Shown: positions 1-58,751 of the stretch, piece by piece | Layout of the letters: each line of letters starts with the position of its first letter | Position numbering within the stretch: position 1 is the first letter of the stretch | Virus record (IMG/VR): IMGVR_UViG_3300046168_000001 | Span: 1 to 58,751 of that record | Direction: 5' to 3' (one strand) | DNA length: 58,751 bases | From: a virus | Notes under the pieces: generated by a model | What the model was told of the DNA's origin: nothing | Databases searched by the model: none | What the model saw: the letters and a program-made list of their open reading frames with translations, nothing else | Made by a program: the position numbers and the translations under genes

Positions 1-280
1 GTCCCCAAGGTTCCTCATAGTCCTCTAACAGTACTCCTGATCGGGTAATAGTCTTAGTAAAGGGTTCTATATACCCCTTATAGATACCATTAGTAGCTCT
101 ATAAGGCTCACTGACAGCCCTTAAAGGTACAAAGAGTAGGTATAGTACCTAAAAAGCCTAGCGGCGACTGAGCGAAGAGAGAAAGACACTATAAGTATCC
201 CGAAGGGATTCAAAGACATGATTGAATGATTAAGAGTACCCTGAGTGATTGAGGGGGTACGAAAGTAATCAGGGTACTCA
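1..280. repeat. Terminal direct repeat, left copy (280 bp)
   Basis: These 280 bases recur exactly at 58472-58751. The length fits the direct terminal repeats of T7-like phages, which are made during concatemer packaging, but the overlap of a circularised assembly would look the same. The repeat holds a phage-type promoter (68-83) and a hairpin (197-209). It ends almost exactly at the far arm of an inverted repeat (234-244 with 269-279). Confidence 0.85.
68..83 (+). promoter_or_regulatory. Putative phage RNA polymerase promoter upstream of terL
   Basis: TATATACCCCTTATAG, one of six unique sites. The 3' end TATAG resembles the -4 to +1 part of T7 promoters, so initiation is predicted at G83. 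It lies inside the terminal repeat and points at terL. The assignment rests on repetition, orientation and the presence of a T7-type polymerase gene; it is inference. Confidence 0.75.
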
Positions 281-337
281 TATATATTGTTACTTTAATC
301 AGGCTTACTCAAAGACAATTAAGAGGACACAAGACAC
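84..337 (+). other. Untranslated terL leader with hairpins
   Basis: No gene is visible in this stretch. Visible structure: a stem of ATCCC (197-201) with GGGAT (205-209) around loop GAA, whose covarying relative lies at 56115-56127; and an 11-bp inverted repeat, 234-244 with 269-279. A ribosome-binding site (AGAGGA, 321-326) precedes the terL ATG. The leader may also hold packaging or processing signals. Confidence 0.6.
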
Positions 338-1990
338 ATGAACAAGAAAGAGCTATCTAAACTGCTCAAAGAAAAGCAGAGAAGGTCTAGGCTTAAGGAT
401 TATGAACATAACTTTACTAAGTTTGCAGAAGAACAAATACAAATCGTTACTAAGGACGTATCCAGGGGGTTTGTTCCATTTAAATTCAATAAAGCCCAAC
501 AGATAATTACAGAAAAATTAGAGGAACAACGGAATGCTACTGGAAAAGTTAGAGCAATTATTCTTAAAGCTAGGCAGCAGGGGATATCTACATACTGCGC
601 TGGACGAGTCTTCTGGAAGAGTTATTATACTCCCCATTCAAGATCAGTTGTCATGGCGCATGATTCGGCTACGTCAGATGCTCTATTTGCTATGTCCAAA
701 AACCTTATTAGAAACATGGAGGGAAACCTTGCACCCAATGAAATACGTAGTAATGCTAAAGAAATTATTATTAACAGTCCTGCTATGGGCGATAAAGACG
801 CTACAGCTTCCTATAGGCTTTATACAGCGGGGTCTCCAGAAGCTGGAAGAGGTACTACGCCGACTATAGCACACTGTTCTGAGGTAGCTTTCTGGCAACA
901 TGATGAGAAGATCCTAGCAGGACTCTTCCAAGGTATCTCACAGGCTGACGGTACTGAGGTTATCCTGGAGTCTACTGCTAATGGTGCTCAAGGGGAGTTT
1001 TACAGGCTCTGGAAGGGCGCTGAGATGGGGGAGAATGAATATCTACCTATCTTTCTACCGTGGTATATTACACCAGAATACACTAGAGAACCCCCAGAGA
1101 ACATGGAGTTGACAGTTGAAGAAGAAAAACTACGAGATAAACACGACCTCACAGACGGACAACTCTACTGGCGAAGACTTAAGATTGCAGAAGGAGGAGA
1201 ACTCAAGTTCAAACAAGAGTACCCCTCAACAGCTGACGAAGCGTTTATTATGTCAGGATCTAACGTCTTCAACCTGGAGCGTTTGGACGCACTAGTTCCA
1301 GAATCTTATCAAAGAAGGTCTGAGTGGGACCCTGCATCGAAGATGTTTGATGAGAATAAAGAAGGTTCTTTGTACATATACCAGTTTCCTGACTGGAATG
1401 AACCCTATGTGGTTGCTGCTGATGTAGCCTTGGGGGTTGGTCAGGACTATTCTGCTGCTGTTGTGTTAAATAAAAAGTATGAGATTGTAGCACACTATAG
1501 GAATAACAAGATTGACCCCAGTATGTGGGGTGATCTTCTGTTTTATTTAGGCCGTTATTATAATAATGCCCTATTAGCAGTAGAATCTAACAGTATGGGT
1601 ATTGCAACCCTGCAGAAACTAGACAGTACAGGCTACATAAACCTGTATAGACAGACAAAGATAGCTAATGTGTCCTCGGAAGAGGGTGTTAGGTTGGGTT
1701 TTAGAACGACATCTGCTACAAAACCAGCGATTATAGCTAATCTTAAAAACCTAATAGAGAATGAAGAGATACTTATCCCGTCTGTGCAGATAATTAAAGA
1801 ACTTAAGGACTATATTTCTACGGATACGGGTAAGACAGAAGCTGCACCCAACTGTTATGATGATTCGGTTATAGCATTAGCGATAGGTTGTGAAGTATTA
1901 CGCACACATTGGGACAGATTGGGGACTTCAAATGTTTCATGGAAACAAAAGATGTCTGGTATAGAACAACCAGAAGTAAACTGGATATAG
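338..1990 (+). CDS. terL: Terminase large subunit (packaging ATPase/nuclease)
   Basis: This is the motor that pumps DNA into the prohead and cuts the concatemer. The N-terminal ATPase half has a Walker A-like KARQQGIST (about residues 78-86) and a Walker B-like segment ending CSEVAFW (180-186). The C-terminal RNase H-fold nuclease half shows three acidic clusters: D362 in AADVALG, E416 in VESNSMG, and D508/D509 in YDDS. At 550 aa the length is normal. An AGAGGA site lies 11 nt before the ATG. It is the first gene after the terminal repeat and is driven by the promoter at 68-83. Unusually, the small-subunit candidate is about 50 kb away (51305-51709), next to it only if the genome is viewed as a concatemer with the early region between. 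Confidence 0.93.
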   Translation: MNKKELSKLLKEKQRRSRLKDYEHNFTKFAEEQIQIVTKDVSRGFVPFKFNKAQQIITEKLEEQRNATGKVRAIILKARQQGISTYCAGRVFWKSYYTPHSRSVVMAHDSATSDALFAMSKNLIRNMEGNLAPNEIRSNAKEIIINSPAMGDKDATASYRLYTAGSPEAGRGTTPTIAHCSEVAFWQHDEKILAGLFQGISQADGTEVILESTANGAQGEFYRLWKGAEMGENEYLPIFLPWYITPEYTREPPENMELTVEEEKLRDKHDLTDGQLYWRRLKIAEGGELKFKQEYPSTADEAFIMSGSNVFNLERLDALVPESYQRRSEWDPASKMFDENKEGSLYIYQFPDWNEPYVVAADVALGVGQDYSAAVVLNKKYEIVAHYRNNKIDPSMWGDLLFYLGRYYNNALLAVESNSMGIATLQKLDSTGYINLYRQTKIANVSSEEGVRLGFRTTSATKPAIIANLKNLIENEEILIPSVQIIKELKDYISTDTGKTEAAPNCYDDSVIALAIGCEVLRTHWDRLGTSNVSWKQKMSGIEQPEVNWI

Positions 1991-2006
1991 TATATACCCC
2001 TTATAG
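1991..2006 (+). promoter_or_regulatory. Putative phage RNA polymerase promoter after terL
   Basis: A second exact TATATACCCCTTATAG, starting directly after the terL stop codon. Predicted start at G2006, about 95 nt before the next gene. It gives the downstream plus-strand unit its own initiation point. Confidence 0.75.
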
Positions 2007-2014
2007 AACATAAA

Positions 2015-2081
2015 GACCCCTAAGGGTCTAAGAGATCCGCGTTGTCCTCATGCGTCCGGTGGTACGCAGCGGTATACCACC
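2015..2081 (+). other. Two leader hairpins downstream of promoter 1991
   Basis: GACCC (2015-2019) pairs with GGGTC (2024-2028). GGTGGTA (2058-2064) pairs perfectly with TACCACC (2075-2081). There is no T-run, so these are not standard terminators. They sit between the predicted start (2006) and the ribosome-binding site at about 2092. T7 transcripts are cut by RNase III at similar leader hairpins; a processing role here is inference. Confidence 0.45.
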
Positions 2082-2101
2082 ACTTATTTACGGAGGATAG
2101 T

Positions 2102-2308
2102 ATGTCAGTAGAAACATTTCTCAAATGGAAGATACTACCTCGTTTTATGATGTTGGCTAGTACAGTAATGTCTTGGCGATGTGCTGAGTGGTTTATGGAT
2201 CTTCCTGATCCAACAGGAGCACAGTCAGCTTTTGTGTCCGTAGTAATGGGCGTAATGACGGGTGTTTTTGGAATTTGGATGGGTCACGAACATAAAGGGG
2301 ACAAATAA
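2102..2308 (+). CDS. Small two-TM membrane protein (holin-like)
   Basis: A 68-aa protein with two hydrophobic segments, roughly residues 10-33 and 41-62, and a short charged tail. The ATG at 2102 follows a good GGAGGA site; an upstream in-frame extension lacks one. Size and topology fit a small class II holin or an inner-membrane early protein, but a clear holin of another family exists at 21777-22172, so the role is open. It overlaps the next gene by one base (TAATG). Confidence 0.6.
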   Translation: MSVETFLKWKILPRFMMLASTVMSWRCAEWFMDLPDPTGAQSAFVSVVMGVMTGVFGIWMGHEHKGDK

Positions 2309-3360
2309 TGCCACCAAGAAATCACAAGGATTGGAAGAAAGAACCTAATGTAGAATACATAAACTCTAGGATATATTCAGATTGGGATATATACAGCCAG
2401 GAACTAGAAACCATATTCTCTAAGGTATGGGTTCCTGTTTGCCATGAAAGCGAACTACCTGAAGACAACTGGTATCGGACCTCAACAATTGCACATACAC
2501 CAATTGCTGTAATAAAAAATAAACATGGTATTCATGTGTATAAAAACACAGGGCTTCATGGTGTATCAGGGCCAGTAGGTATTATAACTGGTAATCGACT
2601 ACATAGTGAAATAGGATACGGTGGGATGGTGTGGGCTACCCTTGATGATAACCCAACACAATCTCTAAAAGAATGGCTTAATGGATCATTTGATTGTATT
2701 ATAGATGCTATTGATGCTGAACCATTAGAGGTGTTTCATTACCACAAGGCTATTATAGATACGAATTACAAACTGTGGCATGACACTAACTCAGAGTTCT
2801 ACCACGACTTTATGCACTACTTTAATCGTGTGTCGGGGTTTAACGATGAATACTTTGCTAGAAAAAATATACCATTTGATAACGGACACGTTAATGTCAG
2901 CAGCTTCACAGTCAACTATGAGGAGTACGATGGGTTTGAGGATAGAGGAGAGCTTAGTTTCCCTAACCTTCCACCCAATCAATGGTATATGGTTGATTTG
3001 TTTCCTGGATTTAATTTTAATCTTAGGGGGAGTGCTTATAGAAGCGATAGTGTTACGCCTCTTGGACCAAACAAAGTTCTTATTGAGTTTCGTGGCTATG
3101 GTCTCAAAAGTGACTCACCAGAAGATAGGAAGACCCGTATAAACCACCACAACTCTATTTGGGGTCCATTCGGTAGAAACTTACACGAAGACCTTATTGG
3201 TGTCGCTGGTCAGGGCACAACAATGCGTCCAGGCACAGAAGATCGTTTCATACTTCATGGTCGGCATGAAAACAGAACCATACACGATGAAGTAGGCATG
3301 AGACATTATTATGAGGAGTGGGGGAAATGGATGGGGATAAATCCAAAAATAGCAGCATAA
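2308..3360 (+). CDS. Rieske-type oxygenase alpha-subunit homologue lacking the Rieske ligands (methanesulfonate monooxygenase-like)
   Basis: A 350-aa protein with the layout of ring-hydroxylating/methanesulfonate monooxygenase large subunits. The catalytic-domain iron site looks present: a helix with SEFYHDFMH (H166 and H170; spacing HxxxH rather than the usual HxxxxH) and an acidic ligand candidate, D295, in HEDLIGVAGQ. The N-terminal domain keeps the fold-like WVPV...SELP and VYKNTGLHG segments, but the CxH and CxxH pairs that hold the [2Fe-2S] cluster are missing: the first position reads TGLH (81-84) and the second pair is absent. Classic Rieske electron transfer therefore seems impossible. 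From memory, phage HMO-2011 carries a methanesulfonate monooxygenase-like gene. It may be an altered-function auxiliary metabolic gene or a structural exaptation. It starts at a TAATG overlap. Confidence 0.75.
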   Translation: MPPRNHKDWKKEPNVEYINSRIYSDWDIYSQELETIFSKVWVPVCHESELPEDNWYRTSTIAHTPIAVIKNKHGIHVYKNTGLHGVSGPVGIITGNRLHSEIGYGGMVWATLDDNPTQSLKEWLNGSFDCIIDAIDAEPLEVFHYHKAIIDTNYKLWHDTNSEFYHDFMHYFNRVSGFNDEYFARKNIPFDNGHVNVSSFTVNYEEYDGFEDRGELSFPNLPPNQWYMVDLFPGFNFNLRGSAYRSDSVTPLGPNKVLIEFRGYGLKSDSPEDRKTRINHHNSIWGPFGRNLHEDLIGVAGQGTTMRPGTEDRFILHGRHENRTIHDEVGMRHYYEEWGKWMGINPKIAA

Positions 3361-3554
3361 AACCAGTAGCTTTAGAAGTAGGTGAAAATAGTTTTGAGCT
3401 TGTGTTACGTATATTAGGTAATGAGTTTATAGCAATACGAATAGGATCAACAAACTTTAGTGGTAAACTAATAGCAGGTGGTGTCTTATTACTTTTCTTT
3501 ACGTTTATGCTTCTGGAGGTATTTGGCCTGTCAAGGATTATGGGAGTTGAGTAA
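3327..3554 (+). CDS. Small single-TM protein
   Basis: 75 aa from the ATG at 3327, with GAGGAG eight bases upstream; a GTG at 3318 is a weaker choice. A soluble N-terminal part of about 45 residues is followed by one hydrophobic segment (LIAGGVLLLFFTFMLLEVFG). It overlaps the oxygenase 3' end by 34 nt and ends at a one-base overlap with the next gene. Function not recognised; membrane location is likely. Confidence 0.65.
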   Translation: MDGDKSKNSSIKPVALEVGENSFELVLRILGNEFIAIRIGSTNFSGKLIAGGVLLLFFTFMLLEVFGLSRIMGVE

Positions 3555-3952
3555 TGCCCACCAGAGTCAATGAAAATACAGAAGTAGCTTTACCATTACG
3601 AAATATTATAAGCATGGTAGCAGCAGCTAGTGTTGCAACATGGGCGTACTTTGGAATTATAGAACGTCTTAATCAAATGGAAACAAACGTAACCATGATG
3701 GAAGCAGACGTAGGTCAGAACACAGAGTTTCGTATTAAATGGCCTCGTGGTGACATGGGAAGTCTACCCGCAGATAGTGAACAATATATGCTTATTGAAC
3801 ACCTTGCGGGAGAGTTAGAAAAACTACAAACCGATATTGAAAGTGGTAAGGCTCCGTATGATCAACAACAAAAGTTGACTTTAGAGTTCTATGAAAAACG
3901 AATAACTAGCTTAGAAGAAAACATAGAAAAACTAAGAAACGGAGATAAGTAA
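3554..3952 (+). CDS. N-terminal TM, coiled-coil protein (i-spanin-like topology)
   Basis: 132 aa. One hydrophobic segment at about residues 16-35, then a long charged helical region (from about ERLNQMETN to the C-terminus). This is the topology of Rz-type inner-membrane spanins, but no sequence signature proves that. It overlaps both neighbours by one base, so it is translated as part of a coupled membrane-protein cluster (2102-4161). Confidence 0.6.
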   Translation: MPTRVNENTEVALPLRNIISMVAAASVATWAYFGIIERLNQMETNVTMMEADVGQNTEFRIKWPRGDMGSLPADSEQYMLIEHLAGELEKLQTDIESGKAPYDQQQKLTLEFYEKRITSLEENIEKLRNGDK

Positions 3953-4161
3953 TGAAAGAAACTCTTTTCGTTCTATTCTTAACATTAGGTGGGGAACCTA
4001 TAGAATGGACACCTCATTTTTCCCTAAAGGATTGCTTAAGTATAAAACGAAAAATTGATCGTCTTTCAAAATCAGGTCACTTATACAGTTGTAAAAAAGA
4101 AACTGTGACTCTGGAACAAGATGGTGATAAATACGTTATAGTGGATTTTATAAATGAGTAG
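3952..4161 (+). CDS. Small secreted-type protein with two cysteines
   Basis: 69 aa with a short hydrophobic N-terminus (MKETLFVLFLTL) resembling a weak signal peptide, then a soluble part with two cysteines about 20 residues apart that could form a disulfide. Similar layouts occur in small exported phage proteins. It overlaps the upstream gene by one base and the DUF1289 gene by eight. Exact role unknown. Confidence 0.55.
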   Translation: MKETLFVLFLTLGGEPIEWTPHFSLKDCLSIKRKIDRLSKSGHLYSCKKETVTLEQDGDKYVIVDFINE

Positions 4162-4312
4162 CCCATGTGTTGGTGTTTGTAGATTAGATAGCGAAGATAA
4201 ATATTGTGTTGGATGTGGACGAACAACCGATCAAATAAGAGATTATTATTTGGATGGACTAAAAAATGGTACACATACCTTATACTCAACCCAAAAGAAA
4301 AAGAAAACCTAA
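4154..4312 (+). CDS. DUF1289-type cysteine-rich miniprotein
   Basis: 52 aa. The N-terminal pattern PCVGVCRLD followed by YCVGCGRTTDQI is the DUF1289 signature: four cysteines in two pairs, probably binding a metal. DUF1289 proteins are common in Proteobacteria and their phages; the function is unknown. The ATG at 4154 lies inside the end of the preceding gene. The C-terminus is very lysine-rich. Confidence 0.7.
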   Translation: MSSPCVGVCRLDSEDKYCVGCGRTTDQIRDYYLDGLKNGTHTLYSTQKKKKT

Positions 4313-4372
4313 AGAATACAAAAGCCCTATTGTGTGGTGGAACAGTGTTCGTTATAGTAATGGAGAATTGTC

Positions 4373-4651
4373 ATGTCAATCGAAAAAGCAGGAGAAACCT
4401 TCTCCGGTTACAACAAACCAAAGCGAACCCCTAACCACCCCAAAAAATCCCACGCTGTCCTTGCGAGGTCGGGTGGTAAAGAAAAACTAATACGGTTTGG
4501 TGAAAAAGGTGCGAGTACTGCAGGTAAACCAAAGGCTGGTGAATCTAGGCGTATGAAAATGAAACGTAAATCTTTTAAGGCTCGTCATGCTAAAAACATT
4601 GCTCGTGGTCCTTTAAGCGCAGCATATTGGGCTAATAAGGTTAAATGGTAG
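4373..4651 (+). CDS. Conserved small basic phage protein
   Basis: 92 aa, strongly basic. The core EKLIRFGEKGASTAGKPK and the end (KARHAKNIARGPLSAAYWANK) match a family I recall from many marine T4-like and T7-like phages, often next to capsid or terminase genes. Function unknown. A GGAG site (4363) precedes the ATG. It is the first of four consecutive small basic or charged proteins upstream of the portal. Confidence 0.75.
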   Translation: MSIEKAGETFSGYNKPKRTPNHPKKSHAVLARSGGKEKLIRFGEKGASTAGKPKAGESRRMKMKRKSFKARHAKNIARGPLSAAYWANKVKW

Positions 4652-4884
4652 ATATGGAGGATAAATTGCTAGAAGCTGTTCGTAAACACGCAGAGGGTCA
4701 TGTGGCTAAGCACGTGGCAAATATTGAGGTCTATTTAGATAATCCTGTTGGTATTGGTGAACATAGTGATATTATTGATGCTATTGAAACTGAGTTAAGT
4801 CATATGGCTAAATGGCATGAAAAATTAGAAATGATTGACATATATATCACGGAGGTAAAGGATGGCTGTAAATGCGGCAGGTAA
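4645..4884 (+). CDS. Conserved small acidic helical phage protein
   Basis: 79 aa, rich in His and acidic residues (KHAEGHVAKHVANIEVYLDN, then EHSDIIDAIETEL), predicted all-helical. The start overlaps the previous stop; AAGG sits just upstream. An ATG at 4654 is an alternative. The last residues overlap the next gene by 23 nt. The family is familiar from marine phages but has no function I can name. Confidence 0.65.
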   Translation: MVDMEDKLLEAVRKHAEGHVAKHVANIEVYLDNPVGIGEHSDIIDAIETELSHMAKWHEKLEMIDIYITEVKDGCKCGR

Positions 4885-5029
4885 CTACACAAAACCGACA
4901 ATGCGTAAAAACTTGTTTAATAAAATTAAAGCAGGTAGTAAAGGAGGTCGTCCAGGCCAATGGTCGGCGCGAAAGGCGCAAATGCTTGCTAAACAGTATA
5001 AAGCAAATGGTGGAGGCTATAGAGACTAA
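4862..5029 (+). CDS. Conserved small basic phage protein (TKPTMRK/GRPGQWSARKAQ family)
   Basis: 55 aa. The pattern NYTKPTMRKNLFNKIKAG followed by GGRPGQWSARKAQMLAKQYK and a GGGYRD end is highly conserved in many marine phages and is easy to recognise, though uncharacterised. A GGAGG site lies about 6 nt before the ATG. It ends at a one-base overlap with the next gene. Confidence 0.8.
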   Translation: MAVNAAGNYTKPTMRKNLFNKIKAGSKGGRPGQWSARKAQMLAKQYKANGGGYRD

Positions 5030-5283
5030 TGCCAAAAAAACCGTCACAAAAGAGCCTAAGCAAATGGACTTCTCAGAAGTGGCGAACCAAAAGTGGTAAA
5101 AACTCTACTCAAGGTCCGTTGGCTACTGGAGAACGTTATATGCCAGCTTCAGCTGTGGCTAGTCTTACGCCAGCAGAACACGCTGCTACCACTAGGGCTA
5201 AGAGAAAAGCTACAAAAGCAGGAAAACAATTTAGTAAACAACCTAAAAAGGTTGCAAACAAAGTAAAACGACATAGAACGTAA
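5029..5283 (+). CDS. DUF5872-like small basic protein
   Basis: 84 aa, very basic. Segments KSLSKWTSQKWRTKSGK, TQGPLATGERYMP and KAGKQFSKQPKKVANKVKR match the DUF5872 family as I remember it, which is found in marine phages and some bacteria. Its charge suggests nucleic-acid contact, but no activity is known. Translationally coupled to the previous gene (TAATG). Confidence 0.75.
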   Translation: MPKKPSQKSLSKWTSQKWRTKSGKNSTQGPLATGERYMPASAVASLTPAEHAATTRAKRKATKAGKQFSKQPKKVANKVKRHRT

Positions 5284-5298
5284 ACCCAGGAGTGGTAA

Positions 5299-5439
5299 AT
5301 GTCTAGATTTGTACAAGAAACACATAAACAAAAAGATGCTAAAAAACCTCAGCCAAAGTTACCTAAGGCTGGTTCTTATGATTTAAAAGCTTTAGAGAAA
5401 GCTAAGCCTATTTATTCAGGCACTGGAGGGAAACGATAA
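5299..5439 (+). CDS. Small hypothetical protein before portal
   Basis: 46 aa, Lys/Pro-rich (SRFVQETHKQKDAKKPQPK...). AGGAG lies 7 nt upstream of the ATG and the stop overlaps the portal start by one base, so it belongs to the same translational chain. No family recognised. It may be a short head-assembly accessory. Confidence 0.6.
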   Translation: MSRFVQETHKQKDAKKPQPKLPKAGSYDLKALEKAKPIYSGTGGKR

Positions 5440-7631
5440 TGGAACCCGAAGGATATAAAGAGGTTGTTAGTGATGAACAACTGATTAGCATGATAGAGTC
5501 TGGTGTACAGAACTCTACAGGCGATTGGTTAAATTCATCTGAACTAGCAAGAGAAAGATTAAAAGCTACCTACGAATATGCTGGAGTGGCTGACTACCAC
5601 TTATCACCTCAAGGTGTTAGTACAATTGTAGATACCTCTACAACAGAAGTAGTCGAAGCTTATACAGCCGTATTATCTGACTTGTTTCTTACAAATAAAA
5701 GACTAGCAAGGTTTATGCCTTGGGACAGTTCTCCTGCAGCAATTCAAGCTGCTAAAGATGCTTCTGATATAACTAACTATTGTTTGTTTAAAAAAAATAA
5801 TGGGTGGGAACTTATTCAACAATGGATGAAAGCAGCCTTACTGTGGAAGAATGCTGTGTGCCGTTGGGGGTATGTTGAAGATTACGATTATGTATTTGAA
5901 GAATACGAAAAGATTAGTCAACCAAATCTAGATAAACTATTATCAGAAGATAATGTTGAAATTGTTGGTGATCTAGAGTTTGAAAATGAGTTTCAATCAA
6001 CTGACTCTATAACTGAACAAAACGTAGAACTTATGTACGTTGATGTTCGTATTCGTAAACGTATTAATAAGTCTCGTGTTAAAGTGGAACTGGTCCCACC
6101 AGAAAACTTTCGTATATCAAGAGATGCTACCTGCATAACTGATGCAGCATTTGTTGGTATGCAAACAGAAATGACACGCTCAGAGATCCGTAAATACTAT
6201 CCTGAAATGGCTGACAGTATTGATGCCTGGGATGAACTTGGTGATGATACGTGGTCTGGTAGTTTAAAATACTCTCAAGATATTGCAGCACGTAAACAAG
6301 TTACAGGACAAGAGTATACTCAAGGATCCTTGCAGCAAGAAACCACACCGCTAGAGGCTAATCGTGAAGTAGCTGTTACAGAGTGCTGGATGCATGTTGA
6401 TCGTGATGGTGATGGTATTGCAGAGTTAAAACATTTTATTATAGCGGGTTCTCACATCTTATATGAAGAAGATTGTGATGAAGTCCCAATGGCTTCTATT
6501 GTTCCTATTGATATTCCATTTGAATTTTATGGTTTATCAATGGCAGATTTTACACGTAGTTCTACACTGGCATCGACCGCCATCCTACGTGGCTTTGTAG
6601 AGAATACATACCTCACTAACTATTCGCCTAAACTGGCTGATCCAAATGTGGTAGACTTCTCTGCATTGCAAAATATGAAGCCTAAACAGATTATACCAAC
6701 TAATGGTAGTCCTGTGGGTGCTGTTCAACAGTTACCTCCTGAGACAATCTCAACAGGTACAGTACCATTGCTTGAACATCTGCAAATGATTAAAGAACAA
6801 GCTACTGGTATGTCTAAAGCTGCTCAAGGTCTTAATGATACACTCTATGTGTCAGGAAACTCTGAGCAAAAACTATCAGCGGTTCAATCTGCCGCACAAA
6901 AACGTATTCAACATATTGCTCGTAGATTTGCTGAGACAGGGTTTAAACGTCTTTTGTCTGGTATTTATTCTACAATGCGTAGTAATATGAAAGGCAATAT
7001 AGATTACAATATTGCAGGTGCATTTAAATCTATTAATATGCAAAACCTACCTTCAACTATGGACTTAGAAGTTTTGTTAGATATTGGTGAAAATTCTAAT
7101 TCTTCATTAATAGGAAAGTATAGTCGTATTGCTGGAGAAATCCTCCCTGGACTAGCACAACAAGGTGCAGGTATGATTGTAAAACCAGAAGCCCCAGCTA
7201 TCCTTGCTACTAAACTTATTGAAGCAATGGATATAGATAGTAATGACTTCTTGCAAGATTACAATACAGACGACTTTAAACAAAAGGCAGCACAGGCTAT
7301 TCAAAGCCAACAACAAAAAGCTCAAGCAGAACAAGCATTGCAACAACGTAAGGTTGAGGCAGAAGCTGCTTTATCAGAAGCAAACGTTGTTTATACAGGT
7401 GCTCAAACTAAAAACACTATGGATGATAATGCAAAACAACTTGCAGTATCAATTGATAAACACTTTCAAGAATGGGCAGATCTTCAAATTAGAGCAACTA
7501 AAGAGGGTGCAGAGTTACCAGAACATCCTGGTTATGACCAGATTATTATGTTAGCTAGGCAAATCCTAAGCCCACCTCAACAACAGCCACAACCACAGAT
7601 GGGACCACAGGGACCTCAGGAGATAAGATAA
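5439..7631 (+). CDS. Portal (head-tail connector) protein
   Basis: 730 aa. Twelve copies would form the DNA gate at the capsid vertex and nucleate prohead assembly. The N-terminal two-thirds show typical podovirus portal features: a helical start, a long alpha/beta wing, and segments such as PPENFRISRDA and CWMHVDRDGDGIAELKHF, which is the common phage-portal pattern. The C-terminus is a Gln-rich helical barrel (roughly residues 610-730, e.g. QSQQQKAQAEQALQQRK). Position ahead of scaffold and capsid genes is standard. The start is coupled to the previous stop. Confidence 0.9.
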   Translation: MEPEGYKEVVSDEQLISMIESGVQNSTGDWLNSSELARERLKATYEYAGVADYHLSPQGVSTIVDTSTTEVVEAYTAVLSDLFLTNKRLARFMPWDSSPAAIQAAKDASDITNYCLFKKNNGWELIQQWMKAALLWKNAVCRWGYVEDYDYVFEEYEKISQPNLDKLLSEDNVEIVGDLEFENEFQSTDSITEQNVELMYVDVRIRKRINKSRVKVELVPPENFRISRDATCITDAAFVGMQTEMTRSEIRKYYPEMADSIDAWDELGDDTWSGSLKYSQDIAARKQVTGQEYTQGSLQQETTPLEANREVAVTECWMHVDRDGDGIAELKHFIIAGSHILYEEDCDEVPMASIVPIDIPFEFYGLSMADFTRSSTLASTAILRGFVENTYLTNYSPKLADPNVVDFSALQNMKPKQIIPTNGSPVGAVQQLPPETISTGTVPLLEHLQMIKEQATGMSKAAQGLNDTLYVSGNSEQKLSAVQSAAQKRIQHIARRFAETGFKRLLSGIYSTMRSNMKGNIDYNIAGAFKSINMQNLPSTMDLEVLLDIGENSNSSLIGKYSRIAGEILPGLAQQGAGMIVKPEAPAILATKLIEAMDIDSNDFLQDYNTDDFKQKAAQAIQSQQQKAQAEQALQQRKVEAEAALSEANVVYTGAQTKNTMDDNAKQLAVSIDKHFQEWADLQIRATKEGAELPEHPGYDQIIMLARQILSPPQQQPQPQMGPQGPQEIR

Positions 7632-7934
7632 ATGGCACATTCGACTATTAGTAAACTTGGTGTAGGAGGAACTCAGGCAGGAACTGCAGTAACAAGCACT
7701 TCAGGAAATAAAACAGTTGTATTTACAAATGAAACAGACTCTGTAATTACACTTGATCTTAAATGCGCTGGCTCAATTAACGCAGCTGATAAAGGCATTA
7801 AGGTTCCAGCCAAAGAATTTCTTAATTACACACATGTTGGTGGACACGGTGCTTGTGTAATGGAAAATGTTAAAACAGCACACGGTACAGCTGCTCAAAC
7901 TGATGAGCGTATCTATATCCACCATCGTGTGTAA
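7632..7934 (+). CDS. Hypothetical beta-rich virion-type protein
   Basis: 100 aa, rich in Thr, Val and Gly, with alternating hydrophobic strands (KTVVFTNETDSVITLDLK). It begins directly after the portal stop. Its place between portal and scaffold suggests a head decoration or accessory protein. No family recognised. Confidence 0.6.
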   Translation: MAHSTISKLGVGGTQAGTAVTSTSGNKTVVFTNETDSVITLDLKCAGSINAADKGIKVPAKEFLNYTHVGGHGACVMENVKTAHGTAAQTDERIYIHHRV

Positions 7935-7937
7935 GTA

Positions 7938-8273
7938 ATGGATAAGTATCGTAAGACAGCTGAGAAGAAGCTGGGAAACGAGAAATCATATGGTAATCAT
8001 AAAATTCATCCCGAAGAACTAGCAAGGCAAGCTCATGTTAAAGGGCACTTTGCAGCTAGAGAACGGGATGAGTTTTTTGATGAAGTATACGGTGAAGTTT
8101 TAATTGATTTCTTTTTAGAATGGTTAAAAACAGAACCGCATGAGACTAAATCTCGTGAGTTTCTCTACAGTTCTGCTATGGCACTAGGAAGTGTTAAGGA
8201 GAAAATGATGAACTTTGAGATGTACGGAAAAAATATTCCGCACCTACAGGAGGACAACAATGAGAACAATTGA
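7938..8273 (+). CDS. Hypothetical helical protein of the head module
   Basis: 111 aa, charged and helical, with an aromatic core (RERDEFFDEVYGEVLIDFFLEWL). Similar proteins sit beside portal genes in other podoviruses as I recall, without assigned function. The 3' end overlaps the next gene by 14 nt. Confidence 0.6.
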   Translation: MDKYRKTAEKKLGNEKSYGNHKIHPEELARQAHVKGHFAARERDEFFDEVYGEVLIDFFLEWLKTEPHETKSREFLYSSAMALGSVKEKMMNFEMYGKNIPHLQEDNNENN

Positions 8274-8463
8274 TATTGATGCTCTTATAAATAACTACAA
8301 AGAGATGATTAATACGTTAGAATACGATTCTATGCGTAGTGCAGGTAAAGCAAAACTAAATTCTGAAAAACTTATACACATGCACTCGCTTGTTAATCAC
8401 TATTCTAAAATAAAAAATTCTGAAAAGGCTAGTCCTAAAAAGGAGATAGCAAATGGAAAGTAA
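8260..8463 (+). CDS. Small hypothetical helical protein
   Basis: 67 aa. The start at 8260 is fixed by AGGAGG at 8248-8253; an upstream in-frame extension has no such site. Short predicted helices and a Lys-rich end; no recognised family. It overlaps the scaffold start by 11 nt. Confidence 0.6.
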   Translation: MRTIDIDALINNYKEMINTLEYDSMRSAGKAKLNSEKLIHMHSLVNHYSKIKNSEKASPKKEIANGK

Positions 8464-9559
8464 TACCGAAGCACCTGTAAGCTCTACCCAATCGGATGAA
8501 CCTACTGCAGAGGTTAATAGTCAAACTGAAGAGGCTTTGCTGGCTGACATTGTACGAAACTCTGATTTCGTAGATACTCTACCCGATGAGCAAGTACCTG
8601 AGTTAGACGCGGAAGACTCTGATGATGAAGACCCAGAAGAATCAGAAGAATCCGATAATGAAGATGATGAAGAAGAGATTGAAGAAGAAGCTGAAGAAGA
8701 CACAGACGAAGAAGATGCCGATGAAGAATCCGCTACCGATGAACCTGATGTGTTTGCTACAGATGACTTGGATCTAGAAGCTAAAGTTGTAGTCAAAATA
8801 GATGGCGAACATACAGAAGTTTCTTTTGGTGACCTTATTAAAGGTTACTCTACTGAACAACATCTGTCTAAAAAGGGTCGTGAACTTGGTGATGCAAGAA
8901 AACAGTTAGAAGAAGAATACCAAGAAAAGGTTGGAGAAATCCAAAACCTATCTAAGGCATCTGCTGCTATACTGTACTCAAATGAACAAGCTCTTTCTAA
9001 AGAGTACCATGATATCGAAGCTCAAATTGATAAGGCTCGTAAAGATGGTGATACATATGAAGTTGGCGAGTTAAAAGATAAACGAGAACAAGCACAAAAA
9101 AAATACTGGGATGCACGTAATCAACGTGAAGCACTAGTAGAAACTCTTCAAAAGTCTGAACAGGAACAAAATCAAAAAGAATGGAATGAACAAATACAAT
9201 ATTTTAATCAAACCATTCCTGATATGATTCCTGACTTTAATGAAGAGACTGCTTCAGCAATTCGTGAGTTTGCTATTGAAGAAGGTATTTCTCCAGAAGT
9301 ATTAGACTCAATTGCCGATCCTGTAATTGTAAAGTTTGTCGATGACTATCGTAGACTAAAACAAGGTATCACTAAAGGTACTGCTAAAAGGAAAGCTACT
9401 CCAGCTAAAAAGGCTCCGCTTAAGAAAGCTAAAACTACAACTCGCAAAAAACAAGATAAAGCAGCTGAAGTTAGAGCTAGAGCGATGAGTCCTGATTCTT
9501 CTAATGAAGATCAAATGGAGTTTTTGAGAGGTCTTGCCAACCAATCTTTAAATCTTTAA
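8453..9559 (+). CDS. Capsid assembly scaffold protein
   Basis: 368 aa. Long Glu/Asp tract (about residues 45-105), a central coiled coil (about 140-250, e.g. KDKREQAQKKYWDARN) and a basic C-terminal tail (KRKATPAKKAPLKKAK) that would contact the coat protein. This is the classic composition of T7 gp9-type scaffolds, which fill the prohead and leave before DNA entry. AAGGAG upstream. It lies immediately before the capsid gene. Confidence 0.85.
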   Translation: MESNTEAPVSSTQSDEPTAEVNSQTEEALLADIVRNSDFVDTLPDEQVPELDAEDSDDEDPEESEESDNEDDEEEIEEEAEEDTDEEDADEESATDEPDVFATDDLDLEAKVVVKIDGEHTEVSFGDLIKGYSTEQHLSKKGRELGDARKQLEEEYQEKVGEIQNLSKASAAILYSNEQALSKEYHDIEAQIDKARKDGDTYEVGELKDKREQAQKKYWDARNQREALVETLQKSEQEQNQKEWNEQIQYFNQTIPDMIPDFNEETASAIREFAIEEGISPEVLDSIADPVIVKFVDDYRRLKQGITKGTAKRKATPAKKAPLKKAKTTTRKKQDKAAEVRARAMSPDSSNEDQMEFLRGLANQSLNL

Positions 9560-9579
9560 TACCTTGGAGGTATAATTAA

Positions 9580-10749
9580 ATGGCTAATAATCTTGGTGTT
9601 CGCGGAACTGGTGGCCCTCAGGGACCAGCCCGTGGAACTGGCAAAGATGTTTCCCAACGGGAAGATCTAGCAAACTTTATCACGATGATTACTCGTGATG
9701 AAACTCCTTTTACATCGTCTATCGGTAAAGCTAAAGCAACCGCTATCTACCACGAGTGGCAGACAGATCAGCTAGAAGCTCCAGGCAACTCACGGATTGG
9801 TGAGGGTACTGACTGGATTGCTCCTGATGCAACAGGCTCTGGTGGTACTGGTGCAACTCCAGCAACTGGCGCTAAATTTGCTATTACTGGACCTTATCGT
9901 ACTCGTTTGGGTAACTACACTCAAATTAACGGTAAGACTATCGCTGTGTCAGGTACACGCCGCGCAGTAGATCAAGCAGGTGTTGCAGACGAATATGCAT
10001 ACCAGCTTAAAAAGCGTGGAACTGAGCTACGCCGTGATGTGGAATTTGATATGATCCACTCATACAACACAGCTAACGCTGTGGGTGTACAAAACGCTAA
10101 CTCACGTTCAGCTGGTGGATACCAGTCTTTTATTAACTCAGCAACTACATGTAACTATGTAGGTGAGTTCGAAGCTCCTTCAGCTTCTTCCTCTAATGCT
10201 GGTACTGATGCACAAGGTACAGACACTGTACGTGGATCAATCAATGGTGGTACTACTGCTCCTGCACGTGGAACTCTTGCACTGACAGACATTGATGCTG
10301 TTATGCAGAAGATCTATGAGCAAGGTGGTAAGGCAACTAAAGTTATGTTGTCACCAAAACTACGCCGTGATTTCTCAGATCTAATGGTCTCAGACACTGG
10401 TGTTGTTCGTAACATTGATGCTGGTGGAAAACTCCGTCAGTCAGTTGATGTATACATGTCAGACTTTGGAGATCTTATGGTAGTTCCTAACTACATCATG
10501 GGTCTGTCAAACTCTGTTGCACTGAAAGGTGATAACGGTACTGCATTCTCAGGCGCAGGTATCCCTGACGTTGCTGACTTTGCAGCATTGATCTATGACC
10601 CAATGTGGTTCGCTACAGCTTACCTACGTCCTATGCAGGAAGTAGACGTAGGCCAGCAGGGTGACTCAACCAAAGGAATGATGGTTGAAGAATGCACCTT
10701 GGAAGTACGCAACCCACTTGGTTGTGGTGCTATCTACGGTCTTAACTAG
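9580..10749 (+). CDS. Major capsid protein (DUF5309/SU10-like)
   Basis: 389 aa, HK97-fold coat protein candidate. The start of the mature region reads DLANFITMITRDETPFTSSI, then YHEWQTDQLEAPG, the pattern of DUF5309-type major head proteins such as in phage SU10. A Gly/Thr-rich insertion (residues about 200-225) could be a surface loop. The C-terminus (EVRNPLGCGAIYGL) is typical of the family. Codon use is noticeably more C-rich than in neighbouring genes, consistent with high expression, and a terminator follows at 10760-10792. TTGGAGGT precedes the ATG. Confidence 0.9.
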   Translation: MANNLGVRGTGGPQGPARGTGKDVSQREDLANFITMITRDETPFTSSIGKAKATAIYHEWQTDQLEAPGNSRIGEGTDWIAPDATGSGGTGATPATGAKFAITGPYRTRLGNYTQINGKTIAVSGTRRAVDQAGVADEYAYQLKKRGTELRRDVEFDMIHSYNTANAVGVQNANSRSAGGYQSFINSATTCNYVGEFEAPSASSSNAGTDAQGTDTVRGSINGGTTAPARGTLALTDIDAVMQKIYEQGGKATKVMLSPKLRRDFSDLMVSDTGVVRNIDAGGKLRQSVDVYMSDFGDLMVVPNYIMGLSNSVALKGDNGTAFSGAGIPDVADFAALIYDPMWFATAYLRPMQEVDVGQQGDSTKGMMVEECTLEVRNPLGCGAIYGLN

Positions 10750-10759
10750 ACTATTTGTT

Positions 10760-10792
10760 AGGGGAGGTCTTTATGGCTTCCCCTTTCTTTTT
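10760..10792 (+). terminator. Intrinsic terminator after the capsid gene
   Basis: Stem 10760-10767 (AGGGGAGG) with 10777-10784 (CTTCCCCT): eight pairs including one G-U, a 9-nt loop, then a T-rich tail to 10792. T7 also places its main late terminator right after the capsid gene. It probably sets the capsid:tail mRNA ratio. Confidence 0.8.
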
Positions 10793-10802
10793 AGGAGGTA
10801 AT

Positions 10803-11015
10803 ATGGCTTATTCAATGTCCGGTAAAGATTTTAAAAAAGCTGAGTCTGGAAAAATAAATAAAGATTTTAAAGAGGCTAAACCAGCAACGGGTAACCCTTT
10901 TAAGAAAAGAAAAGAAGATCCTGCACAACAATATGCAATGGGCGGCAATGTAGCAAAATACTACAATACAGGTGGTAAGGTTGCTGGATGCGGTCCTGCT
11001 CAAAACAAATCATAA
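10803..11015 (+). CDS. Small Lys/Gly-rich protein after the capsid
   Basis: 70 aa from the ATG at 10803, which has AGGAGG 6 nt upstream. An in-frame ATG at 10773 lies inside the terminator hairpin and is less likely. The C-terminal half repeats MGGNVAKYYNTGGKVAG, a Gly-rich motif seen at the ends of many marine phage virion proteins. No function known. Confidence 0.6.
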   Translation: MAYSMSGKDFKKAESGKINKDFKEAKPATGNPFKKRKEDPAQQYAMGGNVAKYYNTGGKVAGCGPAQNKS

Positions 11016-11033
11016 ATTAAAGGAGTACAGTAA

Positions 11034-11252
11034 ATGCTAGTTATAAGAACAGCAAACGGGAATACTTACCCCGCAGAAACATGTGTATGGCGTACCGCAG
11101 CAGTTGCTGCAGGTGGCTATAAGCTAACACACTTAGATATTAACTCACCTAACGTAGCGACTAATGGTAATCCTACAGCAGCACCATCTGGCGCTGAGTT
11201 AGGTTATATTGGAAAATCAGGACGTTTTGTATCTTATACAGAACCTGCCTAA
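11034..11252 (+). CDS. Hypothetical small virion-module protein
   Basis: 72 aa, Ala/Thr/Gly-rich, probably beta-structured. AAAGGAG sits upstream. Located between capsid and adaptor genes, so a head-completion or decoration role is possible. No family recognised. Confidence 0.55.
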   Translation: MLVIRTANGNTYPAETCVWRTAAVAAGGYKLTHLDINSPNVATNGNPTAAPSGAELGYIGKSGRFVSYTEPA

Positions 11253-11269
11253 TTAAGTAAGAGGACACA

Positions 11270-11611
11270 ATGGCAAAAGAAAATGAATTTAAATTTCGCA
11301 GTTCAACTGTGGAAGCCACAAAAGATATTCATGCTGGTTTTGATCTTCAATCTGGAGATTGGGAAGCTAAGCAAGACATTACACAATATAAAGAAGCTGC
11401 TAAACTTGATAGAGATAAAGAAGCATATTATGGTCGTACTAAAAATGGTTACCGTAAGTTAGCAACTATTCCTGATATTGTAGCAATTAAGATTTTGCAA
11501 GAGCATCATCTGGATTTGCATGATCCAAATTTTATGCAAGATCCTAATAATCTTAAAAAGCTTAAAACAATTTTGATGTCTGAATATTCTGATTTGGTAG
11601 TCAATACTTAA
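11270..11611 (+). CDS. Hypothetical conserved head-tail module protein
   Basis: 113 aa, charged alpha/beta protein (e.g. SGDWEAKQDITQYKEAAKLD). It follows AAGAGGAC and sits before the adaptor gene. Similar proteins occur at this place in marine podoviruses as far as I recall, but without named function. Confidence 0.55.
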   Translation: MAKENEFKFRSSTVEATKDIHAGFDLQSGDWEAKQDITQYKEAAKLDRDKEAYYGRTKNGYRKLATIPDIVAIKILQEHHLDLHDPNFMQDPNNLKKLKTILMSEYSDLVVNT

Positions 11612-11625
11612 TTAGGAGGCCAAAC

Positions 11626-12513
11626 ATGGCAATGACATATACGGAACTTGTTGCTAAAGTTCGTAGTTGGTCTAACCGCGATGAAGAAGTAGTAAGTGAC
11701 GACATTATTAAGGATGCTCTTAAATATGCAGCAGATAAAGCATACAGAATTTTAAGAGTCCCTCCATTAGAAAATGTTGCTATTTATGAAAAGTCTTTGT
11801 TACAGGCTGGAACTACAGCAGCTAATAGTTTACAGGGTAGTATTACAGAAATACAATTACCCTATGATCTTATAGAATTTATTCAAATTAGAGAAGTAGA
11901 TTCTGCTGGATTAACCACACGTGTATTTAATGAAAAATTAGACATACGAACATTTAATGATGCTTTAAGTGAAAAGTATACAAACCTTAACTACTGGGCA
12001 AGACAACAAAATGTTGTATACCTTACTCCAGGGTTTGGTGCTGGATCAACAAGCAATCAAGCGAACACAATAGAACTTTATTATTATCGTAGACTACCTG
12101 CATTAGATGCGGTATACGCTGTGACTGTTCTTAACTACAATGCGGGATTTCTTACTACAACAGGTGCAGGATCAGGTGTAGCTAATTCTAAACAATTATA
12201 CTTTAATAGTAATACAGGAACAACAGCATACGCAACAAGTGCAGACGCACAGGCAGCTAGTGCTGGTGGTACTGTAACAAACGCTTACTACATTGGTATT
12301 GCAACCCCTAACTGGCTACGTGATGAAAACCAAAGGATTCTTTTGTTTGGGGCATTAGCAGAGGTGTTTGCTTATGTTCAAGATGATCAACAAGCAGCAA
12401 AATACAATCAAGCATTCTTATCAGAAATTACAGAAGCAAATGATGAAGATGCTAAACGTAACGCTTCAGGCGGTAATTTACAAGTAAACTTTAATGGACG
12501 AGGGTTAATATAA
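11626..12513 (+). CDS. Tail adaptor / head-completion protein (gp11-like)
   Basis: 295 aa. An N-terminal helical region (TYTELVAKVRSWSNRDEEVV, DALKYAADKAYRILR) and a C-terminal helix (EVFAYVQDDQQAAKYNQAFL) flank a beta-rich middle. This is the arrangement of adaptor proteins that dock the tail to the portal, comparable in position to T7 gp11. The assignment is by pattern and position. AGGAGG precedes the ATG; one-base overlap with the fibre gene. Confidence 0.75.
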   Translation: MAMTYTELVAKVRSWSNRDEEVVSDDIIKDALKYAADKAYRILRVPPLENVAIYEKSLLQAGTTAANSLQGSITEIQLPYDLIEFIQIREVDSAGLTTRVFNEKLDIRTFNDALSEKYTNLNYWARQQNVVYLTPGFGAGSTSNQANTIELYYYRRLPALDAVYAVTVLNYNAGFLTTTGAGSGVANSKQLYFNSNTGTTAYATSADAQAASAGGTVTNAYYIGIATPNWLRDENQRILLFGALAEVFAYVQDDQQAAKYNQAFLSEITEANDEDAKRNASGGNLQVNFNGRGLI

Positions 12514-13829
12514 TGACTACACCAGCAAGACCTGGCTCCTTTACAGGAGCTACTGATAATGCCGCCAGTGGTGGATTATTTACAGATACCCTTATTGACG
12601 GTATCCCCGATATTATAGGGGCCGATGTAGCATCTGCAGAAGCAGCCGCCGCAGCCGCAAAGGTATCAGAAACAAACGCTGCAACCTCAGCCACTGGTGC
12701 AGCTACAAGCGCAACTAACGCTGGAACTAGCGCCACGGCTGCAGCAAGTAGTCAAACAGCAGCAGCAAGTAGCGCCACAGCAGCTGCTAGTTCTGCTAGT
12801 AGTGTGGCAGCAGATGCCGCTACAGCGACAACTAAGGCAGCTGAAGCAAGTACGTCTGCAACAAACGCAGCGGCTTCACAATCAGCAGCAGCAGCGTCAC
12901 AAACTTCAGCAGCATCTAGTGCAACTTCAGCTACTGGGTCTGCTAACAGTGCAACAACCTCTGCTACAGCGGCAGGTAACAGTGCTACAGCAGCGGCTAA
13001 TAGTGCTACTGCAGGAGCAAGCAGCGCAACGGCAGCAGCCAATAGTGCTACAGCAGCAGCAACGTCAGAAACTAATGCAGCAAGTTCGGCTACTTCAGCA
13101 ACCACTAGTAAAAATACAGCTACTACTCAAGCTACTAATGCGGCAACAAGTGCAACGAATGCAGCCACGAGTGCAACGACTGCGACAACTCAAGCAAGTA
13201 GTGCAACAACGTCAGCTGCAACAGCTACGACACAGGCTACTAAAGCAGAAGACTATGCTGTAAAAGTAAACGGAGTTGTCCCTAGTACTTCAGATTATTC
13301 ATCTAAAGCATGGGCTGTGGGTGGTACAGGTGTAGATCAAGCTTCAGGCGGTGGTAACGCTAAAGACTGGGCTACTGAAACAACAACAACTGCTGATAAC
13401 ACAGAATACTCAGCTAAAGAATATGCTATTGGTGTACAGGCAGGGAATACTAACGGTTCTGCTAAACAATGGGCTTTAGGTGGCGGTAACTTTGTTATGT
13501 CCACAGCAGTAACAGGATCAGGCGGTACAGCACAATATTCGGCTAAGTACTGGGCAGATCAAGCTGCTAGTAGTGTAGCTAACTTTGATGAAAAATATTA
13601 TGGTAGTTATGCAAGTGATGCAGCAGCCGAAAACGCACATGAAGCAGCAGGTAAAACAGTAGCAGTAGGTGACTTGTATTATAATACAGGTGATCAAGCT
13701 GTTAAATATTGCACAGTTGCTCCGTCTGGAACAGGCGCACCAGTAGGAACATGGGTAGCAATTGAAGCAACAGACACTAGCGGTTTTGCAACAAACGGGT
13801 TTTCAATTGCAATGTCAATCGCATTATAG
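12513..13829 (+). CDS. Tail fibre with long Ala/Ser/Thr repeat shaft
   Basis: 438 aa. A short N-terminal anchor (about 1-40) is followed by some 200 residues of near-repeating SATAAASSATAA/TSATNAAT units, a low-complexity shaft seen in many phage fibres, then a C-terminal domain with recurrent YSAKYWADQA/SAKEYAIG modules. It begins one base before the adaptor stop, equivalent to the place of T7 fibre genes. Probably the main fibre carrying the small tip proteins encoded downstream (inference). Confidence 0.8.
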   Translation: MTTPARPGSFTGATDNAASGGLFTDTLIDGIPDIIGADVASAEAAAAAAKVSETNAATSATGAATSATNAGTSATAAASSQTAAASSATAAASSASSVAADAATATTKAAEASTSATNAAASQSAAAASQTSAASSATSATGSANSATTSATAAGNSATAAANSATAGASSATAAANSATAAATSETNAASSATSATTSKNTATTQATNAATSATNAATSATTATTQASSATTSAATATTQATKAEDYAVKVNGVVPSTSDYSSKAWAVGGTGVDQASGGGNAKDWATETTTTADNTEYSAKEYAIGVQAGNTNGSAKQWALGGGNFVMSTAVTGSGGTAQYSAKYWADQAASSVANFDEKYYGSYASDAAAENAHEAAGKTVAVGDLYYNTGDQAVKYCTVAPSGTGAPVGTWVAIEATDTSGFATNGFSIAMSIAL

Positions 13830-13838
13830 GAGGTCTTT

Positions 13839-14192
13839 ATGGCACAAAATTTTAGAAGGTACGTTGAAAAGTCCATTGGAACCTCGGCAACTGATATTCC
13901 TGATGGCGCTAATTTCGACTCATACGACACAATTGTAGGAATAAATTTAGCAAATAGAATTGCTCAACAGATTACAGTATCAGTATATATGTTAGCTGGA
14001 GGAGCAACAGATAGTCTAGCCAATCGGTACTACGTTGTAAAAGATGCACCGATTCCAGCAGGATCAACACTTCAAGCATTAGATGGTGGTGCTAAAATTG
14101 TAGTACAATCAGGGGATAGGCTTTGGATTGTATCTGACACTGCAAGCTCACTTGACGCTTGGGTATCTGCTGTTGACGCTATTAGTACATAG
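13839..14192 (+). CDS. Small tail/fibre-associated protein
   Basis: 117 aa, beta-rich (IVGINLANRIAQQITVSVYM; GGAKIVVQSGDRLWIVSD), resembling small trimeric phage structural proteins found beside fibre genes. Cytosolic until assembly. GGAGGT upstream. Function not assigned. Confidence 0.55.
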   Translation: MAQNFRRYVEKSIGTSATDIPDGANFDSYDTIVGINLANRIAQQITVSVYMLAGGATDSLANRYYVVKDAPIPAGSTLQALDGGAKIVVQSGDRLWIVSDTASSLDAWVSAVDAIST

Positions 14193-14203
14193 GAGGATTA
14201 GTT

Positions 14204-14689
14204 ATGGGTTACATTGGTAATCAAGCAAATAGTAATTTTTCCTCTCTAGCTAAACAAGATATTACAGGTAACGGGGGTACAGGCTATACGTTAAGCACAG
14301 CAGTAGCAAACGCTAACGAAATAGAAGTATTTGTGAACAACGTTAGACAAGAACCAGCAGTAGCTTATAACGTTTCTGGTACAACACTTACCATGACAGG
14401 TAACGTAGTAAGTACAGATGACTTTTATGTAGTCTATCAAGGTAAGGCAGTTCAAACAACTACTCCTTCACCAGCATCGGTGACAGCAGCAATGCTTGCT
14501 CAAGGTGCTGCAGGATCATACCTTGGTGACGCTACACAACTCGGTAATATTATTAGAGTACATGAAAAAGAGCTAAACACTTCAGTAACAGTAGCCGCAA
14601 ACACTAATGGTATGTGCGCTGGCCCATTAACCCTAGCTTCAGGAGTCACCATCACAGTTAGTGCTGGTGCAACATTGGTGGTAGCATGA
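14204..14689 (+). CDS. Fibre tip/connector protein, paralogue of 18142-18609
   Basis: 161 aa. Begins MGYIGNQ, followed by an EIEVFVNNVRQEPAVAYNVS domain and a C-terminal AGPLTLASGVTITVSAGAT segment. These two domains are typical of marine phage fibres, and both recur in the protein at 18142-18609 (NAESLIVSLNGVTQAPNDAY; AGPFTLAATLTVNG). The 3' end overlaps the next fibre gene by 4 nt (ATGA). Confidence 0.7.
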   Translation: MGYIGNQANSNFSSLAKQDITGNGGTGYTLSTAVANANEIEVFVNNVRQEPAVAYNVSGTTLTMTGNVVSTDDFYVVYQGKAVQTTTPSPASVTAAMLAQGAAGSYLGDATQLGNIIRVHEKELNTSVTVAANTNGMCAGPLTLASGVTITVSAGATLVVA

Positions 14690-15057
14690 GTACGGTACAT
14701 TGTAATACAATACAAACTAGTTCTGGTGGTCCTGTTACGCTGACTAAGCAGAGTGCGGCAAAGGCAAGAGCAACAGTTAGAGGATTAGATACGTTTCAAA
14801 TCCATGAAAGTTTCGGTGTCAGTTCTGCAAGTGACGAAGGAGCAGGGCATCATAACATTGCATTAACATCAGCAATGTCGAGTATTTCTTATCAACCGCA
14901 AATTGCTACTGGTTACGCGGATGGAAACCCAGGCAACACGATTTCAACTTGTTGGTCAGAAACATCTACCAATGTTGAGTTTGAAACCAGTTCTGCCGCA
15001 GGTGCAAATCAAGATATTACAAAAGATTACTTGGTTGTTTTTGGAGACTTAGCATGA
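14686..15057 (+). CDS. Small fibre-tip protein ending in GDLA
   Basis: 123 aa. The N-terminus (MSTVHCNTIQTSSGG) fits the short S-x-hydrophobic-x-V-x-x-I anchor that starts several genes in this array. The C-terminus VVFGDLA resembles IAGDLA of 15573-15983. It overlaps both neighbours by 4 nt. Probably one of several alternative receptor-binding or tip subunits. Confidence 0.6.
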   Translation: MSTVHCNTIQTSSGGPVTLTKQSAAKARATVRGLDTFQIHESFGVSSASDEGAGHHNIALTSAMSSISYQPQIATGYADGNPGNTISTCWSETSTNVEFETSSAAGANQDITKDYLVVFGDLA

Positions 15058-15563
15058 GTAAAATACTTGTAAACGAAATAGGTAATAACAACGGCACTAC
15101 GGGTATGACTGTAGCAACAACAGGCGTTGCTAGTTTTCCAGTATCGGCTCCTTTAACACCTGCTAGACCAGCTTTTCTTGCAAGACGAAACGGAACAAAT
15201 TTACAACTTAACAATCAAATAATGCCCTTTGACAGCAAAACTATTTACGGAGGATTTGATACTGCTAATGGGTATAATACAAGTACATATACATATACTT
15301 GCCCAATAGCAGGGTTATATTGGTTTCATGTATCTAGTATTCTCGGTTCTATAGCGGTTGATAATGGTCAATGGAAAATTCAATTAAACAGCAGTGATTA
15401 TGAACAAAGGCATTTTACAAATAAAACCACTGAGTTTTACACACACAGCATAGACACATACATAAACGCCTCGGCAAATGACACTGTCAGAGTAAAAATG
15501 GGATCTAATATTTATTTTTATGGCAATCAATGGGCTGTGTTTATGGGACATTTAATAGGGTAG
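15054..15563 (+). CDS. C1q/TNF-like fibre-tip protein
   Basis: 169 aa. A short anchor (SKILVNEIGNNNGTTGMTVA) is followed by a jelly-roll-like domain with FDTANGYNTSTYTYTCPIAG, then LYWFHVSS, and the end GHLIG, the pattern of C1q-like globular heads used as trimeric binding modules. A receptor-binding role is inferred from the fold and gene context. Confidence 0.65.
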   Translation: MSKILVNEIGNNNGTTGMTVATTGVASFPVSAPLTPARPAFLARRNGTNLQLNNQIMPFDSKTIYGGFDTANGYNTSTYTYTCPIAGLYWFHVSSILGSIAVDNGQWKIQLNSSDYEQRHFTNKTTEFYTHSIDTYINASANDTVRVKMGSNIYFYGNQWAVFMGHLIG

Positions 15564-15572
15564 GAGGGTATT

Positions 15573-15983
15573 ATGGCAAATGGAAAAATAAAAGCAGATA
15601 CCCTAGAACACAGCACCGCTGGGTCACTTGATACACAGTACGTTGTGAATGGTACGCTAAAAATGTGGGCTGATTTGTCAGGTGGTGCAACACCAGCTAT
15701 TGATGACAGCGCCAACACTTCTTCTGTGACTGATGTAGGACCAGGCGAAAGACGTATAAATTTAACAAACAGCATGTCTAGCACAAATTATATGGTCATT
15801 GCTGGAATGATTAATGATGGCAACAGTGGTGGTGCTAGGGGTGCGGCAGGACATCATCTTGGGACACAGGCTACAGGCTCTGTACAATATAAAACAATGT
15901 ACGGATCTACTGCCAGTTCAGATGGTAACCTCACTGATTCGCACACTCAAGAAGGTGCTGGAATAGCAGGAGACCTAGCATAA
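15573..15983 (+). CDS. Small fibre-tip protein ending in IAGDLA
   Basis: 136 aa. The start (ANGKIKADTLEHSTAGSLDT) is the same type of anchor as its neighbours. The middle is beta-rich with SMSSTNYMVIAG, and the end is GIAGDLA. It shares this general plan with 14686-15057 (SAMSSISYQP...VVFGDLA), so the two are probably diverged duplicates. Confidence 0.6.
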   Translation: MANGKIKADTLEHSTAGSLDTQYVVNGTLKMWADLSGGATPAIDDSANTSSVTDVGPGERRINLTNSMSSTNYMVIAGMINDGNSGGARGAAGHHLGTQATGSVQYKTMYGSTASSDGNLTDSHTQEGAGIAGDLA

Positions 15984-16444
15984 TGGACACACCAGAATTT
16001 CAAGGCACACACCTATTCGACAGACTATGCTGGGCTAAAGAAAATCTAGACGGTGTACAGTCTGACTATCGTGTAGTGTACGAGGACAACATTGACGAGT
16101 GCGCTAAGATACTTGTACCAGATCCTAATTGGATGGCTTGCGCTTTACAAGGCAATATTCTTCCACCTGTATGGGTGTACTGGGAGTTAGCCAAGGATGA
16201 AGCAGAAGAAGGGTTTACTAAACACACTCGCGGAAATTTATTGCACGAAACAAAACCTATAGGTCCAATGACAGAAGAAGAGGCGATAGAATATCTTATA
16301 AAGAAAGATTGTCCTCCAGATGTGTGGCAAACATATAACGAAGGTAATCGTCAAAAGATGGTTATCTGTAAGAAAGAACAATTACCTAAAACTAGAGAGT
16401 GGCGAAACGCATGGAAGATCAACCAAGAGTTGCTTGCCGCATAG
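15983..16444 (+). CDS. Hypothetical protein inside the fibre cluster
   Basis: 153 aa, acidic and Trp-rich (WVYWELAKDEAEEGF; DVWQTYNEGNRQKMVICKK; TREWRNAWKINQELL). It is not fibre-like in composition and may be a chaperone or assembly factor for the adjacent fibres. The start overlaps the previous stop by one base. Confidence 0.55.
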   Translation: MDTPEFQGTHLFDRLCWAKENLDGVQSDYRVVYEDNIDECAKILVPDPNWMACALQGNILPPVWVYWELAKDEAEEGFTKHTRGNLLHETKPIGPMTEEEAIEYLIKKDCPPDVWQTYNEGNRQKMVICKKEQLPKTREWRNAWKINQELLAA

Positions 16445-16453
16445 GAGAAATTA

Positions 16454-16825
16454 ATGGTAGATACATATATTAAAGTAGGTGATCAGACTCCTCTTGCGGA
16501 CTCTGTTACTGTACCTGCAGATCGTAGCTTTCGTGACGCTTGGGTTCTTGATAGTGATAAAAAAGTAATTAGCGAAGATGTTGCAAAAGCTAAAGATATG
16601 TTTAAAGACAAGATCAGAGAGGTGCGTAAACCACTTCTTGAAGCAGAGGATGTAGTTTATATGAAAGCGCTAGAAGCTGATAATGCTTCTGCTAAGACTG
16701 CAAGTGTTAATAAAAAGAAATCTCTTAGAGATGCACCTGCAGCTTCAGCTATCAGTAGCGCAGATACAATTACAAAGCTAAAGGCAGCGTGGGATACATC
16801 ATTACTTGGTGATAGCCCTTACTAA
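16454..16825 (+). CDS. Tail-fibre assembly-type protein (DUF4376-like context)
   Basis: 123 aa. FRDAWVLDSDKKVISEDVAKAKDMFKD-like N-terminal half and a helical C-terminal half (TITKLKAAWDTSLL), a layout common in small proteins that accompany phage tail fibres. The family assignment is tentative. AGGAG-type site upstream. Confidence 0.55.
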   Translation: MVDTYIKVGDQTPLADSVTVPADRSFRDAWVLDSDKKVISEDVAKAKDMFKDKIREVRKPLLEAEDVVYMKALEADNASAKTASVNKKKSLRDAPAASAISSADTITKLKAAWDTSLLGDSPY

Positions 16826-16834
16826 TAGGAGGCT

Positions 16835-17959
16835 ATGATGGCATTAAGTAAAATACGAAGTGATAGCATGGATGATGTTGCTATCCAAAGTAACAAGAAT
16901 TTAATTATTAATGGCGATCTGCAGGTTTGGCAACGAGCCACCTCTGCCACGGCAGTAACAAACGCTTATGCTACTGTTGATAGATTTAGATTTGTTGAAG
17001 GAACGGCTGGTGCATACACTAGCGAAAAGTCTAGTGATTCACCAATAGGGTCAGGCAGCTCATTAAAGCTACAAGTTACAACTGCTGACACAAGTATGGC
17101 GGCAGGAGATTATGCTTATTTCCAGCAAGTTATAGAGGCACAAAATCTTCAATCCTTGCAATATGGAACTTCATCTGCAAAAACATTAACTCTTTCATTT
17201 TGGGTTAAGTCTAGCAAGACAGGAACTTATACAATTGCTTTAATAAAGGCAGATAGTACTCAATACAACTTTGTGCATGAATATACTATTTCATCAGCAA
17301 ACACATGGGAAAAGAAAACCATTACTATAAGCCCTACGGCTGGTAGTACATCATTTATTACCTCTGCTGCTGGGGCTATTAACAATGACAATGGTGTTGG
17401 TTTTTATGTAGTCTGGATGTTGTGTTCTGGCACAGATCTTAATGGTTCTACGAACAACGCTTGGTCTAGTAATGGTTTACACTACACCACAACTAATCAA
17501 GTAAACTGGATGGATAACACAAGCAACAATTTTTACCTATCTCAAGTGCAACTTGAAATCGGAGACCTAGCATCACCCTTTGAATTTGAGGACTATGGAA
17601 CCACGTTAGCTAAGTGTCAGAGGTATTTTGAAAACGTAAACTGGTTGGGTTATGTTTTATCAGGAAACTCATATTCAACGACTCAATGGGTATTAGCGCA
17701 AGTTCTTTGGAAGGTGGAAAAAAGAACTGTTCCAACATTAACCTTTCCAACAATAGGTAATTCATCTGGCAATGTAGGGATTACAGACTCTACCGCAAAC
17801 CTTGTTACTCAGGGTAGTACAATAAGGTCGCAAACTACAACAACAGGTGCATCTCTCTATAATAACAACGCAGATGGTTATTCGGGTTTAGATGATGATA
17901 CAGTTTGCATGTTGTATTCATATGGCGACACAACCCTTAAAGTAGATGCGGAGTTATAA
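16835..17959 (+). CDS. Large fibre/receptor-binding protein with jelly-roll domain
   Basis: 374 aa. NLIINGDLQVWQRAT near residue 25 is a classic start of phage fibre carbohydrate-binding-like domains. It is followed by LTLSFWVKSSKTGTYTIAL and FYLSQVQLEIGDLASPFE, the usual end of that domain, and then a C-terminal extension. The protein probably binds host surface glycans. Tandem ATGs follow AGGAGG. Confidence 0.75.
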   Translation: MMALSKIRSDSMDDVAIQSNKNLIINGDLQVWQRATSATAVTNAYATVDRFRFVEGTAGAYTSEKSSDSPIGSGSSLKLQVTTADTSMAAGDYAYFQQVIEAQNLQSLQYGTSSAKTLTLSFWVKSSKTGTYTIALIKADSTQYNFVHEYTISSANTWEKKTITISPTAGSTSFITSAAGAINNDNGVGFYVVWMLCSGTDLNGSTNNAWSSNGLHYTTTNQVNWMDNTSNNFYLSQVQLEIGDLASPFEFEDYGTTLAKCQRYFENVNWLGYVLSGNSYSTTQWVLAQVLWKVEKRTVPTLTFPTIGNSSGNVGITDSTANLVTQGSTIRSQTTTTGASLYNNNADGYSGLDDDTVCMLYSYGDTTLKVDAEL

Positions 17960-18142
17960 ATGATTATTGAAAACGCAAAGTGGTCAAAAGGACCACCGGG
18001 GCAAGATGATGTAATAGTCGGTTTTCTTGCAACTATTGATGGTAAGAAAGTGGTTGTTCCAAAGGAAATTGGGAATAGACAATATGACGAGGCTATGCGT
18101 CAAGTAGACGCTGGCACTCTAACAATAGAGGAGGCTGACTAA
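17960..18142 (+). CDS. Small fibre-accessory protein
   Basis: 60 aa: IIENAKWSKGPP, then TIDGKKVVVPKEIGNRQYDE and a TLTIEEAD end. I recall this small acidic family beside tail-fibre genes in marine phages. It starts right after the previous stop and overlaps the next gene by one base. Possibly a fibre chaperone (inference). Confidence 0.6.
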   Translation: MIIENAKWSKGPPGQDDVIVGFLATIDGKKVVVPKEIGNRQYDEAMRQVDAGTLTIEEAD

Positions 18143-18609
18143 TGCCATATGTAGGCAAACAACCCCTCGCAGGGGACTTTAAAAAACTAGGATCACTCAC
18201 AGCGTCTGCTACAGCTACGTATGCACTTACTTACAACAGTGCTGCATTTACGCCAGCTAACGCAGAGTCTTTGATTGTGTCTCTTAACGGTGTAACACAA
18301 GCACCTAATGACGCTTATAGTGTCAGTGGTAGTAACATTGTGTTCGCCTCTAACCTTTCTTCTTCAGACAGCATTGATTATATTCTTGCATTAGGAGAAG
18401 TAGGTAATCATACAGTACCGTCAGATAACTCAGTTACTACAGCAAAGCTTAGTAGCACTATTAGTCGTGGTGGTGTAGCTAATATTCGTGTTAACCCTAA
18501 CAGCCTAACAGATAATACAACAATTGCCAGTGGTGAGAACGCTCTTGTAGCAGGACCGTTCACACTTGCAGCTACGTTGACTGTCAACGGCACATTTACG
18601 GTGGTGTGA
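18142..18609 (+). CDS. Fibre tip/connector protein, paralogue of 14204-14689
   Basis: 155 aa. Starts MPYVGKQPLAGDFKKLGSLT, followed by the LIVSLNGVTQAPNDAYSVSG domain and SVTTAKLSS, ending with an AGPFTLAATLTVNGTFTV segment. It mirrors 14204-14689 domain by domain. Each paralogue is followed by small tip genes, suggesting the cassette was duplicated. Confidence 0.7.
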   Translation: MPYVGKQPLAGDFKKLGSLTASATATYALTYNSAAFTPANAESLIVSLNGVTQAPNDAYSVSGSNIVFASNLSSSDSIDYILALGEVGNHTVPSDNSVTTAKLSSTISRGGVANIRVNPNSLTDNTTIASGENALVAGPFTLAATLTVNGTFTVV

Positions 18610-18610
18610 T

Positions 18611-19165
18611 ATGAGTAAGTTATATGTAGATGAAATAGCCAGTAAAACTTCTGGTAATAAAATTATGATGCCTCAAGGCGGCATTATCCAAGTCCAATAC
18701 ACACAAGTAATAGCTACAAGCACTCATACTTCTGCAAGTGCTTTATCCACAACTACTGTTACACCATTAAACGTAAACATTACTCCATTATCTTCTTCTT
18801 CAATTATCATGCTTACAGCGGGAGTAACTGGTGAATGGAGTAGGGATGGCGCATCATGGGATAGCACTTGGTTTTTCTTACGAGACAGCACTAAATTATC
18901 TTCTCCTCCTGATGGGACTAGAAACGTAGGTATTCATATGGGAACCAATATAACGATTTATGCTGCTGATAATAATTCAACACCAGACAACGCTCAATAC
19001 ACATACTTTGACACACCTTCAACTACTTCAACTATTAATTATAAAGTAGCATTTTCTGATAATGGCACAGGAACTTGGCATTTAAATAAAACTGTTTCTG
19101 ATACTAATGTAGCGGGACATGAGCGTGGAATTTCATTTATTATGGCACAGGAAATAGCAGGATAG
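18611..19165 (+). CDS. Small fibre-tip protein (C1q-like), EIAG end
   Basis: 184 aa. Anchor SKLYVDEIASKTSGNKIMMP, then a beta-sandwich with LNVNITPLSSSSIIMLTAGV and the end RGISFIMAQEIAG, typical of C1q/TNF-like heads. Its end resembles 20360-20863 (TVMEIAG). Probable alternative receptor-binding subunit. Confidence 0.65.
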   Translation: MSKLYVDEIASKTSGNKIMMPQGGIIQVQYTQVIATSTHTSASALSTTTVTPLNVNITPLSSSSIIMLTAGVTGEWSRDGASWDSTWFFLRDSTKLSSPPDGTRNVGIHMGTNITIYAADNNSTPDNAQYTYFDTPSTTSTINYKVAFSDNGTGTWHLNKTVSDTNVAGHERGISFIMAQEIAG

Positions 19166-19174
19166 GAGGAAAAC

Positions 19175-19753
19175 ATGGCTTCAATTATAGGAGTGGAAAC
19201 CCTCCAGCATACTAACGGTACGTCAGCGGCAACCATAGCTTCAACAGGCGTAGTAACTTTTGCAAAACCACAACCACCTTTAGTTGGTTCACCTGTCGCT
19301 TTGTCAGGCTTATCAAACAAAACTTTCACAGGAATCCCAGCGGGAACAAATAGATTTACTGTAGTGCTTGATGATGTTTCAGGGCCAACTAGCGGTTATC
19401 TAAAATTACAGCTTGGGACTGCTAGTGGTTTAGAAACTGGCACAAATTACTTAGTTAATGACTCAAATGGAACAGCAGGAAATTCGTTTGCTGGATATGG
19501 AAATGGTACGGCTAACGACTTCAGACTAACAGCTTGGACAAATGATAATGCAAATATGAGTGGAACAATTACATTTACACATCTTGGCGGCAACAAATGG
19601 ATGATGGGTTCTCATTTAATTTCAAGAGCCTACAGTGCCTATTTTATCTCACTCACAGGCCAAGTCAATCTAAGCGCAGAGTGTACACAGGTTAAAGTAT
19701 TCCCCGCTACAGGAAACTTTGATGCTGGCAATGTAAACCTTTTGTTAGGATAG
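19175..19753 (+). CDS. Small fibre-tip protein
   Basis: 192 aa. Anchor SIIGVETLQHTNGTSAATIA resembles that of 15054-15563 (LVNEIGNNNGTTGMTVATTG). The rest is a Gly/Thr-rich beta domain (FTVVLDDVSGPTSGYLKLQL). Part of the tip array; ligand unknown. Confidence 0.6.
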   Translation: MASIIGVETLQHTNGTSAATIASTGVVTFAKPQPPLVGSPVALSGLSNKTFTGIPAGTNRFTVVLDDVSGPTSGYLKLQLGTASGLETGTNYLVNDSNGTAGNSFAGYGNGTANDFRLTAWTNDNANMSGTITFTHLGGNKWMMGSHLISRAYSAYFISLTGQVNLSAECTQVKVFPATGNFDAGNVNLLLG

Positions 19754-19762
19754 GAGATACAA

Positions 19763-20350
19763 ATGACAAGTATATTAAAAGTAGACTCCATCCTAAAAGC
19801 AGATGGCAGCGCACATGATTTTGTAAGCTCTAACATATTAGAAACATTTACAGTGGTTTGTAACGGTGAAGCTATCACAGTACCGTCTGGTACTTATACC
19901 CCAACGAATGTAACAGCTAGTTATGCTTTAACTGATAGCCATGTAGTTACTACTGGTTCTAGTATTTCTTATACCCCACCGACAGGAACAACTAGCGTAA
20001 TTTATGAATTTCAATATAAAGTTGCATGGGAAAATACATCATATCCGGGAATTATTCATACAGCAATGAGAATAGACGGAACGCAAATTACAGGCTCAAG
20101 ACAAACCTCTGGATACGCTGGTACATATGACCAAATGCATAATCATTTTAAGTGGCGTATCCCCATTGGTGGTACTGCTTCTTCAGCAACAGGGCGTGTT
20201 GCTAGTTGGACATCAGCAAAAACAATTGATATGACAGCTAGAAGATATAATTCCAGTTATCCGGGAAAGGTGCATCATACTCATTATTGGGACGGTGGCA
20301 ACGCTGGTTTTCCTGACCTGCCAATTTTATCTATTACAGCATTAAAGTAG
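19763..20350 (+). CDS. Small fibre-tip protein
   Basis: 195 aa. Short anchor TSILKVDSILKADGSAHDF, then a beta-rich head with SSISYTPPTGTTSVIYEFQY and conserved aromatic/His residues near the end (HHTHYWDGGNAG). Position and anchor place it in the tip array. GGAG site upstream. Confidence 0.6.
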   Translation: MTSILKVDSILKADGSAHDFVSSNILETFTVVCNGEAITVPSGTYTPTNVTASYALTDSHVVTTGSSISYTPPTGTTSVIYEFQYKVAWENTSYPGIIHTAMRIDGTQITGSRQTSGYAGTYDQMHNHFKWRIPIGGTASSATGRVASWTSAKTIDMTARRYNSSYPGKVHHTHYWDGGNAGFPDLPILSITALK

Positions 20351-20359
20351 GAGACAGAT

Positions 20360-20863
20360 ATGGCATTAACAAAATTAAACAATCAGTCTCTTAGCGCAGT
20401 TACATCGGCTGGTATTCCTATTCGTAGTGGTAGTGTGTTGCAGGTTTTAAACACAACATTTAATACTCAAGTGGCGACTACATCTCAAACGCCATCAGCA
20501 ACTGGATTGGCGCAGACCATTACTCCTAATTTTGCCAACAGCAAGTTATTAGTCCATATAGACGCTTCTGTTTACAACAACACTGCTTCTAAAGGTGTTG
20601 ATTTATATCTTTATAGAGATGGAAGTGCAGTAACTTTAGTCTCAGGAACTGCTGGTGGAAGATTTGCTTATGTTCATTCCTACAATACCGGCGGTCAATC
20701 AATTACGAGTAGTAGTTTTAGTTTTTTAGCAGATGCTGGAAGTACATCAGCAACAACATTTCAACTTTACTTTGCAAATGGCATTGCTGGCGGAACTGCC
20801 TATGTCAATGTGAATGGCGCAAGTGATACTGCTGCAATAACTGTAATGGAAATCGCTGGATAA
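20360..20863 (+). CDS. Small fibre-tip protein (C1q-like), EIAG end
   Basis: 167 aa. Starts ALTKLNNQSLSAVTSAG, then GSVLQVLNTTFNTQVATTSQ and a sandwich ending TAAITVMEIAG, very like 18611-19165. It is the last of the tip array and overlaps the next (lysis-type) gene by one base. Confidence 0.65.
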   Translation: MALTKLNNQSLSAVTSAGIPIRSGSVLQVLNTTFNTQVATTSQTPSATGLAQTITPNFANSKLLVHIDASVYNNTASKGVDLYLYRDGSAVTLVSGTAGGRFAYVHSYNTGGQSITSSSFSFLADAGSTSATTFQLYFANGIAGGTAYVNVNGASDTAAITVMEIAG

Positions 20864-21066
20864 TGAAAACGGTACAAGAAGTTTCACCAGAATTACGAGT
20901 TGCTATAGAGCTAGAAGCACACGAAAAAGAATGTGCTGTACGTTATAAAGCAGTGGAAGATAAACTATCAGGTCTCGACAAAAGACTGTGGAGACTTGAA
21001 GCAATGATAATGGGATCAACGGTTATAGTCGTTGGCCTAGCATCCTCTCTCTTAATGAAAATGTGA
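20863..21066 (+). CDS. Small coiled-coil/C-terminal TM protein
   Basis: 67 aa. The helical N-terminal part (KAVEDKLSGLDKRLWRLE) and one hydrophobic C-terminal segment (MGSTVIVVGLASSLLM) give the layout of XhlA-type lysis accessory proteins. It begins the membrane/lysis block 20863-22609. Function inferred only from topology and context. Confidence 0.55.
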   Translation: MKTVQEVSPELRVAIELEAHEKECAVRYKAVEDKLSGLDKRLWRLEAMIMGSTVIVVGLASSLLMKM

Positions 21067-21073
21067 GGTTAAA

Positions 21074-21559
21074 ATGATCGCGGAAACAATGGCAGGTATA
21101 GCACTAGTTAAAGGCGCGGTTGACGGTATCAAAAGTATGATCGGTACTGCCAATGATGTAAGCGAAATAGCTGGGTATATAGATAAGTTGTTTGAGGGCG
21201 AAAAACAAGTACAACAACAAAGAAATAAAAAAGCTGGAGTAGATAACTTTGGGGGTATCGGAGGTGTTGCATCTGAAGTTATAGATGCTAGACTGGCTAA
21301 AGAAAAACTTCAAGAAGTAGCTACATTAGTTGATATGCGATTTGGTCATGGAACATGGAAATCTATTCTTGATGAAAGAGCTAAAAGACTTAGAGAAGAA
21401 AAAGAAAGAATAGCAGCTTTTAAAAAAGCACAAAGAATAAAAGCACAAGAAAGAGAAGATTTAATAAAACAAATATTAATTGCTGGTGGATGTGTTGCTG
21501 CTGTTATAGTAATAATAATTGCTATGGCGGTATCAATATCTCGTGCACCAGTAACTTAG
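21074..21559 (+). CDS. Conserved C-terminal TM protein of the lysis block
   Basis: 161 aa. Hydrophobic start (MAGIALVKGAVDGIKSMIG), a long charged helix (about 95-135), and a strong TM near the C-terminus (IAGGCVAAVIVIIIAMAVSI). Similar proteins occur beside holins in marine phages as I recall. A membrane-anchored structural or lysis role is likely but not proven. Confidence 0.55.
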   Translation: MIAETMAGIALVKGAVDGIKSMIGTANDVSEIAGYIDKLFEGEKQVQQQRNKKAGVDNFGGIGGVASEVIDARLAKEKLQEVATLVDMRFGHGTWKSILDERAKRLREEKERIAAFKKAQRIKAQEREDLIKQILIAGGCVAAVIVIIIAMAVSISRAPVT

Positions 21560-21570
21560 AGGAGACTAAA

Positions 21571-21780
21571 ATGTTTGAAGTATTAGTACTGGTTTGTTTG
21601 GCATCAAACCCTAACACATGTTTTGAGTTAGAAGACACAAGAGGGCCATATGAAACAAGAGAACAATGTGTAGAACGTTCAATAGAAATGCGTGAATTTA
21701 TAAATGAAATGCCAGATCATATACCTCAAGCATATAAGTGTGTACACCATGATATAAAAACTCCAGGAGTAGCAACATGA
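21571..21780 (+). CDS. Small exported Cys-containing protein
   Basis: 69 aa from the ATG at 21571, fixed by GAGGAG upstream; longer in-frame versions lack a site. MFEVLVLVCLAS resembles a signal peptide. Four cysteines are visible in all (LVCLAS, NTCFELE, REQCVERS, YKCVHHD). A periplasmic lysis helper is possible. It overlaps the holin start by 4 nt. Confidence 0.55.
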   Translation: MFEVLVLVCLASNPNTCFELEDTRGPYETREQCVERSIEMREFINEMPDHIPQAYKCVHHDIKTPGVAT

Positions 21781-22172
21781 TATCTGCATTAATAGGCCCT
21801 GTTACAGGACTACTAGATAAGTTTATTCCTGACGCTGATGAAAAAGCAAGGATTGCCCATGAGCTTGCTACGATGGGAGAAAAACATGCCCAAGAACTAG
21901 CACTTGCTCAAATAGAAGTAAACAAAGCAGAGGCAGCTTCAGGCTCTATATTTAAGGGCGGCTGGAGACCAGCAGTTGGTTGGGTATGTGCGTCTGCTTT
22001 TGCCTATCACTTTGTTTTACAGCCCGTCCTGCTCTTTGTAGTAGCCTTAACGGGCACTCAGCTACCTACCCTACCTGAATTTGATATGGGCACGTTGTTG
22101 CCCGTTCTAGGCGGCATGTTGGGGATTGGTGGACTCAGGACATATGAAAAACAAAAGAGGCTAACTAAATGA
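21777..22172 (+). CDS. Holin, three-TM GTA-type (PF11351-like)
   Basis: 131 aa. An N-terminal amphipathic part with KARIAHELATMGEKHAQ and GWRPAVGWVCASAFAYHFVL is the hallmark of the 'holin of 3 TMs, for gene-transfer release' family known from alphaproteobacterial gene transfer agents and phages. Hydrophobic segments lie at about residues 65-82, 84-95 and 105-122. It would open the inner membrane for the adjacent endolysin, whose ATG overlaps its stop. Confidence 0.85.
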   Translation: MISALIGPVTGLLDKFIPDADEKARIAHELATMGEKHAQELALAQIEVNKAEAASGSIFKGGWRPAVGWVCASAFAYHFVLQPVLLFVVALTGTQLPTLPEFDMGTLLPVLGGMLGIGGLRTYEKQKRLTK

Positions 22173-22609
22173 ATATAGATAAACTAAGAGAAGAACTTAA
22201 GGCTGATGAGGGATGTAAGTATGAAATCTACTTGGATCATCTTAACCTCCCTACACACGGTATTGGTCATCTTATTCTTGACAGCGATCCTGAGTATGGA
22301 CAAGAAGTTGGCACACCAGTCTCGGAAAATAGAGTTAATGAGTGTTTCGCTAAAGATGTCGAAACGGTGTTATCGGAGTGCAAGAAGTTATATTCCAACT
22401 TCGAACTTTTGCCTGAAGAAGTCCAATTAATTATTGCTAATATGATGTTTAATATGGGCAGACCTCGGCTTAGTAAGTTTGTAGGGATGAGAGCAGCTGT
22501 AGACTCTGGTGATTGGCACAGGGCTGCAGTAGAAATGGTTGATAGTAAATGGTATCAACAAGTAACAAATCGTGCTGATCGGCTTGTACAAAGGATGAGA
22601 GCAGTTTAA
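22169..22609 (+). CDS. Endolysin, GH24 (T4 lysozyme family)
   Basis: 146 aa muramidase that cleaves the MurNAc-GlcNAc bond of peptidoglycan. The catalytic triad spacing matches T4 lysozyme (E11, D20, T26): here E14 in ADEGC, D23 in YLD and T29 in PTHGIGH. There is no signal peptide, so release depends on the holin just upstream (ATGA overlap). Length is close to the minimal family size. A phage promoter follows at 22613. Confidence 0.92.
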   Translation: MNIDKLREELKADEGCKYEIYLDHLNLPTHGIGHLILDSDPEYGQEVGTPVSENRVNECFAKDVETVLSECKKLYSNFELLPEEVQLIIANMMFNMGRPRLSKFVGMRAAVDSGDWHRAAVEMVDSKWYQQVTNRADRLVQRMRAV

Positions 22610-22612
22610 TAG

Positions 22613-22628
22613 TATATACCCCTTATAG
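22613..22628 (+). promoter_or_regulatory. Putative phage RNA polymerase promoter upstream of nrdJ
   Basis: TATATACCCCTTATAG, identical to the copies at 68 and 1991. Predicted start at G22628, 34 nt before the nrdJ ATG, whose AGAGG site lies in the leader. It re-initiates transcription halfway through the long plus-strand unit, ahead of nrdJ and the tail/ejection genes. Confidence 0.75.
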
Positions 22629-22661
22629 GAAAAATCTATTCAAATAAGAGGTAATAATATT

Positions 22662-24407
22662 ATGAGAAATGTAGAATACGCTGGACCAGTCACATCTATT
22701 TCTGAAGAGATTGATGCAATGAAGTATCGTCAAGAAGGTGAGTCCTTTGATGATAAAGTAAAACGCATGGCAGGAGCACTTAATGATACTCCTGAACATC
22801 AATTAGAACTAGAAGACATTTTTGGGAATATGAGATTTCTACCAGCAGGTAGAGTCCAAAATGCTATGGGAAGTAGGCGTATTACTACAGCTTTTAATTG
22901 TTTTGTTAGTGGTATTATTGATGACAATATGAAGTCTATAATGAAACGTGCTGCAGAAGCTGCAGAGACTATGCGTAAAGGTGGTGGTATTGGGTATGAT
23001 TTTAGTAGACTCAGACCAAGGGGCGATCATATTAACTCTCTCGACTCTCAGTCTTCTGGTCCTGTTTCTTTTATGGGGATCTTTGATGCAGTGTGCCAAA
23101 CAATTGCTTCTAGCGGTCACAGGAGAGGAGCACAAATGGGTGTCCTTAGGGTTGACCATCCTGATATACTCGACTTTATTCGCGCTAAACGTAACAGTGA
23201 TAAACTCACCGGATTTAATATCTCCGTTGGGATTACAGATGCCTTTATGGAAGCTTTGGATAACGATACCGAGTACGATCTTTTGTTTGACGGTGTTGTG
23301 CGTGGCACTTTATCAGCCCAAATGGTATGGGACGAGATAATGAACTCGACCTGGGATTGGGCAGAGCCTGGAGTTCTGTTTATTGACCGTATACAAGAGA
23401 TGAATAACTTATGGTACTGTGAGACCATTGAAGCCACTAACCCATGTGGTGAGCAGCCGTTGCCCCCGCAAGGTGCATGTTTGTTAGGTTCTTTTAATTT
23501 AGTAAAGTATCTTGATGAAAGTGCTGGTAACTATACATTTAATTTTACACAGTTTAAGAAAGACATTCCACATGTAGTACGTGCAATGGATAACATTATT
23601 GATCGTACTATATACCCGCTTAAAGAACAGTCTGATGAGGCTAAAGATAAAAGACGTATGGGGCTAGGTGTTACTGCACTAGCTAACGCTGGTGAGCTTC
23701 TAGGATACCCTTATGCTTCTCCTGAGTTTCTTAACTGGACTGAAAAAGTCTTTGCTTGTTTAAGAGACAATTGTTATAAAGCATCTGCTTTGTTAGCAAA
23801 AGAAAAAGGTGCATTCCCTATGTATCGTCCAGAGTATTTAAAGTCTAACTTTGTACGTACATTACCTGCATCTGTTAAGAAGGAGATTAGAGAACATGGC
23901 ATACGCAACAGCCACCTCACTAGTATTGCTCCTACTGGTACTATCAGCCTTGTGGCAGATAATGTCACTGGTGGCATAGAGCCTGTATTCAGCCATTACT
24001 ATGATCGTACTATCCAGACATTTGAAGGACCCCGTGTTGAACGTGTAGAAGACTATGCGTACTCTAGAGGGGTAGAAGGGAGGACATCATCTGATATTTC
24101 AGTTCAAGATCATTTAGCAGTATTGCTGTTGTCTCAACACTATATTGACTCAGCATGTTCTAAAACTTGTAATGTGGGGGAAGATGTGTCATATGAGGAT
24201 TTTAAACAAGTGTATGTTGATGCCTGGAAGGGCGGGGCGAAGGGATGCACTACGTTCAGGATCAGTGGAAAACGATTTGGTATCTTCAACGAAACCGTGG
24301 AAACGGAAGAGAAGGTATCTGGCACGAATGAGGAAATGGTTGAAGAAAAGGGAAAGGTTGAAGCTTGCTTCATCGACCCGCTTACAGGCCAGAAAGAGTG
24401 CGCTTAG
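22662..24407 (+). CDS. nrdJ: Cobalamin-dependent (class II) ribonucleotide reductase
   Basis: 581 aa. Converts ribonucleotides to deoxyribonucleotides for phage DNA synthesis, using adenosylcobalamin to make the active-site thiyl radical. C80 (FNCFVSG) and C273 (GACLLGSF) are the substrate-reducing pair. C262 in the NPCGEQPLP motif, with N260 and E264, carries the radical. The C-terminal CFIDPLTGQKEC provides the redox-shuttle cysteines (C569, C580). There is no ATP-cone. The length matches the compact phage class II enzymes I recall from roseophage SIO1 relatives. It implies a host that makes or imports B12. It is placed among structural genes behind its own promoter. Confidence 0.92.
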   Translation: MRNVEYAGPVTSISEEIDAMKYRQEGESFDDKVKRMAGALNDTPEHQLELEDIFGNMRFLPAGRVQNAMGSRRITTAFNCFVSGIIDDNMKSIMKRAAEAAETMRKGGGIGYDFSRLRPRGDHINSLDSQSSGPVSFMGIFDAVCQTIASSGHRRGAQMGVLRVDHPDILDFIRAKRNSDKLTGFNISVGITDAFMEALDNDTEYDLLFDGVVRGTLSAQMVWDEIMNSTWDWAEPGVLFIDRIQEMNNLWYCETIEATNPCGEQPLPPQGACLLGSFNLVKYLDESAGNYTFNFTQFKKDIPHVVRAMDNIIDRTIYPLKEQSDEAKDKRRMGLGVTALANAGELLGYPYASPEFLNWTEKVFACLRDNCYKASALLAKEKGAFPMYRPEYLKSNFVRTLPASVKKEIREHGIRNSHLTSIAPTGTISLVADNVTGGIEPVFSHYYDRTIQTFEGPRVERVEDYAYSRGVEGRTSSDISVQDHLAVLLLSQHYIDSACSKTCNVGEDVSYEDFKQVYVDAWKGGAKGCTTFRISGKRFGIFNETVETEEKVSGTNEEMVEEKGKVEACFIDPLTGQKECA

Positions 24408-24430
24408 TAATTAATTAACGGAGGAGTAAC

Positions 24431-27400
24431 ATGGCAGAAGAAACAATTTCTGTTACCGATATCGCATCTCAAGGGGTTATCATTGATACTCCTCCTGTTG
24501 CTTTAGCACCAAATGTATTTACAAATGTACGTAACGTTAGATTTAAAGATGGTGCGGTTCGTAAGATATCAGGAGAGCTATTACTTAATAATATTGTAGA
24601 AGATCTTGTACCAGCAAATGAGTTGTTTGGTCAGGTTAGATACTTTGCAGTTTGGGAAAACCCTAACAAAGCACCGCATGGTTGTTATTATGTTTGGGTA
24701 GTAGATTATGTTCGTGCTGGTATTACTGTGGGTCAAAAGGTTTACATACAAGATCACACAGGGACAAAGAAAGATATTACACCTGCTAGTATGACTGATG
24801 GGTTTGCTTTTACAACACATGGTTGGCAGCATACTTTATTTAGTGGTGGATTTTCTTTTATTATTAATAATGGAATTGATAAACCGCATTATATATTAGA
24901 CGCTCCAGGAAATACTAATATAAATAATATCACTTTAGCAGAACTTCCTGGATGGGACAGTTATAATGTACAACAAATAGTACATAGCGATACTTATTTA
25001 TCTGGAAATAGTACTGTATTTGATCTTGGTCAAAAGGTAGATTTTACTGCAAACGAAATTTTAGTTACAGGTACACACGTTAAAACCGCACAAGCAGGTA
25101 GCCCTGCGGGTTCTGGAACAGTTAACGGAACTAACTTTGTCCCTGGAGCATTGCCAGGAACTATACCTACAGTAAGTGGAAATAATTTTCAAATATATAC
25201 CGATACAAATACTAACACAACAGTAATTGTAATTGGAAACCTAACAGCTAATGATACACTTACGGCTACAATTAAATCTAGAAACCCTGTAAATGTACGA
25301 GCAGGTATTGTTCAATCGTTTGGCGATTTGCTTGTTGCAGGTGATTTAACTGAAGTTGATTCTGTTACACCAACTACTATTATTCGTAGACTATCTGGTG
25401 TAGTTCGTACATCTGATGTAGCAGTTCCTGGATCAGTTCCTAATAACTGGAATCCTTTTGCTGCTGGCGTTAGTACTGCTGATGAATTTACTTTGTCAGA
25501 AACTAACGTTATTCAAGAAATGAAATCACTACAAGGTAATATGTATATCTATAGTTCAGACAGTATACACGTTATGCGTCTTACTGGTAATACTACAGCG
25601 CCTGTGTCTTTTGCACCTAATACAGATGAGTATGGGTGTCTTACTACAGGGGCCGTAGTTGAATATGACGGTAAACATTTTGTGGTGGGGACTAATGATA
25701 TTTACACATTTGCTGGAAACCCAGGAAATATACAGTCGCTTTCAGGTAAAAGAGTCACCCAATACTTTTATAATAACCTAAATCCTATACATGAACGCCA
25801 ACTGTTCACCCTTCAGAATCATCAAGAAGAAGAAATATGGGTGTGTTACCCTACACTAAACTCAACTGGAGGGGAATGTGATGAAGCTCTTATCTGGAAT
25901 TATAGAGACAATACGTGGACTATCAGAGACCTTGATGCAGTTGCAGCTGGAGATGTGGGTCCAATTAAGGGTGGTGGCATACCGACTGCAACAATTGCCG
26001 CAACAGGCAATAGCGGTAATGCAGGATATACTAATCGCGGTAAAAAAGAAGTTCAAGCAGTAACAATTAATGGTGCTACACCAAGAGTTACAACAGGTAC
26101 TAAAGCTGCTAAAACAGTTGCAGTAAGTACGTTTAGTAACTTTACTACTGATGTGTTAGAGGTAGTAGACCTTTCAGTTACAGGTGATACTGGACCAAAC
26201 ACAGTTAATGCTGCAAGCACACTTACATACCCTTCAAGTTCTACATTTACTTATGACAGAAATAAAACTACACATCTTGATGGTGGAGCTAGTGCTGTTA
26301 TAAATGGTGACAGTACTATTGGTAATGTTAGTTTTCCTGCTAGTGCTATACTTGGTACAAGTTATGCAGACGGTGCTACAATTACTATGACACAGTTTGT
26401 TGCAGCAATACGTGATTATATTAACGCAAACAATGCACTTGCTGATTTTACAGCTTCTGCATCTTCTAATGTTCTTACACTAACTTCAGATGTTCCTGGA
26501 CCTCGTGCATTTAGTACTTCTACTTTTGCAGTTTCAGGAAGTGGATCTACAACTAACATATCACCTAACTCTACAGTTACAGGTGTTGGTGTGTATGGTA
26601 TTACTGCAGCACTTAGCCCTGCTATTTCAATGACAATAACGGCTCCTGCCGTAAGTGGGGTGCAAGGTGCAATCAACGAGACAATTACTCTTGCAAAAGG
26701 TCTTACGGCTCAAACAGCGATTAGAGATGATATCATTACTAAGCTATCTGCTCTTGCTGTCTTTAATGGTTCTGCTAGTGCTATCTATAGTGTTGCAGCT
26801 AACGGAAATAATGTAAGGTTTACTTCTGTAAACGGTGGTAATCATAGTGCTTTGTCAATTGCATTTGCAACTAGCTATAGTGGTACGTCTTATACAGAAA
26901 CTACTTTTGGTGGTAATCTTACTGATTCAGTTACAGTAGTAACCACAGGTGTGGATAACAGTATACCACAACCTGTTCTTACAGTAACCTTTCCAGACTC
27001 TACAACAAGCTCTACAATTCTTAGTGGTACTCAGACAAGGGCAACAGTTGTAACGGCTGTCAGTGGGCTTATAAACGCCAACAGTGGATGGTCTACAACT
27101 ACAGGCACAGGGCTTGTAACAGCCACTTCTGCTACAGTAGGTGTAATAACTAATAATTTTAGTGTAGCAATAACAAGTGCAGGAACATTACCTTCTGGTT
27201 TTAGTAGTAGTAATTTTACAGGTGCTCAAACAATAGCAGGTGTAGCAGCACACACAACAACGGATCGTGTAACTCTTACACCACCTTTAGGTAATCCGAT
27301 TACAATAAACTTTGATAACACAAGCACCTATCCCGCTTACAATCCAGGCACTCAAAACACAGCTGAAGTTACTGCTATACAAATAGCTACAGCTTTGCAA

Positions 27401-28681
27401 GCAGCATGGACAGATACAACTCATTTTACTGTAACTCGTTCTAATGCTGTGTTAACTTTTACAGCTGTAGATCGAAAAGCTATTACAGGTGCATTTGCTT
27501 ACACAGTAGTTAATGGCGATACAAGGACAGGCACATTAGTGTCTCCTCTTATTGCTAATTCTACAGGAAGTGATATTGCAGTTACTGATGGTGTAGATCC
27601 TATCTATGCAAAAATGACAAGGGTTACGATTACAATTAACACAACAAGTGGTAGTAGTGTAATCTTTGATAGGCATTATGGTGAAGGCCCAGGCCGACTG
27701 CTTGATCCTAGTTTTACTGCAGCAGCTAATGATGACACTTATGGTGACTCAGGGGCAGCTAGTGACTCAGCTTATCTTGCCTTGTATTATAATGCTGATG
27801 CAACTCAAAATGCTGCAGAGTTAGCTAAACCAAATGGTACTGTAGCTACTCTGCAAAGCGCATTACTAGCAGCTTTAGCAGAGATTAGTACTAACAATGC
27901 ATTGATTGTAACACCTGATAGTACATCAGCACCTACAAGTATTGTAATTAGTCCTAGTCAGTTTAGTTCTACAGCTAACTATGTTACTGCGTTTAGCCCT
28001 GCTACACAAGTAGTATCGGCTAGTGTTGCTCCAACAACAACAGCGTTAACTAATGCAGCTGAAGGAACCTTAGTAGCAGCTAGTAGTCCAACTCAAAGCA
28101 CTACAGGAACGTCTATTAGTACTACGTTTGATATTGTAAGACCGTGGTCAAGTGGTCAAACTAACCCTAATAAAATATTTCCTATCTTTGCAGAAAGCGG
28201 ATACACATCTGGTACATTGTTTAATCGTATCAGGTCGGCTGATCTAGGTTTTGATTTTGGTGGCACACCATACATATCTTATGCAGAACGAGAACAGTTA
28301 TCTATAACGCCTAACTTTGATACTGAAACACTAAGCAGTATTGCTTTATGGGCTGATGGTGGAACAATTGCTACTGTAGGTGGTGAGCCTCAAAGAGCAA
28401 CCTTACAAATACGTGCAAGGTCTACTAATAACCCTGGAGAGTTAGCTTACTTAACAACGCCTGAAGATAATACACAAACAGGTTCTAAAGCAAATAAGTT
28501 AACTGTAAATGATTTTACTGTTGCAGGTTCTTATAAAACTGATGTTCGTATTACAGGTCGTTTCTTAAACTACAGAGTTGATGATGCGGCTGCAGATACT
28601 AGTAGTAGTTATTCAGGTACTAATACAAAAGCGTGGAACATATCTGGTATGCAGTTAGGTATTATGAAAGGAGGCTGTTAA
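24431..28681 (+). CDS. Tail nozzle/tubular protein B-like, with very large insertion
   Basis: 1416 aa. The first ~480 residues (VIIDTPPVALAPNVFTNVRN; GWDSYNVQQIVHSDTYLSG; PVSFAPNTDEYGCLTTGAVV; QEEEIWVCYPTL) match the nozzle-type tail proteins of marine podoviruses, counterparts of T7 gp12. From about 540 to 1240 the sequence becomes Thr/Ser/Ala-rich with repeated beta-type units (e.g. VTLTPPLGNPITINFDN). The C-terminal ~150 residues return to the nozzle pattern (PWSSGQTNPNKIFPIFAESG; AYLTTPEDN; GRFLNYRVDD). The insertion nearly doubles the usual ~800-aa size. GGAGG precedes the ATG. Confidence 0.75.
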   Translation: MAEETISVTDIASQGVIIDTPPVALAPNVFTNVRNVRFKDGAVRKISGELLLNNIVEDLVPANELFGQVRYFAVWENPNKAPHGCYYVWVVDYVRAGITVGQKVYIQDHTGTKKDITPASMTDGFAFTTHGWQHTLFSGGFSFIINNGIDKPHYILDAPGNTNINNITLAELPGWDSYNVQQIVHSDTYLSGNSTVFDLGQKVDFTANEILVTGTHVKTAQAGSPAGSGTVNGTNFVPGALPGTIPTVSGNNFQIYTDTNTNTTVIVIGNLTANDTLTATIKSRNPVNVRAGIVQSFGDLLVAGDLTEVDSVTPTTIIRRLSGVVRTSDVAVPGSVPNNWNPFAAGVSTADEFTLSETNVIQEMKSLQGNMYIYSSDSIHVMRLTGNTTAPVSFAPNTDEYGCLTTGAVVEYDGKHFVVGTNDIYTFAGNPGNIQSLSGKRVTQYFYNNLNPIHERQLFTLQNHQEEEIWVCYPTLNSTGGECDEALIWNYRDNTWTIRDLDAVAAGDVGPIKGGGIPTATIAATGNSGNAGYTNRGKKEVQAVTINGATPRVTTGTKAAKTVAVSTFSNFTTDVLEVVDLSVTGDTGPNTVNAASTLTYPSSSTFTYDRNKTTHLDGGASAVINGDSTIGNVSFPASAILGTSYADGATITMTQFVAAIRDYINANNALADFTASASSNVLTLTSDVPGPRAFSTSTFAVSGSGSTTNISPNSTVTGVGVYGITAALSPAISMTITAPAVSGVQGAINETITLAKGLTAQTAIRDDIITKLSALAVFNGSASAIYSVAANGNNVRFTSVNGGNHSALSIAFATSYSGTSYTETTFGGNLTDSVTVVTTGVDNSIPQPVLTVTFPDSTTSSTILSGTQTRATVVTAVSGLINANSGWSTTTGTGLVTATSATVGVITNNFSVAITSAGTLPSGFSSSNFTGAQTIAGVAAHTTTDRVTLTPPLGNPITINFDNTSTYPAYNPGTQNTAEVTAIQIATALQAAWTDTTHFTVTRSNAVLTFTAVDRKAITGAFAYTVVNGDTRTGTLVSPLIANSTGSDIAVTDGVDPIYAKMTRVTITINTTSGSSVIFDRHYGEGPGRLLDPSFTAAANDDTYGDSGAASDSAYLALYYNADATQNAAELAKPNGTVATLQSALLAALAEISTNNALIVTPDSTSAPTSIVISPSQFSSTANYVTAFSPATQVVSASVAPTTTALTNAAEGTLVAASSPTQSTTGTSISTTFDIVRPWSSGQTNPNKIFPIFAESGYTSGTLFNRIRSADLGFDFGGTPYISYAEREQLSITPNFDTETLSSIALWADGGTIATVGGEPQRATLQIRARSTNNPGELAYLTTPEDNTQTGSKANKLTVNDFTVAGSYKTDVRITGRFLNYRVDDAAADTSSSYSGTNTKAWNISGMQLGIMKGGC

Positions 28682-28684
28682 GTA

Positions 28685-28852
28685 ATGTCAATTCAAAACC
28701 CTCCTATCACAGAGCAACCTGCTTTAGATTTTACATTGCTTGAGATGGTAAGATTAATAAACGATCTTGAACAACAAAACATAAAGCTGCTTAAAGATAT
28801 TAGAGAGTCTACTAACTTTGCTGATTTGCAATCAAAGGTAAACCAACAATGA
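28685..28852 (+). CDS. Small hypothetical helical protein
   Basis: 55 aa: a Pro-rich start (SIQNPPITEQPALDFTLLEM) and an amphipathic helix (INDLEQQNIKLLKDI). It starts 3 nt after the nozzle stop and overlaps the next start by 4 nt (ATGA). Known small proteins at this place in marine podoviruses have no assigned function. Confidence 0.6.
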   Translation: MSIQNPPITEQPALDFTLLEMVRLINDLEQQNIKLLKDIRESTNFADLQSKVNQQ

Positions 28853-29333
28853 TAAAACTTATAGAGGACAATGACGTATTTGAAGCTATACAGCTTATGA
28901 ATAAGTCAACTAAGAAAATCTATACGGTGGATACGAAAGAAACGAAGCCATATGGATTTCTTTTTTCTTAAAAATTGTAGCCAAACAAAAAGAAAACAAT
29001 CCACATTATATTGCTATTGGTGATTATAAAGATAATAAACTTATTGGGTTTCTTTTAGCTTCTACATTTAAAAGTTATTATAATAACATATATACTATGG
29101 ATGTTAAGGATTGTATTGTAGATAAAGATACAGCAACTCCTTTTACTGTAACTAAATTATTCGATGCGATGATTAATCATGTAAAGGTTCATGGTGGATC
29201 ACGATGGAGAGCAGACTCTATTCGGATGATAGAACATTCAGAAAACTATGTTAATTTACTAAAGTTAAAATACGGTGCAGAGACTTACTACTCAGCACAT
29301 GGTATTATAAATCAGGAGAATGCAAATGAGTAG
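28849..29333 (+). pseudogene. GNAT-like acetyltransferase / gp13-like protein split by a frameshift
   Basis: Two frames together make one ~160-aa protein. From the ATG at 28849 the first 40 codons (LIEDNDVFEAIQLMNKSTKK...) end at a TAA (28969-28971). The -1 frame continues with WISFFLKIVAKQKENN, PHYIAIGDYKDNKLIGFLL and RWRADSIRMIEHSENYVNLL to 29333. The break sits at a run of six T (28961-28966); one missing T would explain it. The continuation has the beta-strand/helix rhythm of GNAT folds and the final NLLKLKYGAETYY element. T7 internal protein gp13 at the same place is GNAT-like, so this may be its counterpart. Sequencing error, true mutation and -1 slippage are all possible. Confidence 0.7.
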
Positions 29334-29865
29334 TGGCGGCGGCGGTGGTCAAACACAAACTTCAGGAATCCCAGAAGAGTTTAAACCTCAAGTTAAAGAA
29401 GGTCTAGATATTAACCTAGCAAGACTTAGGGAAACACAAAAAGATCCTAATCAATTAGTAGCAGGTCTTAATGCACCACAACAACGTGCTCTTGCTTACC
29501 AACAACAACTAGGTGAACAAGCTGTTCGGGGTACTGGTATTTATGACACTCGTGCTGCAGAAGAACGTGCTCTTAAAAACCTTATGGGTTCTTCTCTTGG
29601 AATGGCCTCAGGTGCTGGATCGTTAGGGTCAGCACGTAGTCAAGCAGCAATGCAAGGTGCACTAGCAGATCGTGCTGGTAAATACCAATCAGATCGTCAA
29701 GCAATGGCTGGTATGGGTGTTGAACAAATCGGTCAAGCTGGTACGACATTCCAGCAACAAGCACAAAAAGAAGCTGAAGCTAAAGACACATCTCTTGCTA
29801 ACTTCTTTGCTAATCTTGCAGGTGCTGGTACAGAGACTAAAACTACTAGTAGTGGAGGTAAGTAA
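29326..29865 (+). CDS. Internal/ejected virion protein (gp14-like position)
   Basis: 179 aa from the ATG at 29326 (AGGAG 7 nt upstream; 29320 is a worse alternative). Gly-rich start (SSGGGGGQTQTSG), then Gln/Ala-rich helices with LNAPQQRALAYQQQLG and GSLGSARSQAAMQGALADR. The composition is typical of podovirus ejection proteins that build the trans-envelope channel. Followed directly by four more internal proteins. Confidence 0.65.
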   Translation: MSSGGGGGQTQTSGIPEEFKPQVKEGLDINLARLRETQKDPNQLVAGLNAPQQRALAYQQQLGEQAVRGTGIYDTRAAEERALKNLMGSSLGMASGAGSLGSARSQAAMQGALADRAGKYQSDRQAMAGMGVEQIGQAGTTFQQQAQKEAEAKDTSLANFFANLAGAGTETKTTSSGGK

Positions 29866-30425
29866 TGGCGGTTAGAGTTGCAACGGCTGGTGATAAAGCT
29901 AGAAGAAATAATTTAAAATACAACACTCCTCCTCTAGCAGGAAGACCACAAGACCCCACATTAGAACAACAAGCAGCTGCTATAGCAAAAAAGAAAGCTA
30001 TGGCAAAAGGTGAAGAGGTTGCAATGCCAATGTTTGAAAACGCTTTGGCTAAAATTAAAACTGCATTTTCTCCTACTTCAACAGCAACATCTGCTGCTCC
30101 AATCGCAGAAGGTGCAACAATGGCTGAGGTAGCTGCAGGTGCAGGTGGTAACGCTATTGGTACTGTTGGTACTGGACTAACCGAAGCTGCTGCTGCTAAT
30201 GCTGCTTCAGGGGCTGCTGGATCAGGTATGATGGCTGGTCTTGGTGCTGCCGCGCCGTGGTTGCTTGGTGGTTATTTTGGTGGTAAAGCTCTTGGTTTAT
30301 TTAATCGGGGTGGTTATGTTAACGGTCCGTTATCGTTATCTAAGGTTCGCTATAAAAAATCAGGTGGACCTGTCAATGAAGAGATCGAAGTATCCTATGG
30401 TGGACCTTTATCTAAAGGAGTTTAG
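29865..30425 (+). CDS. Internal/ejected virion protein, Ala/Gly-rich
   Basis: 186 aa. The N-terminal part is basic and Ala-rich. A hydrophobic Gly/Ala stretch at about residues 116-150 (MMAGLGAAAPWLLGGYFGGK) could insert in a membrane, as expected for a channel-forming ejection protein. The C-terminus has GGYVNGPLSLSKVRYKKSGG, a Gly-rich motif common in marine virion proteins. TAATG coupling to the upstream gene. Confidence 0.6.
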   Translation: MAVRVATAGDKARRNNLKYNTPPLAGRPQDPTLEQQAAAIAKKKAMAKGEEVAMPMFENALAKIKTAFSPTSTATSAAPIAEGATMAEVAAGAGGNAIGTVGTGLTEAAAANAASGAAGSGMMAGLGAAAPWLLGGYFGGKALGLFNRGGYVNGPLSLSKVRYKKSGGPVNEEIEVSYGGPLSKGV

Positions 30426-30427
30426 TT

Positions 30428-31693
30428 ATGTCAATACCCTATCAACCAACTTTTAAGTTGCAACCTAAAACAGGTTTCCGGTATGCTTCACAACCTTTTG
30501 TACCACCAACACAACCAATTAATGCACCCCCTCCTCTTGGACTAGACGGGAGTGGTGCTGCTCCTCCACCTGTTATGGGAGCACAACAAGGTCCTGCTTA
30601 TGCTAATGACCCTTTTGGTGGTGGTGATAATCAGTTTCAAGCAAATTATAAACCTGCTGCTCAAAGCTTAGGGTACACACAGGGTACACAAAACCCAATG
30701 AATATGCTCCGAGGGGTTCCAGTTTTAGGGACAGCTATGAGTGCTATGGGTGCTTTTGATAATTTACCAGATCAAACCTATGGTACTTACGGAACTTATG
30801 ATAACTCTGGTAATGTGTTTGGTAGAGAGGGTCGTGCTTATAATCCAGTTACTGGTCGAGCCGCACAATCTTATGCAAAACCAAGTGACTGGTATGGAAG
30901 TTGGCTTGGAATTGGCACACCTGAAGGACTTGGTGGTTCTAGTAGTAGCTATGGTAAACTTAGAGCAGCAGGAGAAGGGCCAATTCAATCTGCATTAGGT
31001 AGTTATGAAAACTCTCTTTATAGACAGCAAGAGTTAAACCCTAATCTTAACACAGCACAAGCAAGAGCCGCAATGTTAAGAGGAACTGCAGACGCTAGTG
31101 GTGTTCCAACTATGCAAGGAGTAATAGAAGCTAATACTGCAATGTATGATCCAGCATATGCAGCAGCACAGGGTTTTGCAGATGACGATTTAGATCGTAT
31201 GGGTGGAACTGAAGTTACTAAAGAAATGTTAGGTTTTACAGATGCAAGACCTGATCCTGGCAAAATCAGTGGCAGGTTTGGAACTCAAGCTGGAGATGTA
31301 GCCCGTACTCAAATGGGTCTTGGAGTTATAAATCAATCAGGGCAAATAGAAACACCTACTGGAACTGTTGTTGCTATAAGTGATCCATATAATCCTGGAA
31401 AAAATATTTCATTGTTAGGAAGTACTCTTAACTCAACTGATGGTCGCTCAACTTTAAGCGCACAAAACGAATTAGCAAGAAACCAAGCATTAGATGCTCG
31501 TGCTAACCCAGAAGGTTCGGGTATGTCTGGCTTTAATGTTAGTGACGGAGATGGCGGTAGTTATCAAACAAGCTCTACAGGAGCTTCAAAAGGTATGGGC
31601 AGTCAAGCAGGACAAACTATTTACGGCATGGAAGATGAGTATGATGATCCTCCCCCTACTACTAATGATGATAATAATTCAGGAGGTAAATGA
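30428..31693 (+). CDS. Internal virion protein, Gly/Ser/Pro-rich
   Basis: 421 aa with low-complexity Pro/Gly segments at the start (PPPLGLDGSGAAPPPVMGAQ), Ala/Asn-rich helices in the middle, and an acidic Asp-rich end (MEDEYDDPPPTTNDDNNSG). No catalytic motif seen. Position inside the ejection-protein block implies a virion protein. Overlaps the next gene by 4 nt. Confidence 0.55.
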   Translation: MSIPYQPTFKLQPKTGFRYASQPFVPPTQPINAPPPLGLDGSGAAPPPVMGAQQGPAYANDPFGGGDNQFQANYKPAAQSLGYTQGTQNPMNMLRGVPVLGTAMSAMGAFDNLPDQTYGTYGTYDNSGNVFGREGRAYNPVTGRAAQSYAKPSDWYGSWLGIGTPEGLGGSSSSYGKLRAAGEGPIQSALGSYENSLYRQQELNPNLNTAQARAAMLRGTADASGVPTMQGVIEANTAMYDPAYAAAQGFADDDLDRMGGTEVTKEMLGFTDARPDPGKISGRFGTQAGDVARTQMGLGVINQSGQIETPTGTVVAISDPYNPGKNISLLGSTLNSTDGRSTLSAQNELARNQALDARANPEGSGMSGFNVSDGDGGSYQTSSTGASKGMGSQAGQTIYGMEDEYDDPPPTTNDDNNSGGK

Positions 31694-34600
31694 TGAAGCT
31701 TAAAAGTTTTACAAACAAAGATCGTTACGGCAACATGACCTCCTTTGAGTTTTATGAAGATTCAAATGTACCTATGATGGAAGGTATACCTGATCATCCA
31801 GGGAACCCTAAAGGCACTGACACAGTACCTGCATGGCTAACCCCTGGTGAGTTTGTAATGAACGCTGAAGCTACTCGTATGTTTGAGCCACAGATAGAAC
31901 AGATGAACAATGTTGGTCGTGCTGTACAGGCAAAACAAGGGGGTACAATCCCTGAGTATTCTGCACACGGTGGCCCTGTGTATATGGAGACAGGTGGTTT
32001 CTTAGACAAACTATTAGGGATGTTTACTAGCAGTTCAAATGAACCTACTAGAACAGCTAAAGAAGTTTTTGATGAAAGAATTCCTGCTCTTCAAAATAAA
32101 ACTAACCCCCCAACCCCTACAAGACCAGATCCGTTTATATCTAATAAGATGTATATGGATTTTCTTAAAGACAAAGAAGGGTTTCGTAATGAAGCTTATC
32201 TTGACTCTGCAGGTGTCCCAACAATTGGTTATGGGTTTACTGAAGGTGTTAAGATGGGTGACACTATTTCTGAAGAAGAAGCTAATAAAAGACTTCTTAG
32301 AGAAATGGCTAGGACCGATCAAGATTATAACAATCTTGTTTCAGCTGATCTTAATCCTAACCAACAAGCTGCTGTTAAATCATTACTATATAATATTGGT
32401 GGTCCACAGTTTGAAGTTAGTAAAGCTCGTGCTGCTCTTAATTCAGGTGACTTTGAAACCTTTAAGAAAGAAGCTGCAGAGTTTCGAATGGCTGATGGTA
32501 AGGTAATCCCAGGATTAGAAAACCGTAGGCGTGATGAGCTAGAGTTGTTCTTTAAGCCTTATAGTTCTTCTAAAGATGACTCTGATGATTATGGCGATGA
32601 TACTGCTTTGTCAGGGCCTGAAATACTTAAACAAATAGTAGATAGAGAAACCGGACCTGTTGATCCAAATGCTCCAGATATGCCTGTAGATCCAGGACTT
32701 CTTGCTGCAGTTGAAGCACAAAAAGCACAGGTCCCGCCAATGGATGGTGTTCCTCCAAAGGGTAAACCAGTAGGGGAAGGTAATAAATTTGATATCGATG
32801 GCGATGGATTTCTTTCAAAAGAAGAACTGTTAGCTGCAAGAAATCAAATGATTCCAAGTAAGGATAATGTTAAAGGAAGTGCATCTACACCTCTTAACAT
32901 TATGCCATCAGGTAATCAAATAGTTATCCAAGGCCCAGACTCTCTTATTGCTAGACAAGAGCAAATACTTCAAGATATGATTGCTGCTAATGCACCACCA
33001 TCTGAAATTTATGCTCAACAACAAAAGATTGATCGTATTAATAATATAGCTCCTAGACAAGAAGCTTTTTCTAATGTTGTAAAAGCACAAAATAAAGTAG
33101 AACCAATTAATAATCAAATAGAAGATCTTGAAACTCAAATCCAAAGGCTTGAAGCAGCAGGATTATATGACAGAGCAAATTCATTACGTTCAGAAGTAGC
33201 AAATCTTAAAGCAGAAAAACCAAAACTACAAGCAGAACTAGATGCAGCTAATGCTGCTCAAGATGATTTGTATAGAGATGCAACCTTAAGCGATGGTACT
33301 GTTATCCCTGATGTAGGAAAAGTTACTGCTGATCAACTTGAAGGGGATGGAACTATTCCTCCTCCTCCACTTGATCTAGAAGGTGGTGTAGCGCAAGGCA
33401 TGGATGATGTTCCTGCAATAAATGAGCCTCCTAAACCAGAAGAAAAATCTTCTGCAACATCTGTAACAGGGATGGATAATGAATACGATGAAGAGTTAGA
33501 TTCTACAACTCAAACTATAATTGATCGTATTATTGCTGATGAAAACTTTAAGGATGATGGAACAACATCTGGTCAAACTGAAAACAGTGCTATTAAAACT
33601 GGAGAAAATGCTGATCCTAAAGATGTAAGCAAAGCTGAGTCTTTCTTATCAGATATCTTTGGTGACCTTTTTGATAAAGACGAACTTAAACGTATGGCTA
33701 TTATGTATGTTGGTTCTCGCATGATGGGTGGATCTCATAACGGCTCTATGAACTTTGCTGCTAAACAATACGTATCACGTGTTGATAAGAAAGTAGCGAC
33801 TAAAAAAGCTGAAGAGAAAGCCTTAGCTGAAGAAAAGCGTCTTGATAAAAAGGCATTAGCTAAAGAGCGTAGGCAACTAGTTGATGATCTTATTAAAGCA
33901 GATAAAAGAACACCAGAATCAATTTCTGCTTTTGAAAAATCTGGTGACGCTAGAGATCTTGTAACTAAACCTGTTCTTACTAAACCTCCTACTTCTACAG
34001 GTAAAACTTTTACTTTTTACGATAAAGGTGGAAGAGGTAAAGTTACTGCTTTACAAATGAAAGATGATAATGGAAACATCTTTTATGTAAACTCTCAAGG
34101 TAAACAGCTTAATCCTTTTGCTTTTCATCAAGATCCATCTTTGGTTCCAAACACTCCAGAGTATGAGGATAGAGAATTAAAAATTAGTAAACAAATGAGT
34201 GATTCTCTTGAAGACTTAATTAAACGAGATACTGTTGTAGTTAATGGTAAGGAAGTAAAACCTGTTGGGTTTGCTACTGGATCTCAGGGTATGGAAGTAG
34301 CTCGTTGGATGAACAGAAATAAAATACCTGCAAACTACATGGGTAGTATTCTTGAATCCGCATATGCAGCTGCTGCAGCAGAACAGAAAGCAACTGGTAA
34401 TAAGGTTACTAACATTACTTCATATCTTGACAAAGCGTTTATTGATCGTATCCCAGGGAATGAAGGTATCTTTACACGTGAAGATGGAGAGCGTGTTGAC
34501 TCTGGAAAGGTAATGAACCTGATTGGTCAAGGTGTTTCTATCCTCAGGTCTAAACCTGGGCAAGAAAGCAAGTCTGATGAACAACTTCAGAATGATATGC

Positions 34601-34740
34601 TTGCTGCAATGCGTAAAGAATGGTTTGCTCTTGATGATAAAGTCCGTGGTGAATATAACACCAAGGGTACTAATGAGGGTGAAACAGGCTTTATGGTATT
34701 TATGCAACAGCAGATTGCTGAAGATGTAAAACAATCTTAA
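31690..34740 (+). CDS. Virion-associated lysozyme (GH24) with EF-hand, ejected internal protein
   Basis: 1016 aa. About residues 43-60 carry DTVPAWLTPGEFVMNAEA, a motif common in phage tape-measure/internal proteins. A GH24 domain follows at about 150-290, with E163, D172 and T178 in the exact T4-lysozyme spacing (DKEGF, YLDSAG, PTIGYGF). A canonical 12-residue EF-hand calcium loop lies at 368-379 (DIDGDGFLSKEE). Next come coiled coils (about 450-540) and a basic helical region near 690-740. It probably opens peptidoglycan during DNA ejection, like the lytic part of T7 gp16. The second of two tandem ATGs (31693) has the better spacing from AGGAGG. Confidence 0.85.
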   Translation: MMKLKSFTNKDRYGNMTSFEFYEDSNVPMMEGIPDHPGNPKGTDTVPAWLTPGEFVMNAEATRMFEPQIEQMNNVGRAVQAKQGGTIPEYSAHGGPVYMETGGFLDKLLGMFTSSSNEPTRTAKEVFDERIPALQNKTNPPTPTRPDPFISNKMYMDFLKDKEGFRNEAYLDSAGVPTIGYGFTEGVKMGDTISEEEANKRLLREMARTDQDYNNLVSADLNPNQQAAVKSLLYNIGGPQFEVSKARAALNSGDFETFKKEAAEFRMADGKVIPGLENRRRDELELFFKPYSSSKDDSDDYGDDTALSGPEILKQIVDRETGPVDPNAPDMPVDPGLLAAVEAQKAQVPPMDGVPPKGKPVGEGNKFDIDGDGFLSKEELLAARNQMIPSKDNVKGSASTPLNIMPSGNQIVIQGPDSLIARQEQILQDMIAANAPPSEIYAQQQKIDRINNIAPRQEAFSNVVKAQNKVEPINNQIEDLETQIQRLEAAGLYDRANSLRSEVANLKAEKPKLQAELDAANAAQDDLYRDATLSDGTVIPDVGKVTADQLEGDGTIPPPPLDLEGGVAQGMDDVPAINEPPKPEEKSSATSVTGMDNEYDEELDSTTQTIIDRIIADENFKDDGTTSGQTENSAIKTGENADPKDVSKAESFLSDIFGDLFDKDELKRMAIMYVGSRMMGGSHNGSMNFAAKQYVSRVDKKVATKKAEEKALAEEKRLDKKALAKERRQLVDDLIKADKRTPESISAFEKSGDARDLVTKPVLTKPPTSTGKTFTFYDKGGRGKVTALQMKDDNGNIFYVNSQGKQLNPFAFHQDPSLVPNTPEYEDRELKISKQMSDSLEDLIKRDTVVVNGKEVKPVGFATGSQGMEVARWMNRNKIPANYMGSILESAYAAAAAEQKATGNKVTNITSYLDKAFIDRIPGNEGIFTREDGERVDSGKVMNLIGQGVSILRSKPGQESKSDEQLQNDMLAAMRKEWFALDDKVRGEYNTKGTNEGETGFMVFMQQQIAEDVKQS

Positions 34741-34758
34741 CATAGTAAGGAGAATAGT

Positions 34759-37700
34759 ATGTCAATATTCGATAGGATTGCTGAGAAACCTTCTAATTTT
34801 ATTGAAGGAACTAACATGTCCCTTTTGGATGGAGATACTGCTGTAGATAACGACACTGGTGAAAAATACAGACTTGCCAGTGTCGATACTGCAGAGATTG
34901 ATCGCTATGTTGGTGGTGAGTTTCAGGCAGGTACTGCAGGTGGTTCAACATCAACAGCGGAAGTCTCTAAACTTATGAATGAGTTTGGATATAATAATGT
35001 AAAGCCTAGACTAGATGAGAATGGAGAGATCTTAAGAGACCCAAATGGTCGTATCATTGCTGACTTTGTTAATGATCAAGGTGAAACATTTTCTAGTCGC
35101 TTACTATCTGAGGGTGTTCTTAAACCTACAAAGTGGTCTTCTAATATTGAAGCAGATATCTATCAACTTGGTCAACTTAGAAGGGATCAAAAGAATCTTC
35201 AAGAGATGGATCTTGAAAATGCACCTACTGAATCTTCATGGGATCTTGCTCGTACAAACATTGAAGAAGCCATGCGTAAAGAGGGCTTCCGTCAGTATGG
35301 TTTAAAGAAAGTTGCCCACAATGAAGAAGAACTAGCTCGTGCTCAAGCGTCTGGTGTGTCTAGTTACTATGACATGAACAGGGTTGCAAGCAGAGCTAAG
35401 GATAGGACACTTCTTAATGAAGCCCTTAACCCTTATTCTGATTCATGGGAACAGGCTTGGATTGGTGTAGATGAAGCTATGGCTGGCCTTCAAAACATGT
35501 GGGGTGATCTTACAGATAACGAATATCATTCCCGTGTAGGCAAGATGGGTGTTGAACGTAATCGCAGAAGACTTGCAGAGTATGCCACTCGTATTGTTGA
35601 TTGGCGTGATGTGGACGATATCTCTAGTGGTATTGATTACGTTGTTAACAATGCTGCTATGTCTCTCCCATACATGATGATTGCTGCAGGATCTGCTTTA
35701 GCTGCTCCTCTTGTAGGAACCGCTGCAGGTGTTGCTGGTGCAGGTGCTGCTGTAACAGGTGCTGTAACGCTAGGGGCTAGTATGCTTGCACCCTCTGCAA
35801 TTTATGCAGGTCAAACTTATAATGAAATGGAAGGTGAAAAGAATATTGGTGTTGCTGTAACTTCTGGTATTCTACAAGGTACTCTTGATCGTATTGGTGT
35901 TGGTCTTATATTTAAAACTGGTACACCAACTAAAGAAGTTCTTAACAAAGCCTTAAAAGAATTAACAAAACCTGTAGCAAAAGGTGGTAAAGGATTAACT
36001 CTTGAAGCTGCACAAGATCTATTATCTAATGCTAGTAAAAAGACTATTGCTGATTTTACCAAAGATGCTGCTAATGCTGCTAGGTCACAACTTACAGGTA
36101 AGGCTATCTTTAAAGATTTAGCAACTCGTGGAATTATTGGTGGTGCTGGTGAGGCAGTCACTGAAGGACTTCAAGAAGCCACTGCATACACTGCAGCTAC
36201 TCTTGGTTCTGATAAGGTCTTTGACTATAATGAACTTACAGACAGGATGATTGATGGTGCTATTGCAGGTGGTGTTCTTGGTACATCTTTTTCAGCCCCA
36301 GGAGCCGCTGTTAACGCAGGGATCTGGGCAGACATTGCAGTACGTCAAGCACCAGCAGACGCTAAAAGGTTGTCTGATGCTGGTCGATACGCTGAAGAAG
36401 AACGTGCTAGAAGTTCTGATAATCGTATTATTTCTATTGAAGAAGGATTAGATAATATATATGATGGTACTCAACCAACTGAAACTGTAGATCGTGAAAC
36501 AGGAGAAATAACAGAGTATGATGGTAACTATTTTGAACCCTTAGACATACGAGAACAAGAACACAAGGGTAAAAAGGTAGACCGTAGCATTGGGCAATCA
36601 ATTGCTGCAGGATTAGCTAAACTTCCTAAGTTTTGGAGAGGCTCTGTTAATTACTTATTTCCTGATGAGGTTCTTGATAAGTCAAGGTCTGCTAGATTTC
36701 TAAAAGAAGCAATGGGTGGTGGTCTTCAAAAAGTATTTAGTGGTAATGGATTTGAAAACTTTAAGTTTAACCTAGTAGCCACATATAAAAACATGGTTCC
36801 AGAGCCATCAAGTTTTTACAGTATTTGGAATGATGGTAAAATGTCCAGTGCTACAAGAAGAAAAGAAATAAGTAATGAAATATATTCTATTCTTCGTAGT
36901 GCAATTAACAATGAAACAAAAACATTCGATCCTTCTGTAATTGAAAACATGACTTTACCACAACATAAAAAGCAAGCACTTATTCTTTTAGGTTCTCAAA
37001 TGAATGAGATGTCTGATACAATGTACACAGATCAGAATAAATATGTAAAACGTGAAGGTAAGGGAAAAGAGCTTGGTTATGTTGATAACTATCTTTTAAG
37101 ATTTAAATCTCTTGATAAGGTAGCTATTAAAAAGAATCGTGCAGGTTTTGAAGCAGCCCTACAACAAGAGGCTAACCTTAGTGTTCCTCAAGCTAAAGAA
37201 CTAACTGATCAGATTTTAGATAATCCTGAGGTAAATGATCTTAGTTTACTTGATGATAGTTTTTCTGTCACTAAAGGGGGTATTGTTCCTACAGCACATA
37301 GAGAAAGGACTCTTGGGTTGTCTGAAAGGGATGCTTTTAATGAGTTTATGGAGCAAGACATCTTTGCTAACATGTCTACTGCTGCTAAGTCTGCTGCACG
37401 TTTTGTAACACATCGTAAATACATTGGTAAGAATGGTGAAATGCTAGCAGCACAATTACAACAGATGGAAAATGAGGGTGTTCCTAGAGAAAAAGTAAAT
37501 GAAATAGCTATGGGCCTTAAAGATTTTCTAGATGCTGAATCAGGAAACTATAAACGTCCAACAAGCAAAGACGGTAAGCTAGCAGTTGGAATCCAAAAGA
37601 ATCTTATGTTTGTTACAACAATAGCAACTCTAGGTCTTGCCACAGTAGCTTCTATTGTAGAGCTTGCGTTAGCAGGTCGTGCTCTTACGGCAGAACAAAT

Positions 37701-38871
37701 ATATGGTCGTAAGGGGGCTACGTCTGGTGATACAAGCTTAGCGTCTTTTGGTAAAGAATTAGCAAAGGTTATTTCAGATGCTGTTAGGTTTGCAGGGAAT
37801 ACTGCTGTTCTTAAAGATCCAGGAGTAACCAGTGAGTCACGTGGTCAAGAACTGATACGTAGTCTTGGTTATTATGAATGGGATGTTGGTGCTGCTACAG
37901 TTACTGGTGTTACAGAAATGAACCCAGTGCATGAAAAGTACTATAAGTTGTTCTTTAAAATGACAGGTCTTACAGGTTGGACAAATATGACTCGTGCTAT
38001 TCGTGGGTCTATCGCTGCTGATTATATGTTTGATCACACAAAAACTATAGCTGAAGCTAGAGAAACGGGTTTGCCTAAAACCAATGAAGTTCAAGAAGCA
38101 GAAGAAGCTTTAAGAAACATTGGTGTAAACGTTGATGATGCTGTAGAAGTCTATCGTGCAGATCAAAGGGCAGGACCTAATGAACTTCTGTCTCCAGAGT
38201 TAGAGGCAAAACGTGAAGCTAATATGAGAACAGGTGCATTTAATTTTATTAATGACGCTGTTGCTTTACCTATGGTGGCTAACAGACCAATGATCTATCA
38301 AGACCCAAGGTTTGCTTTGTTCACACAGTTTCAAGGATTTATTGCTACATTTACAGCTAATCATATCCCTAAGTTATGGGGTGAGTATGTTAAACGTGGT
38401 ACTCCTTCAATGAAGTACAATGCTTTTGCTATTATGTGTACAATGATTATGCTTGGATTTGCATCTCAATATCTTAAAGACTTGATTAAGTTTGGAGATA
38501 GAGATGAAGATGAATTGAAAACACTTGGTAATCCATACCTTGATACAGGTGAGTATGTCCAACGTGGTATACGTGCGTCTGGATTGATGGGTGTTGGAGA
38601 ACGTGTCTTTGATCAGTTCTTTCCTTTGTATGAACAAAGGTCTGATAATGCATTAGAGTGGGCTTGGAATACAGTAAGTGGTGAAGCACCTGCTGCAGGA
38701 ACAGTTAAACGTGTTGCAAAGACATTAACTAATCTCGGCACTGGTGATTTTGGTGGTGCTGCTCAACAGGCAAGTAAACTAGTTCCGTTTATTGGTATCG
38801 TTGGTGGTGCTGAAAGACTTTCAAACTTATACGATTGGGATTATAAAGGGGAAGAGAATGGCAGTAATTAG
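34759..38871 (+). CDS. Giant internal virion protein with N-terminal staphylococcal-nuclease-like domain
   Basis: 1370 aa. Residues about 20-125 align with the SNase/thermonuclease fold: DGDT (D26), YRLASVDTAEID (R38, D43, T44, E46) and PNGRIIADF (R98). All fall in the spacing of SNase D21, R35, D40, T41, E43 and R87, and RLLSEGVLKP matches its final helix. Next are helices, a Gly/Ala-rich hydrophobic region (about 300-350) that could cross a membrane, a long middle, and another hydrophobic stretch near 1215-1240. Size and place correspond to T7 gp16-type ejection proteins. An ejected nuclease domain could attack host DNA, but activity is unproven. AAGGAG upstream. Confidence 0.8.
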   Translation: MSIFDRIAEKPSNFIEGTNMSLLDGDTAVDNDTGEKYRLASVDTAEIDRYVGGEFQAGTAGGSTSTAEVSKLMNEFGYNNVKPRLDENGEILRDPNGRIIADFVNDQGETFSSRLLSEGVLKPTKWSSNIEADIYQLGQLRRDQKNLQEMDLENAPTESSWDLARTNIEEAMRKEGFRQYGLKKVAHNEEELARAQASGVSSYYDMNRVASRAKDRTLLNEALNPYSDSWEQAWIGVDEAMAGLQNMWGDLTDNEYHSRVGKMGVERNRRRLAEYATRIVDWRDVDDISSGIDYVVNNAAMSLPYMMIAAGSALAAPLVGTAAGVAGAGAAVTGAVTLGASMLAPSAIYAGQTYNEMEGEKNIGVAVTSGILQGTLDRIGVGLIFKTGTPTKEVLNKALKELTKPVAKGGKGLTLEAAQDLLSNASKKTIADFTKDAANAARSQLTGKAIFKDLATRGIIGGAGEAVTEGLQEATAYTAATLGSDKVFDYNELTDRMIDGAIAGGVLGTSFSAPGAAVNAGIWADIAVRQAPADAKRLSDAGRYAEEERARSSDNRIISIEEGLDNIYDGTQPTETVDRETGEITEYDGNYFEPLDIREQEHKGKKVDRSIGQSIAAGLAKLPKFWRGSVNYLFPDEVLDKSRSARFLKEAMGGGLQKVFSGNGFENFKFNLVATYKNMVPEPSSFYSIWNDGKMSSATRRKEISNEIYSILRSAINNETKTFDPSVIENMTLPQHKKQALILLGSQMNEMSDTMYTDQNKYVKREGKGKELGYVDNYLLRFKSLDKVAIKKNRAGFEAALQQEANLSVPQAKELTDQILDNPEVNDLSLLDDSFSVTKGGIVPTAHRERTLGLSERDAFNEFMEQDIFANMSTAAKSAARFVTHRKYIGKNGEMLAAQLQQMENEGVPREKVNEIAMGLKDFLDAESGNYKRPTSKDGKLAVGIQKNLMFVTTIATLGLATVASIVELALAGRALTAEQIYGRKGATSGDTSLASFGKELAKVISDAVRFAGNTAVLKDPGVTSESRGQELIRSLGYYEWDVGAATVTGVTEMNPVHEKYYKLFFKMTGLTGWTNMTRAIRGSIAADYMFDHTKTIAEARETGLPKTNEVQEAEEALRNIGVNVDDAVEVYRADQRAGPNELLSPELEAKREANMRTGAFNFINDAVALPMVANRPMIYQDPRFALFTQFQGFIATFTANHIPKLWGEYVKRGTPSMKYNAFAIMCTMIMLGFASQYLKDLIKFGDRDEDELKTLGNPYLDTGEYVQRGIRASGLMGVGERVFDQFFPLYEQRSDNALEWAWNTVSGEAPAAGTVKRVAKTLTNLGTGDFGGAAQQASKLVPFIGIVGGAERLSNLYDWDYKGEENGSN

Positions 38872-41800
38872 AGGTGCTCCAAGCACAACACAAAAAGCTG
38901 TAGAGAAACTACAAGAAAGTATGGTAACTGCAGCCCCTGAAGTAGATCCTAAGATGGTACAGCAAGAAGGGGAGGCTCCGGTCTCTCCTACTTCTGGAAG
39001 TATTTTTGATAGGATTGCTGCACAACCTGTGGCTGAGGCTACACAAGACAACGTAGAACAACAAGCAGAGCAAGTAGGTGAACAAGTACAAGAGGCTGTA
39101 GTAGAGGGATCTCCTGTAGCCCCTGAACTTGCTGCTATTGCAACTGCTGAGTTAGAGTCCAACCCTAAACGTCTTAATCAAAAACAACTAGAACGGGCTG
39201 AAGCAAAAAAGAATATTGTTAAACCGCTTAATGAACGTACTAAAGAAGATTCAGGTCAGTGGTTTTATAATGCTGTTATAGCAGAAGATGCTGCTTCGGA
39301 TGTAACATCTGGGCCTATGTCAGACGGTGGCCTTATAGCTCGTGCTAGGAATTTGTCTAATGGTGTTTATGGTGGTACAGCTTCTCAAGTTCAAGCTGAA
39401 ATCGAACAAAACGGTAAACCTCCAAATGGGCTGTTTGGTATTGCTGGATTAACAGAAGCAGCGACAAACAATGTTGCTCTTAATGTTTTAGAACGTCTTA
39501 ATGCTGTAGATAGAAATGCTGGTAAACCAACAAGAGATTTTCTTCAAACAATGTCTGTTGTTGCTGAAGATACTATTTCACAACTATCATTTAGTGAGCC
39601 GACATCTCTTGATATAAACCCTGGAGAAACTGCTATCAATGATGATGGTGAAGTTCAAAACGTAACAGAAGAAGAGATAGCCCAATCGACACCCTTTTCA
39701 AAAGCTAAAGCCAATCGTGATTTAGGAACACGAATAAGCAGAGAGTTCCAAAGGTTGCGTAATAAAGCAGAGGGTAGGCCAACAGATGAATACCAAGACA
39801 TAAGCGCAGATGAGGCTATTGCTCTTGGAGATATGGCAAAGGAGTTATATTGGGCAGCAAATAAAACTGTTGATGGTAAAAACTTTCTTGTAAGACAAAA
39901 AGCAAATGATGGTCAAGTGTATTTTACTTTAACCAAACATGGTTCTGATATGCTAAAGCAAGGGGCAGCTAGACGTAAACGCATGTTCCCTGGAAAACAA
40001 GTAAGGACACAAAAGAATTCAGGTGTAAAACTTACAGGTGAAGCAGAAAAAGCTACTCGTAAAGTGTCTTCTAGAGCAGGTCGTCTTACAGGAACCCAAG
40101 AGCTTAATCAAGCAATGGCTAATCTAAACAAGGTAGCTAACGTTGTTGATCCTCGTAGGCTTAAGATTCTATATCTTACAGCACTCCCTGTGTTACTTGG
40201 ACAAGCGGCCCCTGATACTCTTTATGCATCTCTAAATCATGTTGGTCAAGATAAATTAAATAAGTTTCTAGCTAAGGCTGCTGCTAAAACAGGAAGCCCA
40301 ACAGAACAAGAGACTGCAAACGCAACACAAGAATATAATGATTTAATAAATGATTTGGCTCAAGACTTGCGTGGTATTGCCTTAGAGCGTAAGGGGGCTA
40401 ATTACCTTACATATTATGTTCAAGCATTCAATACTCGCATTGCTCCGCAACAATCCACTCTTGATCCTACAACATCTAAAACTGCTAGGTTTGTAACTCG
40501 TAATGCTAAACCTTCATTGGTAGATTCAAAGACAGGAACGGGAAGACGTATTGAACGTAACCTTCGACAGATGTATGCTATGCATCTTGTAAAAGGGGCG
40601 GGGCCTAAGTTTCCAGCAGAAAGAGAAAGTATGCTAGAGATTGCTACACCACAACTAGTTAAGTGGGGCATATCCTTACGGGCTGCTCTTGATGGTGTAC
40701 CTGATTCTAAAATTGAAGAAATATCTCAAGCTATTGAAGATGGGATTTCAGTTAATGATCCAAATTTTCCACAGATCCCACAGCTACCTTCTGATTTAGA
40801 TCCAGAGTTGTTAGAAACGATTAAGAAACAAGGGGAAGATGGTCAAGCATATATTGATGGACTTATTGACTTTGCAAATTATTATGAAGTAAAGACTCGT
40901 GCTGCTTCGGATAAATTAGCAGGTAGGTCAGACGGTAACTATCAGTTTCCTTCTTTCTTTAATGCGTATATGGATGGTAAGACTAATGGTCTAGCATCTA
41001 ATGGTATGCAAATGGGATCTATGTCTGTTGCTCAAAGAACAGGTGTACTAAGAAGTCAAAACACTTCTGCTATTGATAATAATGAAGACATACGTGACGA
41101 GTTAGCAAACCTTTTATTAGCTAGTTTAGATGATGGATTTGATGGGCATACAGGTGAAGTTGGTGATTACTTGCATAATATTGCAACTGAAGTGTTTAGT
41201 ATTCGTGCATTGAATAAGGCCACCACCATGACGTTTGGTTATGGGAAAGAATTAAATTCTTTTAAACGTGACATTCGTGAATACTTAGATCTTATGGAAC
41301 AAGAAAAAGCAGCAGAAGGATCTAACTATAATGAGGTAGCATTAGCTGTTGAAGCCCTTACGTCTGATACTAAAGATGGAAGAGATGCCTTGGTTGAAAT
41401 ACTTCATGCTAAGTATGTACCATCTCTTGTTCAGGTTCTTGACAAGAGGGCCTTGCAGTCTCGTAATATTATGCGTGGGGCTGCTATGCTTCATGCTCTT
41501 TCTAATGAGTTGTTTACTATTGAATCTCCTACAGGGACTTCTCTTAATCTTGGTGGATCTGCTACTACAGGATACATTGAGGGAGATGCTTACAAGGTTT
41601 GGTCTGATGGTAAATATAGCTTAAGAAAGGTAGGGCGTTTTGGAGATGAACTAACTGCAGCTGCTCCAAGGCTTATGGATGACGTAAGTGTTCCTGGAGA
41701 AAGGGCGTATGGTGGATCTGTACCAGCCCCTGTTCAATCTCTAGATGCTGCTACGGTCATTCGTACAGCTAGTGGGAAGTCTTGGTCTAGGCTTGAAGCA

Positions 41801-42415
41801 GCTTCTGGTGGTGCTCCATATCTTCATACTATCTATGATGCCTTTAAGGTTGATGCTATGGGATATGATGTTGTATTTGAAGAAGTCAATCAAAACTGGT
41901 TAGATTTAAATATGCAGTGGTCATATCTTGAAAAGACTTCTGATGCATTAAACAATCTTAGATCTAAGTTTGCTGAAAGATACAGTGGACGAGACCCTAA
42001 TGATGTTCTTACAGCAAACGAATGGAGCATGGCTGGATACCTTTTAGAACAAACAAAAGTAGAAGGTAAGTCAATAAGCTCAAACCTTATGAATAAACTT
42101 TCTAAGGTGCTTGATCTACCCGTGGTTGATAAGAATAATAAACTTATTGAAAAACATCCAGAAGTAGAGGAAGCTACAAAGCGAATTGAAGACGCTATGA
42201 TTGCTGCTGGTTATAACCCTAAAAGCCCACCTGCACAACCTACTGTGCGACACATAAGGGCTTTTGTTCAGGCGTTTAGTAAAGAACTAAACATGCAAGG
42301 CAGACTTAATAAGATGATTGCAGAGACTAACAGAGATAAGGCTGTTCTCAAATCTGAAATAGAAAAGCAGATTTCAGACGGTAACTTTGGTGTGGCCCAA
42401 TATATGGATCACTAA
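38858..42415 (+). CDS. Giant internal virion protein 2
   Basis: 1185 aa from the ATG at 38858 (GGGGAAGAG upstream); an upstream in-frame extension would run deep into the previous gene. Mostly helical with no enzymatic motif recognised. Residues about 50 onward read GSIFDRIAAQPVAEA, repeating the MSIFDRIAEKPSNF start of the preceding protein. Long Ala/Glu-rich helices (e.g. EQQAEQVGEQVQEAV) fill the N-terminus. The last gene of the plus-strand unit, 14 nt before the bidirectional terminator. Likely part of the ejectosome. Confidence 0.7.
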   Translation: MAVIRGAPSTTQKAVEKLQESMVTAAPEVDPKMVQQEGEAPVSPTSGSIFDRIAAQPVAEATQDNVEQQAEQVGEQVQEAVVEGSPVAPELAAIATAELESNPKRLNQKQLERAEAKKNIVKPLNERTKEDSGQWFYNAVIAEDAASDVTSGPMSDGGLIARARNLSNGVYGGTASQVQAEIEQNGKPPNGLFGIAGLTEAATNNVALNVLERLNAVDRNAGKPTRDFLQTMSVVAEDTISQLSFSEPTSLDINPGETAINDDGEVQNVTEEEIAQSTPFSKAKANRDLGTRISREFQRLRNKAEGRPTDEYQDISADEAIALGDMAKELYWAANKTVDGKNFLVRQKANDGQVYFTLTKHGSDMLKQGAARRKRMFPGKQVRTQKNSGVKLTGEAEKATRKVSSRAGRLTGTQELNQAMANLNKVANVVDPRRLKILYLTALPVLLGQAAPDTLYASLNHVGQDKLNKFLAKAAAKTGSPTEQETANATQEYNDLINDLAQDLRGIALERKGANYLTYYVQAFNTRIAPQQSTLDPTTSKTARFVTRNAKPSLVDSKTGTGRRIERNLRQMYAMHLVKGAGPKFPAERESMLEIATPQLVKWGISLRAALDGVPDSKIEEISQAIEDGISVNDPNFPQIPQLPSDLDPELLETIKKQGEDGQAYIDGLIDFANYYEVKTRAASDKLAGRSDGNYQFPSFFNAYMDGKTNGLASNGMQMGSMSVAQRTGVLRSQNTSAIDNNEDIRDELANLLLASLDDGFDGHTGEVGDYLHNIATEVFSIRALNKATTMTFGYGKELNSFKRDIREYLDLMEQEKAAEGSNYNEVALAVEALTSDTKDGRDALVEILHAKYVPSLVQVLDKRALQSRNIMRGAAMLHALSNELFTIESPTGTSLNLGGSATTGYIEGDAYKVWSDGKYSLRKVGRFGDELTAAAPRLMDDVSVPGERAYGGSVPAPVQSLDAATVIRTASGKSWSRLEAASGGAPYLHTIYDAFKVDAMGYDVVFEEVNQNWLDLNMQWSYLEKTSDALNNLRSKFAERYSGRDPNDVLTANEWSMAGYLLEQTKVEGKSISSNLMNKLSKVLDLPVVDKNNKLIEKHPEVEEATKRIEDAMIAAGYNPKSPPAQPTVRHIRAFVQAFSKELNMQGRLNKMIAETNRDKAVLKSEIEKQISDGNFGVAQYMDH

Positions 42416-42429
42416 AATAAAAAAAAATA

Positions 42430-42465
42430 CCCCTACTAGAATCCAATTAAGGAAACTAGTAGGGG
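42430..42465. terminator. Bidirectional terminator between convergent operons
   Basis: Perfect 10-bp stem: CCCCTACTAG (42430-42439) with CTAGTAGGGG (42456-42465), loop of 16. It is preceded by an A-run and followed by a T-run, so it works on both strands. It lies exactly between the last plus gene (stop 42415) and the last minus gene (stop 42471). Confidence 0.9.
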
Positions 42466-42470
42466 CTTTT

Positions 42471-42719
42471 TTATTTAAGCATACCGTTTTTAGCCAGTAG
42501 CTCTCTGATGTCACGCTCAGCATCTTTCTTTATCTGTGCAGCTGTTTCTGGTTCCATACCTTCTTCTACTGCTCGTTTATAATTATACTGTAACATGTCT
42601 TCGTTAATCTTGTTTGAATATGCAGACCCAGGGTCTAGCCCAAAGGTCTCTACATACTCCATGTCATCTACTGGTGCTCCGCGTAGAGCCAAGTAGTTGT
42701 ACGATTTCTTATCGCTCAT
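42471..42719 (-). CDS. Small hypothetical protein downstream of RNA polymerase
   Basis: 82 aa from the start at 42719, which follows AAGGAG; a longer frame would overlap the polymerase. Charged and helical (EDMLQYNYKRAVEEGMEPET; KKDAERDIRELLAKNG). Its first residues include YLALRGAPVDDMEYVETFG. No family recognised. Last gene of the replication unit. Confidence 0.6.
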   Translation of the reverse strand: MSDKKSYNYLALRGAPVDDMEYVETFGLDPGSAYSNKINEDMLQYNYKRAVEEGMEPETAAQIKKDAERDIRELLAKNGMLK

Positions 42720-42729
42720 TAATTTCTCC

Positions 42730-45048
42730 TTAGGCAAAGAAGTAATCAGATTCATAGATCTGTGTTACGTCTAGGTTGCCTAGCTCTGGTTGCTCTACGT
42801 CAAGGTTAGTAGCATCAGTAATGATGTTTTGTTGTATCAAGTCGTAGTAATTTTCTTTATCATACATTTCGATAAAGCTCTGTTTAGTCCTTGCTAATAG
42901 TGCTTCGACATCACATGCATGAGTGCTAAAGGAATCATGGACTGCTCCGAAATCACCGTTCCATTCCTCAATAACCAATGCCATATGACTGGCATCCTGA
43001 CTGTGAATGTAGTTAGGACTGACACCACACATAAATCCGCGAATGTCTGGGGTCTTCGTAGGTACTCTTGCCACATGGTTCACTCCTTTGTGTCCTTTAG
43101 ACTGAGACTTATAGCCACTTATAGTACCTCTACATTTTCGTGTAGCTGTAGTATAGTTCTGATAGATTACCTTAAACCCTGATGGTGTTACCCATGAGAG
43201 GTCGCTTCTACCGTTGCCATGTATCAGTTTACTTTTGTACGATCTAAGAAGTACTGTGAGTGTGTTGAGGTGTTCAATCTCTTCATCAGTTTTATCTTTC
43301 TTTGTGTACAATTCTTTCTGATCCTTGACCAGTTGTTTGTATTCTGGCCCAGCAGGTTCATTTTGATTATTGTATTTTAAATATTCACCTATCTCATACT
43401 GTGCTAGTTTTTGCAAGTATGCCATAGTATGCAGGGGTCCTGGGCATACAAGGTTGATTGCTTTAATTAGTAGCTTAGCTAGTTTATCACAGTCATCTTG
43501 TGTTATCCCATACTCTATGTGAAAGTCCTCTGCTTTACAATCAAAGAACATATTCTCAGCAATCTTCTTTGCACCTGCTGAGTATGCTCTTGTCATACTA
43601 CCACGTTTAGATATAGCTTTTCTAATATGTTTCATTGGCATCTGATCAAGAATGTCTTTAAGTCTTTCATCAGTTGTCAAATGGTACAGCTGCTTAGCAG
43701 TCTGAACATAGAAGTCATGTTGTATATCTACTGGTATTAGCCCTACAAGCCTCCCTGTCTGGCTGTCTTTAGAAATAGCACCTAGATGCTGCCAACCATT
43801 GTTAGACCCGTCTATGGGCACTGGAAGGTGGCTAACGTGGATTCTATTATCTTTGACTGCTCTTTGGTAATCAAACCACTCAAAGCAACAGGCTAGGAAT
43901 GACACAGATTTCTCTGCTATATCTGCTACGATACCTCTCCTACCCATTTCGACAATAACTTCCATGTTATCGTTAGTCCACCTTACCCTGTCCTCAAGGG
44001 TAAACTTATCTACGCTTATAGACTCTAGCTTTTCTTCTTCTAGGTATCCTGCGTAGTCAGCCTCACACCAGTCAGGTATCTCATCTATGTTATAACTCTG
44101 GTTGAATGTATTGGCTGTGTGTACAGCTAACCAGAAGAGACCGTCCTCTGTCATAGGTTTACCTCTAGCAAAGGTCATCATACCTCTGGCTAGGTCAGAC
44201 CCTTGATAGTTTAGGAAGGACTCTGAGTAGTATAGCCTACCCCTATAGTCTGCTTGCATGAACTGATAGAAGACATCGTGATCATATAGCAGCTTAGCTT
44301 TAGTAGTAATGAAACCCCACTCTACTAGTTTGCTTCTTCGTTTCATTTCTTTAGCGTCATTATCATCTATTGGTGTTGATGACACAAATGAATCTTTGTT
44401 TTCTATAAGAGTATCATACACACGCTGGTTAATTCTCCATCCAGTGCGTTGTAGTTTGTTTACTGAAGTAACCCAGGGGGTTCCAATCATAGGTTCAAAC
44501 CTTGCGTTGTCCTCTTCAGTCCACTCTTTAATTACAGGTTCACCATCTGGCTGTATGATTTTTGATATTCTATCCGGTCTTTCTAACACAGTATGTGTCA
44601 AAGAAATCCTCATCATTGCCTCTGGTATGTCAGCAAGATCTATCCACTTAGCTGTAGCTGATACAATATAACTAGTATCCCTTGTCTTTGGGTAGTATAT
44701 ATCTATGTACCCACAGTTATAGAATGCCTCTATGAAGAGATCACCCAACCTCACATGCATGTTCCAGGGTAACCCAGGGGGTTCCCTTTTGATTACACGT
44801 GCTATGCGTTGACCTATTGCTGTAGATACAGCTGTCAACTGTGCAGTCCCTGCAGGACTATCTGAGGTATCGTAGGTGAATCTCATTTGTATTGTTTGGA
44901 AAGCCACATTTATTAGTCGTGGCATTTCCTCTTTGTATTCTTTATACAATCTCAGAAGTACACCACCTGAGTTTGCCTTAGGGTTATTCGGATTAACCCT
45001 TGAGACCTTATCAACTAGGTACTCTGAGATGTTGTCGAATGGATTCAT
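42730..45048 (-). CDS. T7-type single-subunit DNA-directed RNA polymerase
   Basis: 772 aa, slightly shorter than T7 gp1 (883). The catalytic core is complete. DYRGRLYYSESFLNYQGSD (about 267-285) matches the T7 DWRGRVYA element. Motif A DGSNNGWQH has D413 (T7 D537). Motif B has K481 and Y489 (T7 K631, Y639). Motif C VHDSFST has D705 (T7 D812). The C-terminal ESDYFFA parallels the ESDFAFA end of T7. The N-terminal promoter-binding domain is short and divergent, fitting the novel promoter motif found here. It would transcribe all units that have TATATACCCCTTATAG. Located near the end of the operon driven by one of those promoters. Confidence 0.95.
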   Translation of the reverse strand: MNPFDNISEYLVDKVSRVNPNNPKANSGGVLLRLYKEYKEEMPRLINVAFQTIQMRFTYDTSDSPAGTAQLTAVSTAIGQRIARVIKREPPGLPWNMHVRLGDLFIEAFYNCGYIDIYYPKTRDTSYIVSATAKWIDLADIPEAMMRISLTHTVLERPDRISKIIQPDGEPVIKEWTEEDNARFEPMIGTPWVTSVNKLQRTGWRINQRVYDTLIENKDSFVSSTPIDDNDAKEMKRRSKLVEWGFITTKAKLLYDHDVFYQFMQADYRGRLYYSESFLNYQGSDLARGMMTFARGKPMTEDGLFWLAVHTANTFNQSYNIDEIPDWCEADYAGYLEEEKLESISVDKFTLEDRVRWTNDNMEVIVEMGRRGIVADIAEKSVSFLACCFEWFDYQRAVKDNRIHVSHLPVPIDGSNNGWQHLGAISKDSQTGRLVGLIPVDIQHDFYVQTAKQLYHLTTDERLKDILDQMPMKHIRKAISKRGSMTRAYSAGAKKIAENMFFDCKAEDFHIEYGITQDDCDKLAKLLIKAINLVCPGPLHTMAYLQKLAQYEIGEYLKYNNQNEPAGPEYKQLVKDQKELYTKKDKTDEEIEHLNTLTVLLRSYKSKLIHGNGRSDLSWVTPSGFKVIYQNYTTATRKCRGTISGYKSQSKGHKGVNHVARVPTKTPDIRGFMCGVSPNYIHSQDASHMALVIEEWNGDFGAVHDSFSTHACDVEALLARTKQSFIEMYDKENYYDLIQQNIITDATNLDVEQPELGNLDVTQIYESDYFFA

Positions 45049-45066
45049 ACAATCCTCTTTCTGTTA

Positions 45067-46698
45067 TTATACTGTAAAGTATTCGTCAAAGCCACCAGAA
45101 GCTATTAGCCTAGTGGTTTTGTTGTTGTATGTAGCGGAACCTGCAGGTCCAGTGAGTCCTGTAAATCTGGACTTGAGTACTTTGAACTTGATTGTGTTTC
45201 GTTCAGACTCTGACTCTGCAACGAGGTTCCTTGAAAAGGCAACGATGTCGAACGAGATCTGCTTGATCGATCCACTGCCTTTGATATCATCGATAGATGC
45301 GAGATGTCCTTCCTCAAAGCTTTTACCCCCTTGTGATTTACGTAGGTGACTGATAAGTCCTAGCCACACATTGTGTTTCTTTACAACCTTAAGAAGGTCA
45401 GACATTACTTTGTCTATCGCTTCGTTACCAGACAACCCCTCAGAACCTTCCGATACCGCGATAGTAATGTGGTCAAGAACGAGGTACTTGCAACCCATAA
45501 GGGCCATGTATTCGATCTTGTCGATAAGAGATGCGTCCCCAACGGAGCCTTGGTGATCCAAGAGAACCAGTCGCTCGTCACCAAACACAGCTTCGTATCC
45601 TCTGCGGAGTTCATTCTCATCAGTTGTTGGAGGGTCCATGATGTTACGTTTAAGCTGCATGGAGATAAACTTTTCGGCTGTATCTCCAACACTTTCTTCC
45701 AGACTAATGAGTCCAACCTTATCACTTGTCTTAGAAAGAAGGTCAAGAACAATCTCTTTAATGACAGTAGACTTACCACTACCAGTGCCAGAGGTAAACA
45801 GAGTAATCTCACCATATCTTATCCCCTTAAGTTTTTCATTGAGTCCTGCAAGGCAATCAGGGTAAGGAACCGACTCAACATTCTGGCGTTCCTTGAGCTT
45901 TTCCCAGACTGCTTCGCCCATGACAATTCCTGCAGGGGACCACGTTTTAGCGCCCCATATACTCTCCACGACAGCATCGGATCCATGCTTAAGGAAGAGT
46001 TCTGATGGATCCTTGCACCCCTTAAGCGTTGCCACCTTGCATCTGCCCGTACCCACAATTCGTGCCGCTTTTTCCACTGCTTGTGAACCAGCTTCGTCCG
46101 AGTCGAACATGAGTATGACAGATTCATATTTAGATAACCATTCCCGTTGCGCCAAAAGGTTATTGACTCCTGAAGCACTGGGAAGCGATACAACAGGGTA
46201 GATCCTATTGTACTTTTGTTTATATGCCTGAGCAACAGCGAGTGCATCCAACTCCCCTTCGGTGATGACGAGCATCTTGCTACCCACCGACTGTTCCTGC
46301 CCGAATAGTTCCACATCTTTAAAATCTCCATGAACACTAAATGTTTTAGGTAGTTTTCGTTCTTTGTATGCTACGATCTTACCGTTCTTTGTGTATGGGT
46401 AATAGTGTGATTCCGGTAATCCTTCTGGAGTTATACTCATTTTTACATTAAAGTAATCTACTACTTCTTTAGAGATACCACGAGAAGAAATACCATAGCT
46501 ACGATAAGAATCGATATCGGAGAATCTAGTAAGCTCATTAAAGGTGGCGGGTTCATAACTGTCCATTTCTGTTTCTACTTTCTTTGATTTGCCACAGCTG
46601 AAGCAGTGTCCTACTCCATCACTGTATGTTGTAAATGCATCGGAGCTACCACATCCAGGGAATGGGCAGGGTCCTCTAGTATATCTTTTATCATCCAT
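45067..46698 (-). CDS. Primase-helicase (T7 gp4-like)
   Basis: 543 aa; unwinds the fork and primes the lagging strand. The N-terminal zinc-binding module has CPFPGC and CFSC pairs (about residues 11-36). The TOPRIM core has VITEGELDALAV (E near 146) and MFDSDEAGS. The RecA-like helicase has Walker A SGTGSGKST (about 306-314) and Walker B-like YLVLDHIT. The full set of domains is present. It overlaps the RusA-like gene by 8 nt. Confidence 0.94.
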   Translation of the reverse strand: MDDKRYTRGPCPFPGCGSSDAFTTYSDGVGHCFSCGKSKKVETEMDSYEPATFNELTRFSDIDSYRSYGISSRGISKEVVDYFNVKMSITPEGLPESHYYPYTKNGKIVAYKERKLPKTFSVHGDFKDVELFGQEQSVGSKMLVITEGELDALAVAQAYKQKYNRIYPVVSLPSASGVNNLLAQREWLSKYESVILMFDSDEAGSQAVEKAARIVGTGRCKVATLKGCKDPSELFLKHGSDAVVESIWGAKTWSPAGIVMGEAVWEKLKERQNVESVPYPDCLAGLNEKLKGIRYGEITLFTSGTGSGKSTVIKEIVLDLLSKTSDKVGLISLEESVGDTAEKFISMQLKRNIMDPPTTDENELRRGYEAVFGDERLVLLDHQGSVGDASLIDKIEYMALMGCKYLVLDHITIAVSEGSEGLSGNEAIDKVMSDLLKVVKKHNVWLGLISHLRKSQGGKSFEEGHLASIDDIKGSGSIKQISFDIVAFSRNLVAESESERNTIKFKVLKSRFTGLTGPAGSATYNNKTTRLIASGGFDEYFTV

Positions 46699-47143
46699 CT
46701 AGTTCCATCTTTCTTCTTTCGCTTGACGATTCAGTTTTCTCTTGTAACTCGCTTCTCGTTTCTTGTTGAGTCTCTTTTGTTTGATCATTTTCATACTCTC
46801 GTACTCTGATGTCAAGGAACTCTCCTCCTCGTTTAACGATTCGCTTTTCAAGTTTGATGTTGTAAACTTTATTGTCATTGAATTCCTCATATACTCCTTG
46901 ATATGTATCTAATATTGGTTTAATTACATTATCTAGATCTGCCCCTCTATTGGACAGACCTGCTGTGATATCAAAGGTAACTTGACCAGCCTTGAAAGGC
47001 CAGTCAGTACCTATAAGTTCATCACGAATCTGGTTCTGATACTCCAGGTAATCCGCTGACTTGAACGTTGTCTTCCCTCTTCGGTTCCACATCTTGTTCG
47101 CACTCAGGGGTTTGATTGAGAAGTAATGACTCATCTGGTTCAT
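46691..47143 (-). CDS. RusA-like Holliday-junction resolvase
   Basis: 150 aa. The signature DLDNVIKPILDTYQGV followed by FNDNKVYNIKLEK matches RusA-type endonucleases, with the acidic cluster (D..DN..K) that binds metal. It would resolve recombination intermediates before packaging, the job T7 gives to gp3. AAAGGAGGTG lies at normal spacing before the start. The 5' 122 nt overlap the exonuclease gene in another frame. The C-terminal 40 residues are a charged low-complexity tail (KETQQETRSELQEK). Confidence 0.85.
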   Translation of the reverse strand: MNQMSHYFSIKPLSANKMWNRRGKTTFKSADYLEYQNQIRDELIGTDWPFKAGQVTFDITAGLSNRGADLDNVIKPILDTYQGVYEEFNDNKVYNIKLEKRIVKRGGEFLDIRVREYENDQTKETQQETRSELQEKTESSSERRKMELDG

Positions 47144-47828
47144 TCTTACTCACCTCCTTTAGTTCATCCCATGTAGTCAGCATAGTAAGTAGTTTACGAC
47201 TAACCCAAGGATCACCTGCATTGTTTTCTTTCCAAGCTTTTTCAACAGCTGTCCATCGTTGTCCCATAGGGACACCCTCTAGTATTTTAGCAGCTTTCTT
47301 TGGTCCAATACCATTGATCCCTGGGATGTTATCACTAGTATCACCAGTCAAGCATTGTAACATTAAGTTTAGATCTGCTTGATCATCGTTAACAAACTCA
47401 TGGGTTTTCTTAGTATAGTTGTAGTGATGACCTGGGATTTGTTTAAGGTCTTTATCAATACCACAGATAACAAAGTCCAGTTCCATTTCACGAGCTTCAT
47501 AGGCCCAGATACAAACTAAATCATCTGCTTCCATACCATCTGCTTCTACTCCACCCCACTTTTCTTTCATATAGTTGTGACCGTAGTTGAGGGACTCTTT
47601 TATTTCCTCTTTTAAAGCGGGTCTCGTGCCCTTGTAGGGGGTGTAAAGGTCTTTCCGGTAGTTCCCCCTACCTTTAAGTGCTACACGGCACTCCTGAGGC
47701 CCTGAGAAGGCGTATGCGATACATTGATTTACAGTAGTATCGATTACTTTTCTGATCTCTGCTTTATCAGAGTTGCTATAAGCAGCCCTGAAGTAGATAG
47801 AGTCAGCGTCAATTAAGGCTAATGCCAT
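47022..47828 (-). CDS. 5'-3' exonuclease (T7 gp6/FEN-like)
   Basis: 268 aa. Metal-binding acidic residues of the FEN family are visible: LIDADS (D7, D9), GMEADDLVCIW, GIDKDLKQIPG and LTGDTSDNIPGINGIGPKKA, the last being the helix-three-turn-helix DNA-binding motif. Roles are primer removal, host DNA breakdown and recombination. It sits between the polymerase and the RusA gene and overlaps the latter by 122 nt, with a C-terminal extension rich in acidic residues. Confidence 0.9.
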   Translation of the reverse strand: MALALIDADSIYFRAAYSNSDKAEIRKVIDTTVNQCIAYAFSGPQECRVALKGRGNYRKDLYTPYKGTRPALKEEIKESLNYGHNYMKEKWGGVEADGMEADDLVCIWAYEAREMELDFVICGIDKDLKQIPGHHYNYTKKTHEFVNDDQADLNLMLQCLTGDTSDNIPGINGIGPKKAAKILEGVPMGQRWTAVEKAWKENNAGDPWVSRKLLTMLTTWDELKEVSKNEPDESLLLNQTPECEQDVEPKREDNVQVSGLPGVSEPDS

Positions 47829-47840
47829 TATCTTTTCCTT

Positions 47841-48092
47841 TTATCTGTAGACCACATCGATACCCCATGCCTTTACTTTATTTTCTAAAGGGTAGGGGTC
47901 GAATGGGTCTCTTTCAAATTGAACTGCTGCGAGTAGATGGAGAATGATGTATCCATTTGTAGTATAGTGGTAACGCAATACATCAAACCATTCTCTCGGT
48001 TCAATATCGTCTGGTTTTGGGTGGAAGGATACAGCGTACCCTGGGTATTCAATTGATGGTTCATAAGGCACTTCCTCTATATTAGTGGACAT
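47841..48092 (-). CDS. Small hypothetical protein between polymerase and exonuclease
   Basis: 83 aa, starting at an ATG at 48092 that overlaps the end of the polymerase gene; an ATG at 48098 is also possible, and neither has a strong ribosome-binding site, so coupling is likely. Composition is Pro/Tyr/His-rich (EVPYEPSIEYPGYAVSFHPK; DPFDPYPLENKVKAWGIDVV). No family recognised. Confidence 0.55.
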   Translation of the reverse strand: MSTNIEEVPYEPSIEYPGYAVSFHPKPDDIEPREWFDVLRYHYTTNGYIILHLLAAVQFERDPFDPYPLENKVKAWGIDVVYR

Positions 48093-49908
48093 CTGCATAG
48101 CTAGTTCCGATAACATAATCACCACCTTCCATACAAGTTACACCAAACATTTCTGGACCTTTCTTAAAAGATTCCTGAAGTATTTCACCAACACGATCAG
48201 CATCGTCTGGATGTGCAACGTAAGCTATCTCATCATGGTAGAATAACCGTGGCTCTGCACGTAACCCTTCTTCATCAATTTTATTCATAGAATAAGACAA
48301 AGCAGATTTACATGTAATACCTTCTGCAGTTTGCAATAGGTAGTTAAGAGCTTGGTATTCACCAGACACAAACACAGGTCTACCGTCAAGTCCAGGGAAC
48401 CATCCCTCACCTGAAGCATATTGTGTGCTGCGCCATACTTCACCTAGTTTATCTTTAAGTTCTTTCAACCCTTTGATTCCTTTAGCAAAGTCTTCACGTG
48501 ACTTCTTGCCAGCATTAGCGTTGGGTTTACCAGTTAGGATAGAACCTAGTTTAGCATCACCAGCACCAAACAGATAAGCGTAAAGATAGTTCTTTGCGAT
48601 AGGTCTAGAACAACCAAGTGCATCTGCATTACGTTGGTGTTGATCACCATAGATTACTTCATTAGTAAACTCATCGTTGTTTACATAGTGACACAGACCA
48701 CGTAGTTGGTTGCCAGAACTATCTGCACCTACAACTTTCCAATCTTCATCAGGTATGAATAACTCACGTAACTCTTTACCCCAGGGGGCATTGACTCCTG
48801 GAAGATTTACGATTACTTCATGTCTGCAACGGAATGTTTGAGTACCAATAGTCCACATGTTACCATGTATACGTCCACCTTCTAGGGTTTCAAGCCAGCC
48901 TTTGATTACAGATGTACGGTTACGTAAAGTATAATACTCGCTGATCATTTTACCCATATCACCTAGTTTCTCTAGAGATGTATCAGTAATCTTTGGTCCT
49001 ACAGTCACCCAGTCACGCCCAATCTTCTTTCGATTGTATTCGTCTGGCTTCCAACCGATAGTTAGTAACCATTCTTTTACAAGTTCCATAGATCCTAATG
49101 TGATCTGCTCTACTGTAAATCGTTGGAACTCTTTGTTTACCGGATGTACATGTGTATCTTCTGGTTTTACTTCTTTTTCATAGAAGTCTGAAAGTAAACG
49201 TGCAGTTACAGCAGTGTAGTCACCATTCTTTTTGTATTTAGGTGTCTTAGGTGTTTTATCAATGTATACCTTATGCGTACCTAATTGAGGATGTAGTACT
49301 TTTTCAATCTCGTCCATCCTAGTTTGCATAAGCTTAAGATTCTTGACTGCTTTAGGTCTATCAAACTTCCAACCACGGGTCTTTACACGGGCATTAAACT
49401 TTGCAGTATCATGCTCAATTAGTAAACCCTCTTTAATTGTTGGACGCTTAGCAGCAATTCGTTTGTACTCTTCTATAAGTTGATTAAACACAGCTACATT
49501 TAGCATCACATCTTGTACACAGTAGCGTAGCATTTCTTTAGAGTACCCATCCCAATCATCAAATTCAATCTTTGAGTTGTTAAGATGTTCACCCCAACCC
49601 TTTAAGCCATGCTTGTGGGGTCTTTTGTATTGCAATACTTGAGACATAATCCAAGTATCATATATTTTCTTATTATTTAGTTTCAAATCATACAGTTTTT
49701 CCATAACTAAATTATCAAATCCGATAATGTTATGACCAATCAACACTTCTGCGTTGTTTAATACTGCACAACCATCATCCATTCCTGGAAGAGAGTCATC
49801 ATAATCACTAAATTTGTATGTTGTACCAGTGTCTATGTTGTGTGCTACAAGACACCATACTTTAGTTGCATCAAAACCATCTGTTTCAATATCATACACT
49901 AATTTCAT
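48082..49908 (-). CDS. DNA polymerase, family A (T7 gp5-like)
   Basis: 608 aa. The 3'-5' proofreading domain has DIETDG (D6, E8) and GHNIIGFDN. The polymerase domain has motif A VVGADSSGNQLRGL (D396), motif B with RPIAKNYLYAYLFGAG (K439), and motif C YHDEIAYV (D559). The residue at the Pol I Phe762 position appears to be Tyr443, as in T7, a state linked in marine phage studies to fast lytic replication. There is no fused DnaJ-like domain, unlike what I recall for HMO-2011. The HNH gene overlaps its 5' end by 17 nt. Confidence 0.94.
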   Translation of the reverse strand: MKLVYDIETDGFDATKVWCLVAHNIDTGTTYKFSDYDDSLPGMDDGCAVLNNAEVLIGHNIIGFDNLVMEKLYDLKLNNKKIYDTWIMSQVLQYKRPHKHGLKGWGEHLNNSKIEFDDWDGYSKEMLRYCVQDVMLNVAVFNQLIEEYKRIAAKRPTIKEGLLIEHDTAKFNARVKTRGWKFDRPKAVKNLKLMQTRMDEIEKVLHPQLGTHKVYIDKTPKTPKYKKNGDYTAVTARLLSDFYEKEVKPEDTHVHPVNKEFQRFTVEQITLGSMELVKEWLLTIGWKPDEYNRKKIGRDWVTVGPKITDTSLEKLGDMGKMISEYYTLRNRTSVIKGWLETLEGGRIHGNMWTIGTQTFRCRHEVIVNLPGVNAPWGKELRELFIPDEDWKVVGADSSGNQLRGLCHYVNNDEFTNEVIYGDQHQRNADALGCSRPIAKNYLYAYLFGAGDAKLGSILTGKPNANAGKKSREDFAKGIKGLKELKDKLGEVWRSTQYASGEGWFPGLDGRPVFVSGEYQALNYLLQTAEGITCKSALSYSMNKIDEEGLRAEPRLFYHDEIAYVAHPDDADRVGEILQESFKKGPEMFGVTCMEGGDYVIGTSYADVH

Positions 49909-50191
49909 AAGCTTTTCTTTCTAGGTAGTGTTTCTCTTTTACTGACCTGATTGTGTGACAATTAGCGCAACGTATGTCGCACTTACGAGCCTCTTTGATA
50001 ATGTTCTTGATACTACAAGAAGCCATTCTATGAGGCGTATATATTTTATCTGTTGGATCTCTGTGATCCCATTGAAGAGCATAGGGGTTTTCATTGTAAC
50101 CGCAATCAATACAGCCTTTAGCAATTTTGTATCGGTCTAGTATTTTTCTACGTCTTCTTATTTTTAGTATTTGTTTTTGGTTGCAAGTCAC
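49892..50191 (-). CDS. HNH endonuclease
   Basis: 99 aa. GCIDCGYNE and CDIRCANCHTIRS provide two cysteine pairs. Between them LQWDHRDPTDK is the HNH core, with the catalytic His in DHRD. A small free-standing HNH next to a DNA polymerase gene is a typical homing-type endonuclease; a packaging nickase role is the alternative. It overlaps the polymerase start by 17 nt, so its stop may couple to it. Confidence 0.85.
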   Translation of the reverse strand: MTCNQKQILKIRRRRKILDRYKIAKGCIDCGYNENPYALQWDHRDPTDKIYTPHRMASCSIKNIIKEARKCDIRCANCHTIRSVKEKHYLERKAYEISV

Positions 50192-50343
50192 TTATCGTTC
50201 CCTTCTGGCATGTCGCATTTAGGACAAATAGTATACTTTGAATCAATGCTCATAATGGAAAACTCCTTTCCGCAAATGTCGCATATGATTGTTTTAAACG
50301 GTTTGTCGGTTATGTGATCTTGTTTGCTTCTGTCCGATCTCAT
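50188..50343 (-). CDS. Zinc-ribbon miniprotein
   Basis: 51 aa from the start at 50343 (GGAG upstream). CDICGK and CPKC, 18 residues apart, form a simple zinc ribbon, which could bind nucleic acid or a protein partner. It overlaps the HNH start by 4 nt and the upstream gene by 4 nt. Function unknown. Confidence 0.65.
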   Translation of the reverse strand: MRSDRSKQDHITDKPFKTIICDICGKEFSIMSIDSKYTICPKCDMPEGNDK

Positions 50344-50555
50344 GCTCCAAAGTATCCCTCGTTGTTTACAGTCCTGTGTTCTTTTGGACCCCATTTTTCC
50401 ATAAGTAAATCAATATTACTTATAGGTTTAGATCTGTCCATGTAGTCATCATATAAACATTCATATGCATAATCGTATACAGATTCAGTAGGCCAAGAGT
50501 GTAACATGTCTTTAATAGCCTCTACGATATCTTCTTCATTATATTTTTCAATCAT
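50340..50555 (-). CDS. Small acidic hypothetical protein
   Basis: 71 aa, Asp/Glu/Tyr-rich (EDIVEAIKDMLHSWPTES; YDYAYECLYDDYMDRS). Part of the coupled nucleotide/replication block. The acidic profile resembles small phage proteins that inhibit host enzymes or mimic DNA, but no family is recognised. Confidence 0.55.
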   Translation of the reverse strand: MIEKYNEEDIVEAIKDMLHSWPTESVYDYAYECLYDDYMDRSKPISNIDLLMEKWGPKEHRTVNNEGYFGA

Positions 50556-50874
50556 TTCTAGACCTTTCTATTTGTTTCTGAAGGTTTGCTAAGGCTCTCC
50601 AAGCTACTTGTGCCCAGTCCTCATCAATTAAATGCCGCATCATAGCGTCTAACTCATCACCAGATTTAGATCTATCCCAGTGTAGTGTTTCTGGTGTTTG
50701 ACCATGTTGGATACCACCTTTGAGAGATACTTTTGAGACCTCTACGATTGCGTCAGGGAAGTATTTTATAAATCCTGTATACACTGGAATAGCTTTACGT
50801 TCTTTTGCGTCAGTTGGTAGTGTAGATTTTAGTTGTCTTTTCATGTATTCTTCATGTCTTTCGTTAGCGATCAT
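50548..50874 (-). CDS. dATP/dGTP diphosphohydrolase-like protein (DUF5664 type)
   Basis: 108 aa. ERKAIPVYTGFIKYFPDAIV, KVSLKGGIQHGQTPE, LHWDRSKSGDELDAMMRHL and WAQVAWRALANL reproduce the DUF5664 / dATP-dGTP diphosphohydrolase N-terminal pattern, with the metal-binding acidic/His residues in the SGDELDAMMRH helix. It would hydrolyse purine deoxynucleotides to adjust pools. Next to the MazG-like gene (11-nt overlap); no PurZ-like synthase is seen in this window. Confidence 0.75.
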   Translation of the reverse strand: MIANERHEEYMKRQLKSTLPTDAKERKAIPVYTGFIKYFPDAIVEVSKVSLKGGIQHGQTPETLHWDRSKSGDELDAMMRHLIDEDWAQVAWRALANLQKQIERSRND

Positions 50875-51199
50875 CTCCAGACCCTTTCAATGTGTTTGCT
50901 TCTGCTCTTGCTTTTAGTTTATCCAGATTAGAAATAGCAATAAGATCAAGGTCAGTATCCAACTCTGAGGCAAGGACAGCGATATACCAAAGAGTATCAC
51001 CAAGTTCCATAGTAATAGCGTTAAGGGCTTCCTCGGCTTTTTCTGGGTCATTGTCGTAATCTCCACGAAGAATCTTCTTCACTTTGTTTGCGACCTCAGC
51101 AGCCTCTCCTGACAAACCTAATGCCAAGTACGGAAGTGCGTTATCTTTTGGATAGACAGCCGTTGTAACAGCCTTTGATTGGTAGTCATTTAGTTTCAT
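50864..51199 (-). CDS. MazG-like nucleotide pyrophosphohydrolase
   Basis: 111 aa. LGLSGEAAEVANKVKK and MELGDTLWYIAVLAS give the ExxE and ExxD metal-binding motifs of MazG-type all-alpha NTP pyrophosphatases. Phage MazG proteins are thought to act on nucleotide pools or alarmones. First gene of the replication operon, about 70 nt downstream of the minus-strand promoter at 51271-51286. Confidence 0.88.
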   Translation of the reverse strand: MKLNDYQSKAVTTAVYPKDNALPYLALGLSGEAAEVANKVKKILRGDYDNDPEKAEEALNAITMELGDTLWYIAVLASELDTDLDLIAISNLDKLKARAEANTLKGSGDDR

Positions 51200-51205
51200 A
51201 GTGTT

Positions 51206-51221
51206 TATATACCCCTTATAG
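51206..51221 (+). promoter_or_regulatory. Putative phage RNA polymerase promoter for terS
   Basis: TATATACCCCTTATAG on the plus strand, predicted start G51221, about 84 nt before the terS ATG. It faces the minus-strand promoter at 51271-51286, so the two transcripts would share about 51 complementary bases. Confidence 0.72.
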
Positions 51222-51239
51222 AATTAATACCTTATTGAT

Positions 51240-51258
51240 GACGAGGCTTGTCCTCGGC
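51240..51258. other. CTTGT-loop hairpin between facing promoters
   Basis: Stem CGAGG (51242-51246) with CCTCG (51252-51256) around CTTGT. The frame GACGnnGCTTGTCnnCGGC is repeated at 57490-57508, where the two variable pairs change in compensation. It would be present in both overlapping leaders. A regulatory RNA or protein-binding site is likely; its nature is unknown. Confidence 0.5.
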
Positions 51259-51270
51259 ATAAAGATATAC

Positions 51271-51286
51271 CTATAAGGGGTATATG
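51271..51286 (-). promoter_or_regulatory. Putative phage RNA polymerase promoter for the replication operon
   Basis: Reverse complement reads CATATACCCCTTATAG, one mismatch from the other sites. Predicted start at 51271 reading leftward to mazG (ATG 51199) and on to the RNA polymerase gene, making an autogenous loop. Its upstream edge overlaps a weak alternative terS start codon at 51284. Confidence 0.72.
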
Positions 51287-51304
51287 GAATTTATGGAGAG
51301 AACA

Positions 51305-51709
51305 ATGCCTTTTAATCCAAAAAGTCTCAAGAACTTAAATGGTTCTTGGACTACTGAGTCTGCTAGAAAAGCACAGGCCAAGGGTGTAGAAACCCGCAAG
51401 GCCAATAAAGAAGCTAGAGAAGCTGCTAAAATGTCTATGGCTGAATGGAAGCTATACAAAACAGATGTTCTTGATCAGACTAATATGACATCTTTGGATG
51501 TCCTTAAGATAATGATGATTAAGGCTGTGTCAAAAGATGACATGGATACTGCAGTAGACATTGCAAAAACTTTAGCAGAATTTGAAGCACCTAAACTTGC
51601 ACGTGTCGATCAGACCAATGTAGAAATACAGGCTGAAGATTTATCTGATGAAGAACTGCAAGAACTATTAGATCAAGCAAGTGCCGAGGCGAGTGCCCCG
51701 CGACACTGA
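51305..51709 (+). CDS. Terminase small subunit-like protein
   Basis: 134 aa from the ATG at 51305, with GGAGAG just upstream; ATGs at 51284 and 51293 lie in the promoter/leader. A basic N-terminus (NPKSLKNLNGSWTTESARKA; KANKEAREAAK), a helical middle, and a C-terminus APKLARVDQTNVEIQ followed by LSDEELQELL fit small terminase proteins, whose tails often read 'PKLxxVe...LSdEEL'. It would recognise concatemer DNA and load TerL. It is a lone plus-strand gene between two minus-strand operons, far from terL. Confidence 0.65.
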   Translation: MPFNPKSLKNLNGSWTTESARKAQAKGVETRKANKEAREAAKMSMAEWKLYKTDVLDQTNMTSLDVLKIMMIKAVSKDDMDTAVDIAKTLAEFEAPKLARVDQTNVEIQAEDLSDEELQELLDQASAEASAPRH

Positions 51710-51710
51710 T

Positions 51711-51724
51711 GCATTTTGTCGGTT
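51711..51724 (+). repeat. GCRTTTTGTCGGTT motif, copy 1
   Basis: GCATTTTGTCGGTT directly after the terS stop (TGATG overlap). The next copy is 20 nt on (51744-51757) and a third lies at 55990-56003, beside the structured gene-free region. Function unknown. Confidence 0.5.
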
Positions 51725-51743
51725 ACCCAAAAAAGATGCCTAT

Positions 51744-51757
51744 GCGTTTTGTCGGTT
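51744..51757 (+). repeat. GCRTTTTGTCGGTT motif, copy 2
   Basis: GCGTTTTGTCGGTT, one substitution from the other two copies, followed by CTAAAA as at 55990. Copies 1 and 2 also sit in a 16-codon frame (51709-51759), in which each encodes FVG; this is more likely chance than a gene. Confidence 0.5.
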
Positions 51758-51779
51758 AGCTAAAAGAAAATAAAAGAGT

Positions 51780-51815
51780 CCCTAGATACACATTGTAGTG
51801 TACCTAGGGGCTTTT
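51780..51815. terminator. Bidirectional terminator between terS and the early operon
   Basis: Stem CCCTAG.TACAC (from 51780) with GTGTA.CTAGGG (to 51809), one internal mismatch, then CTTTTT. On the other side is an A-rich stretch (51762-51778), so it also ends leftward transcripts from the early region. It lies between convergent genes (stops at 51709 and 51822). Confidence 0.88.
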
Positions 51816-51821
51816 TGGTTA

Positions 51822-52022
51822 TTATACGTGTGCTTTAGGGCGGCTACAAAAGTTACCACCAGTACCGTTTGGGCTACCTGCAGCTAACCGTGATACAGAT
51901 AAGTATCCTTGGTTGCTTGAGAATGAACCCTTGGGACCATATTGATCAGTAGTCCTACGGAACTGCAGGTTTTGCCGACCAATTGGGTTAACGATAATTT
52001 TTGCTTTAACTGCTTTTTGCAT
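51822..52022 (-). CDS. Small basic Gly/Ser-rich hypothetical protein
   Basis: 66 aa (KAVKAKIIVNPIGRQNLQFR; GYLSVSRLAAGSPNGTGG). Last gene of the early minus-strand unit, ending just before the bidirectional terminator. No family recognised; an overlapping minus frame at 51884-52081 was judged a shadow. Confidence 0.5.
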   Translation of the reverse strand: MQKAVKAKIIVNPIGRQNLQFRRTTDQYGPKGSFSSNQGYLSVSRLAAGSPNGTGGNFCSRPKAHV

Positions 52023-52034
52023 GTTTTTAACTTT

Positions 52035-52190
52035 CTACTGTACTGTACGAGATTGATCAAGATCTTGAAGGACAAACCCAAGATCGATATAAAGAGTGAT
52101 TGCTTCTTCTTCTGTTAGAAGCACTTCTTCACCACCAAAGTCAATGGCAATTTTACCATCGGCTTCAGCGTATACATCTTCTATAGTCAT
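52035..52190 (-). CDS. Small acidic early protein
   Basis: 51 aa, strongly acidic (TIEDVYAEADGKIAIDFGGE; LLTEEEAITLYIDLGFVLQD). Its ATG overlaps the upstream stop (TAATG). Acidic miniproteins in early phage regions often bind host proteins; no specific role can be assigned. Confidence 0.6.
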   Translation of the reverse strand: MTIEDVYAEADGKIAIDFGGEEVLLTEEEAITLYIDLGFVLQDLDQSRTVQ

Positions 52191-52414
52191 TACACATCAT
52201 CACTATCGTCTACAAAACCATCTTTGAAAGCATCGTGTAGGACTGAGACATTTTCTGTATCTATAGAACCATAGACATTGTAATGAACTAGATCTGAATT
52301 ATACCGTTTACCTTTACCTAATCTAAGGCTTTCACCACAAACAGCGTCTAGTTTTGTATATGCTTCTGTAGCTTTATCTAGGTGTCTTGTATATACATCG
52401 AATGATATTTTCAT
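52190..52414 (-). CDS. Small hypothetical early protein
   Basis: 74 aa from 52414; an in-frame ATG at 52426 would give 78 aa. Contains KISFDVYTRHLDKATEAY and ends in an acidic FVDDSDDV. GGGG lies upstream. Coupled by overlap to both neighbours. No family recognised. Confidence 0.55.
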   Translation of the reverse strand: MKISFDVYTRHLDKATEAYTKLDAVCGESLRLGKGKRYNSDLVHYNVYGSIDTENVSVLHDAFKDGFVDDSDDV

Positions 52415-52415
52415 G

Positions 52416-52643
52416 TCATACCCCATATGTGTTATTAATTGCGTTTTCTACCATGCCTTGGATTTCTTGTTGTGACATGGATAATCCAAGTTTCTGTAGT
52501 TCAAAGTTTACAAGGTCTTTGACATGCACTGTGATATATTGTTTTGATTCTTCAATATAATTATCTACCATGCACCATTCGTTGTATACTTCTTGTTCTA
52601 CTATTTCTTCTATTGAGATAGCGATTTCTTTCATTTTACCCAT
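52416..52643 (-). CDS. Small acidic helical early protein
   Basis: 75 aa: IAISIEEIVEQEVYNEWCMV, then QYITVHVKDLVNFELQKLG and SQQEIQGMVENAINN. Predicted helical and acidic. TAATG coupling with the upstream gene. Unrecognised. Confidence 0.55.
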   Translation of the reverse strand: MGKMKEIAISIEEIVEQEVYNEWCMVDNYIEESKQYITVHVKDLVNFELQKLGLSMSQQEIQGMVENAINNTYGV

Positions 52644-52801
52644 TACATAGCCTTTAGTTTGTTATAACGAGTCCACCACATTTGCCAAGAGAATTGGTCA
52701 TTACGTTTTTTGAATAACTCTAGTAATTCTGTGATAGCTTCATCGGGTAATTTGTAATCTACAGCGAACTTAGCAAAGAACTCAAAGTCTTGTTTAGTCA
52801 T
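52643..52801 (-). CDS. Small helical early protein
   Basis: 52 aa from 52801 (TKQDFEFFAKFAVDYKLPDE; AITELLELFKKRNDQFSWQM). The ATG overlaps the stop of a 26-aa membrane peptide by ATGA; the longer frame back to 52837 has no ribosome-binding site. Unknown function. Confidence 0.55.
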   Translation of the reverse strand: MTKQDFEFFAKFAVDYKLPDEAITELLELFKKRNDQFSWQMWWTRYNKLKAM

Positions 52802-52878
52802 ACTATTAGCCAGACACCAACAATTACATGGATCCATCCAATAGTAGCAATCATTTTATCAATATCAATATTCATCAT
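52798..52878 (-). CDS. 26-aa membrane micropeptide
   Basis: Starts with two Met codons and holds one hydrophobic helix (MIATIGWIHVIVGVWLIV). It overlaps the preceding gene (ends 52865) and shares ATGA with the following one, the same coupling as all confirmed neighbours, which is the main reason to call it. Very short, so tentative. Confidence 0.45.
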   Translation of the reverse strand: MMNIDIDKMIATIGWIHVIVGVWLIV

Positions 52879-53098
52879 TATCCTCGTAATAATCAATTGT
52901 GTCAGGACGTTTGAAATCGTGTTCCCAATCGTCACATTCAGCATCAAAGGTCATTGTTGTACCATCAGTGAATGTAATACCACCATCAGCCCATTTGACA
53001 TATAGCTCATCGATATCATCAACTTCCATACTTTCTGGCAAATTGACAAAGACTTGACCGTATGTACTGTAAGATAGTTCTACTCTGATTCTGGTCAT
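52865..53098 (-). CDS. Small acidic early protein
   Basis: 77 aa from the ATG at 53098 (TGATG with the upstream stop). RIRVELSYSTYGQVFVNLPE and an acidic C-terminus (DTIDYYEDNDEY). Its beginning resembles 54468-54866 (QIRIDVRCTEYYELDL), both having a strand-rich start followed by 'MxxDDIxD/E', suggesting a small paralogous early family. Confidence 0.55.
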   Translation of the reverse strand: MTRIRVELSYSTYGQVFVNLPESMEVDDIDELYVKWADGGITFTDGTTMTFDAECDDWEHDFKRPDTIDYYEDNDEY

Positions 53099-53316
53099 CA
53101 ACAAGTCTCCAGTTGTTCAATATGTGGGTCATAGTATTCTTCTAGGTATTCACATACTTGATCCCAGTTTTCTGGGTAGAAATCTAAATCACCAGCCCAG
53201 ATACCATCGTTGTATTCGTTTTTACATACAACAGAGAAGTTACTGTCTTCTTGAATAGTACCATAACACCAAGTTTCTCCACCATCTTTACGTTTGTATA
53301 CATGTTTATCAAGCAT
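53098..53316 (-). CDS. Small acidic Trp/Tyr-rich early protein
   Basis: 72 aa (YKRKDGGETWCYGTIQEDSN; DLDFYPENWDQVCEYLEEYY). One-base overlap with the next gene and 8 nt with the upstream gene. Acidic surface; function unknown. Confidence 0.55.
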   Translation of the reverse strand: MLDKHVYKRKDGGETWCYGTIQEDSNFSVVCKNEYNDGIWAGDLDFYPENWDQVCEYLEEYYDPHIEQLETC

Positions 53317-53626
53317 AGTTAAACCTCACTGATATCTCTTGAGTGGTTGACATGACACATTTTTCATTACGTTTGAATAGTTCAGCCTCAATTAGATTGA
53401 GACCAGAGAATGTGGGATCGTCAGATATAACACGAACAATCCAGACTTCTTCACGCATTTGGACAGAGTTTGTAGTGCCGTCAGTGTTAGTACCTTCATT
53501 ATTCCAGTGACCGACACCGTTGTATGCTGTGCAGCCGCCATGAATATTAGTTAGAAGTGTCTTGGCATCTTCAAAGGTTTGTCTACCCACTGCACATGGG
53601 ATATATACTTCATGTATGTAGTTCAT
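53309..53626 (-). CDS. Hypothetical early protein
   Basis: 105 aa. IHEVYIPCAVGRQTFEDAKT, then GGCTAYNGVGHWNNEGTNTD and VQMREEVWIVRVISDDPTF, a small alpha/beta protein. I recall related sequences in phage and marine bacterial genomes without a named role. Coupled by 4-nt overlap upstream. Confidence 0.6.
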   Translation of the reverse strand: MNYIHEVYIPCAVGRQTFEDAKTLLTNIHGGCTAYNGVGHWNNEGTNTDGTTNSVQMREEVWIVRVISDDPTFSGLNLIEAELFKRNEKCVMSTTQEISVRFNYA

Positions 53627-53847
53627 TGTTCTAGTACCACTTCTGCATTAGTTTCTATCCAGACTTTAGCACCACATGATAGTGGTTTGTCAGGGCTGTA
53701 TACGACTGTACTACCGCCCATGATATGAACAGCGTGTGCATACTCGTTAGACTTATTGGTTTTGACAGTGATTACAGGGTTACGATTACCAGACTTTGCA
53801 TTGGCTTTGATAACATGTTGGTTGATATGAATACGTTTAAGTGTCAT
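53623..53847 (-). CDS. Small basic early protein
   Basis: 74 aa from 53847 (TLKRIHINQHVIKANAKSGN; NPVITVKTNKSNEYAHAVHI; GGSTVVYSPDKPLSCGAKVW). Strand-rich and basic. A family of similar short phage proteins is familiar from marine genomes; function not known. The longer frame to 53868 has no better start signal. Confidence 0.6.
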   Translation of the reverse strand: MTLKRIHINQHVIKANAKSGNRNPVITVKTNKSNEYAHAVHIMGGSTVVYSPDKPLSCGAKVWIETNAEVVLEQ

Positions 53848-54034
53848 TATCAATCTCCCATAAGTCATCTACATCAATACCGTCACAAAGATATGAGTAA
53901 TCATAGTTAGGTACGTTAAACAGTTTGACAGTTCCATCTTTATTGCGGATGTAATCTTCTGTTTCATCATCCACTACACATATAGGCATATCCCATACAT
54001 GTATTGTATAAGTTTTATTTGGGTCAAAGATCAT
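53837..54034 (-). CDS. Small acidic early protein
   Basis: 65 aa from 54034, fixed by GGAGAG upstream; the longer frame would cover the whole neighbouring gene. IFDPNKTYTIHVWDMPICVV and an acidic end with CDGIDVDDLWEIDND. Unknown function. Confidence 0.55.
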   Translation of the reverse strand: MIFDPNKTYTIHVWDMPICVVDDETEDYIRNKDGTVKLFNVPNYDYSYLCDGIDVDDLWEIDNDT

Positions 54035-54206
54035 CCTGTCTCTCCACACAAAAGCATTGTTGGTTTGGGTGGTCAAAACCACGTTCAGTTGCAGAGACAT
54101 GGCATTGAGACATGTATTTATGTTCTGACCATATTTCTGTCTGTACTTCAATAGGTGTGATTGTAGTTACACAGGCAAGCACCCATTTATATACTATTGG
54201 GTTCAT
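54024..54206 (-). CDS. Small exported Cys-containing early protein
   Basis: 60 aa from 54206 (GAGG upstream; ATG at 54212 is possible). The hydrophobic start (IVYKWVLACVTTITPIEV) may be a signal sequence or lipoprotein-like leader. Then comes a soluble part with three Cys (SQCHVS, QCFCVE). Unknown function, probably envelope-located. Confidence 0.5.
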   Translation of the reverse strand: MNPIVYKWVLACVTTITPIEVQTEIWSEHKYMSQCHVSATERGFDHPNQQCFCVERQDDL

Positions 54207-54471
54207 CGTCATACACCTCACCAAAGTCTTGCCATTCTTGTTCCCAAGTAGGCTGACCATCATCGTAGTCGTTTTCATCTTCATACCAATGTGGTTCTGT
54301 GCCAACTACGATTTGTGCAATAGCTGCACAGTATATATCATCACCTTGCTTTATAACATTGTACATTTCTTGGGCATGTTCCCATGTTTCAGAGACTTGC
54401 CAGTGATCTACAAGTGTAGGTTTGTTGTCAATTGTTTGTCTGACATTCCAAGATACAATATACATGCTCAT
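54187..54471 (-). CDS. Acidic early protein
   Basis: 94 aa from 54471, ATGA-coupled to the upstream gene. MYIVSWNVRQTIDNKPTLVD, then AQEMYNVIKQGDDIYCAAIA and a strongly acidic Trp/Asp-rich tail (EDENDYDDGQPTWEQEWQD). Possible DNA mimic or host-protein inhibitor; this is speculation from charge only. Confidence 0.55.
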   Translation of the reverse strand: MSMYIVSWNVRQTIDNKPTLVDHWQVSETWEHAQEMYNVIKQGDDIYCAAIAQIVVGTEPHWYEDENDYDDGQPTWEQEWQDFGEVYDDEPNSI

Positions 54472-54866
54472 AGTATTTCTTCCCAATCGTTTACAAGGTG
54501 CTCTACATCGTAGCATTCCATGCTGTCATGGTGTGTGACTAATTCAACTCTTAGATCACCATCTTTCCATTCTTGTGCATGTACCTCGTGAAAGTCCCAA
54601 TCAGTTGGTGTATTAAATCTTAAGTGCATATTACCAGAGCCAGTAATGTGTTCTTTCCATGCATTGGAAGAGAACAGATCGTCTCGTCTAGCAAGTTTAA
54701 TAAACTCTTTACCAGAAGTTTTAGTTAGTTGTAATACTACTTCACCGTATCCATTAGAGCATATATCTTCAATATCATCCATTGTAAATTGATATGGTAG
54801 TTTACAATGTAGGTCGAGTTCATAGTATTCTGTACATCGTACATCAATTCTGATTTGAGTTGACAT
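54468..54866 (-). CDS. Hypothetical early protein
   Basis: 132 aa from 54866. STQIRIDVRCTEYYELDLHC, then FTMDDIEDICSNGYGEVVLQ; the rest is acidic with many His/Asp. The N-terminal half resembles 52865-53098. GGAG lies upstream. No known family. Confidence 0.55.
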   Translation of the reverse strand: MSTQIRIDVRCTEYYELDLHCKLPYQFTMDDIEDICSNGYGEVVLQLTKTSGKEFIKLARRDDLFSSNAWKEHITGSGNMHLRFNTPTDWDFHEVHAQEWKDGDLRVELVTHHDSMECYDVEHLVNDWEEIL

Positions 54867-55056
54867 CTTTAAGATACTCCTGTTTCCATTCTGAGAATGC
54901 ATAACCGCCCATTTGACTGAATTGGTGCAGAATGTGATTGTTTACCATGAGAGCAAGAACAGTAGCATATGCTTTGTATTCAAAGGTCTCAATGTAATCT
55001 TGTATATCATCCCAAGATTCTGGGGTGATTACTAGTTTTTGATTTGATAGATCCAT
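54844..55056 (-). CDS. Small hypothetical early protein
   Basis: 70 aa (KLVITPESWDDIQDYIETFE; AYATVLALMVNNHILHQFSQ). Mixed helix, cytosolic. One-base overlap with the upstream gene and 23-nt overlap downstream. Unknown. Confidence 0.55.
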   Translation of the reverse strand: MDLSNQKLVITPESWDDIQDYIETFEYKAYATVLALMVNNHILHQFSQMGGYAFSEWKQEYLKDVNSNQN

Positions 55057-55280
55057 CAGTGACCAGCCTTTCCTGCATATCCTTTACCGTTTAGTTTGTG
55101 TCTGCGATCACTGGCTTCTTGCCTATCGATACGCTCAACATCTTCCATTTGGTCACGCAAGAAATGATACAGCTGAGTCATTTGCTCTGCAGGTGTTTTG
55201 TCATCGTATGGTACAAAACAAGTCTGCATGAATTGATAGTTATCTATCATTCTTTGTATTTTCTTTTCTGTAAGTGTCAT
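55056..55280 (-). CDS. Small helical early protein
   Basis: 74 aa from 55280. TEKKIQRMIDNYQFMQTCFV, then RDQMEDVERIDRQEASDRRH, ending in a Gly/Lys/His tail. The first 41 nt overlap the end of the neighbouring basic gene. Unknown function. Confidence 0.55.
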   Translation of the reverse strand: MTLTEKKIQRMIDNYQFMQTCFVPYDDKTPAEQMTQLYHFLRDQMEDVERIDRQEASDRRHKLNGKGYAGKAGH

Positions 55281-55386
55281 TAGATTTCTTTCTGTTGTAA
55301 ATCTTTTTTGACTGTACAACCTTTTTACTTTGCCTGTTCATAAGCATGGCACGAGCAATACGGTTGACTGGTTTGATTGGATCCAT
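55240..55386 (-). CDS. Small basic RNA/DNA-binding-type protein
   Basis: 48 aa, highly basic: NRIARAMLMNRQSKKVVQSK, then KIYNRKKSND. This 'IARA...KKIYNRK' pattern recurs in small phage proteins I recall from many genomes. The high Lys/Arg content suggests nucleic-acid binding. AGAGA site upstream. Confidence 0.6.
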   Translation of the reverse strand: MDPIKPVNRIARAMLMNRQSKKVVQSKKIYNRKKSNDTYRKENTKNDR

Positions 55387-55388
55387 CG

Positions 55389-55472
55389 TTATCTCTCTGT
55401 TGCTATATATTTTACAATGTTTAGTACAATGAACAATAGCAATATGATGATATAGATAGATCCGAACAACAT
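55389..55472 (-). CDS. 27-aa membrane micropeptide
   Basis: One hydrophobic helix (IYIIILLLFIVLNIVKYI) and a short charged tail. Its ATG overlaps the upstream stop as TAATG and its stop lies 2 nt before the next ATG, so it is a linked member of the operon. Confidence 0.55.
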   Translation of the reverse strand: MLFGSIYIIILLLFIVLNIVKYIATER

Positions 55473-55780
55473 TATATACTTACCACATCTTTATCATATT
55501 GAATTTCATATTCAGTGATATGTCTGATAAGTGCTACTTGTTCAATGACAAGAGCATCTGCAAGAATACCAGTAGCTTCATCAACATAGTCTGCTGCTGT
55601 TGATATGATTCTTCTGGATTTACTAACAGTGGTTTTGATACCCCTGTGTTTTGCACAGGATAACACAAGCATTACTTCAGCTTCTGTTAGTTTATCTTTA
55701 AGAGTAAACTCTACAGTATTATGAACGATAGCATTGATATCTTCTGTATCACTGTCACGCCATTCGTTGTCATTAGACAT
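55472..55780 (-). CDS. Small helical early protein
   Basis: 102 aa from 55780 (SNDNEWRDSDTEDINAIVHN; FTLKDKLTEAEVMLVLSCAK; STAADYVDEATGILADALVI). Acidic start, helical body. The longer frame would overlap the open frame upstream. Unrecognised. Confidence 0.55.
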   Translation of the reverse strand: MSNDNEWRDSDTEDINAIVHNTVEFTLKDKLTEAEVMLVLSCAKHRGIKTTVSKSRRIISTAADYVDEATGILADALVIEQVALIRHITEYEIQYDKDVVSI

Positions 55781-56006
55781 GTTTCCAAATCCTCTCTTCA
55801 TGGTGACCTGCCCATGAACTAGCGTTGTTTTCAGCAAACTCAAAGATTGTCCACTCTACATCATCGTTAGTTCCTTCAGCAACTGTTCTGCGTCTGTCGG
55901 CTATAGAAAGTAAACGTTTGTAGACTCTGGCTTCAAAGGAATCTTTGAGAGCATCTGGTTCTGTAAATAGATTAATCGTAAGTCTCCATGCATTTTGTCG
56001 GTTCGA
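55773..56006 (-). pseudogene. Open frame without a normal start codon
   Basis: 77 sense codons with no ATG, GTG or TTG, opened by TAG at 56007-56009 and closed by TAA at 55773-55775, which overlaps the next gene by 8 nt as its neighbours do. The product from INLFTEPDALKDSFEARVYK through LLSIADRRRTVAEG to EERIWKHV looks like a real protein. An ATG at 55986-55988 (METY) reads into it after removal of one base. So it is either frameshifted, cut by the adjacent gene-free block, or started at ATT. The opening codons overlap the GCATTTTGTCGGTT motif. Confidence 0.5.
55990..56003 (+). repeat. GCRTTTTGTCGGTT motif, copy 3
   Basis: Exact match to copy 1 at 51711-51724. It marks the left edge of the 56007-56735 gene-free block and the broken 5' end of the adjacent frame. 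Could be a recombination junction or a binding site; nothing is proven. Confidence 0.5.
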
Positions 56007-56735
56007 CTAAAATTATCCGAGAGTAGCCCAAGGTTTCCCAAGGCTATCTCTGATGTTTGTACAAGGCTCCAATAGAGCAGGGTGGGCTACTATTTAGCCC
56101 TGCGAACATAAAGTGTCCCGAAGGGACTCAATAATAAATATACAAGCGCCTCTGGTGCTTCAAGGCTAACTAAGACCGAGCACACAGAGTCGCTATACGA
56201 AACTGGCGAGATGTGGTGTAACAGTGTGACGGGATATGTTCCAGTTTAGTATGTTACAAACGCTGTCAGTGCATATAATTCTGTACAGGCCAAGACAGAC
56301 TCACTCGGCACAGTTGAAGCTGTACCACTACCCTCGCAAGGCAGCATTGCAATTTGAAGATGCGTGATCTGTAATTAGACCACGACTAGCTGTTTTCACC
56401 GGAATTGGTGCATACGGGACGCTTCTCTCCCCGTCTTGACTATATGCAGCACTGAACATCCGAGTCTTACTCTGCGATGTGCCCCACCATACTTATAAGT
56501 GTACCGCGCTTTGGGTTCTTTTGATGTATACTACGCTCTCACCGAGCTTCCACGTTTTTTCATTCTGTTACCATGTGTCCTATTGCTAGGCTAGACGCTT
56601 TTCCAATATGCTAGTCGTAGTTTGCAACACAGTGGGTACAGGCTATTGTGCCTGAGTTTCAGAGATAAACTGCAGCGGTTCTGCAGCACGTAGTATATGA
56701 AGAAAGCAGTTTAGTGTCATGCTAAGGACATAGAA
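56007..56735 (-). ncRNA. Candidate large structured noncoding RNA
   Basis: 729 nt with no credible gene in any frame, in a genome whose genes otherwise overlap. Many stems are visible (plus coordinates): AGTAGCCC near 56020 with GGGCTACT near 56090; GTCCC/GGGAC at 56115-56127; AAGCGCC/GGTGCTT near 56140-56157; AAACTGG (56200-56206) with CCAGTTT (56241-56247) interlaced with TGTAACA (56217-56223) and TGTTACA (56252-56258), a pseudoknot topology; CGTGATCT/AGACCACG (56363-56384, one mismatch); ACGGG/CCCGT nested in TGCATA/TATGCA (56409-56448); CAGGC/GCCTG (56639-56654); CTGCAG/CTGCAG (56670-56686). It would be transcribed with the early minus operon. Size recalls GOLLD- or ROOL-type phage RNAs, but I cannot match either. 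A replication origin is the main alternative. No tRNA recognised. Confidence 0.5.
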
Positions 56736-57248
56736 TTAGAACAGATCGCTAGGTGACCCTTGAACTTCTGCAGTTGGCTCAATAGAACCTACAGCTTCAA
56801 AGTCTACACCACCAGTTGGTGCATAGACTACAAGGTCTGTGATCTGAATAGCTGTGAGTGAGCTTGCAACGCCCTTACGACCAGCAGTGTCATATGGGTA
56901 TTGAAACACAATCACGTTAGCTTTGGAACCATTACCGATTGTGGTAACAGACTCCATAGGTGTGAGATCAGAGTTGACCACACGTACCTTGCCGTTAGTA
57001 TCACCATTTGCCTTGTGAGCTTTACGCTTAAGACTAGCAGTGAACATACCAGCAGCATCTTTGACCAATGCTCCATCTTTCCTACGGAACATGACATAGT
57101 TCTCTTCAAGCTCTTGGACTTTAGTTTCATCAGCAGTAGCAATTTGTAGCTCATACTGTTCAGTACCAAAAGGATTGACAGGCTTGTCAAGTTTAGGATA
57201 GTTGATAGTTACGTCATTGATCTTGAAATTACGTACTTCTGTTAGCAT
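56736..57248 (-). CDS. Single-stranded DNA-binding protein (T7 gp2.5-like)
   Basis: 170 aa. FKINDVTINYPKLDKPVNPF followed by GTEQYELQIATADETKVQEL is the typical start of the phage gp2.5-type SSB family; AIQITDLVVYAPTGG closes the OB-fold. The C-terminus ends in SPSDLF, acidic/aromatic as in SSBs that recruit replication proteins. It coats ssDNA at the fork. AAGG lies before the start. A 14-bp palindrome (57273-57286) lies in the leader. Confidence 0.88.
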   Translation of the reverse strand: MLTEVRNFKINDVTINYPKLDKPVNPFGTEQYELQIATADETKVQELEENYVMFRRKDGALVKDAAGMFTASLKRKAHKANGDTNGKVRVVNSDLTPMESVTTIGNGSKANVIVFQYPYDTAGRKGVASSLTAIQITDLVVYAPTGGVDFEAVGSIEPTAEVQGSPSDLF

Positions 57249-57272
57249 GGGATATTACCTTCCTAGCAAGTT

Positions 57273-57286
57273 ACACAATATTGTGT
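57273..57286. promoter_or_regulatory. 14-bp perfect palindrome in the ssb leader
   Basis: ACACAATATTGTGT, 25 bp upstream of the ssb ATG. It could be an operator for a dimeric repressor or the top of an mRNA hairpin that controls ssb translation; T4-type SSBs are autoregulated, but no such evidence exists here. Confidence 0.45.
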
Positions 57287-57489
57287 TGATGATCAGATAT
57301 TGTAACGTGCACCCCTCCGCAAGCAATCTTATTTCTGGCTTTCACAGATTCATCAAGGGTAGTCTACATTTTTAAGTACACACCTGTTTACCCACATGAG
57401 GTTCTAATTAAAGCTGAATCATGTATGGTTACAGTATCTGAAGAGGTAAGATGTCAGTTCATTGTTCTGTACCATCTTACCAATTTGAG

Positions 57490-57508
57490 GACGCAGCTTG
57501 TCTGCGGC
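57490..57508. other. CTTGT-loop hairpin, second copy
   Basis: Stem CGCAG (57492-57496) with CTGCG (57502-57506) around CTTGT. Compared with 51240-51258, outer bases and loop are the same while two stem pairs differ in a compensating way (AG/CT to CA/TG), as expected for a conserved structure. Confidence 0.5.
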
Positions 57509-57515
57509 CTTCTTG

Positions 57516-57677
57516 TTATTTGAAAGACTCTATAAGAACTATGAAAGATATCACAGTTCCTATGGTCACAAGCTCTTTGTGTCTCAATACCCAAGGTCCA
57601 TTACCGATTGTAACGTACTGGCATAGACACAGCATGATATACATAAAGAGCGTCAATAGGGTGATAGCTGTAATCAT
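57516..57677 (-). CDS. Small two-TM early membrane protein
   Basis: 53 aa with hydrophobic segments at about residues 3-24 (AITLLTLFMYIMLCLCQYV) and 37-50 (VTIGTVISFIVLIE). The ATG overlaps the upstream stop (ATGA). Probably an inner-membrane early protein; the plus-strand frame over it is a shadow. Confidence 0.6.
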   Translation of the reverse strand: MITAITLLTLFMYIMLCLCQYVTIGNGPWVLRHKELVTIGTVISFIVLIESFK

Positions 57678-57838
57678 TTGCTGAAGTCCACAAGTGTCAA
57701 TGCATAAGTAACGACACCAGTTACAGTCATAATACCACAGATGGCAATTATGAATACGTGTGTGTCAGACACAGCAGCAAGGAATGACATAACAAACCCT
57801 ACAAGAGTAAGTATTAAACCGACAATAGTATTATCCAT
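57674..57838 (-). CDS. Small two-TM early membrane protein
   Basis: 54 aa: VGLILTLVGFVMSFLAAVSD and VFIIAIC, then GIMTVTGVVTYALTLVDF. TAGGAG lies before the ATG. First of two adjacent, coupled two-TM proteins. Function unknown, possibly superinfection exclusion or membrane takeover (speculative). Confidence 0.6.
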   Translation of the reverse strand: MDNTIVGLILTLVGFVMSFLAAVSDTHVFIIAICGIMTVTGVVTYALTLVDFSK

Positions 57839-57839
57839 T

Positions 57840-57956
57840 TTAGTCTCCTAACCATTCGTTGAGTGCATGGATCAAAGGTGACAGGCACATGAATAAGAGA
57901 CCTGCCAGTGACGTTGCGAGACATACGGCAACAATAGCGAACACAATATCATACAT
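57840..57956 (-). CDS. Small single-TM early protein
   Basis: 38 aa with one TM (DIVFAIVAVCLATSLAGLLF) and a short tail. Its ATG lies inside the end of the upstream gene (8-nt overlap) and its stop is 1 nt before the next ATG. Membrane-located; function unknown. Confidence 0.55.
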   Translation of the reverse strand: MYDIVFAIVAVCLATSLAGLLFMCLSPLIHALNEWLGD

Positions 57957-58164
57957 TGTATTGACCTTTCCAGAATACAGTGATTACAACAGTAACCTCT
58001 GAGTTAGTGACAACATACATACCAGTAGAGTTGTCAATGAATGTGAACTTGTTGGGGTCAGTACGGTTGACCATCTTGACACCGTTGTTGGTAGTGTTGA
58101 TGATATCCTGTACTGTGCCACCACGCTCTGATAAGCGAGCTTTAGCATGTTTAGTGATATGCAT
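57949..58164 (-). CDS. DUF4258/RelE-superfamily-like protein
   Basis: 71 aa from 58164 (AGGA upstream; the longer frame is unsupported). HITKHAKARLSERGGTVQDI at the start and YVVTNSEVTVVITVFWK at the end match DUF4258-type small proteins, which share the RelE/BrnT toxin fold. No antitoxin is evident next to it. Could act on translation or mRNA early in infection, or be an inert relative. Confidence 0.6.
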   Translation of the reverse strand: MHITKHAKARLSERGGTVQDIINTTNNGVKMVNRTDPNKFTFIDNSTGMYVVTNSEVTVVITVFWKGQYNV

Positions 58165-58215
58165 GACAGATCCTTTCTGAGATCTTTGAGTGATGATGAG
58201 TATCCCTAAGGACAC

Positions 58216-58287
58216 TCAACGCTCTTTAGCAGCTAGAGCTTCTTTATGGTTGAAGTAAACGACTCCATTGACAACATAGTATGTCAT
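58216..58287 (-). CDS. 23-aa early micropeptide
   Basis: MTYYVVNGVVYFNHKEALAA plus a short charged end. A strong AGGAG lies 7 nt before the ATG, and it is the first frame after the early promoter. Similar 'YYVVNGxVYxxxxEAL' micropeptides are familiar from marine phages. Role unknown. Confidence 0.55.
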   Translation of the reverse strand: MTYYVVNGVVYFNHKEALAAKER

Positions 58288-58471
58288 GTGAGACTCCTGT
58301 GTTAGGACAAGAGGATTCTTATCCATTGTGAAGACAAACCGAGGTACGAGTGTTTGGCTCTTATAGTACTCTATGGTTACTTTAAGTACTCTATGTATCT
58401 ATAGATACTTATATGTATATAGAGTTACATTCCAAAGAGGTTTCTATAAGGGGTATATACAATTGAACATC
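58288..58471 (-). promoter_or_regulatory. Early control region
   Basis: No gene. It holds an 11-bp direct repeat AGTACTCTATG (58365-58375 and 58385-58395), a perfect palindrome GTATCTATAGATAC (58395-58408), AT-rich blocks that could be host sigma-70 elements reading leftward (e.g. TATAAG near 58360), and the phage-type promoter at 58444-58459. Host RNA polymerase must start the first round, and this is the likeliest place. Confidence 0.5.
58444..58459 (-). promoter_or_regulatory. Putative phage RNA polymerase promoter for the early minus operon
   Basis: The reverse strand reads TATATACCCCTTATAG; predicted start at 58444, leftward. Together with the terminal-repeat copy at 58539-58554 it makes a divergent pair 80 bp apart, covering the two largest transcription units. 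Confidence 0.75.
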
Positions 58472-58751
58472 GTCCCCAAGGTTCCTCATAGTCCTCTAAC
58501 AGTACTCCTGATCGGGTAATAGTCTTAGTAAAGGGTTCTATATACCCCTTATAGATACCATTAGTAGCTCTATAAGGCTCACTGACAGCCCTTAAAGGTA
58601 CAAAGAGTAGGTATAGTACCTAAAAAGCCTAGCGGCGACTGAGCGAAGAGAGAAAGACACTATAAGTATCCCGAAGGGATTCAAAGACATGATTGAATGA
58701 TTAAGAGTACCCTGAGTGATTGAGGGGGTACGAAAGTAATCAGGGTACTCA
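58472..58751. repeat. Terminal direct repeat, right copy (280 bp)
   Basis: Exact copy of bases 1-280, so the window closes on itself. It carries a second copy of the plus-strand promoter at 58539-58554. In a concatemer or circle, that promoter faces away from the minus-strand promoter at 58444-58459, so the junction is the divergent control region for the terL operon and the early minus-strand operon. Confidence 0.85.
58539..58554 (+). promoter_or_regulatory. Terminal-repeat copy of the terL promoter
   Basis: Same sequence as 68-83 within the right terminal repeat. In a linear genome with true repeats it points off the end; in a concatemer or circle it drives terL. Confidence 0.7.

Follow-up and report, generated by a model that had tools for sequence, protein, structure and literature searches.

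A divergent staphylococcal nuclease-like domain at the front of a probable ejected virion protein in marine podoviruses of the CRP-7 type

The DNA that we analyzed, a viral record of 58,751 bases taken in full (hereafter the window), codes for a 1370-aa protein whose residues 17–143 are, as judged by sequence comparison and structural modelling, a true although divergent member of the staphylococcal nuclease (SNase) superfamily. From its genomic context, the protein is most likely carried in the particle, and we put at roughly 60% the probability that it forms part of an ejected entry kit that includes a metal-dependent SNase-type nuclease, a reading in which we infer packaging, ejection, activity, compartment and target. 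A preliminary description of this DNA had proposed that a large protein of the virion block starts with an SNase-like domain, and this was confirmed by fold, family profiles and conserved residues. The plus strand of the window codes for the terminase, portal, scaffold, major head protein and tail genes, and the minus strand for a T7-type RNA polymerase, a primase/helicase, an exonuclease and a DNA polymerase. The features discussed below are listed in Table 1.

Table 1. Position of the SNase-like domain, its key residues and the neighbouring genes in the window
Feature	Position	Strand	Basis or remark
Ribosome-binding site AAGGAG	34747..34752	+	6 nt 5' of ATG; read from sequence
1370-aa protein (P0001) with N-terminal SNase-like domain; probable ejected/internal virion protein	34759..38871	+	ATG start; full-length homologues in ~80 viral contigs
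SNase-like domain, residues 17–143	34807..35187	+	AF2 model, fold searches, hhalign, bacterial SNase profile
D24-x-D26 (SNase D19, D21), 64/64 invariant	34828..34836	+	Family alignment
R38 (SNase catalytic R35), 64/64 invariant	34870..34872	+	Family alignment
D43-T-A-E46 (SNase D40, T41, E43); E46 64/64, D43 Asp 36/64	34885..34896	+	Family alignment
R98 (SNase catalytic R87), 64/64 invariant	35050..35052	+	Family alignment
W126, aromatic 60/64, ~SNase Y115 (nucleotide-stacking position)	35134..35136	+	Register from hhalign
C-terminal 1227 aa, virion-structural family	35188..38868	+	phrog_6958 match, residues 871–1252
Upstream 1016-aa virion-type protein with phage lysozyme domain	31690..34740	+	Domain searches
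Downstream 1185-aa single-subunit RNA polymerase, probable virion RNA polymerase	38858..42415	+	AF2 model, fold comparison, motifs A, B, C
Separate T7-type RNA polymerase, 772 aa, replication block	42730..45048	-	phrog_414, E 3.4e-101

Two scans of viral_contigs retrieved around 80 loci whose relatives of the 1370-aa protein are full-length or nearly so. We aligned 64 distinct N-termini, that of the window included, and used a 54-member set for the profile and domain tests. Single-sequence searches of Pfam, PHROGs, PDB and NCBIfam with the window protein alone recovered no SNase match, and for this reason routine annotation overlooks the domain; the matches of the window domain to Imm61 and a fungal lectin were rejected as noise of such searches. 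When the family profile was compared with PDB sequences, the best match was staphylococcal nuclease (1eqv), which covered the whole domain (E 0.0098). PF00565 was the most frequent Pfam family, with weak matches in 9/54 members (best E 0.0079), while NCBIfam models for the thermonuclease NucI and the calcium-activated nuclease EcnA matched 13 (best 1.4e-7) and 10 members, respectively. Alignment of the family with four plasmid thermonucleases using hhalign gave a probability of 96% at an E of 3e-9, and the key residues D, R, D, E and R lined up in it. An independent profile was built from 31 alphaproteobacterial SNase proteins, with shuffled sequences as the control. With this profile, the score of the window domain was 20.7 bits (E 1.1e-5 at Z=1000), and 44 of the 54 members were recovered at E<1e-3, where the shuffles failed; the best shuffle reached 3.4 bits, a score exceeded by 53/54 members. 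On its own, the window sequence reaches neither the NCBIfam thresholds nor the curated cut-off of PF00565, and because of the latter we name the domain a divergent SNase-fold homologue rather than a Pfam-grade member. A viral_contigs scan with the N-terminal domain alone returned near-identical loci only; no phage copy of this exact domain on its own was among them.

Structure prediction, which had been put forward as a check on the proposed fold, gave a model identified as SNase by both Foldseek and VIA-align. The AF2 model of the window domain and its relatives (pLDDT 80.6) has its elements in the SNase order, that is, beta-beta-beta / alpha / beta / beta / alpha / alpha. In a Foldseek search against PDB, the best 50 chains were all SNase, bar one Tudor-SN entry, and superposition of model residues 17–143 on SNase with VIA-align gave a Z of 9.6, at 3.3 A across 111 residues. 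The best match in a search of viral models was a 1368-aa protein, which is the length of gp34 of Roseobacter phage CRP-7, with annotated viral nucleases next. The active-site loop (residues 41–60), which holds D43 and E46, was modelled poorly (pLDDT only 50–58), and we therefore make no claim on active-site geometry.

All six residues on which the proposal had rested (D26, R38, D43, T44, E46 and R98) are present in the 1370-aa ORF. Their spacing was said to be that of SNase, which is exact for the R-x4-D-T-x-E stretch (SNase R35/D40/T41/E43) but not for the intervals on either side, since D26 and R38 are 12 residues apart vs 14 in SNase and E46 and R98 are 52 apart vs 44, so that the match needs loop changes. 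Mean column identity of the SNase-domain family is 34%, and D24, D26, R38, E46 and R98, which are equivalent to SNase D19, D21, R35, E43 and R87, are unchanged in 64/64 N-termini; R35, E43 and R87 are catalytic residues of SNase and D21 is a metal ligand. Only seven columns of the domain show no variation at all, and these include five of the six key SNase positions (hypergeometric p 4.5e-7). Two SNase-like positions can be added to those listed previously, the invariant D24 and position 126, which is aromatic (W/Y/F) in 60/64 and corresponds approximately to SNase Y115.

Of the two outcomes named beforehand as refuting the proposal, a different fold and unconserved acidic and arginine residues, neither was observed, D43 apart. 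Conservation of these residues, complete at the five positions above, did not extend to D43, the equivalent of the calcium ligand D40, where the 64 N-termini have Asp (36), Ser (12), Glu (9), Asn (5), Thr (1) or Gln (1). Both the window protein and CRP-7 gp34 have Asp at this position. Eight changes between Asp and another residue were placed on a tree of the C-terminal part, six of them forced by well-supported branches. A side-chain oxygen is nevertheless present at this position in every one of the 64 N-termini, and the oxygen-bearing replacements would fit an altered metal site. Given that D43 is replaced in 28/64 relatives, the use of calcium may be altered; with Asp in only 36/64, 'calcium-dependent' is the weak part of the original claim. 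By contrast, certain bacterial SNase homologues (GIQAPK) have lost both D40 and E43.

The C-terminal half of the 1370-aa protein matches the virion structural family phrog_6958 as well as distant Pseudomonas phage proteins, and hydrophobic segments are found at residues 307–332 and 948–976. Two distant homologues of the C-terminal half, from the Pseudomonas phages JB8 (XKC23876) and CRPAP1904 (XNX25874), have no SNase domain according to hhalign and Pfam. The carrier family has a broad presence in marine viromes, and the SNase fusion is fixed within it. A full-length homologue with the same domain and key residues is gp34 of CRP-7 (MK613349), where it is annotated as a hypothetical protein. 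CRP-7 is a cultured phage shown by electron microscopy to be a podovirus (PMC6918029); in a text search, the paper contained no word starting with 'nuclease', and a nuclease domain is unmentioned (PMC6918029). The gene order of large upstream protein, SNase protein and RNA polymerase-type protein is conserved in CRP-7, and most of the loci have a long downstream ORF at the place of the polymerase.

The protein encoded upstream contains a phage lysozyme domain at residues 161–283 and a weak EF-hand match at 365–383. The domain is swappable, being a lysozyme, tail lysozyme or SLT domain in relatives, and no recognised hydrolase was detected in 4/9 of those tested. The protein encoded downstream matches phrog_414 weakly in sequence (E 9e-4, and down to 3.7e-7 for one relative), and hmmsearch of its family against PDB sequences produced chance matches only. 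Its identity as a single-subunit RNA polymerase was decided by fold comparison and not by the PDB sequence search: the model (pLDDT 77.9) matched single-subunit RNA polymerases in Foldseek (E 2.4e-14), with VIA Z scores of 27 to T7 RNA polymerase and 23.7 to the N4 mini-vRNAP. Motifs A, B and C are kept in 30/30 (D706-G-x-T-x-G, with N/H and one S at the variable place; K787-x3-M791-x3-Y795-G796; D994). A T7-type RNA polymerase is already present in the replication block, so the simplest reading of a second such enzyme encoded among the virion genes is a virion RNA polymerase, and this is the likely identity of the downstream protein.

Compared with members of the SNase superfamily (PF00565, NucI, EcnA, 1eqv, 1snc), the window domain shares the fold, the order of elements, the equivalents of D19, D21, R35, E43 and R87 and the aromatic residue near Y115. 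It differs in its low identity (around 20%), in a longer E43–R87 segment and in the relaxation of D40 among its relatives, and it is fused to a virion protein rather than secreted or free-standing. The fusion had been put forward as one not known from described podoviruses. A partial coverage of the literature found no SNase, thermonuclease or micrococcal-nuclease domain described on an ejected podovirus protein (weak evidence of absence). An SNase-related domain, of obscure use according to the authors, is found at the N terminus of a BtI1 homologue of the baseplate-hub protein gp147 of Bacillus phage 0305phi8-36 (PMC2147016), and this is a close precedent for an SNase on a virion protein. 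The BtI1 protein comes from a draft bacterial chromosome, and its SNase occupies the place of the cell-wall-degrading domain of the sister phage (PMC2147016). What the two have in common is an SNase-type domain at the N terminus of a virion protein; the BtI1 carrier is a baseplate-hub protein from a different, baseplate-bearing phage lineage.

The 1370-aa protein was also said to sit where T7 encodes gp16. It resembles T7 gp16 in being a large late podovirus protein with an N-terminal enzyme and in its place in the virion block; however, hhalign found no homology between the carrier family and T7 gp16 (probability 0.2%), and the gp16 position is therefore an analogy of place only. The enzyme of T7 gp16 is a peptidoglycan hydrolase (an N-terminal transglycosylase), whereas the hydrolase is encoded here in the upstream gene instead. 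The downstream gene, for its part, is similar to N4 gp50 in its single-subunit RNA polymerase fold, its DG-x-T-[NH]-G motif A and its location among virion genes. Its product is far smaller (1185 aa vs ~3500 for N4 gp50), and similarity to N4 beyond motif A was too weak for significance by hhalign. No account of an RNA polymerase at this place in CRP-7-type phages was found in the part of the literature covered.

In the reading that we prefer, packaging and, at infection, ejection would be shared by the 1370-aa protein and the products of the two adjoining genes, the lysozyme protein and the RNA polymerase. These three proteins would exit the particle first; the hydrolase would cut open the wall, the 1370-aa protein would enter or span the envelope and the RNA polymerase would begin transcription on the incoming DNA. 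After ejection, the SNase domain at the tip would refold and become a metal-dependent phosphodiesterase acting on nucleic acid at the cell envelope or entry site, where divalent ions abound. Classical SNase requires millimolar Ca2+, for which reason the cell envelope is favoured over the cytoplasm, where free Ca2+ is low. Candidate targets would be incoming DNA of rival phages and envelope or extracellular nucleic acid, or host DNA or RNA if the cytoplasm were reached. The nuclease may, for example, attack host nucleic acid or destroy the DNA of rival phages within the envelope, the leading idea being that it would break down other nucleic acid in the envelope, such as the DNA of rivals. A more specific proposal is that CRP-7-type podoviruses eject a hydrolase, an active SNase fused to a large channel-type protein and a compact virion RNA polymerase, with the nuclease kept inactive next to the phage genome up to ejection and acting during entry; we offer this version tentatively, with the odds somewhat against it in its entirety. 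A point to be set against an active nuclease is that in seawater, which is rich in Ca, a Ca2+ nuclease packaged next to the genome would endanger the phage's own DNA unless restrained.

The same hazard beside the packaged genome would be avoided if the SNase-fold module were a DNA binder of the OB-fold kind, tethering the genome to the ejection protein or guiding the leading DNA end without cleavage. The OB fold often binds nucleic acid, and both the aromatic residue at position 126 in 60/64 and the relaxed D40 position in 28/64 relatives are consistent with binding. However, pure binding needs neither E46 nor both arginines, and the equivalents of R35, E43, R87 and D21 are constant in 64 divergent sequences, even though degenerate bacterial SNase homologues without E43 and D40 indicate that such loss is easy; we consider a binding role unlikely, although worth keeping in view. 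We also think it unlikely, on balance, that the domain serves, together with the co-delivered RNA polymerase, in the early take-over of the cell, as an active nuclease whose substrate in the cytoplasm is RNA or host DNA. SNase enzymes are known to cleave DNA and RNA alike, and the adjoining single-subunit polymerase has the fold and motifs of a virion-type enzyme; yet free Ca2+ in the cytoplasm would be insufficient for classical SNase, and crossing of the inner membrane by the N-terminal domain is an assumption.

A role in the producing cell rather than in entry, such as DNA trimming or scaffolding at packaging, appears improbable. The gene does lie within the structural block beside virion-type proteins, for which assembly roles are generally common, but it is flanked in that block by a peptidoglycan hydrolase and an RNA polymerase, the layout of known ejected sets, and the phage already codes for its own terminase and exonuclease. 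Finally, a chance or convergent likeness with no SNase domain at all, to which the want of any Pfam, PDB or NCBIfam match for the single window sequence might point, is refuted in practice by three profile comparisons, independent of one another, as well as by the fold search and the invariance of the catalytic residues, and we regard it as barely credible.

Where ejected phage proteins have an enzyme domain, it mostly cuts the cell wall. To find a nuclease instead, as a fixed N-terminal part of such a protein across a broad group of marine phages, raises the questions of how it is carried beside the phage's own DNA and what it is for. Phages of this marine short-tailed group may bring a nuclease along at infection, and the neighbouring compact RNA polymerase suggests that they are a further phage group bringing its own transcription machinery. 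With CRP-7, on a Roseobacter RCA strain, as a cultured member, the questions about both the nuclease and the RNA polymerase become testable.

The RNA polymerase encoded at 38858-42415 carries an N4-like motif A, of the form DG-x-T-[NH]-G, and this product is likely a virion RNA polymerase of compact size, belonging to a phage group that is new. Its counterpart in the cultured Roseobacter podovirus CRP-7, gp33, is annotated as hypothetical. Among the ORFs of the window, the heptapeptide SIFDRIA occurs in exactly two copies, one at 34762, where it forms the start of the protein with the staphylococcal-nuclease-like (SNase) domain, and the other at 38999, within the disordered stretch at the N-terminus of the polymerase. 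The heptapeptide can be compared with the N-terminus of the phage N4 virion RNA polymerase (gp50, L091), which reads MSVFDRLA, and a looser form of it opens 8 of the 82 relatives of the SNase protein. SIFDRIA could be a packaging tag, or else the likeness could be due to chance.

Features of the virion and structural blocks
Feature	Position	Strand	Remarks
Second single-subunit RNA polymerase, 1185 aa	38858-42415	+	Within virion block
Ribonucleotide reductase gene	22662-24407		Inside structural block
Exchanged hydrolase region	32170-32538		Matching place in L005, L021, L022, L047
Single EF-hand-like calcium motif	32782-32838		In upstream lysozyme protein; below Pfam cut-off

The peptidoglycan hydrolase of the upstream virion protein varies among relatives, being a phage lysozyme, a phage tail lysozyme or an SLT domain, and the CRP-7 counterpart, gp35, gave a weak match to a pesticin-type lysozyme. 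The CRP-7 annotation divides a B12-dependent ribonucleotide reductase between two ORFs (gp44 and gp46) that flank a small ORF, which suggests an intervening element.

In a group of alphaproteobacterial SNase homologues (L120, L125, L126, L128 and L134), GIQ or GIQAPK replaces the GIDAPE motif; D40 is absent, as is E43 wherever the motif is readable, and these bacterial proteins are probably inactive. MAGs of Dehalococcoidia, Pelagibacter and Bacteroidetes also include contigs with relatives of the SNase protein (L102, L103 and L104), most likely phage contigs that were binned with bacteria.

Follow-up and report, generated by a model that had tools for sequence, protein, structure and literature searches.

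In T4-type phages, the elements known as promoter early stem-loops are mobile cassettes. The single-stranded DNA-binding protein (SSB) of T4, gp32, binds a pseudoknot of about 28 nt in its own mRNA, the gene 32 operator (PMC535899, PMC3014915). The phage-encoded RNAs GOLLD and ROOL are several hundred nucleotides long, contain many helices and pseudoknots, and are of unclear function (PMC12286853). Short pseudoknotted RNAs also occur as ToxI, the RNA antitoxins of type III toxin-antitoxin systems, and are known to be mimicked by phages (PMC3475682).

The window analyzed here is the whole 58,751-nt stretch of IMG/VR virus record IMGVR_UViG_3300046168_000001. It contains a noncoding block of 729 nt (56007-56735), read as minus-strand RNA, between ssb and the next gene of a minus-strand operon; unless stated otherwise, all features below lie on the minus strand. 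The ssb gene (56736..57248) encodes a gp2.5-like single-stranded DNA-binding/annealing protein of 170 amino acids (PHROG 112; E value, 1.1e-15). Its stop codon forms the 5' edge of the block, whose 3' edge is marked by a ACCGACAAA box (55994..56002), conserved even in distant relatives, and by the next gene's leader, which lies near 55994. The same box also occurs at 51756, 51723, and 50310 in minus-strand gene leaders, sometimes in a hairpin loop. In the window and close relatives, the gene that follows the block apparently starts with ATT (about 55981-55983), where L008, L009, and L016 have ATG.

A sequence-only reading had described this block as gene free, rich in strong local stems, and deviating in base composition, and all of this was borne out. 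No open reading frame (ORF) of at least 60 amino acids started or ended within the block, its small ORFs ranged from 20 to 46 amino acids (the longest), and Pfam matched none of the ten ORFs tested (two from the block, the rest from the block of seven relatives), and a decayed protein gene was rejected on this basis. The G+C content was 0.44 to 0.47, versus about 0.33 to 0.43 in adjacent sequence windows, and nine inverted repeats of at least 7 nt within 120 nt were present. The block is poor in ORFs but is not the only silent stretch: almost no genes lie in 57249-57515 (5' of ssb), in 28682-29096, or in 58327-337 either. Folding of the minus strand gave a score that, coming from a single sequence, is moderate (z = -2.9, with 0 of 20 shuffles equally good), versus z = -1.35 for the plus strand.

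Like GOLLD and ROOL, the block is phage encoded, spans several hundred nucleotides, and has many helices and pseudoknots. Unlike them, it has no tRNA neighborhood, is mosaic in its makeup, lies within an operon, and matches no Rfam family: the covariance-model comparison suggested earlier (GOLLD, ROOL, and others) yielded no gathering-level match to Rfam 15 across the whole window, and only sub-threshold matches (E values up to 5) at the window end and in six loci bearing the block or its ends. Membership in these or other Rfam families was thus rejected, as was a tRNA or tmRNA identity, since no such gene was found in the window. No nucleotide relatives of the block were found among GenBank phages. 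The block opens with 28 nt that the sequence-only reading had overlooked and that are predicted to form a separate, very widespread pseudoknot, here called motif X.

Relatives were gathered from IMG/VR by their ssb protein, yielding 27 and later 80 loci. About 25 related contigs conserve the block; a homologous noncoding block lies 3' of ssb in contigs whose ssb exceeds about 80% identity and which carry enough sequence. The closest cultured phage, judged by RNA polymerase (38%) and portal (55%), is Roseobacter phage CRP-7, from which both the block and motif X are absent. Among close relatives, the block measures 254 to about 890 nt, and its modules (designated M1 to M4) are present, absent, internally replaced, shortened, or moved. 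In L008, L009, and L013, ssb is preceded by M1 and M2, and what remains downstream is limited to motif X, M4, and the end hairpins. An insert in L015 is homologous to the window's own ssb 5' leader (57249..57515), a companion noncoding region in which relatives likewise have exchangeable modules and some relatives have copies of motif X. The sequence UC(U/A)UCA recurs at several module junctions (33 sense versus 4 antisense occurrences in the blocks of 14 relatives, with 5.1 expected); in the window, UCUUCA junction tails are found at 56698..56703 and 56355-56360. As these comparisons show, the block forms a mosaic array in the 3' untranslated region of ssb, consisting of motif X, exchangeable structured modules, hairpins resembling terminators, and the next gene's leader. 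Distant relatives (L077, L085, L087, L100, L101, L116, and L125) have other closed RNA modules at this place beside ssb, along with hairpins whose conserved loop resembles CCACAGGG and precedes TTTAAAAAGA.

In the window, M1 (56527..56697; 9 sequences) is closed by TATACTACG/CGTAGTATA, M2 (56354..56526; 14 sequences) contains covarying hairpins, and M3 (56199..56353) contains the interlaced helices 56258-56252/56223-56217 (7/7) and 56252-56241/56206-56195 (12 nt, 92%). M4 (56143..56196) is a 54-nt hairpin with a CUCUG/CAGAG stem, replaced by CUCUA/UAGAG in L008. Then follow a terminator-like UUCG-loop hairpin, GTCCCTTCGGGAC (56115..56127), with a weak T tail and similar hairpins in distant relatives; a G+C-rich hairpin, GCAGGGC..GCCCACCCTGC (56077..56103), in whose place L003/L006/L015-L020 have other hairpins; and a last hairpin, GAGATAGCC..GGGCTACTC (56021..56050). 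Consensus folding (alifold) against column shuffles gave z values of -3.6 (M1), -3.9 (M2), and -5.1 (M3+M4) on the sense strand and of -3.1, -1.1, and -4.7, respectively, on the opposite strand; for comparison, the ssb coding sequence gave -1.3 to -2.9. Double-change cells numbered 10 versus 2.7 in shuffles for M2 (0/500) and 2 versus 0.2 for M3+M4 (5/500), compensatory changes being scarce owing to the high similarity of the sequences. G-U outnumbered A-C combinations by 65 to 0 in M2 to M4, counted in structures predicted on the minus strand itself. M3+M4 were 87 to 97% identical to the window in L016, L020, L022, and L023, versus 52 to 73% at ssb four-fold sites, a contrast that fits either strong constraint or the passing of modules from genome to genome. 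In IMG/VR, the M2 and M4 hairpins were not found outside the window's phage group.

The proposal of a giant phage RNA thus survived in part. A structured, conserved minus-strand RNA is supported by the consensus folds, by some compensatory changes among relatives, where such covariation had been called for, and by retained G-U type variation; the interlaced helices of M3, probably the pair noted earlier, form standard pairs in 94 to 100% of the relatives' cells. What did not stand is a single discrete RNA of the GOLLD/ROOL type, given the mosaic architecture and variable length.

Motif X (56703..56730) comprises stem S1 (UGUC/GACA), stem S2 (AGCA:UGCU), and the loop CUAAAC, with S1 starting 5 nt after the ssb stop codon. 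Its consensus is S1-CUNAGCA-N-S1'-N-UAAAC-UGCUNN, and the window copy reads TGTC-CTTAGCA-T-GACA-CTAAAC-TGCTTT. IMG/VR was scanned with the invariant letters only, leaving S1 out of the pattern. Though unused for selection, S1 varied through all four Watson-Crick pairs with compensation, and it reached at least 3 bp in 117 of 123 matches (among those listed in the first scan; our own chance estimate is about 15%). Variants in relatives include CTTC/GAAG, AGAT/ATCT, TGAG/CTCA, and CACAC/GTGTG for S1 and UGAGCA:UGCUCA, UAAGCA:UGCUUA, and UCAGCA:UGCUGA for S2, and helix variation extends to relatives whose ssb is just 37 to 58% identical. In 60 thinned sequences, pairing was 88.3% versus 70.9% in shuffles, double-change cells numbered 110 versus 39.6 ± 6.1, and covariation reached 0.428 versus 0.123 (0/500 in each case), with slid controls at 0.147 or below. 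Because the search pattern itself dictated the inner four pairs of S2, these are uninformative on covariation; pair 7-27 occurs as G-C, A-U, C-G, or G-U, and the window copy, with U opposite U at this position, has a weaker S2. As judged by covariation, this free variation of the stems with compensation shows that motif X is an RNA pseudoknot of the H type. Counts of G-U versus A-C, which bear on the strand, were 14 versus 10. Model R1 scored the window copy at 38.6 bits (E value, 1.6e-10), a value high by construction because this copy is among the model's own rows. A weak partial match (13.5 bits; E value, 0.02) lies at 22598-22616, antisense to the local genes and next to a promoter-like motif.

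No Rfam 15 family matched four loci with the consensus motif X (sub-threshold matches only), and no description of the motif was found in open-access papers. Motif X resembles ToxI in being a short pseudoknotted RNA. It differs in lacking tandem repeats of one unit, except for two adjacent copies in the uncultured crAss-like genome cr7_1, and presumably also in sequence. Within the window, GCAGUUUA of M1 (56666-56673) is complementary to UAAACUGC of motif X (56706-56713). M1 likewise has GCAGUUUA where X has the weaker CUUAGCA (L002, L022, and L023), and L029 has GCAGAUA where X has CUGAGCA. From this complementarity, an alternative pairing between M1 and motif X appears possible.

Among the matches listed by exact-pattern scans, motif X was present in more than 200 viral contigs, a lower bound in which the diversity of the family is also under-sampled, and it occurs in cultured phages. 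It lies behind ribonucleotide reductase (RNR) in SIO1 and Celeribacter phage P12053L, and further carriers are the cobaviruses Lentibacter ICBM1 and ICBM2, Lactobacillus phiEF-1.1 and phig1e, Synechococcus S-H35 and S-EIVl (five copies), Nostoc NMeng1, Mycobacterium Labelle, and Paracoccus ParMal1. Carrier genomes have 1 to 6 copies, mostly 1 or 2. In bacterial genome contigs, S1 was present in 41 of 73 exact matches; in the Ignavibacteria chromosome CP054675, copies occur in CRISPR spacers (L306 1777 and 3038, L319 6755), and a CRISPR array was seen around the two L306 sites.

Among the matches listed, 115 of 117 sites were intergenic. The distance from stop codon to S1 peaked at 5 nt (33/222 listed sites) and was often 5 to 8 nt. 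In about half of the listed sites S1 began 3 to 12 nt after a stop, the remaining half having no called stop nearby because ORF calls were mechanical. The distance to the next gene was broad, with a start codon often 20 to 35 nt away on the same strand; in close relatives of the window, motif X lies 5 to 7 nt behind the ssb stop, and the next gene about 250 to 890 nt away. Genes upstream, again among the matches listed, were Hsp20-like (28/222), class II RNR (19/222), ssb, and many singletons, and those downstream fell into 153 clusters among 208. These data show that the placement of motif X is tied to the stop codon of the upstream gene. A role in stop readthrough or frameshifting was rejected: near sites listed used UAA in 83 of 106 cases and UGA in 3, and median extensions were 14.5 (frame 0) and 13 (frame -1) codons.

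In recoding signals, 5 to 8 nt is the usual spacer for a pseudoknot abutting a ribosome that has the codon in its A site. S1 would begin at the mRNA entrance of a ribosome positioned on the stop codon, leaving motif X outside the terminating ribosome; given a spacing of 5 to 8 nt, a ribosome terminating on UAA thus need not unwind it. We consider it plausible, though short of probable, that motif X serves the upstream gene in cis, as a compact element at its 3' end. It might block 3'-to-5' exonucleases or fix the message end or a processed 3' end, and M1 to M4 might supply the operon with additional, exchangeable elements for processing or stability. The model as a whole, in which motif X protects or defines the mRNA end, is tentative to the same degree. 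It is favored by the sharp spacing to the stop codon, the broad downstream spacing, the varied upstream genes, the ordinary terminator that cyanophages have at this place behind hsp20, the T-run enrichment given below, and, against readthrough, the preference for UAA; against it stand the roughly one-half of sites not close to a called stop, the marked fixity of S2 and UAAAC, and the few compensatory pairs in M1 to M4. Since most genomes have only 1 or 2 copies, motif X is not a general mRNA cap.

The main rival, which we regard as unlikely, is that motif X is a protein operator, bound by a phage protein (here SSB itself) for feedback control as by T4 gp32, with the downstream A/U-rich RNA taking up further protein. 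The gene 32 operators of T4, T2, and RB69 share with it the topology of an H-type pseudoknot of about 28 nt linked to a phage SSB gene, a short L1 with an A-rich crossing loop, and UUAAA/UAAA elements (PMC535899, PMC3014915), the topology of motif X being deduced from pairing and covariation. Moreover, most members of the window's family have motif X next to ssb, and S2 and UAAAC are strongly fixed, more so than a pure roadblock would need; this suggests a specific binder, part of the fixity stemming from the search pattern. In contrast to the gene 32 operator, however, motif X follows the stop codon in the window and the majority of the relatives, a position 5' of ssb being seen in only a few cases (L078, L088, and additional copies in L023), and its fixed CUNAGCA/UAAACUGCU sequence stands behind many other genes, its neighbors being mostly Hsp20, RNR, capsid-type, or unknown genes rather than ssb.

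Rather improbable is a pseudoknot-type transcription terminator, in which motif X together with a T tract or a phage factor would end transcripts. A T run follows motif X in 22 of 117 sites versus 6 of 110 controls (among the matches listed), and in cyanophages an ordinary hairpin terminator occupies the place of motif X behind hsp20. Yet with a T run in just 19% of sites, motif X is no ordinary terminator: four fifths of sites lack one, the next gene often follows on the same strand within 20 to 35 nt, a genome typically has only 1 or 2 copies, and in the window motif X is followed by UCUUCA rather than by U's, so that an intrinsic terminator (hairpin plus U tract) was rejected there. Motif X does resemble intrinsic terminators and promoter early stem-loop cassettes as a small structured intergenic element shuffling between loci in related phages, but it is a pseudoknot without an obligatory T tract or promoter, and M1 to M4 are larger than such cassettes and without promoters. 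That motif X is a cis-regulator or riboswitch of the downstream gene is very unlikely; next start codons are often close and H-type pseudoknots are common among riboswitch folds, but spacing is sharp toward the upstream stop and broad downstream (hundreds of nucleotides in the window's family), and the downstream genes are highly varied. Least credible of all is that the 729 nt form one giant trans-acting RNA of a new class, since the strong conservation of M3+M4, the internal pseudoknot, and the lack of ORFs are set against extreme mosaicism, relocation of M1 and M2 across ssb, the operon position, and the absence of the phage promoter motif at the block.

A repeated TATATACCCCTTATAGA-like motif occurs at 58541-58557 (= 70-86), 1993, 22615, and 51208 on the plus strand and at 58444-58457 and 51272 on the minus strand. 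It is likely the promoter of the phage's T7-like RNA polymerase (gene at 42730-45048), its direction being judged from the gene layout. An exact 280-nt direct repeat is present at both ends of the window (1-280 and 58472-58751); since L001 reads across one copy, the assembled genome may be a circle, or it may have terminal repeats.

The value of the finding is the pseudoknot heading the block, not a giant RNA. A 28-nt RNA found in so many viral contigs and in cultured model phages, and absent from Rfam, would point to an unrecognized layer of posttranscriptional control in phages. The boldest reading, about as tentative as the 3'-end model, is that motif X represents an undescribed RNA class of phages of many host phyla, kept at a fixed distance behind the stop codons of key genes. 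It would then act not via a host-specific factor but via machinery that all bacteria share, be it the ribosome, an exonuclease, or RNA polymerase, and in these marine phages the ssb region would be a hot spot collecting larger structured RNA cassettes behind motif X. The fixed stop-codon spacing makes motif X directly testable in SIO1 and the Lentibacter cobaviruses, and bacterial CRISPR spacers matching it indicate that hosts meet it. Motif X may also serve as a marker for phage sequence and as a small pseudoknot for structural work.
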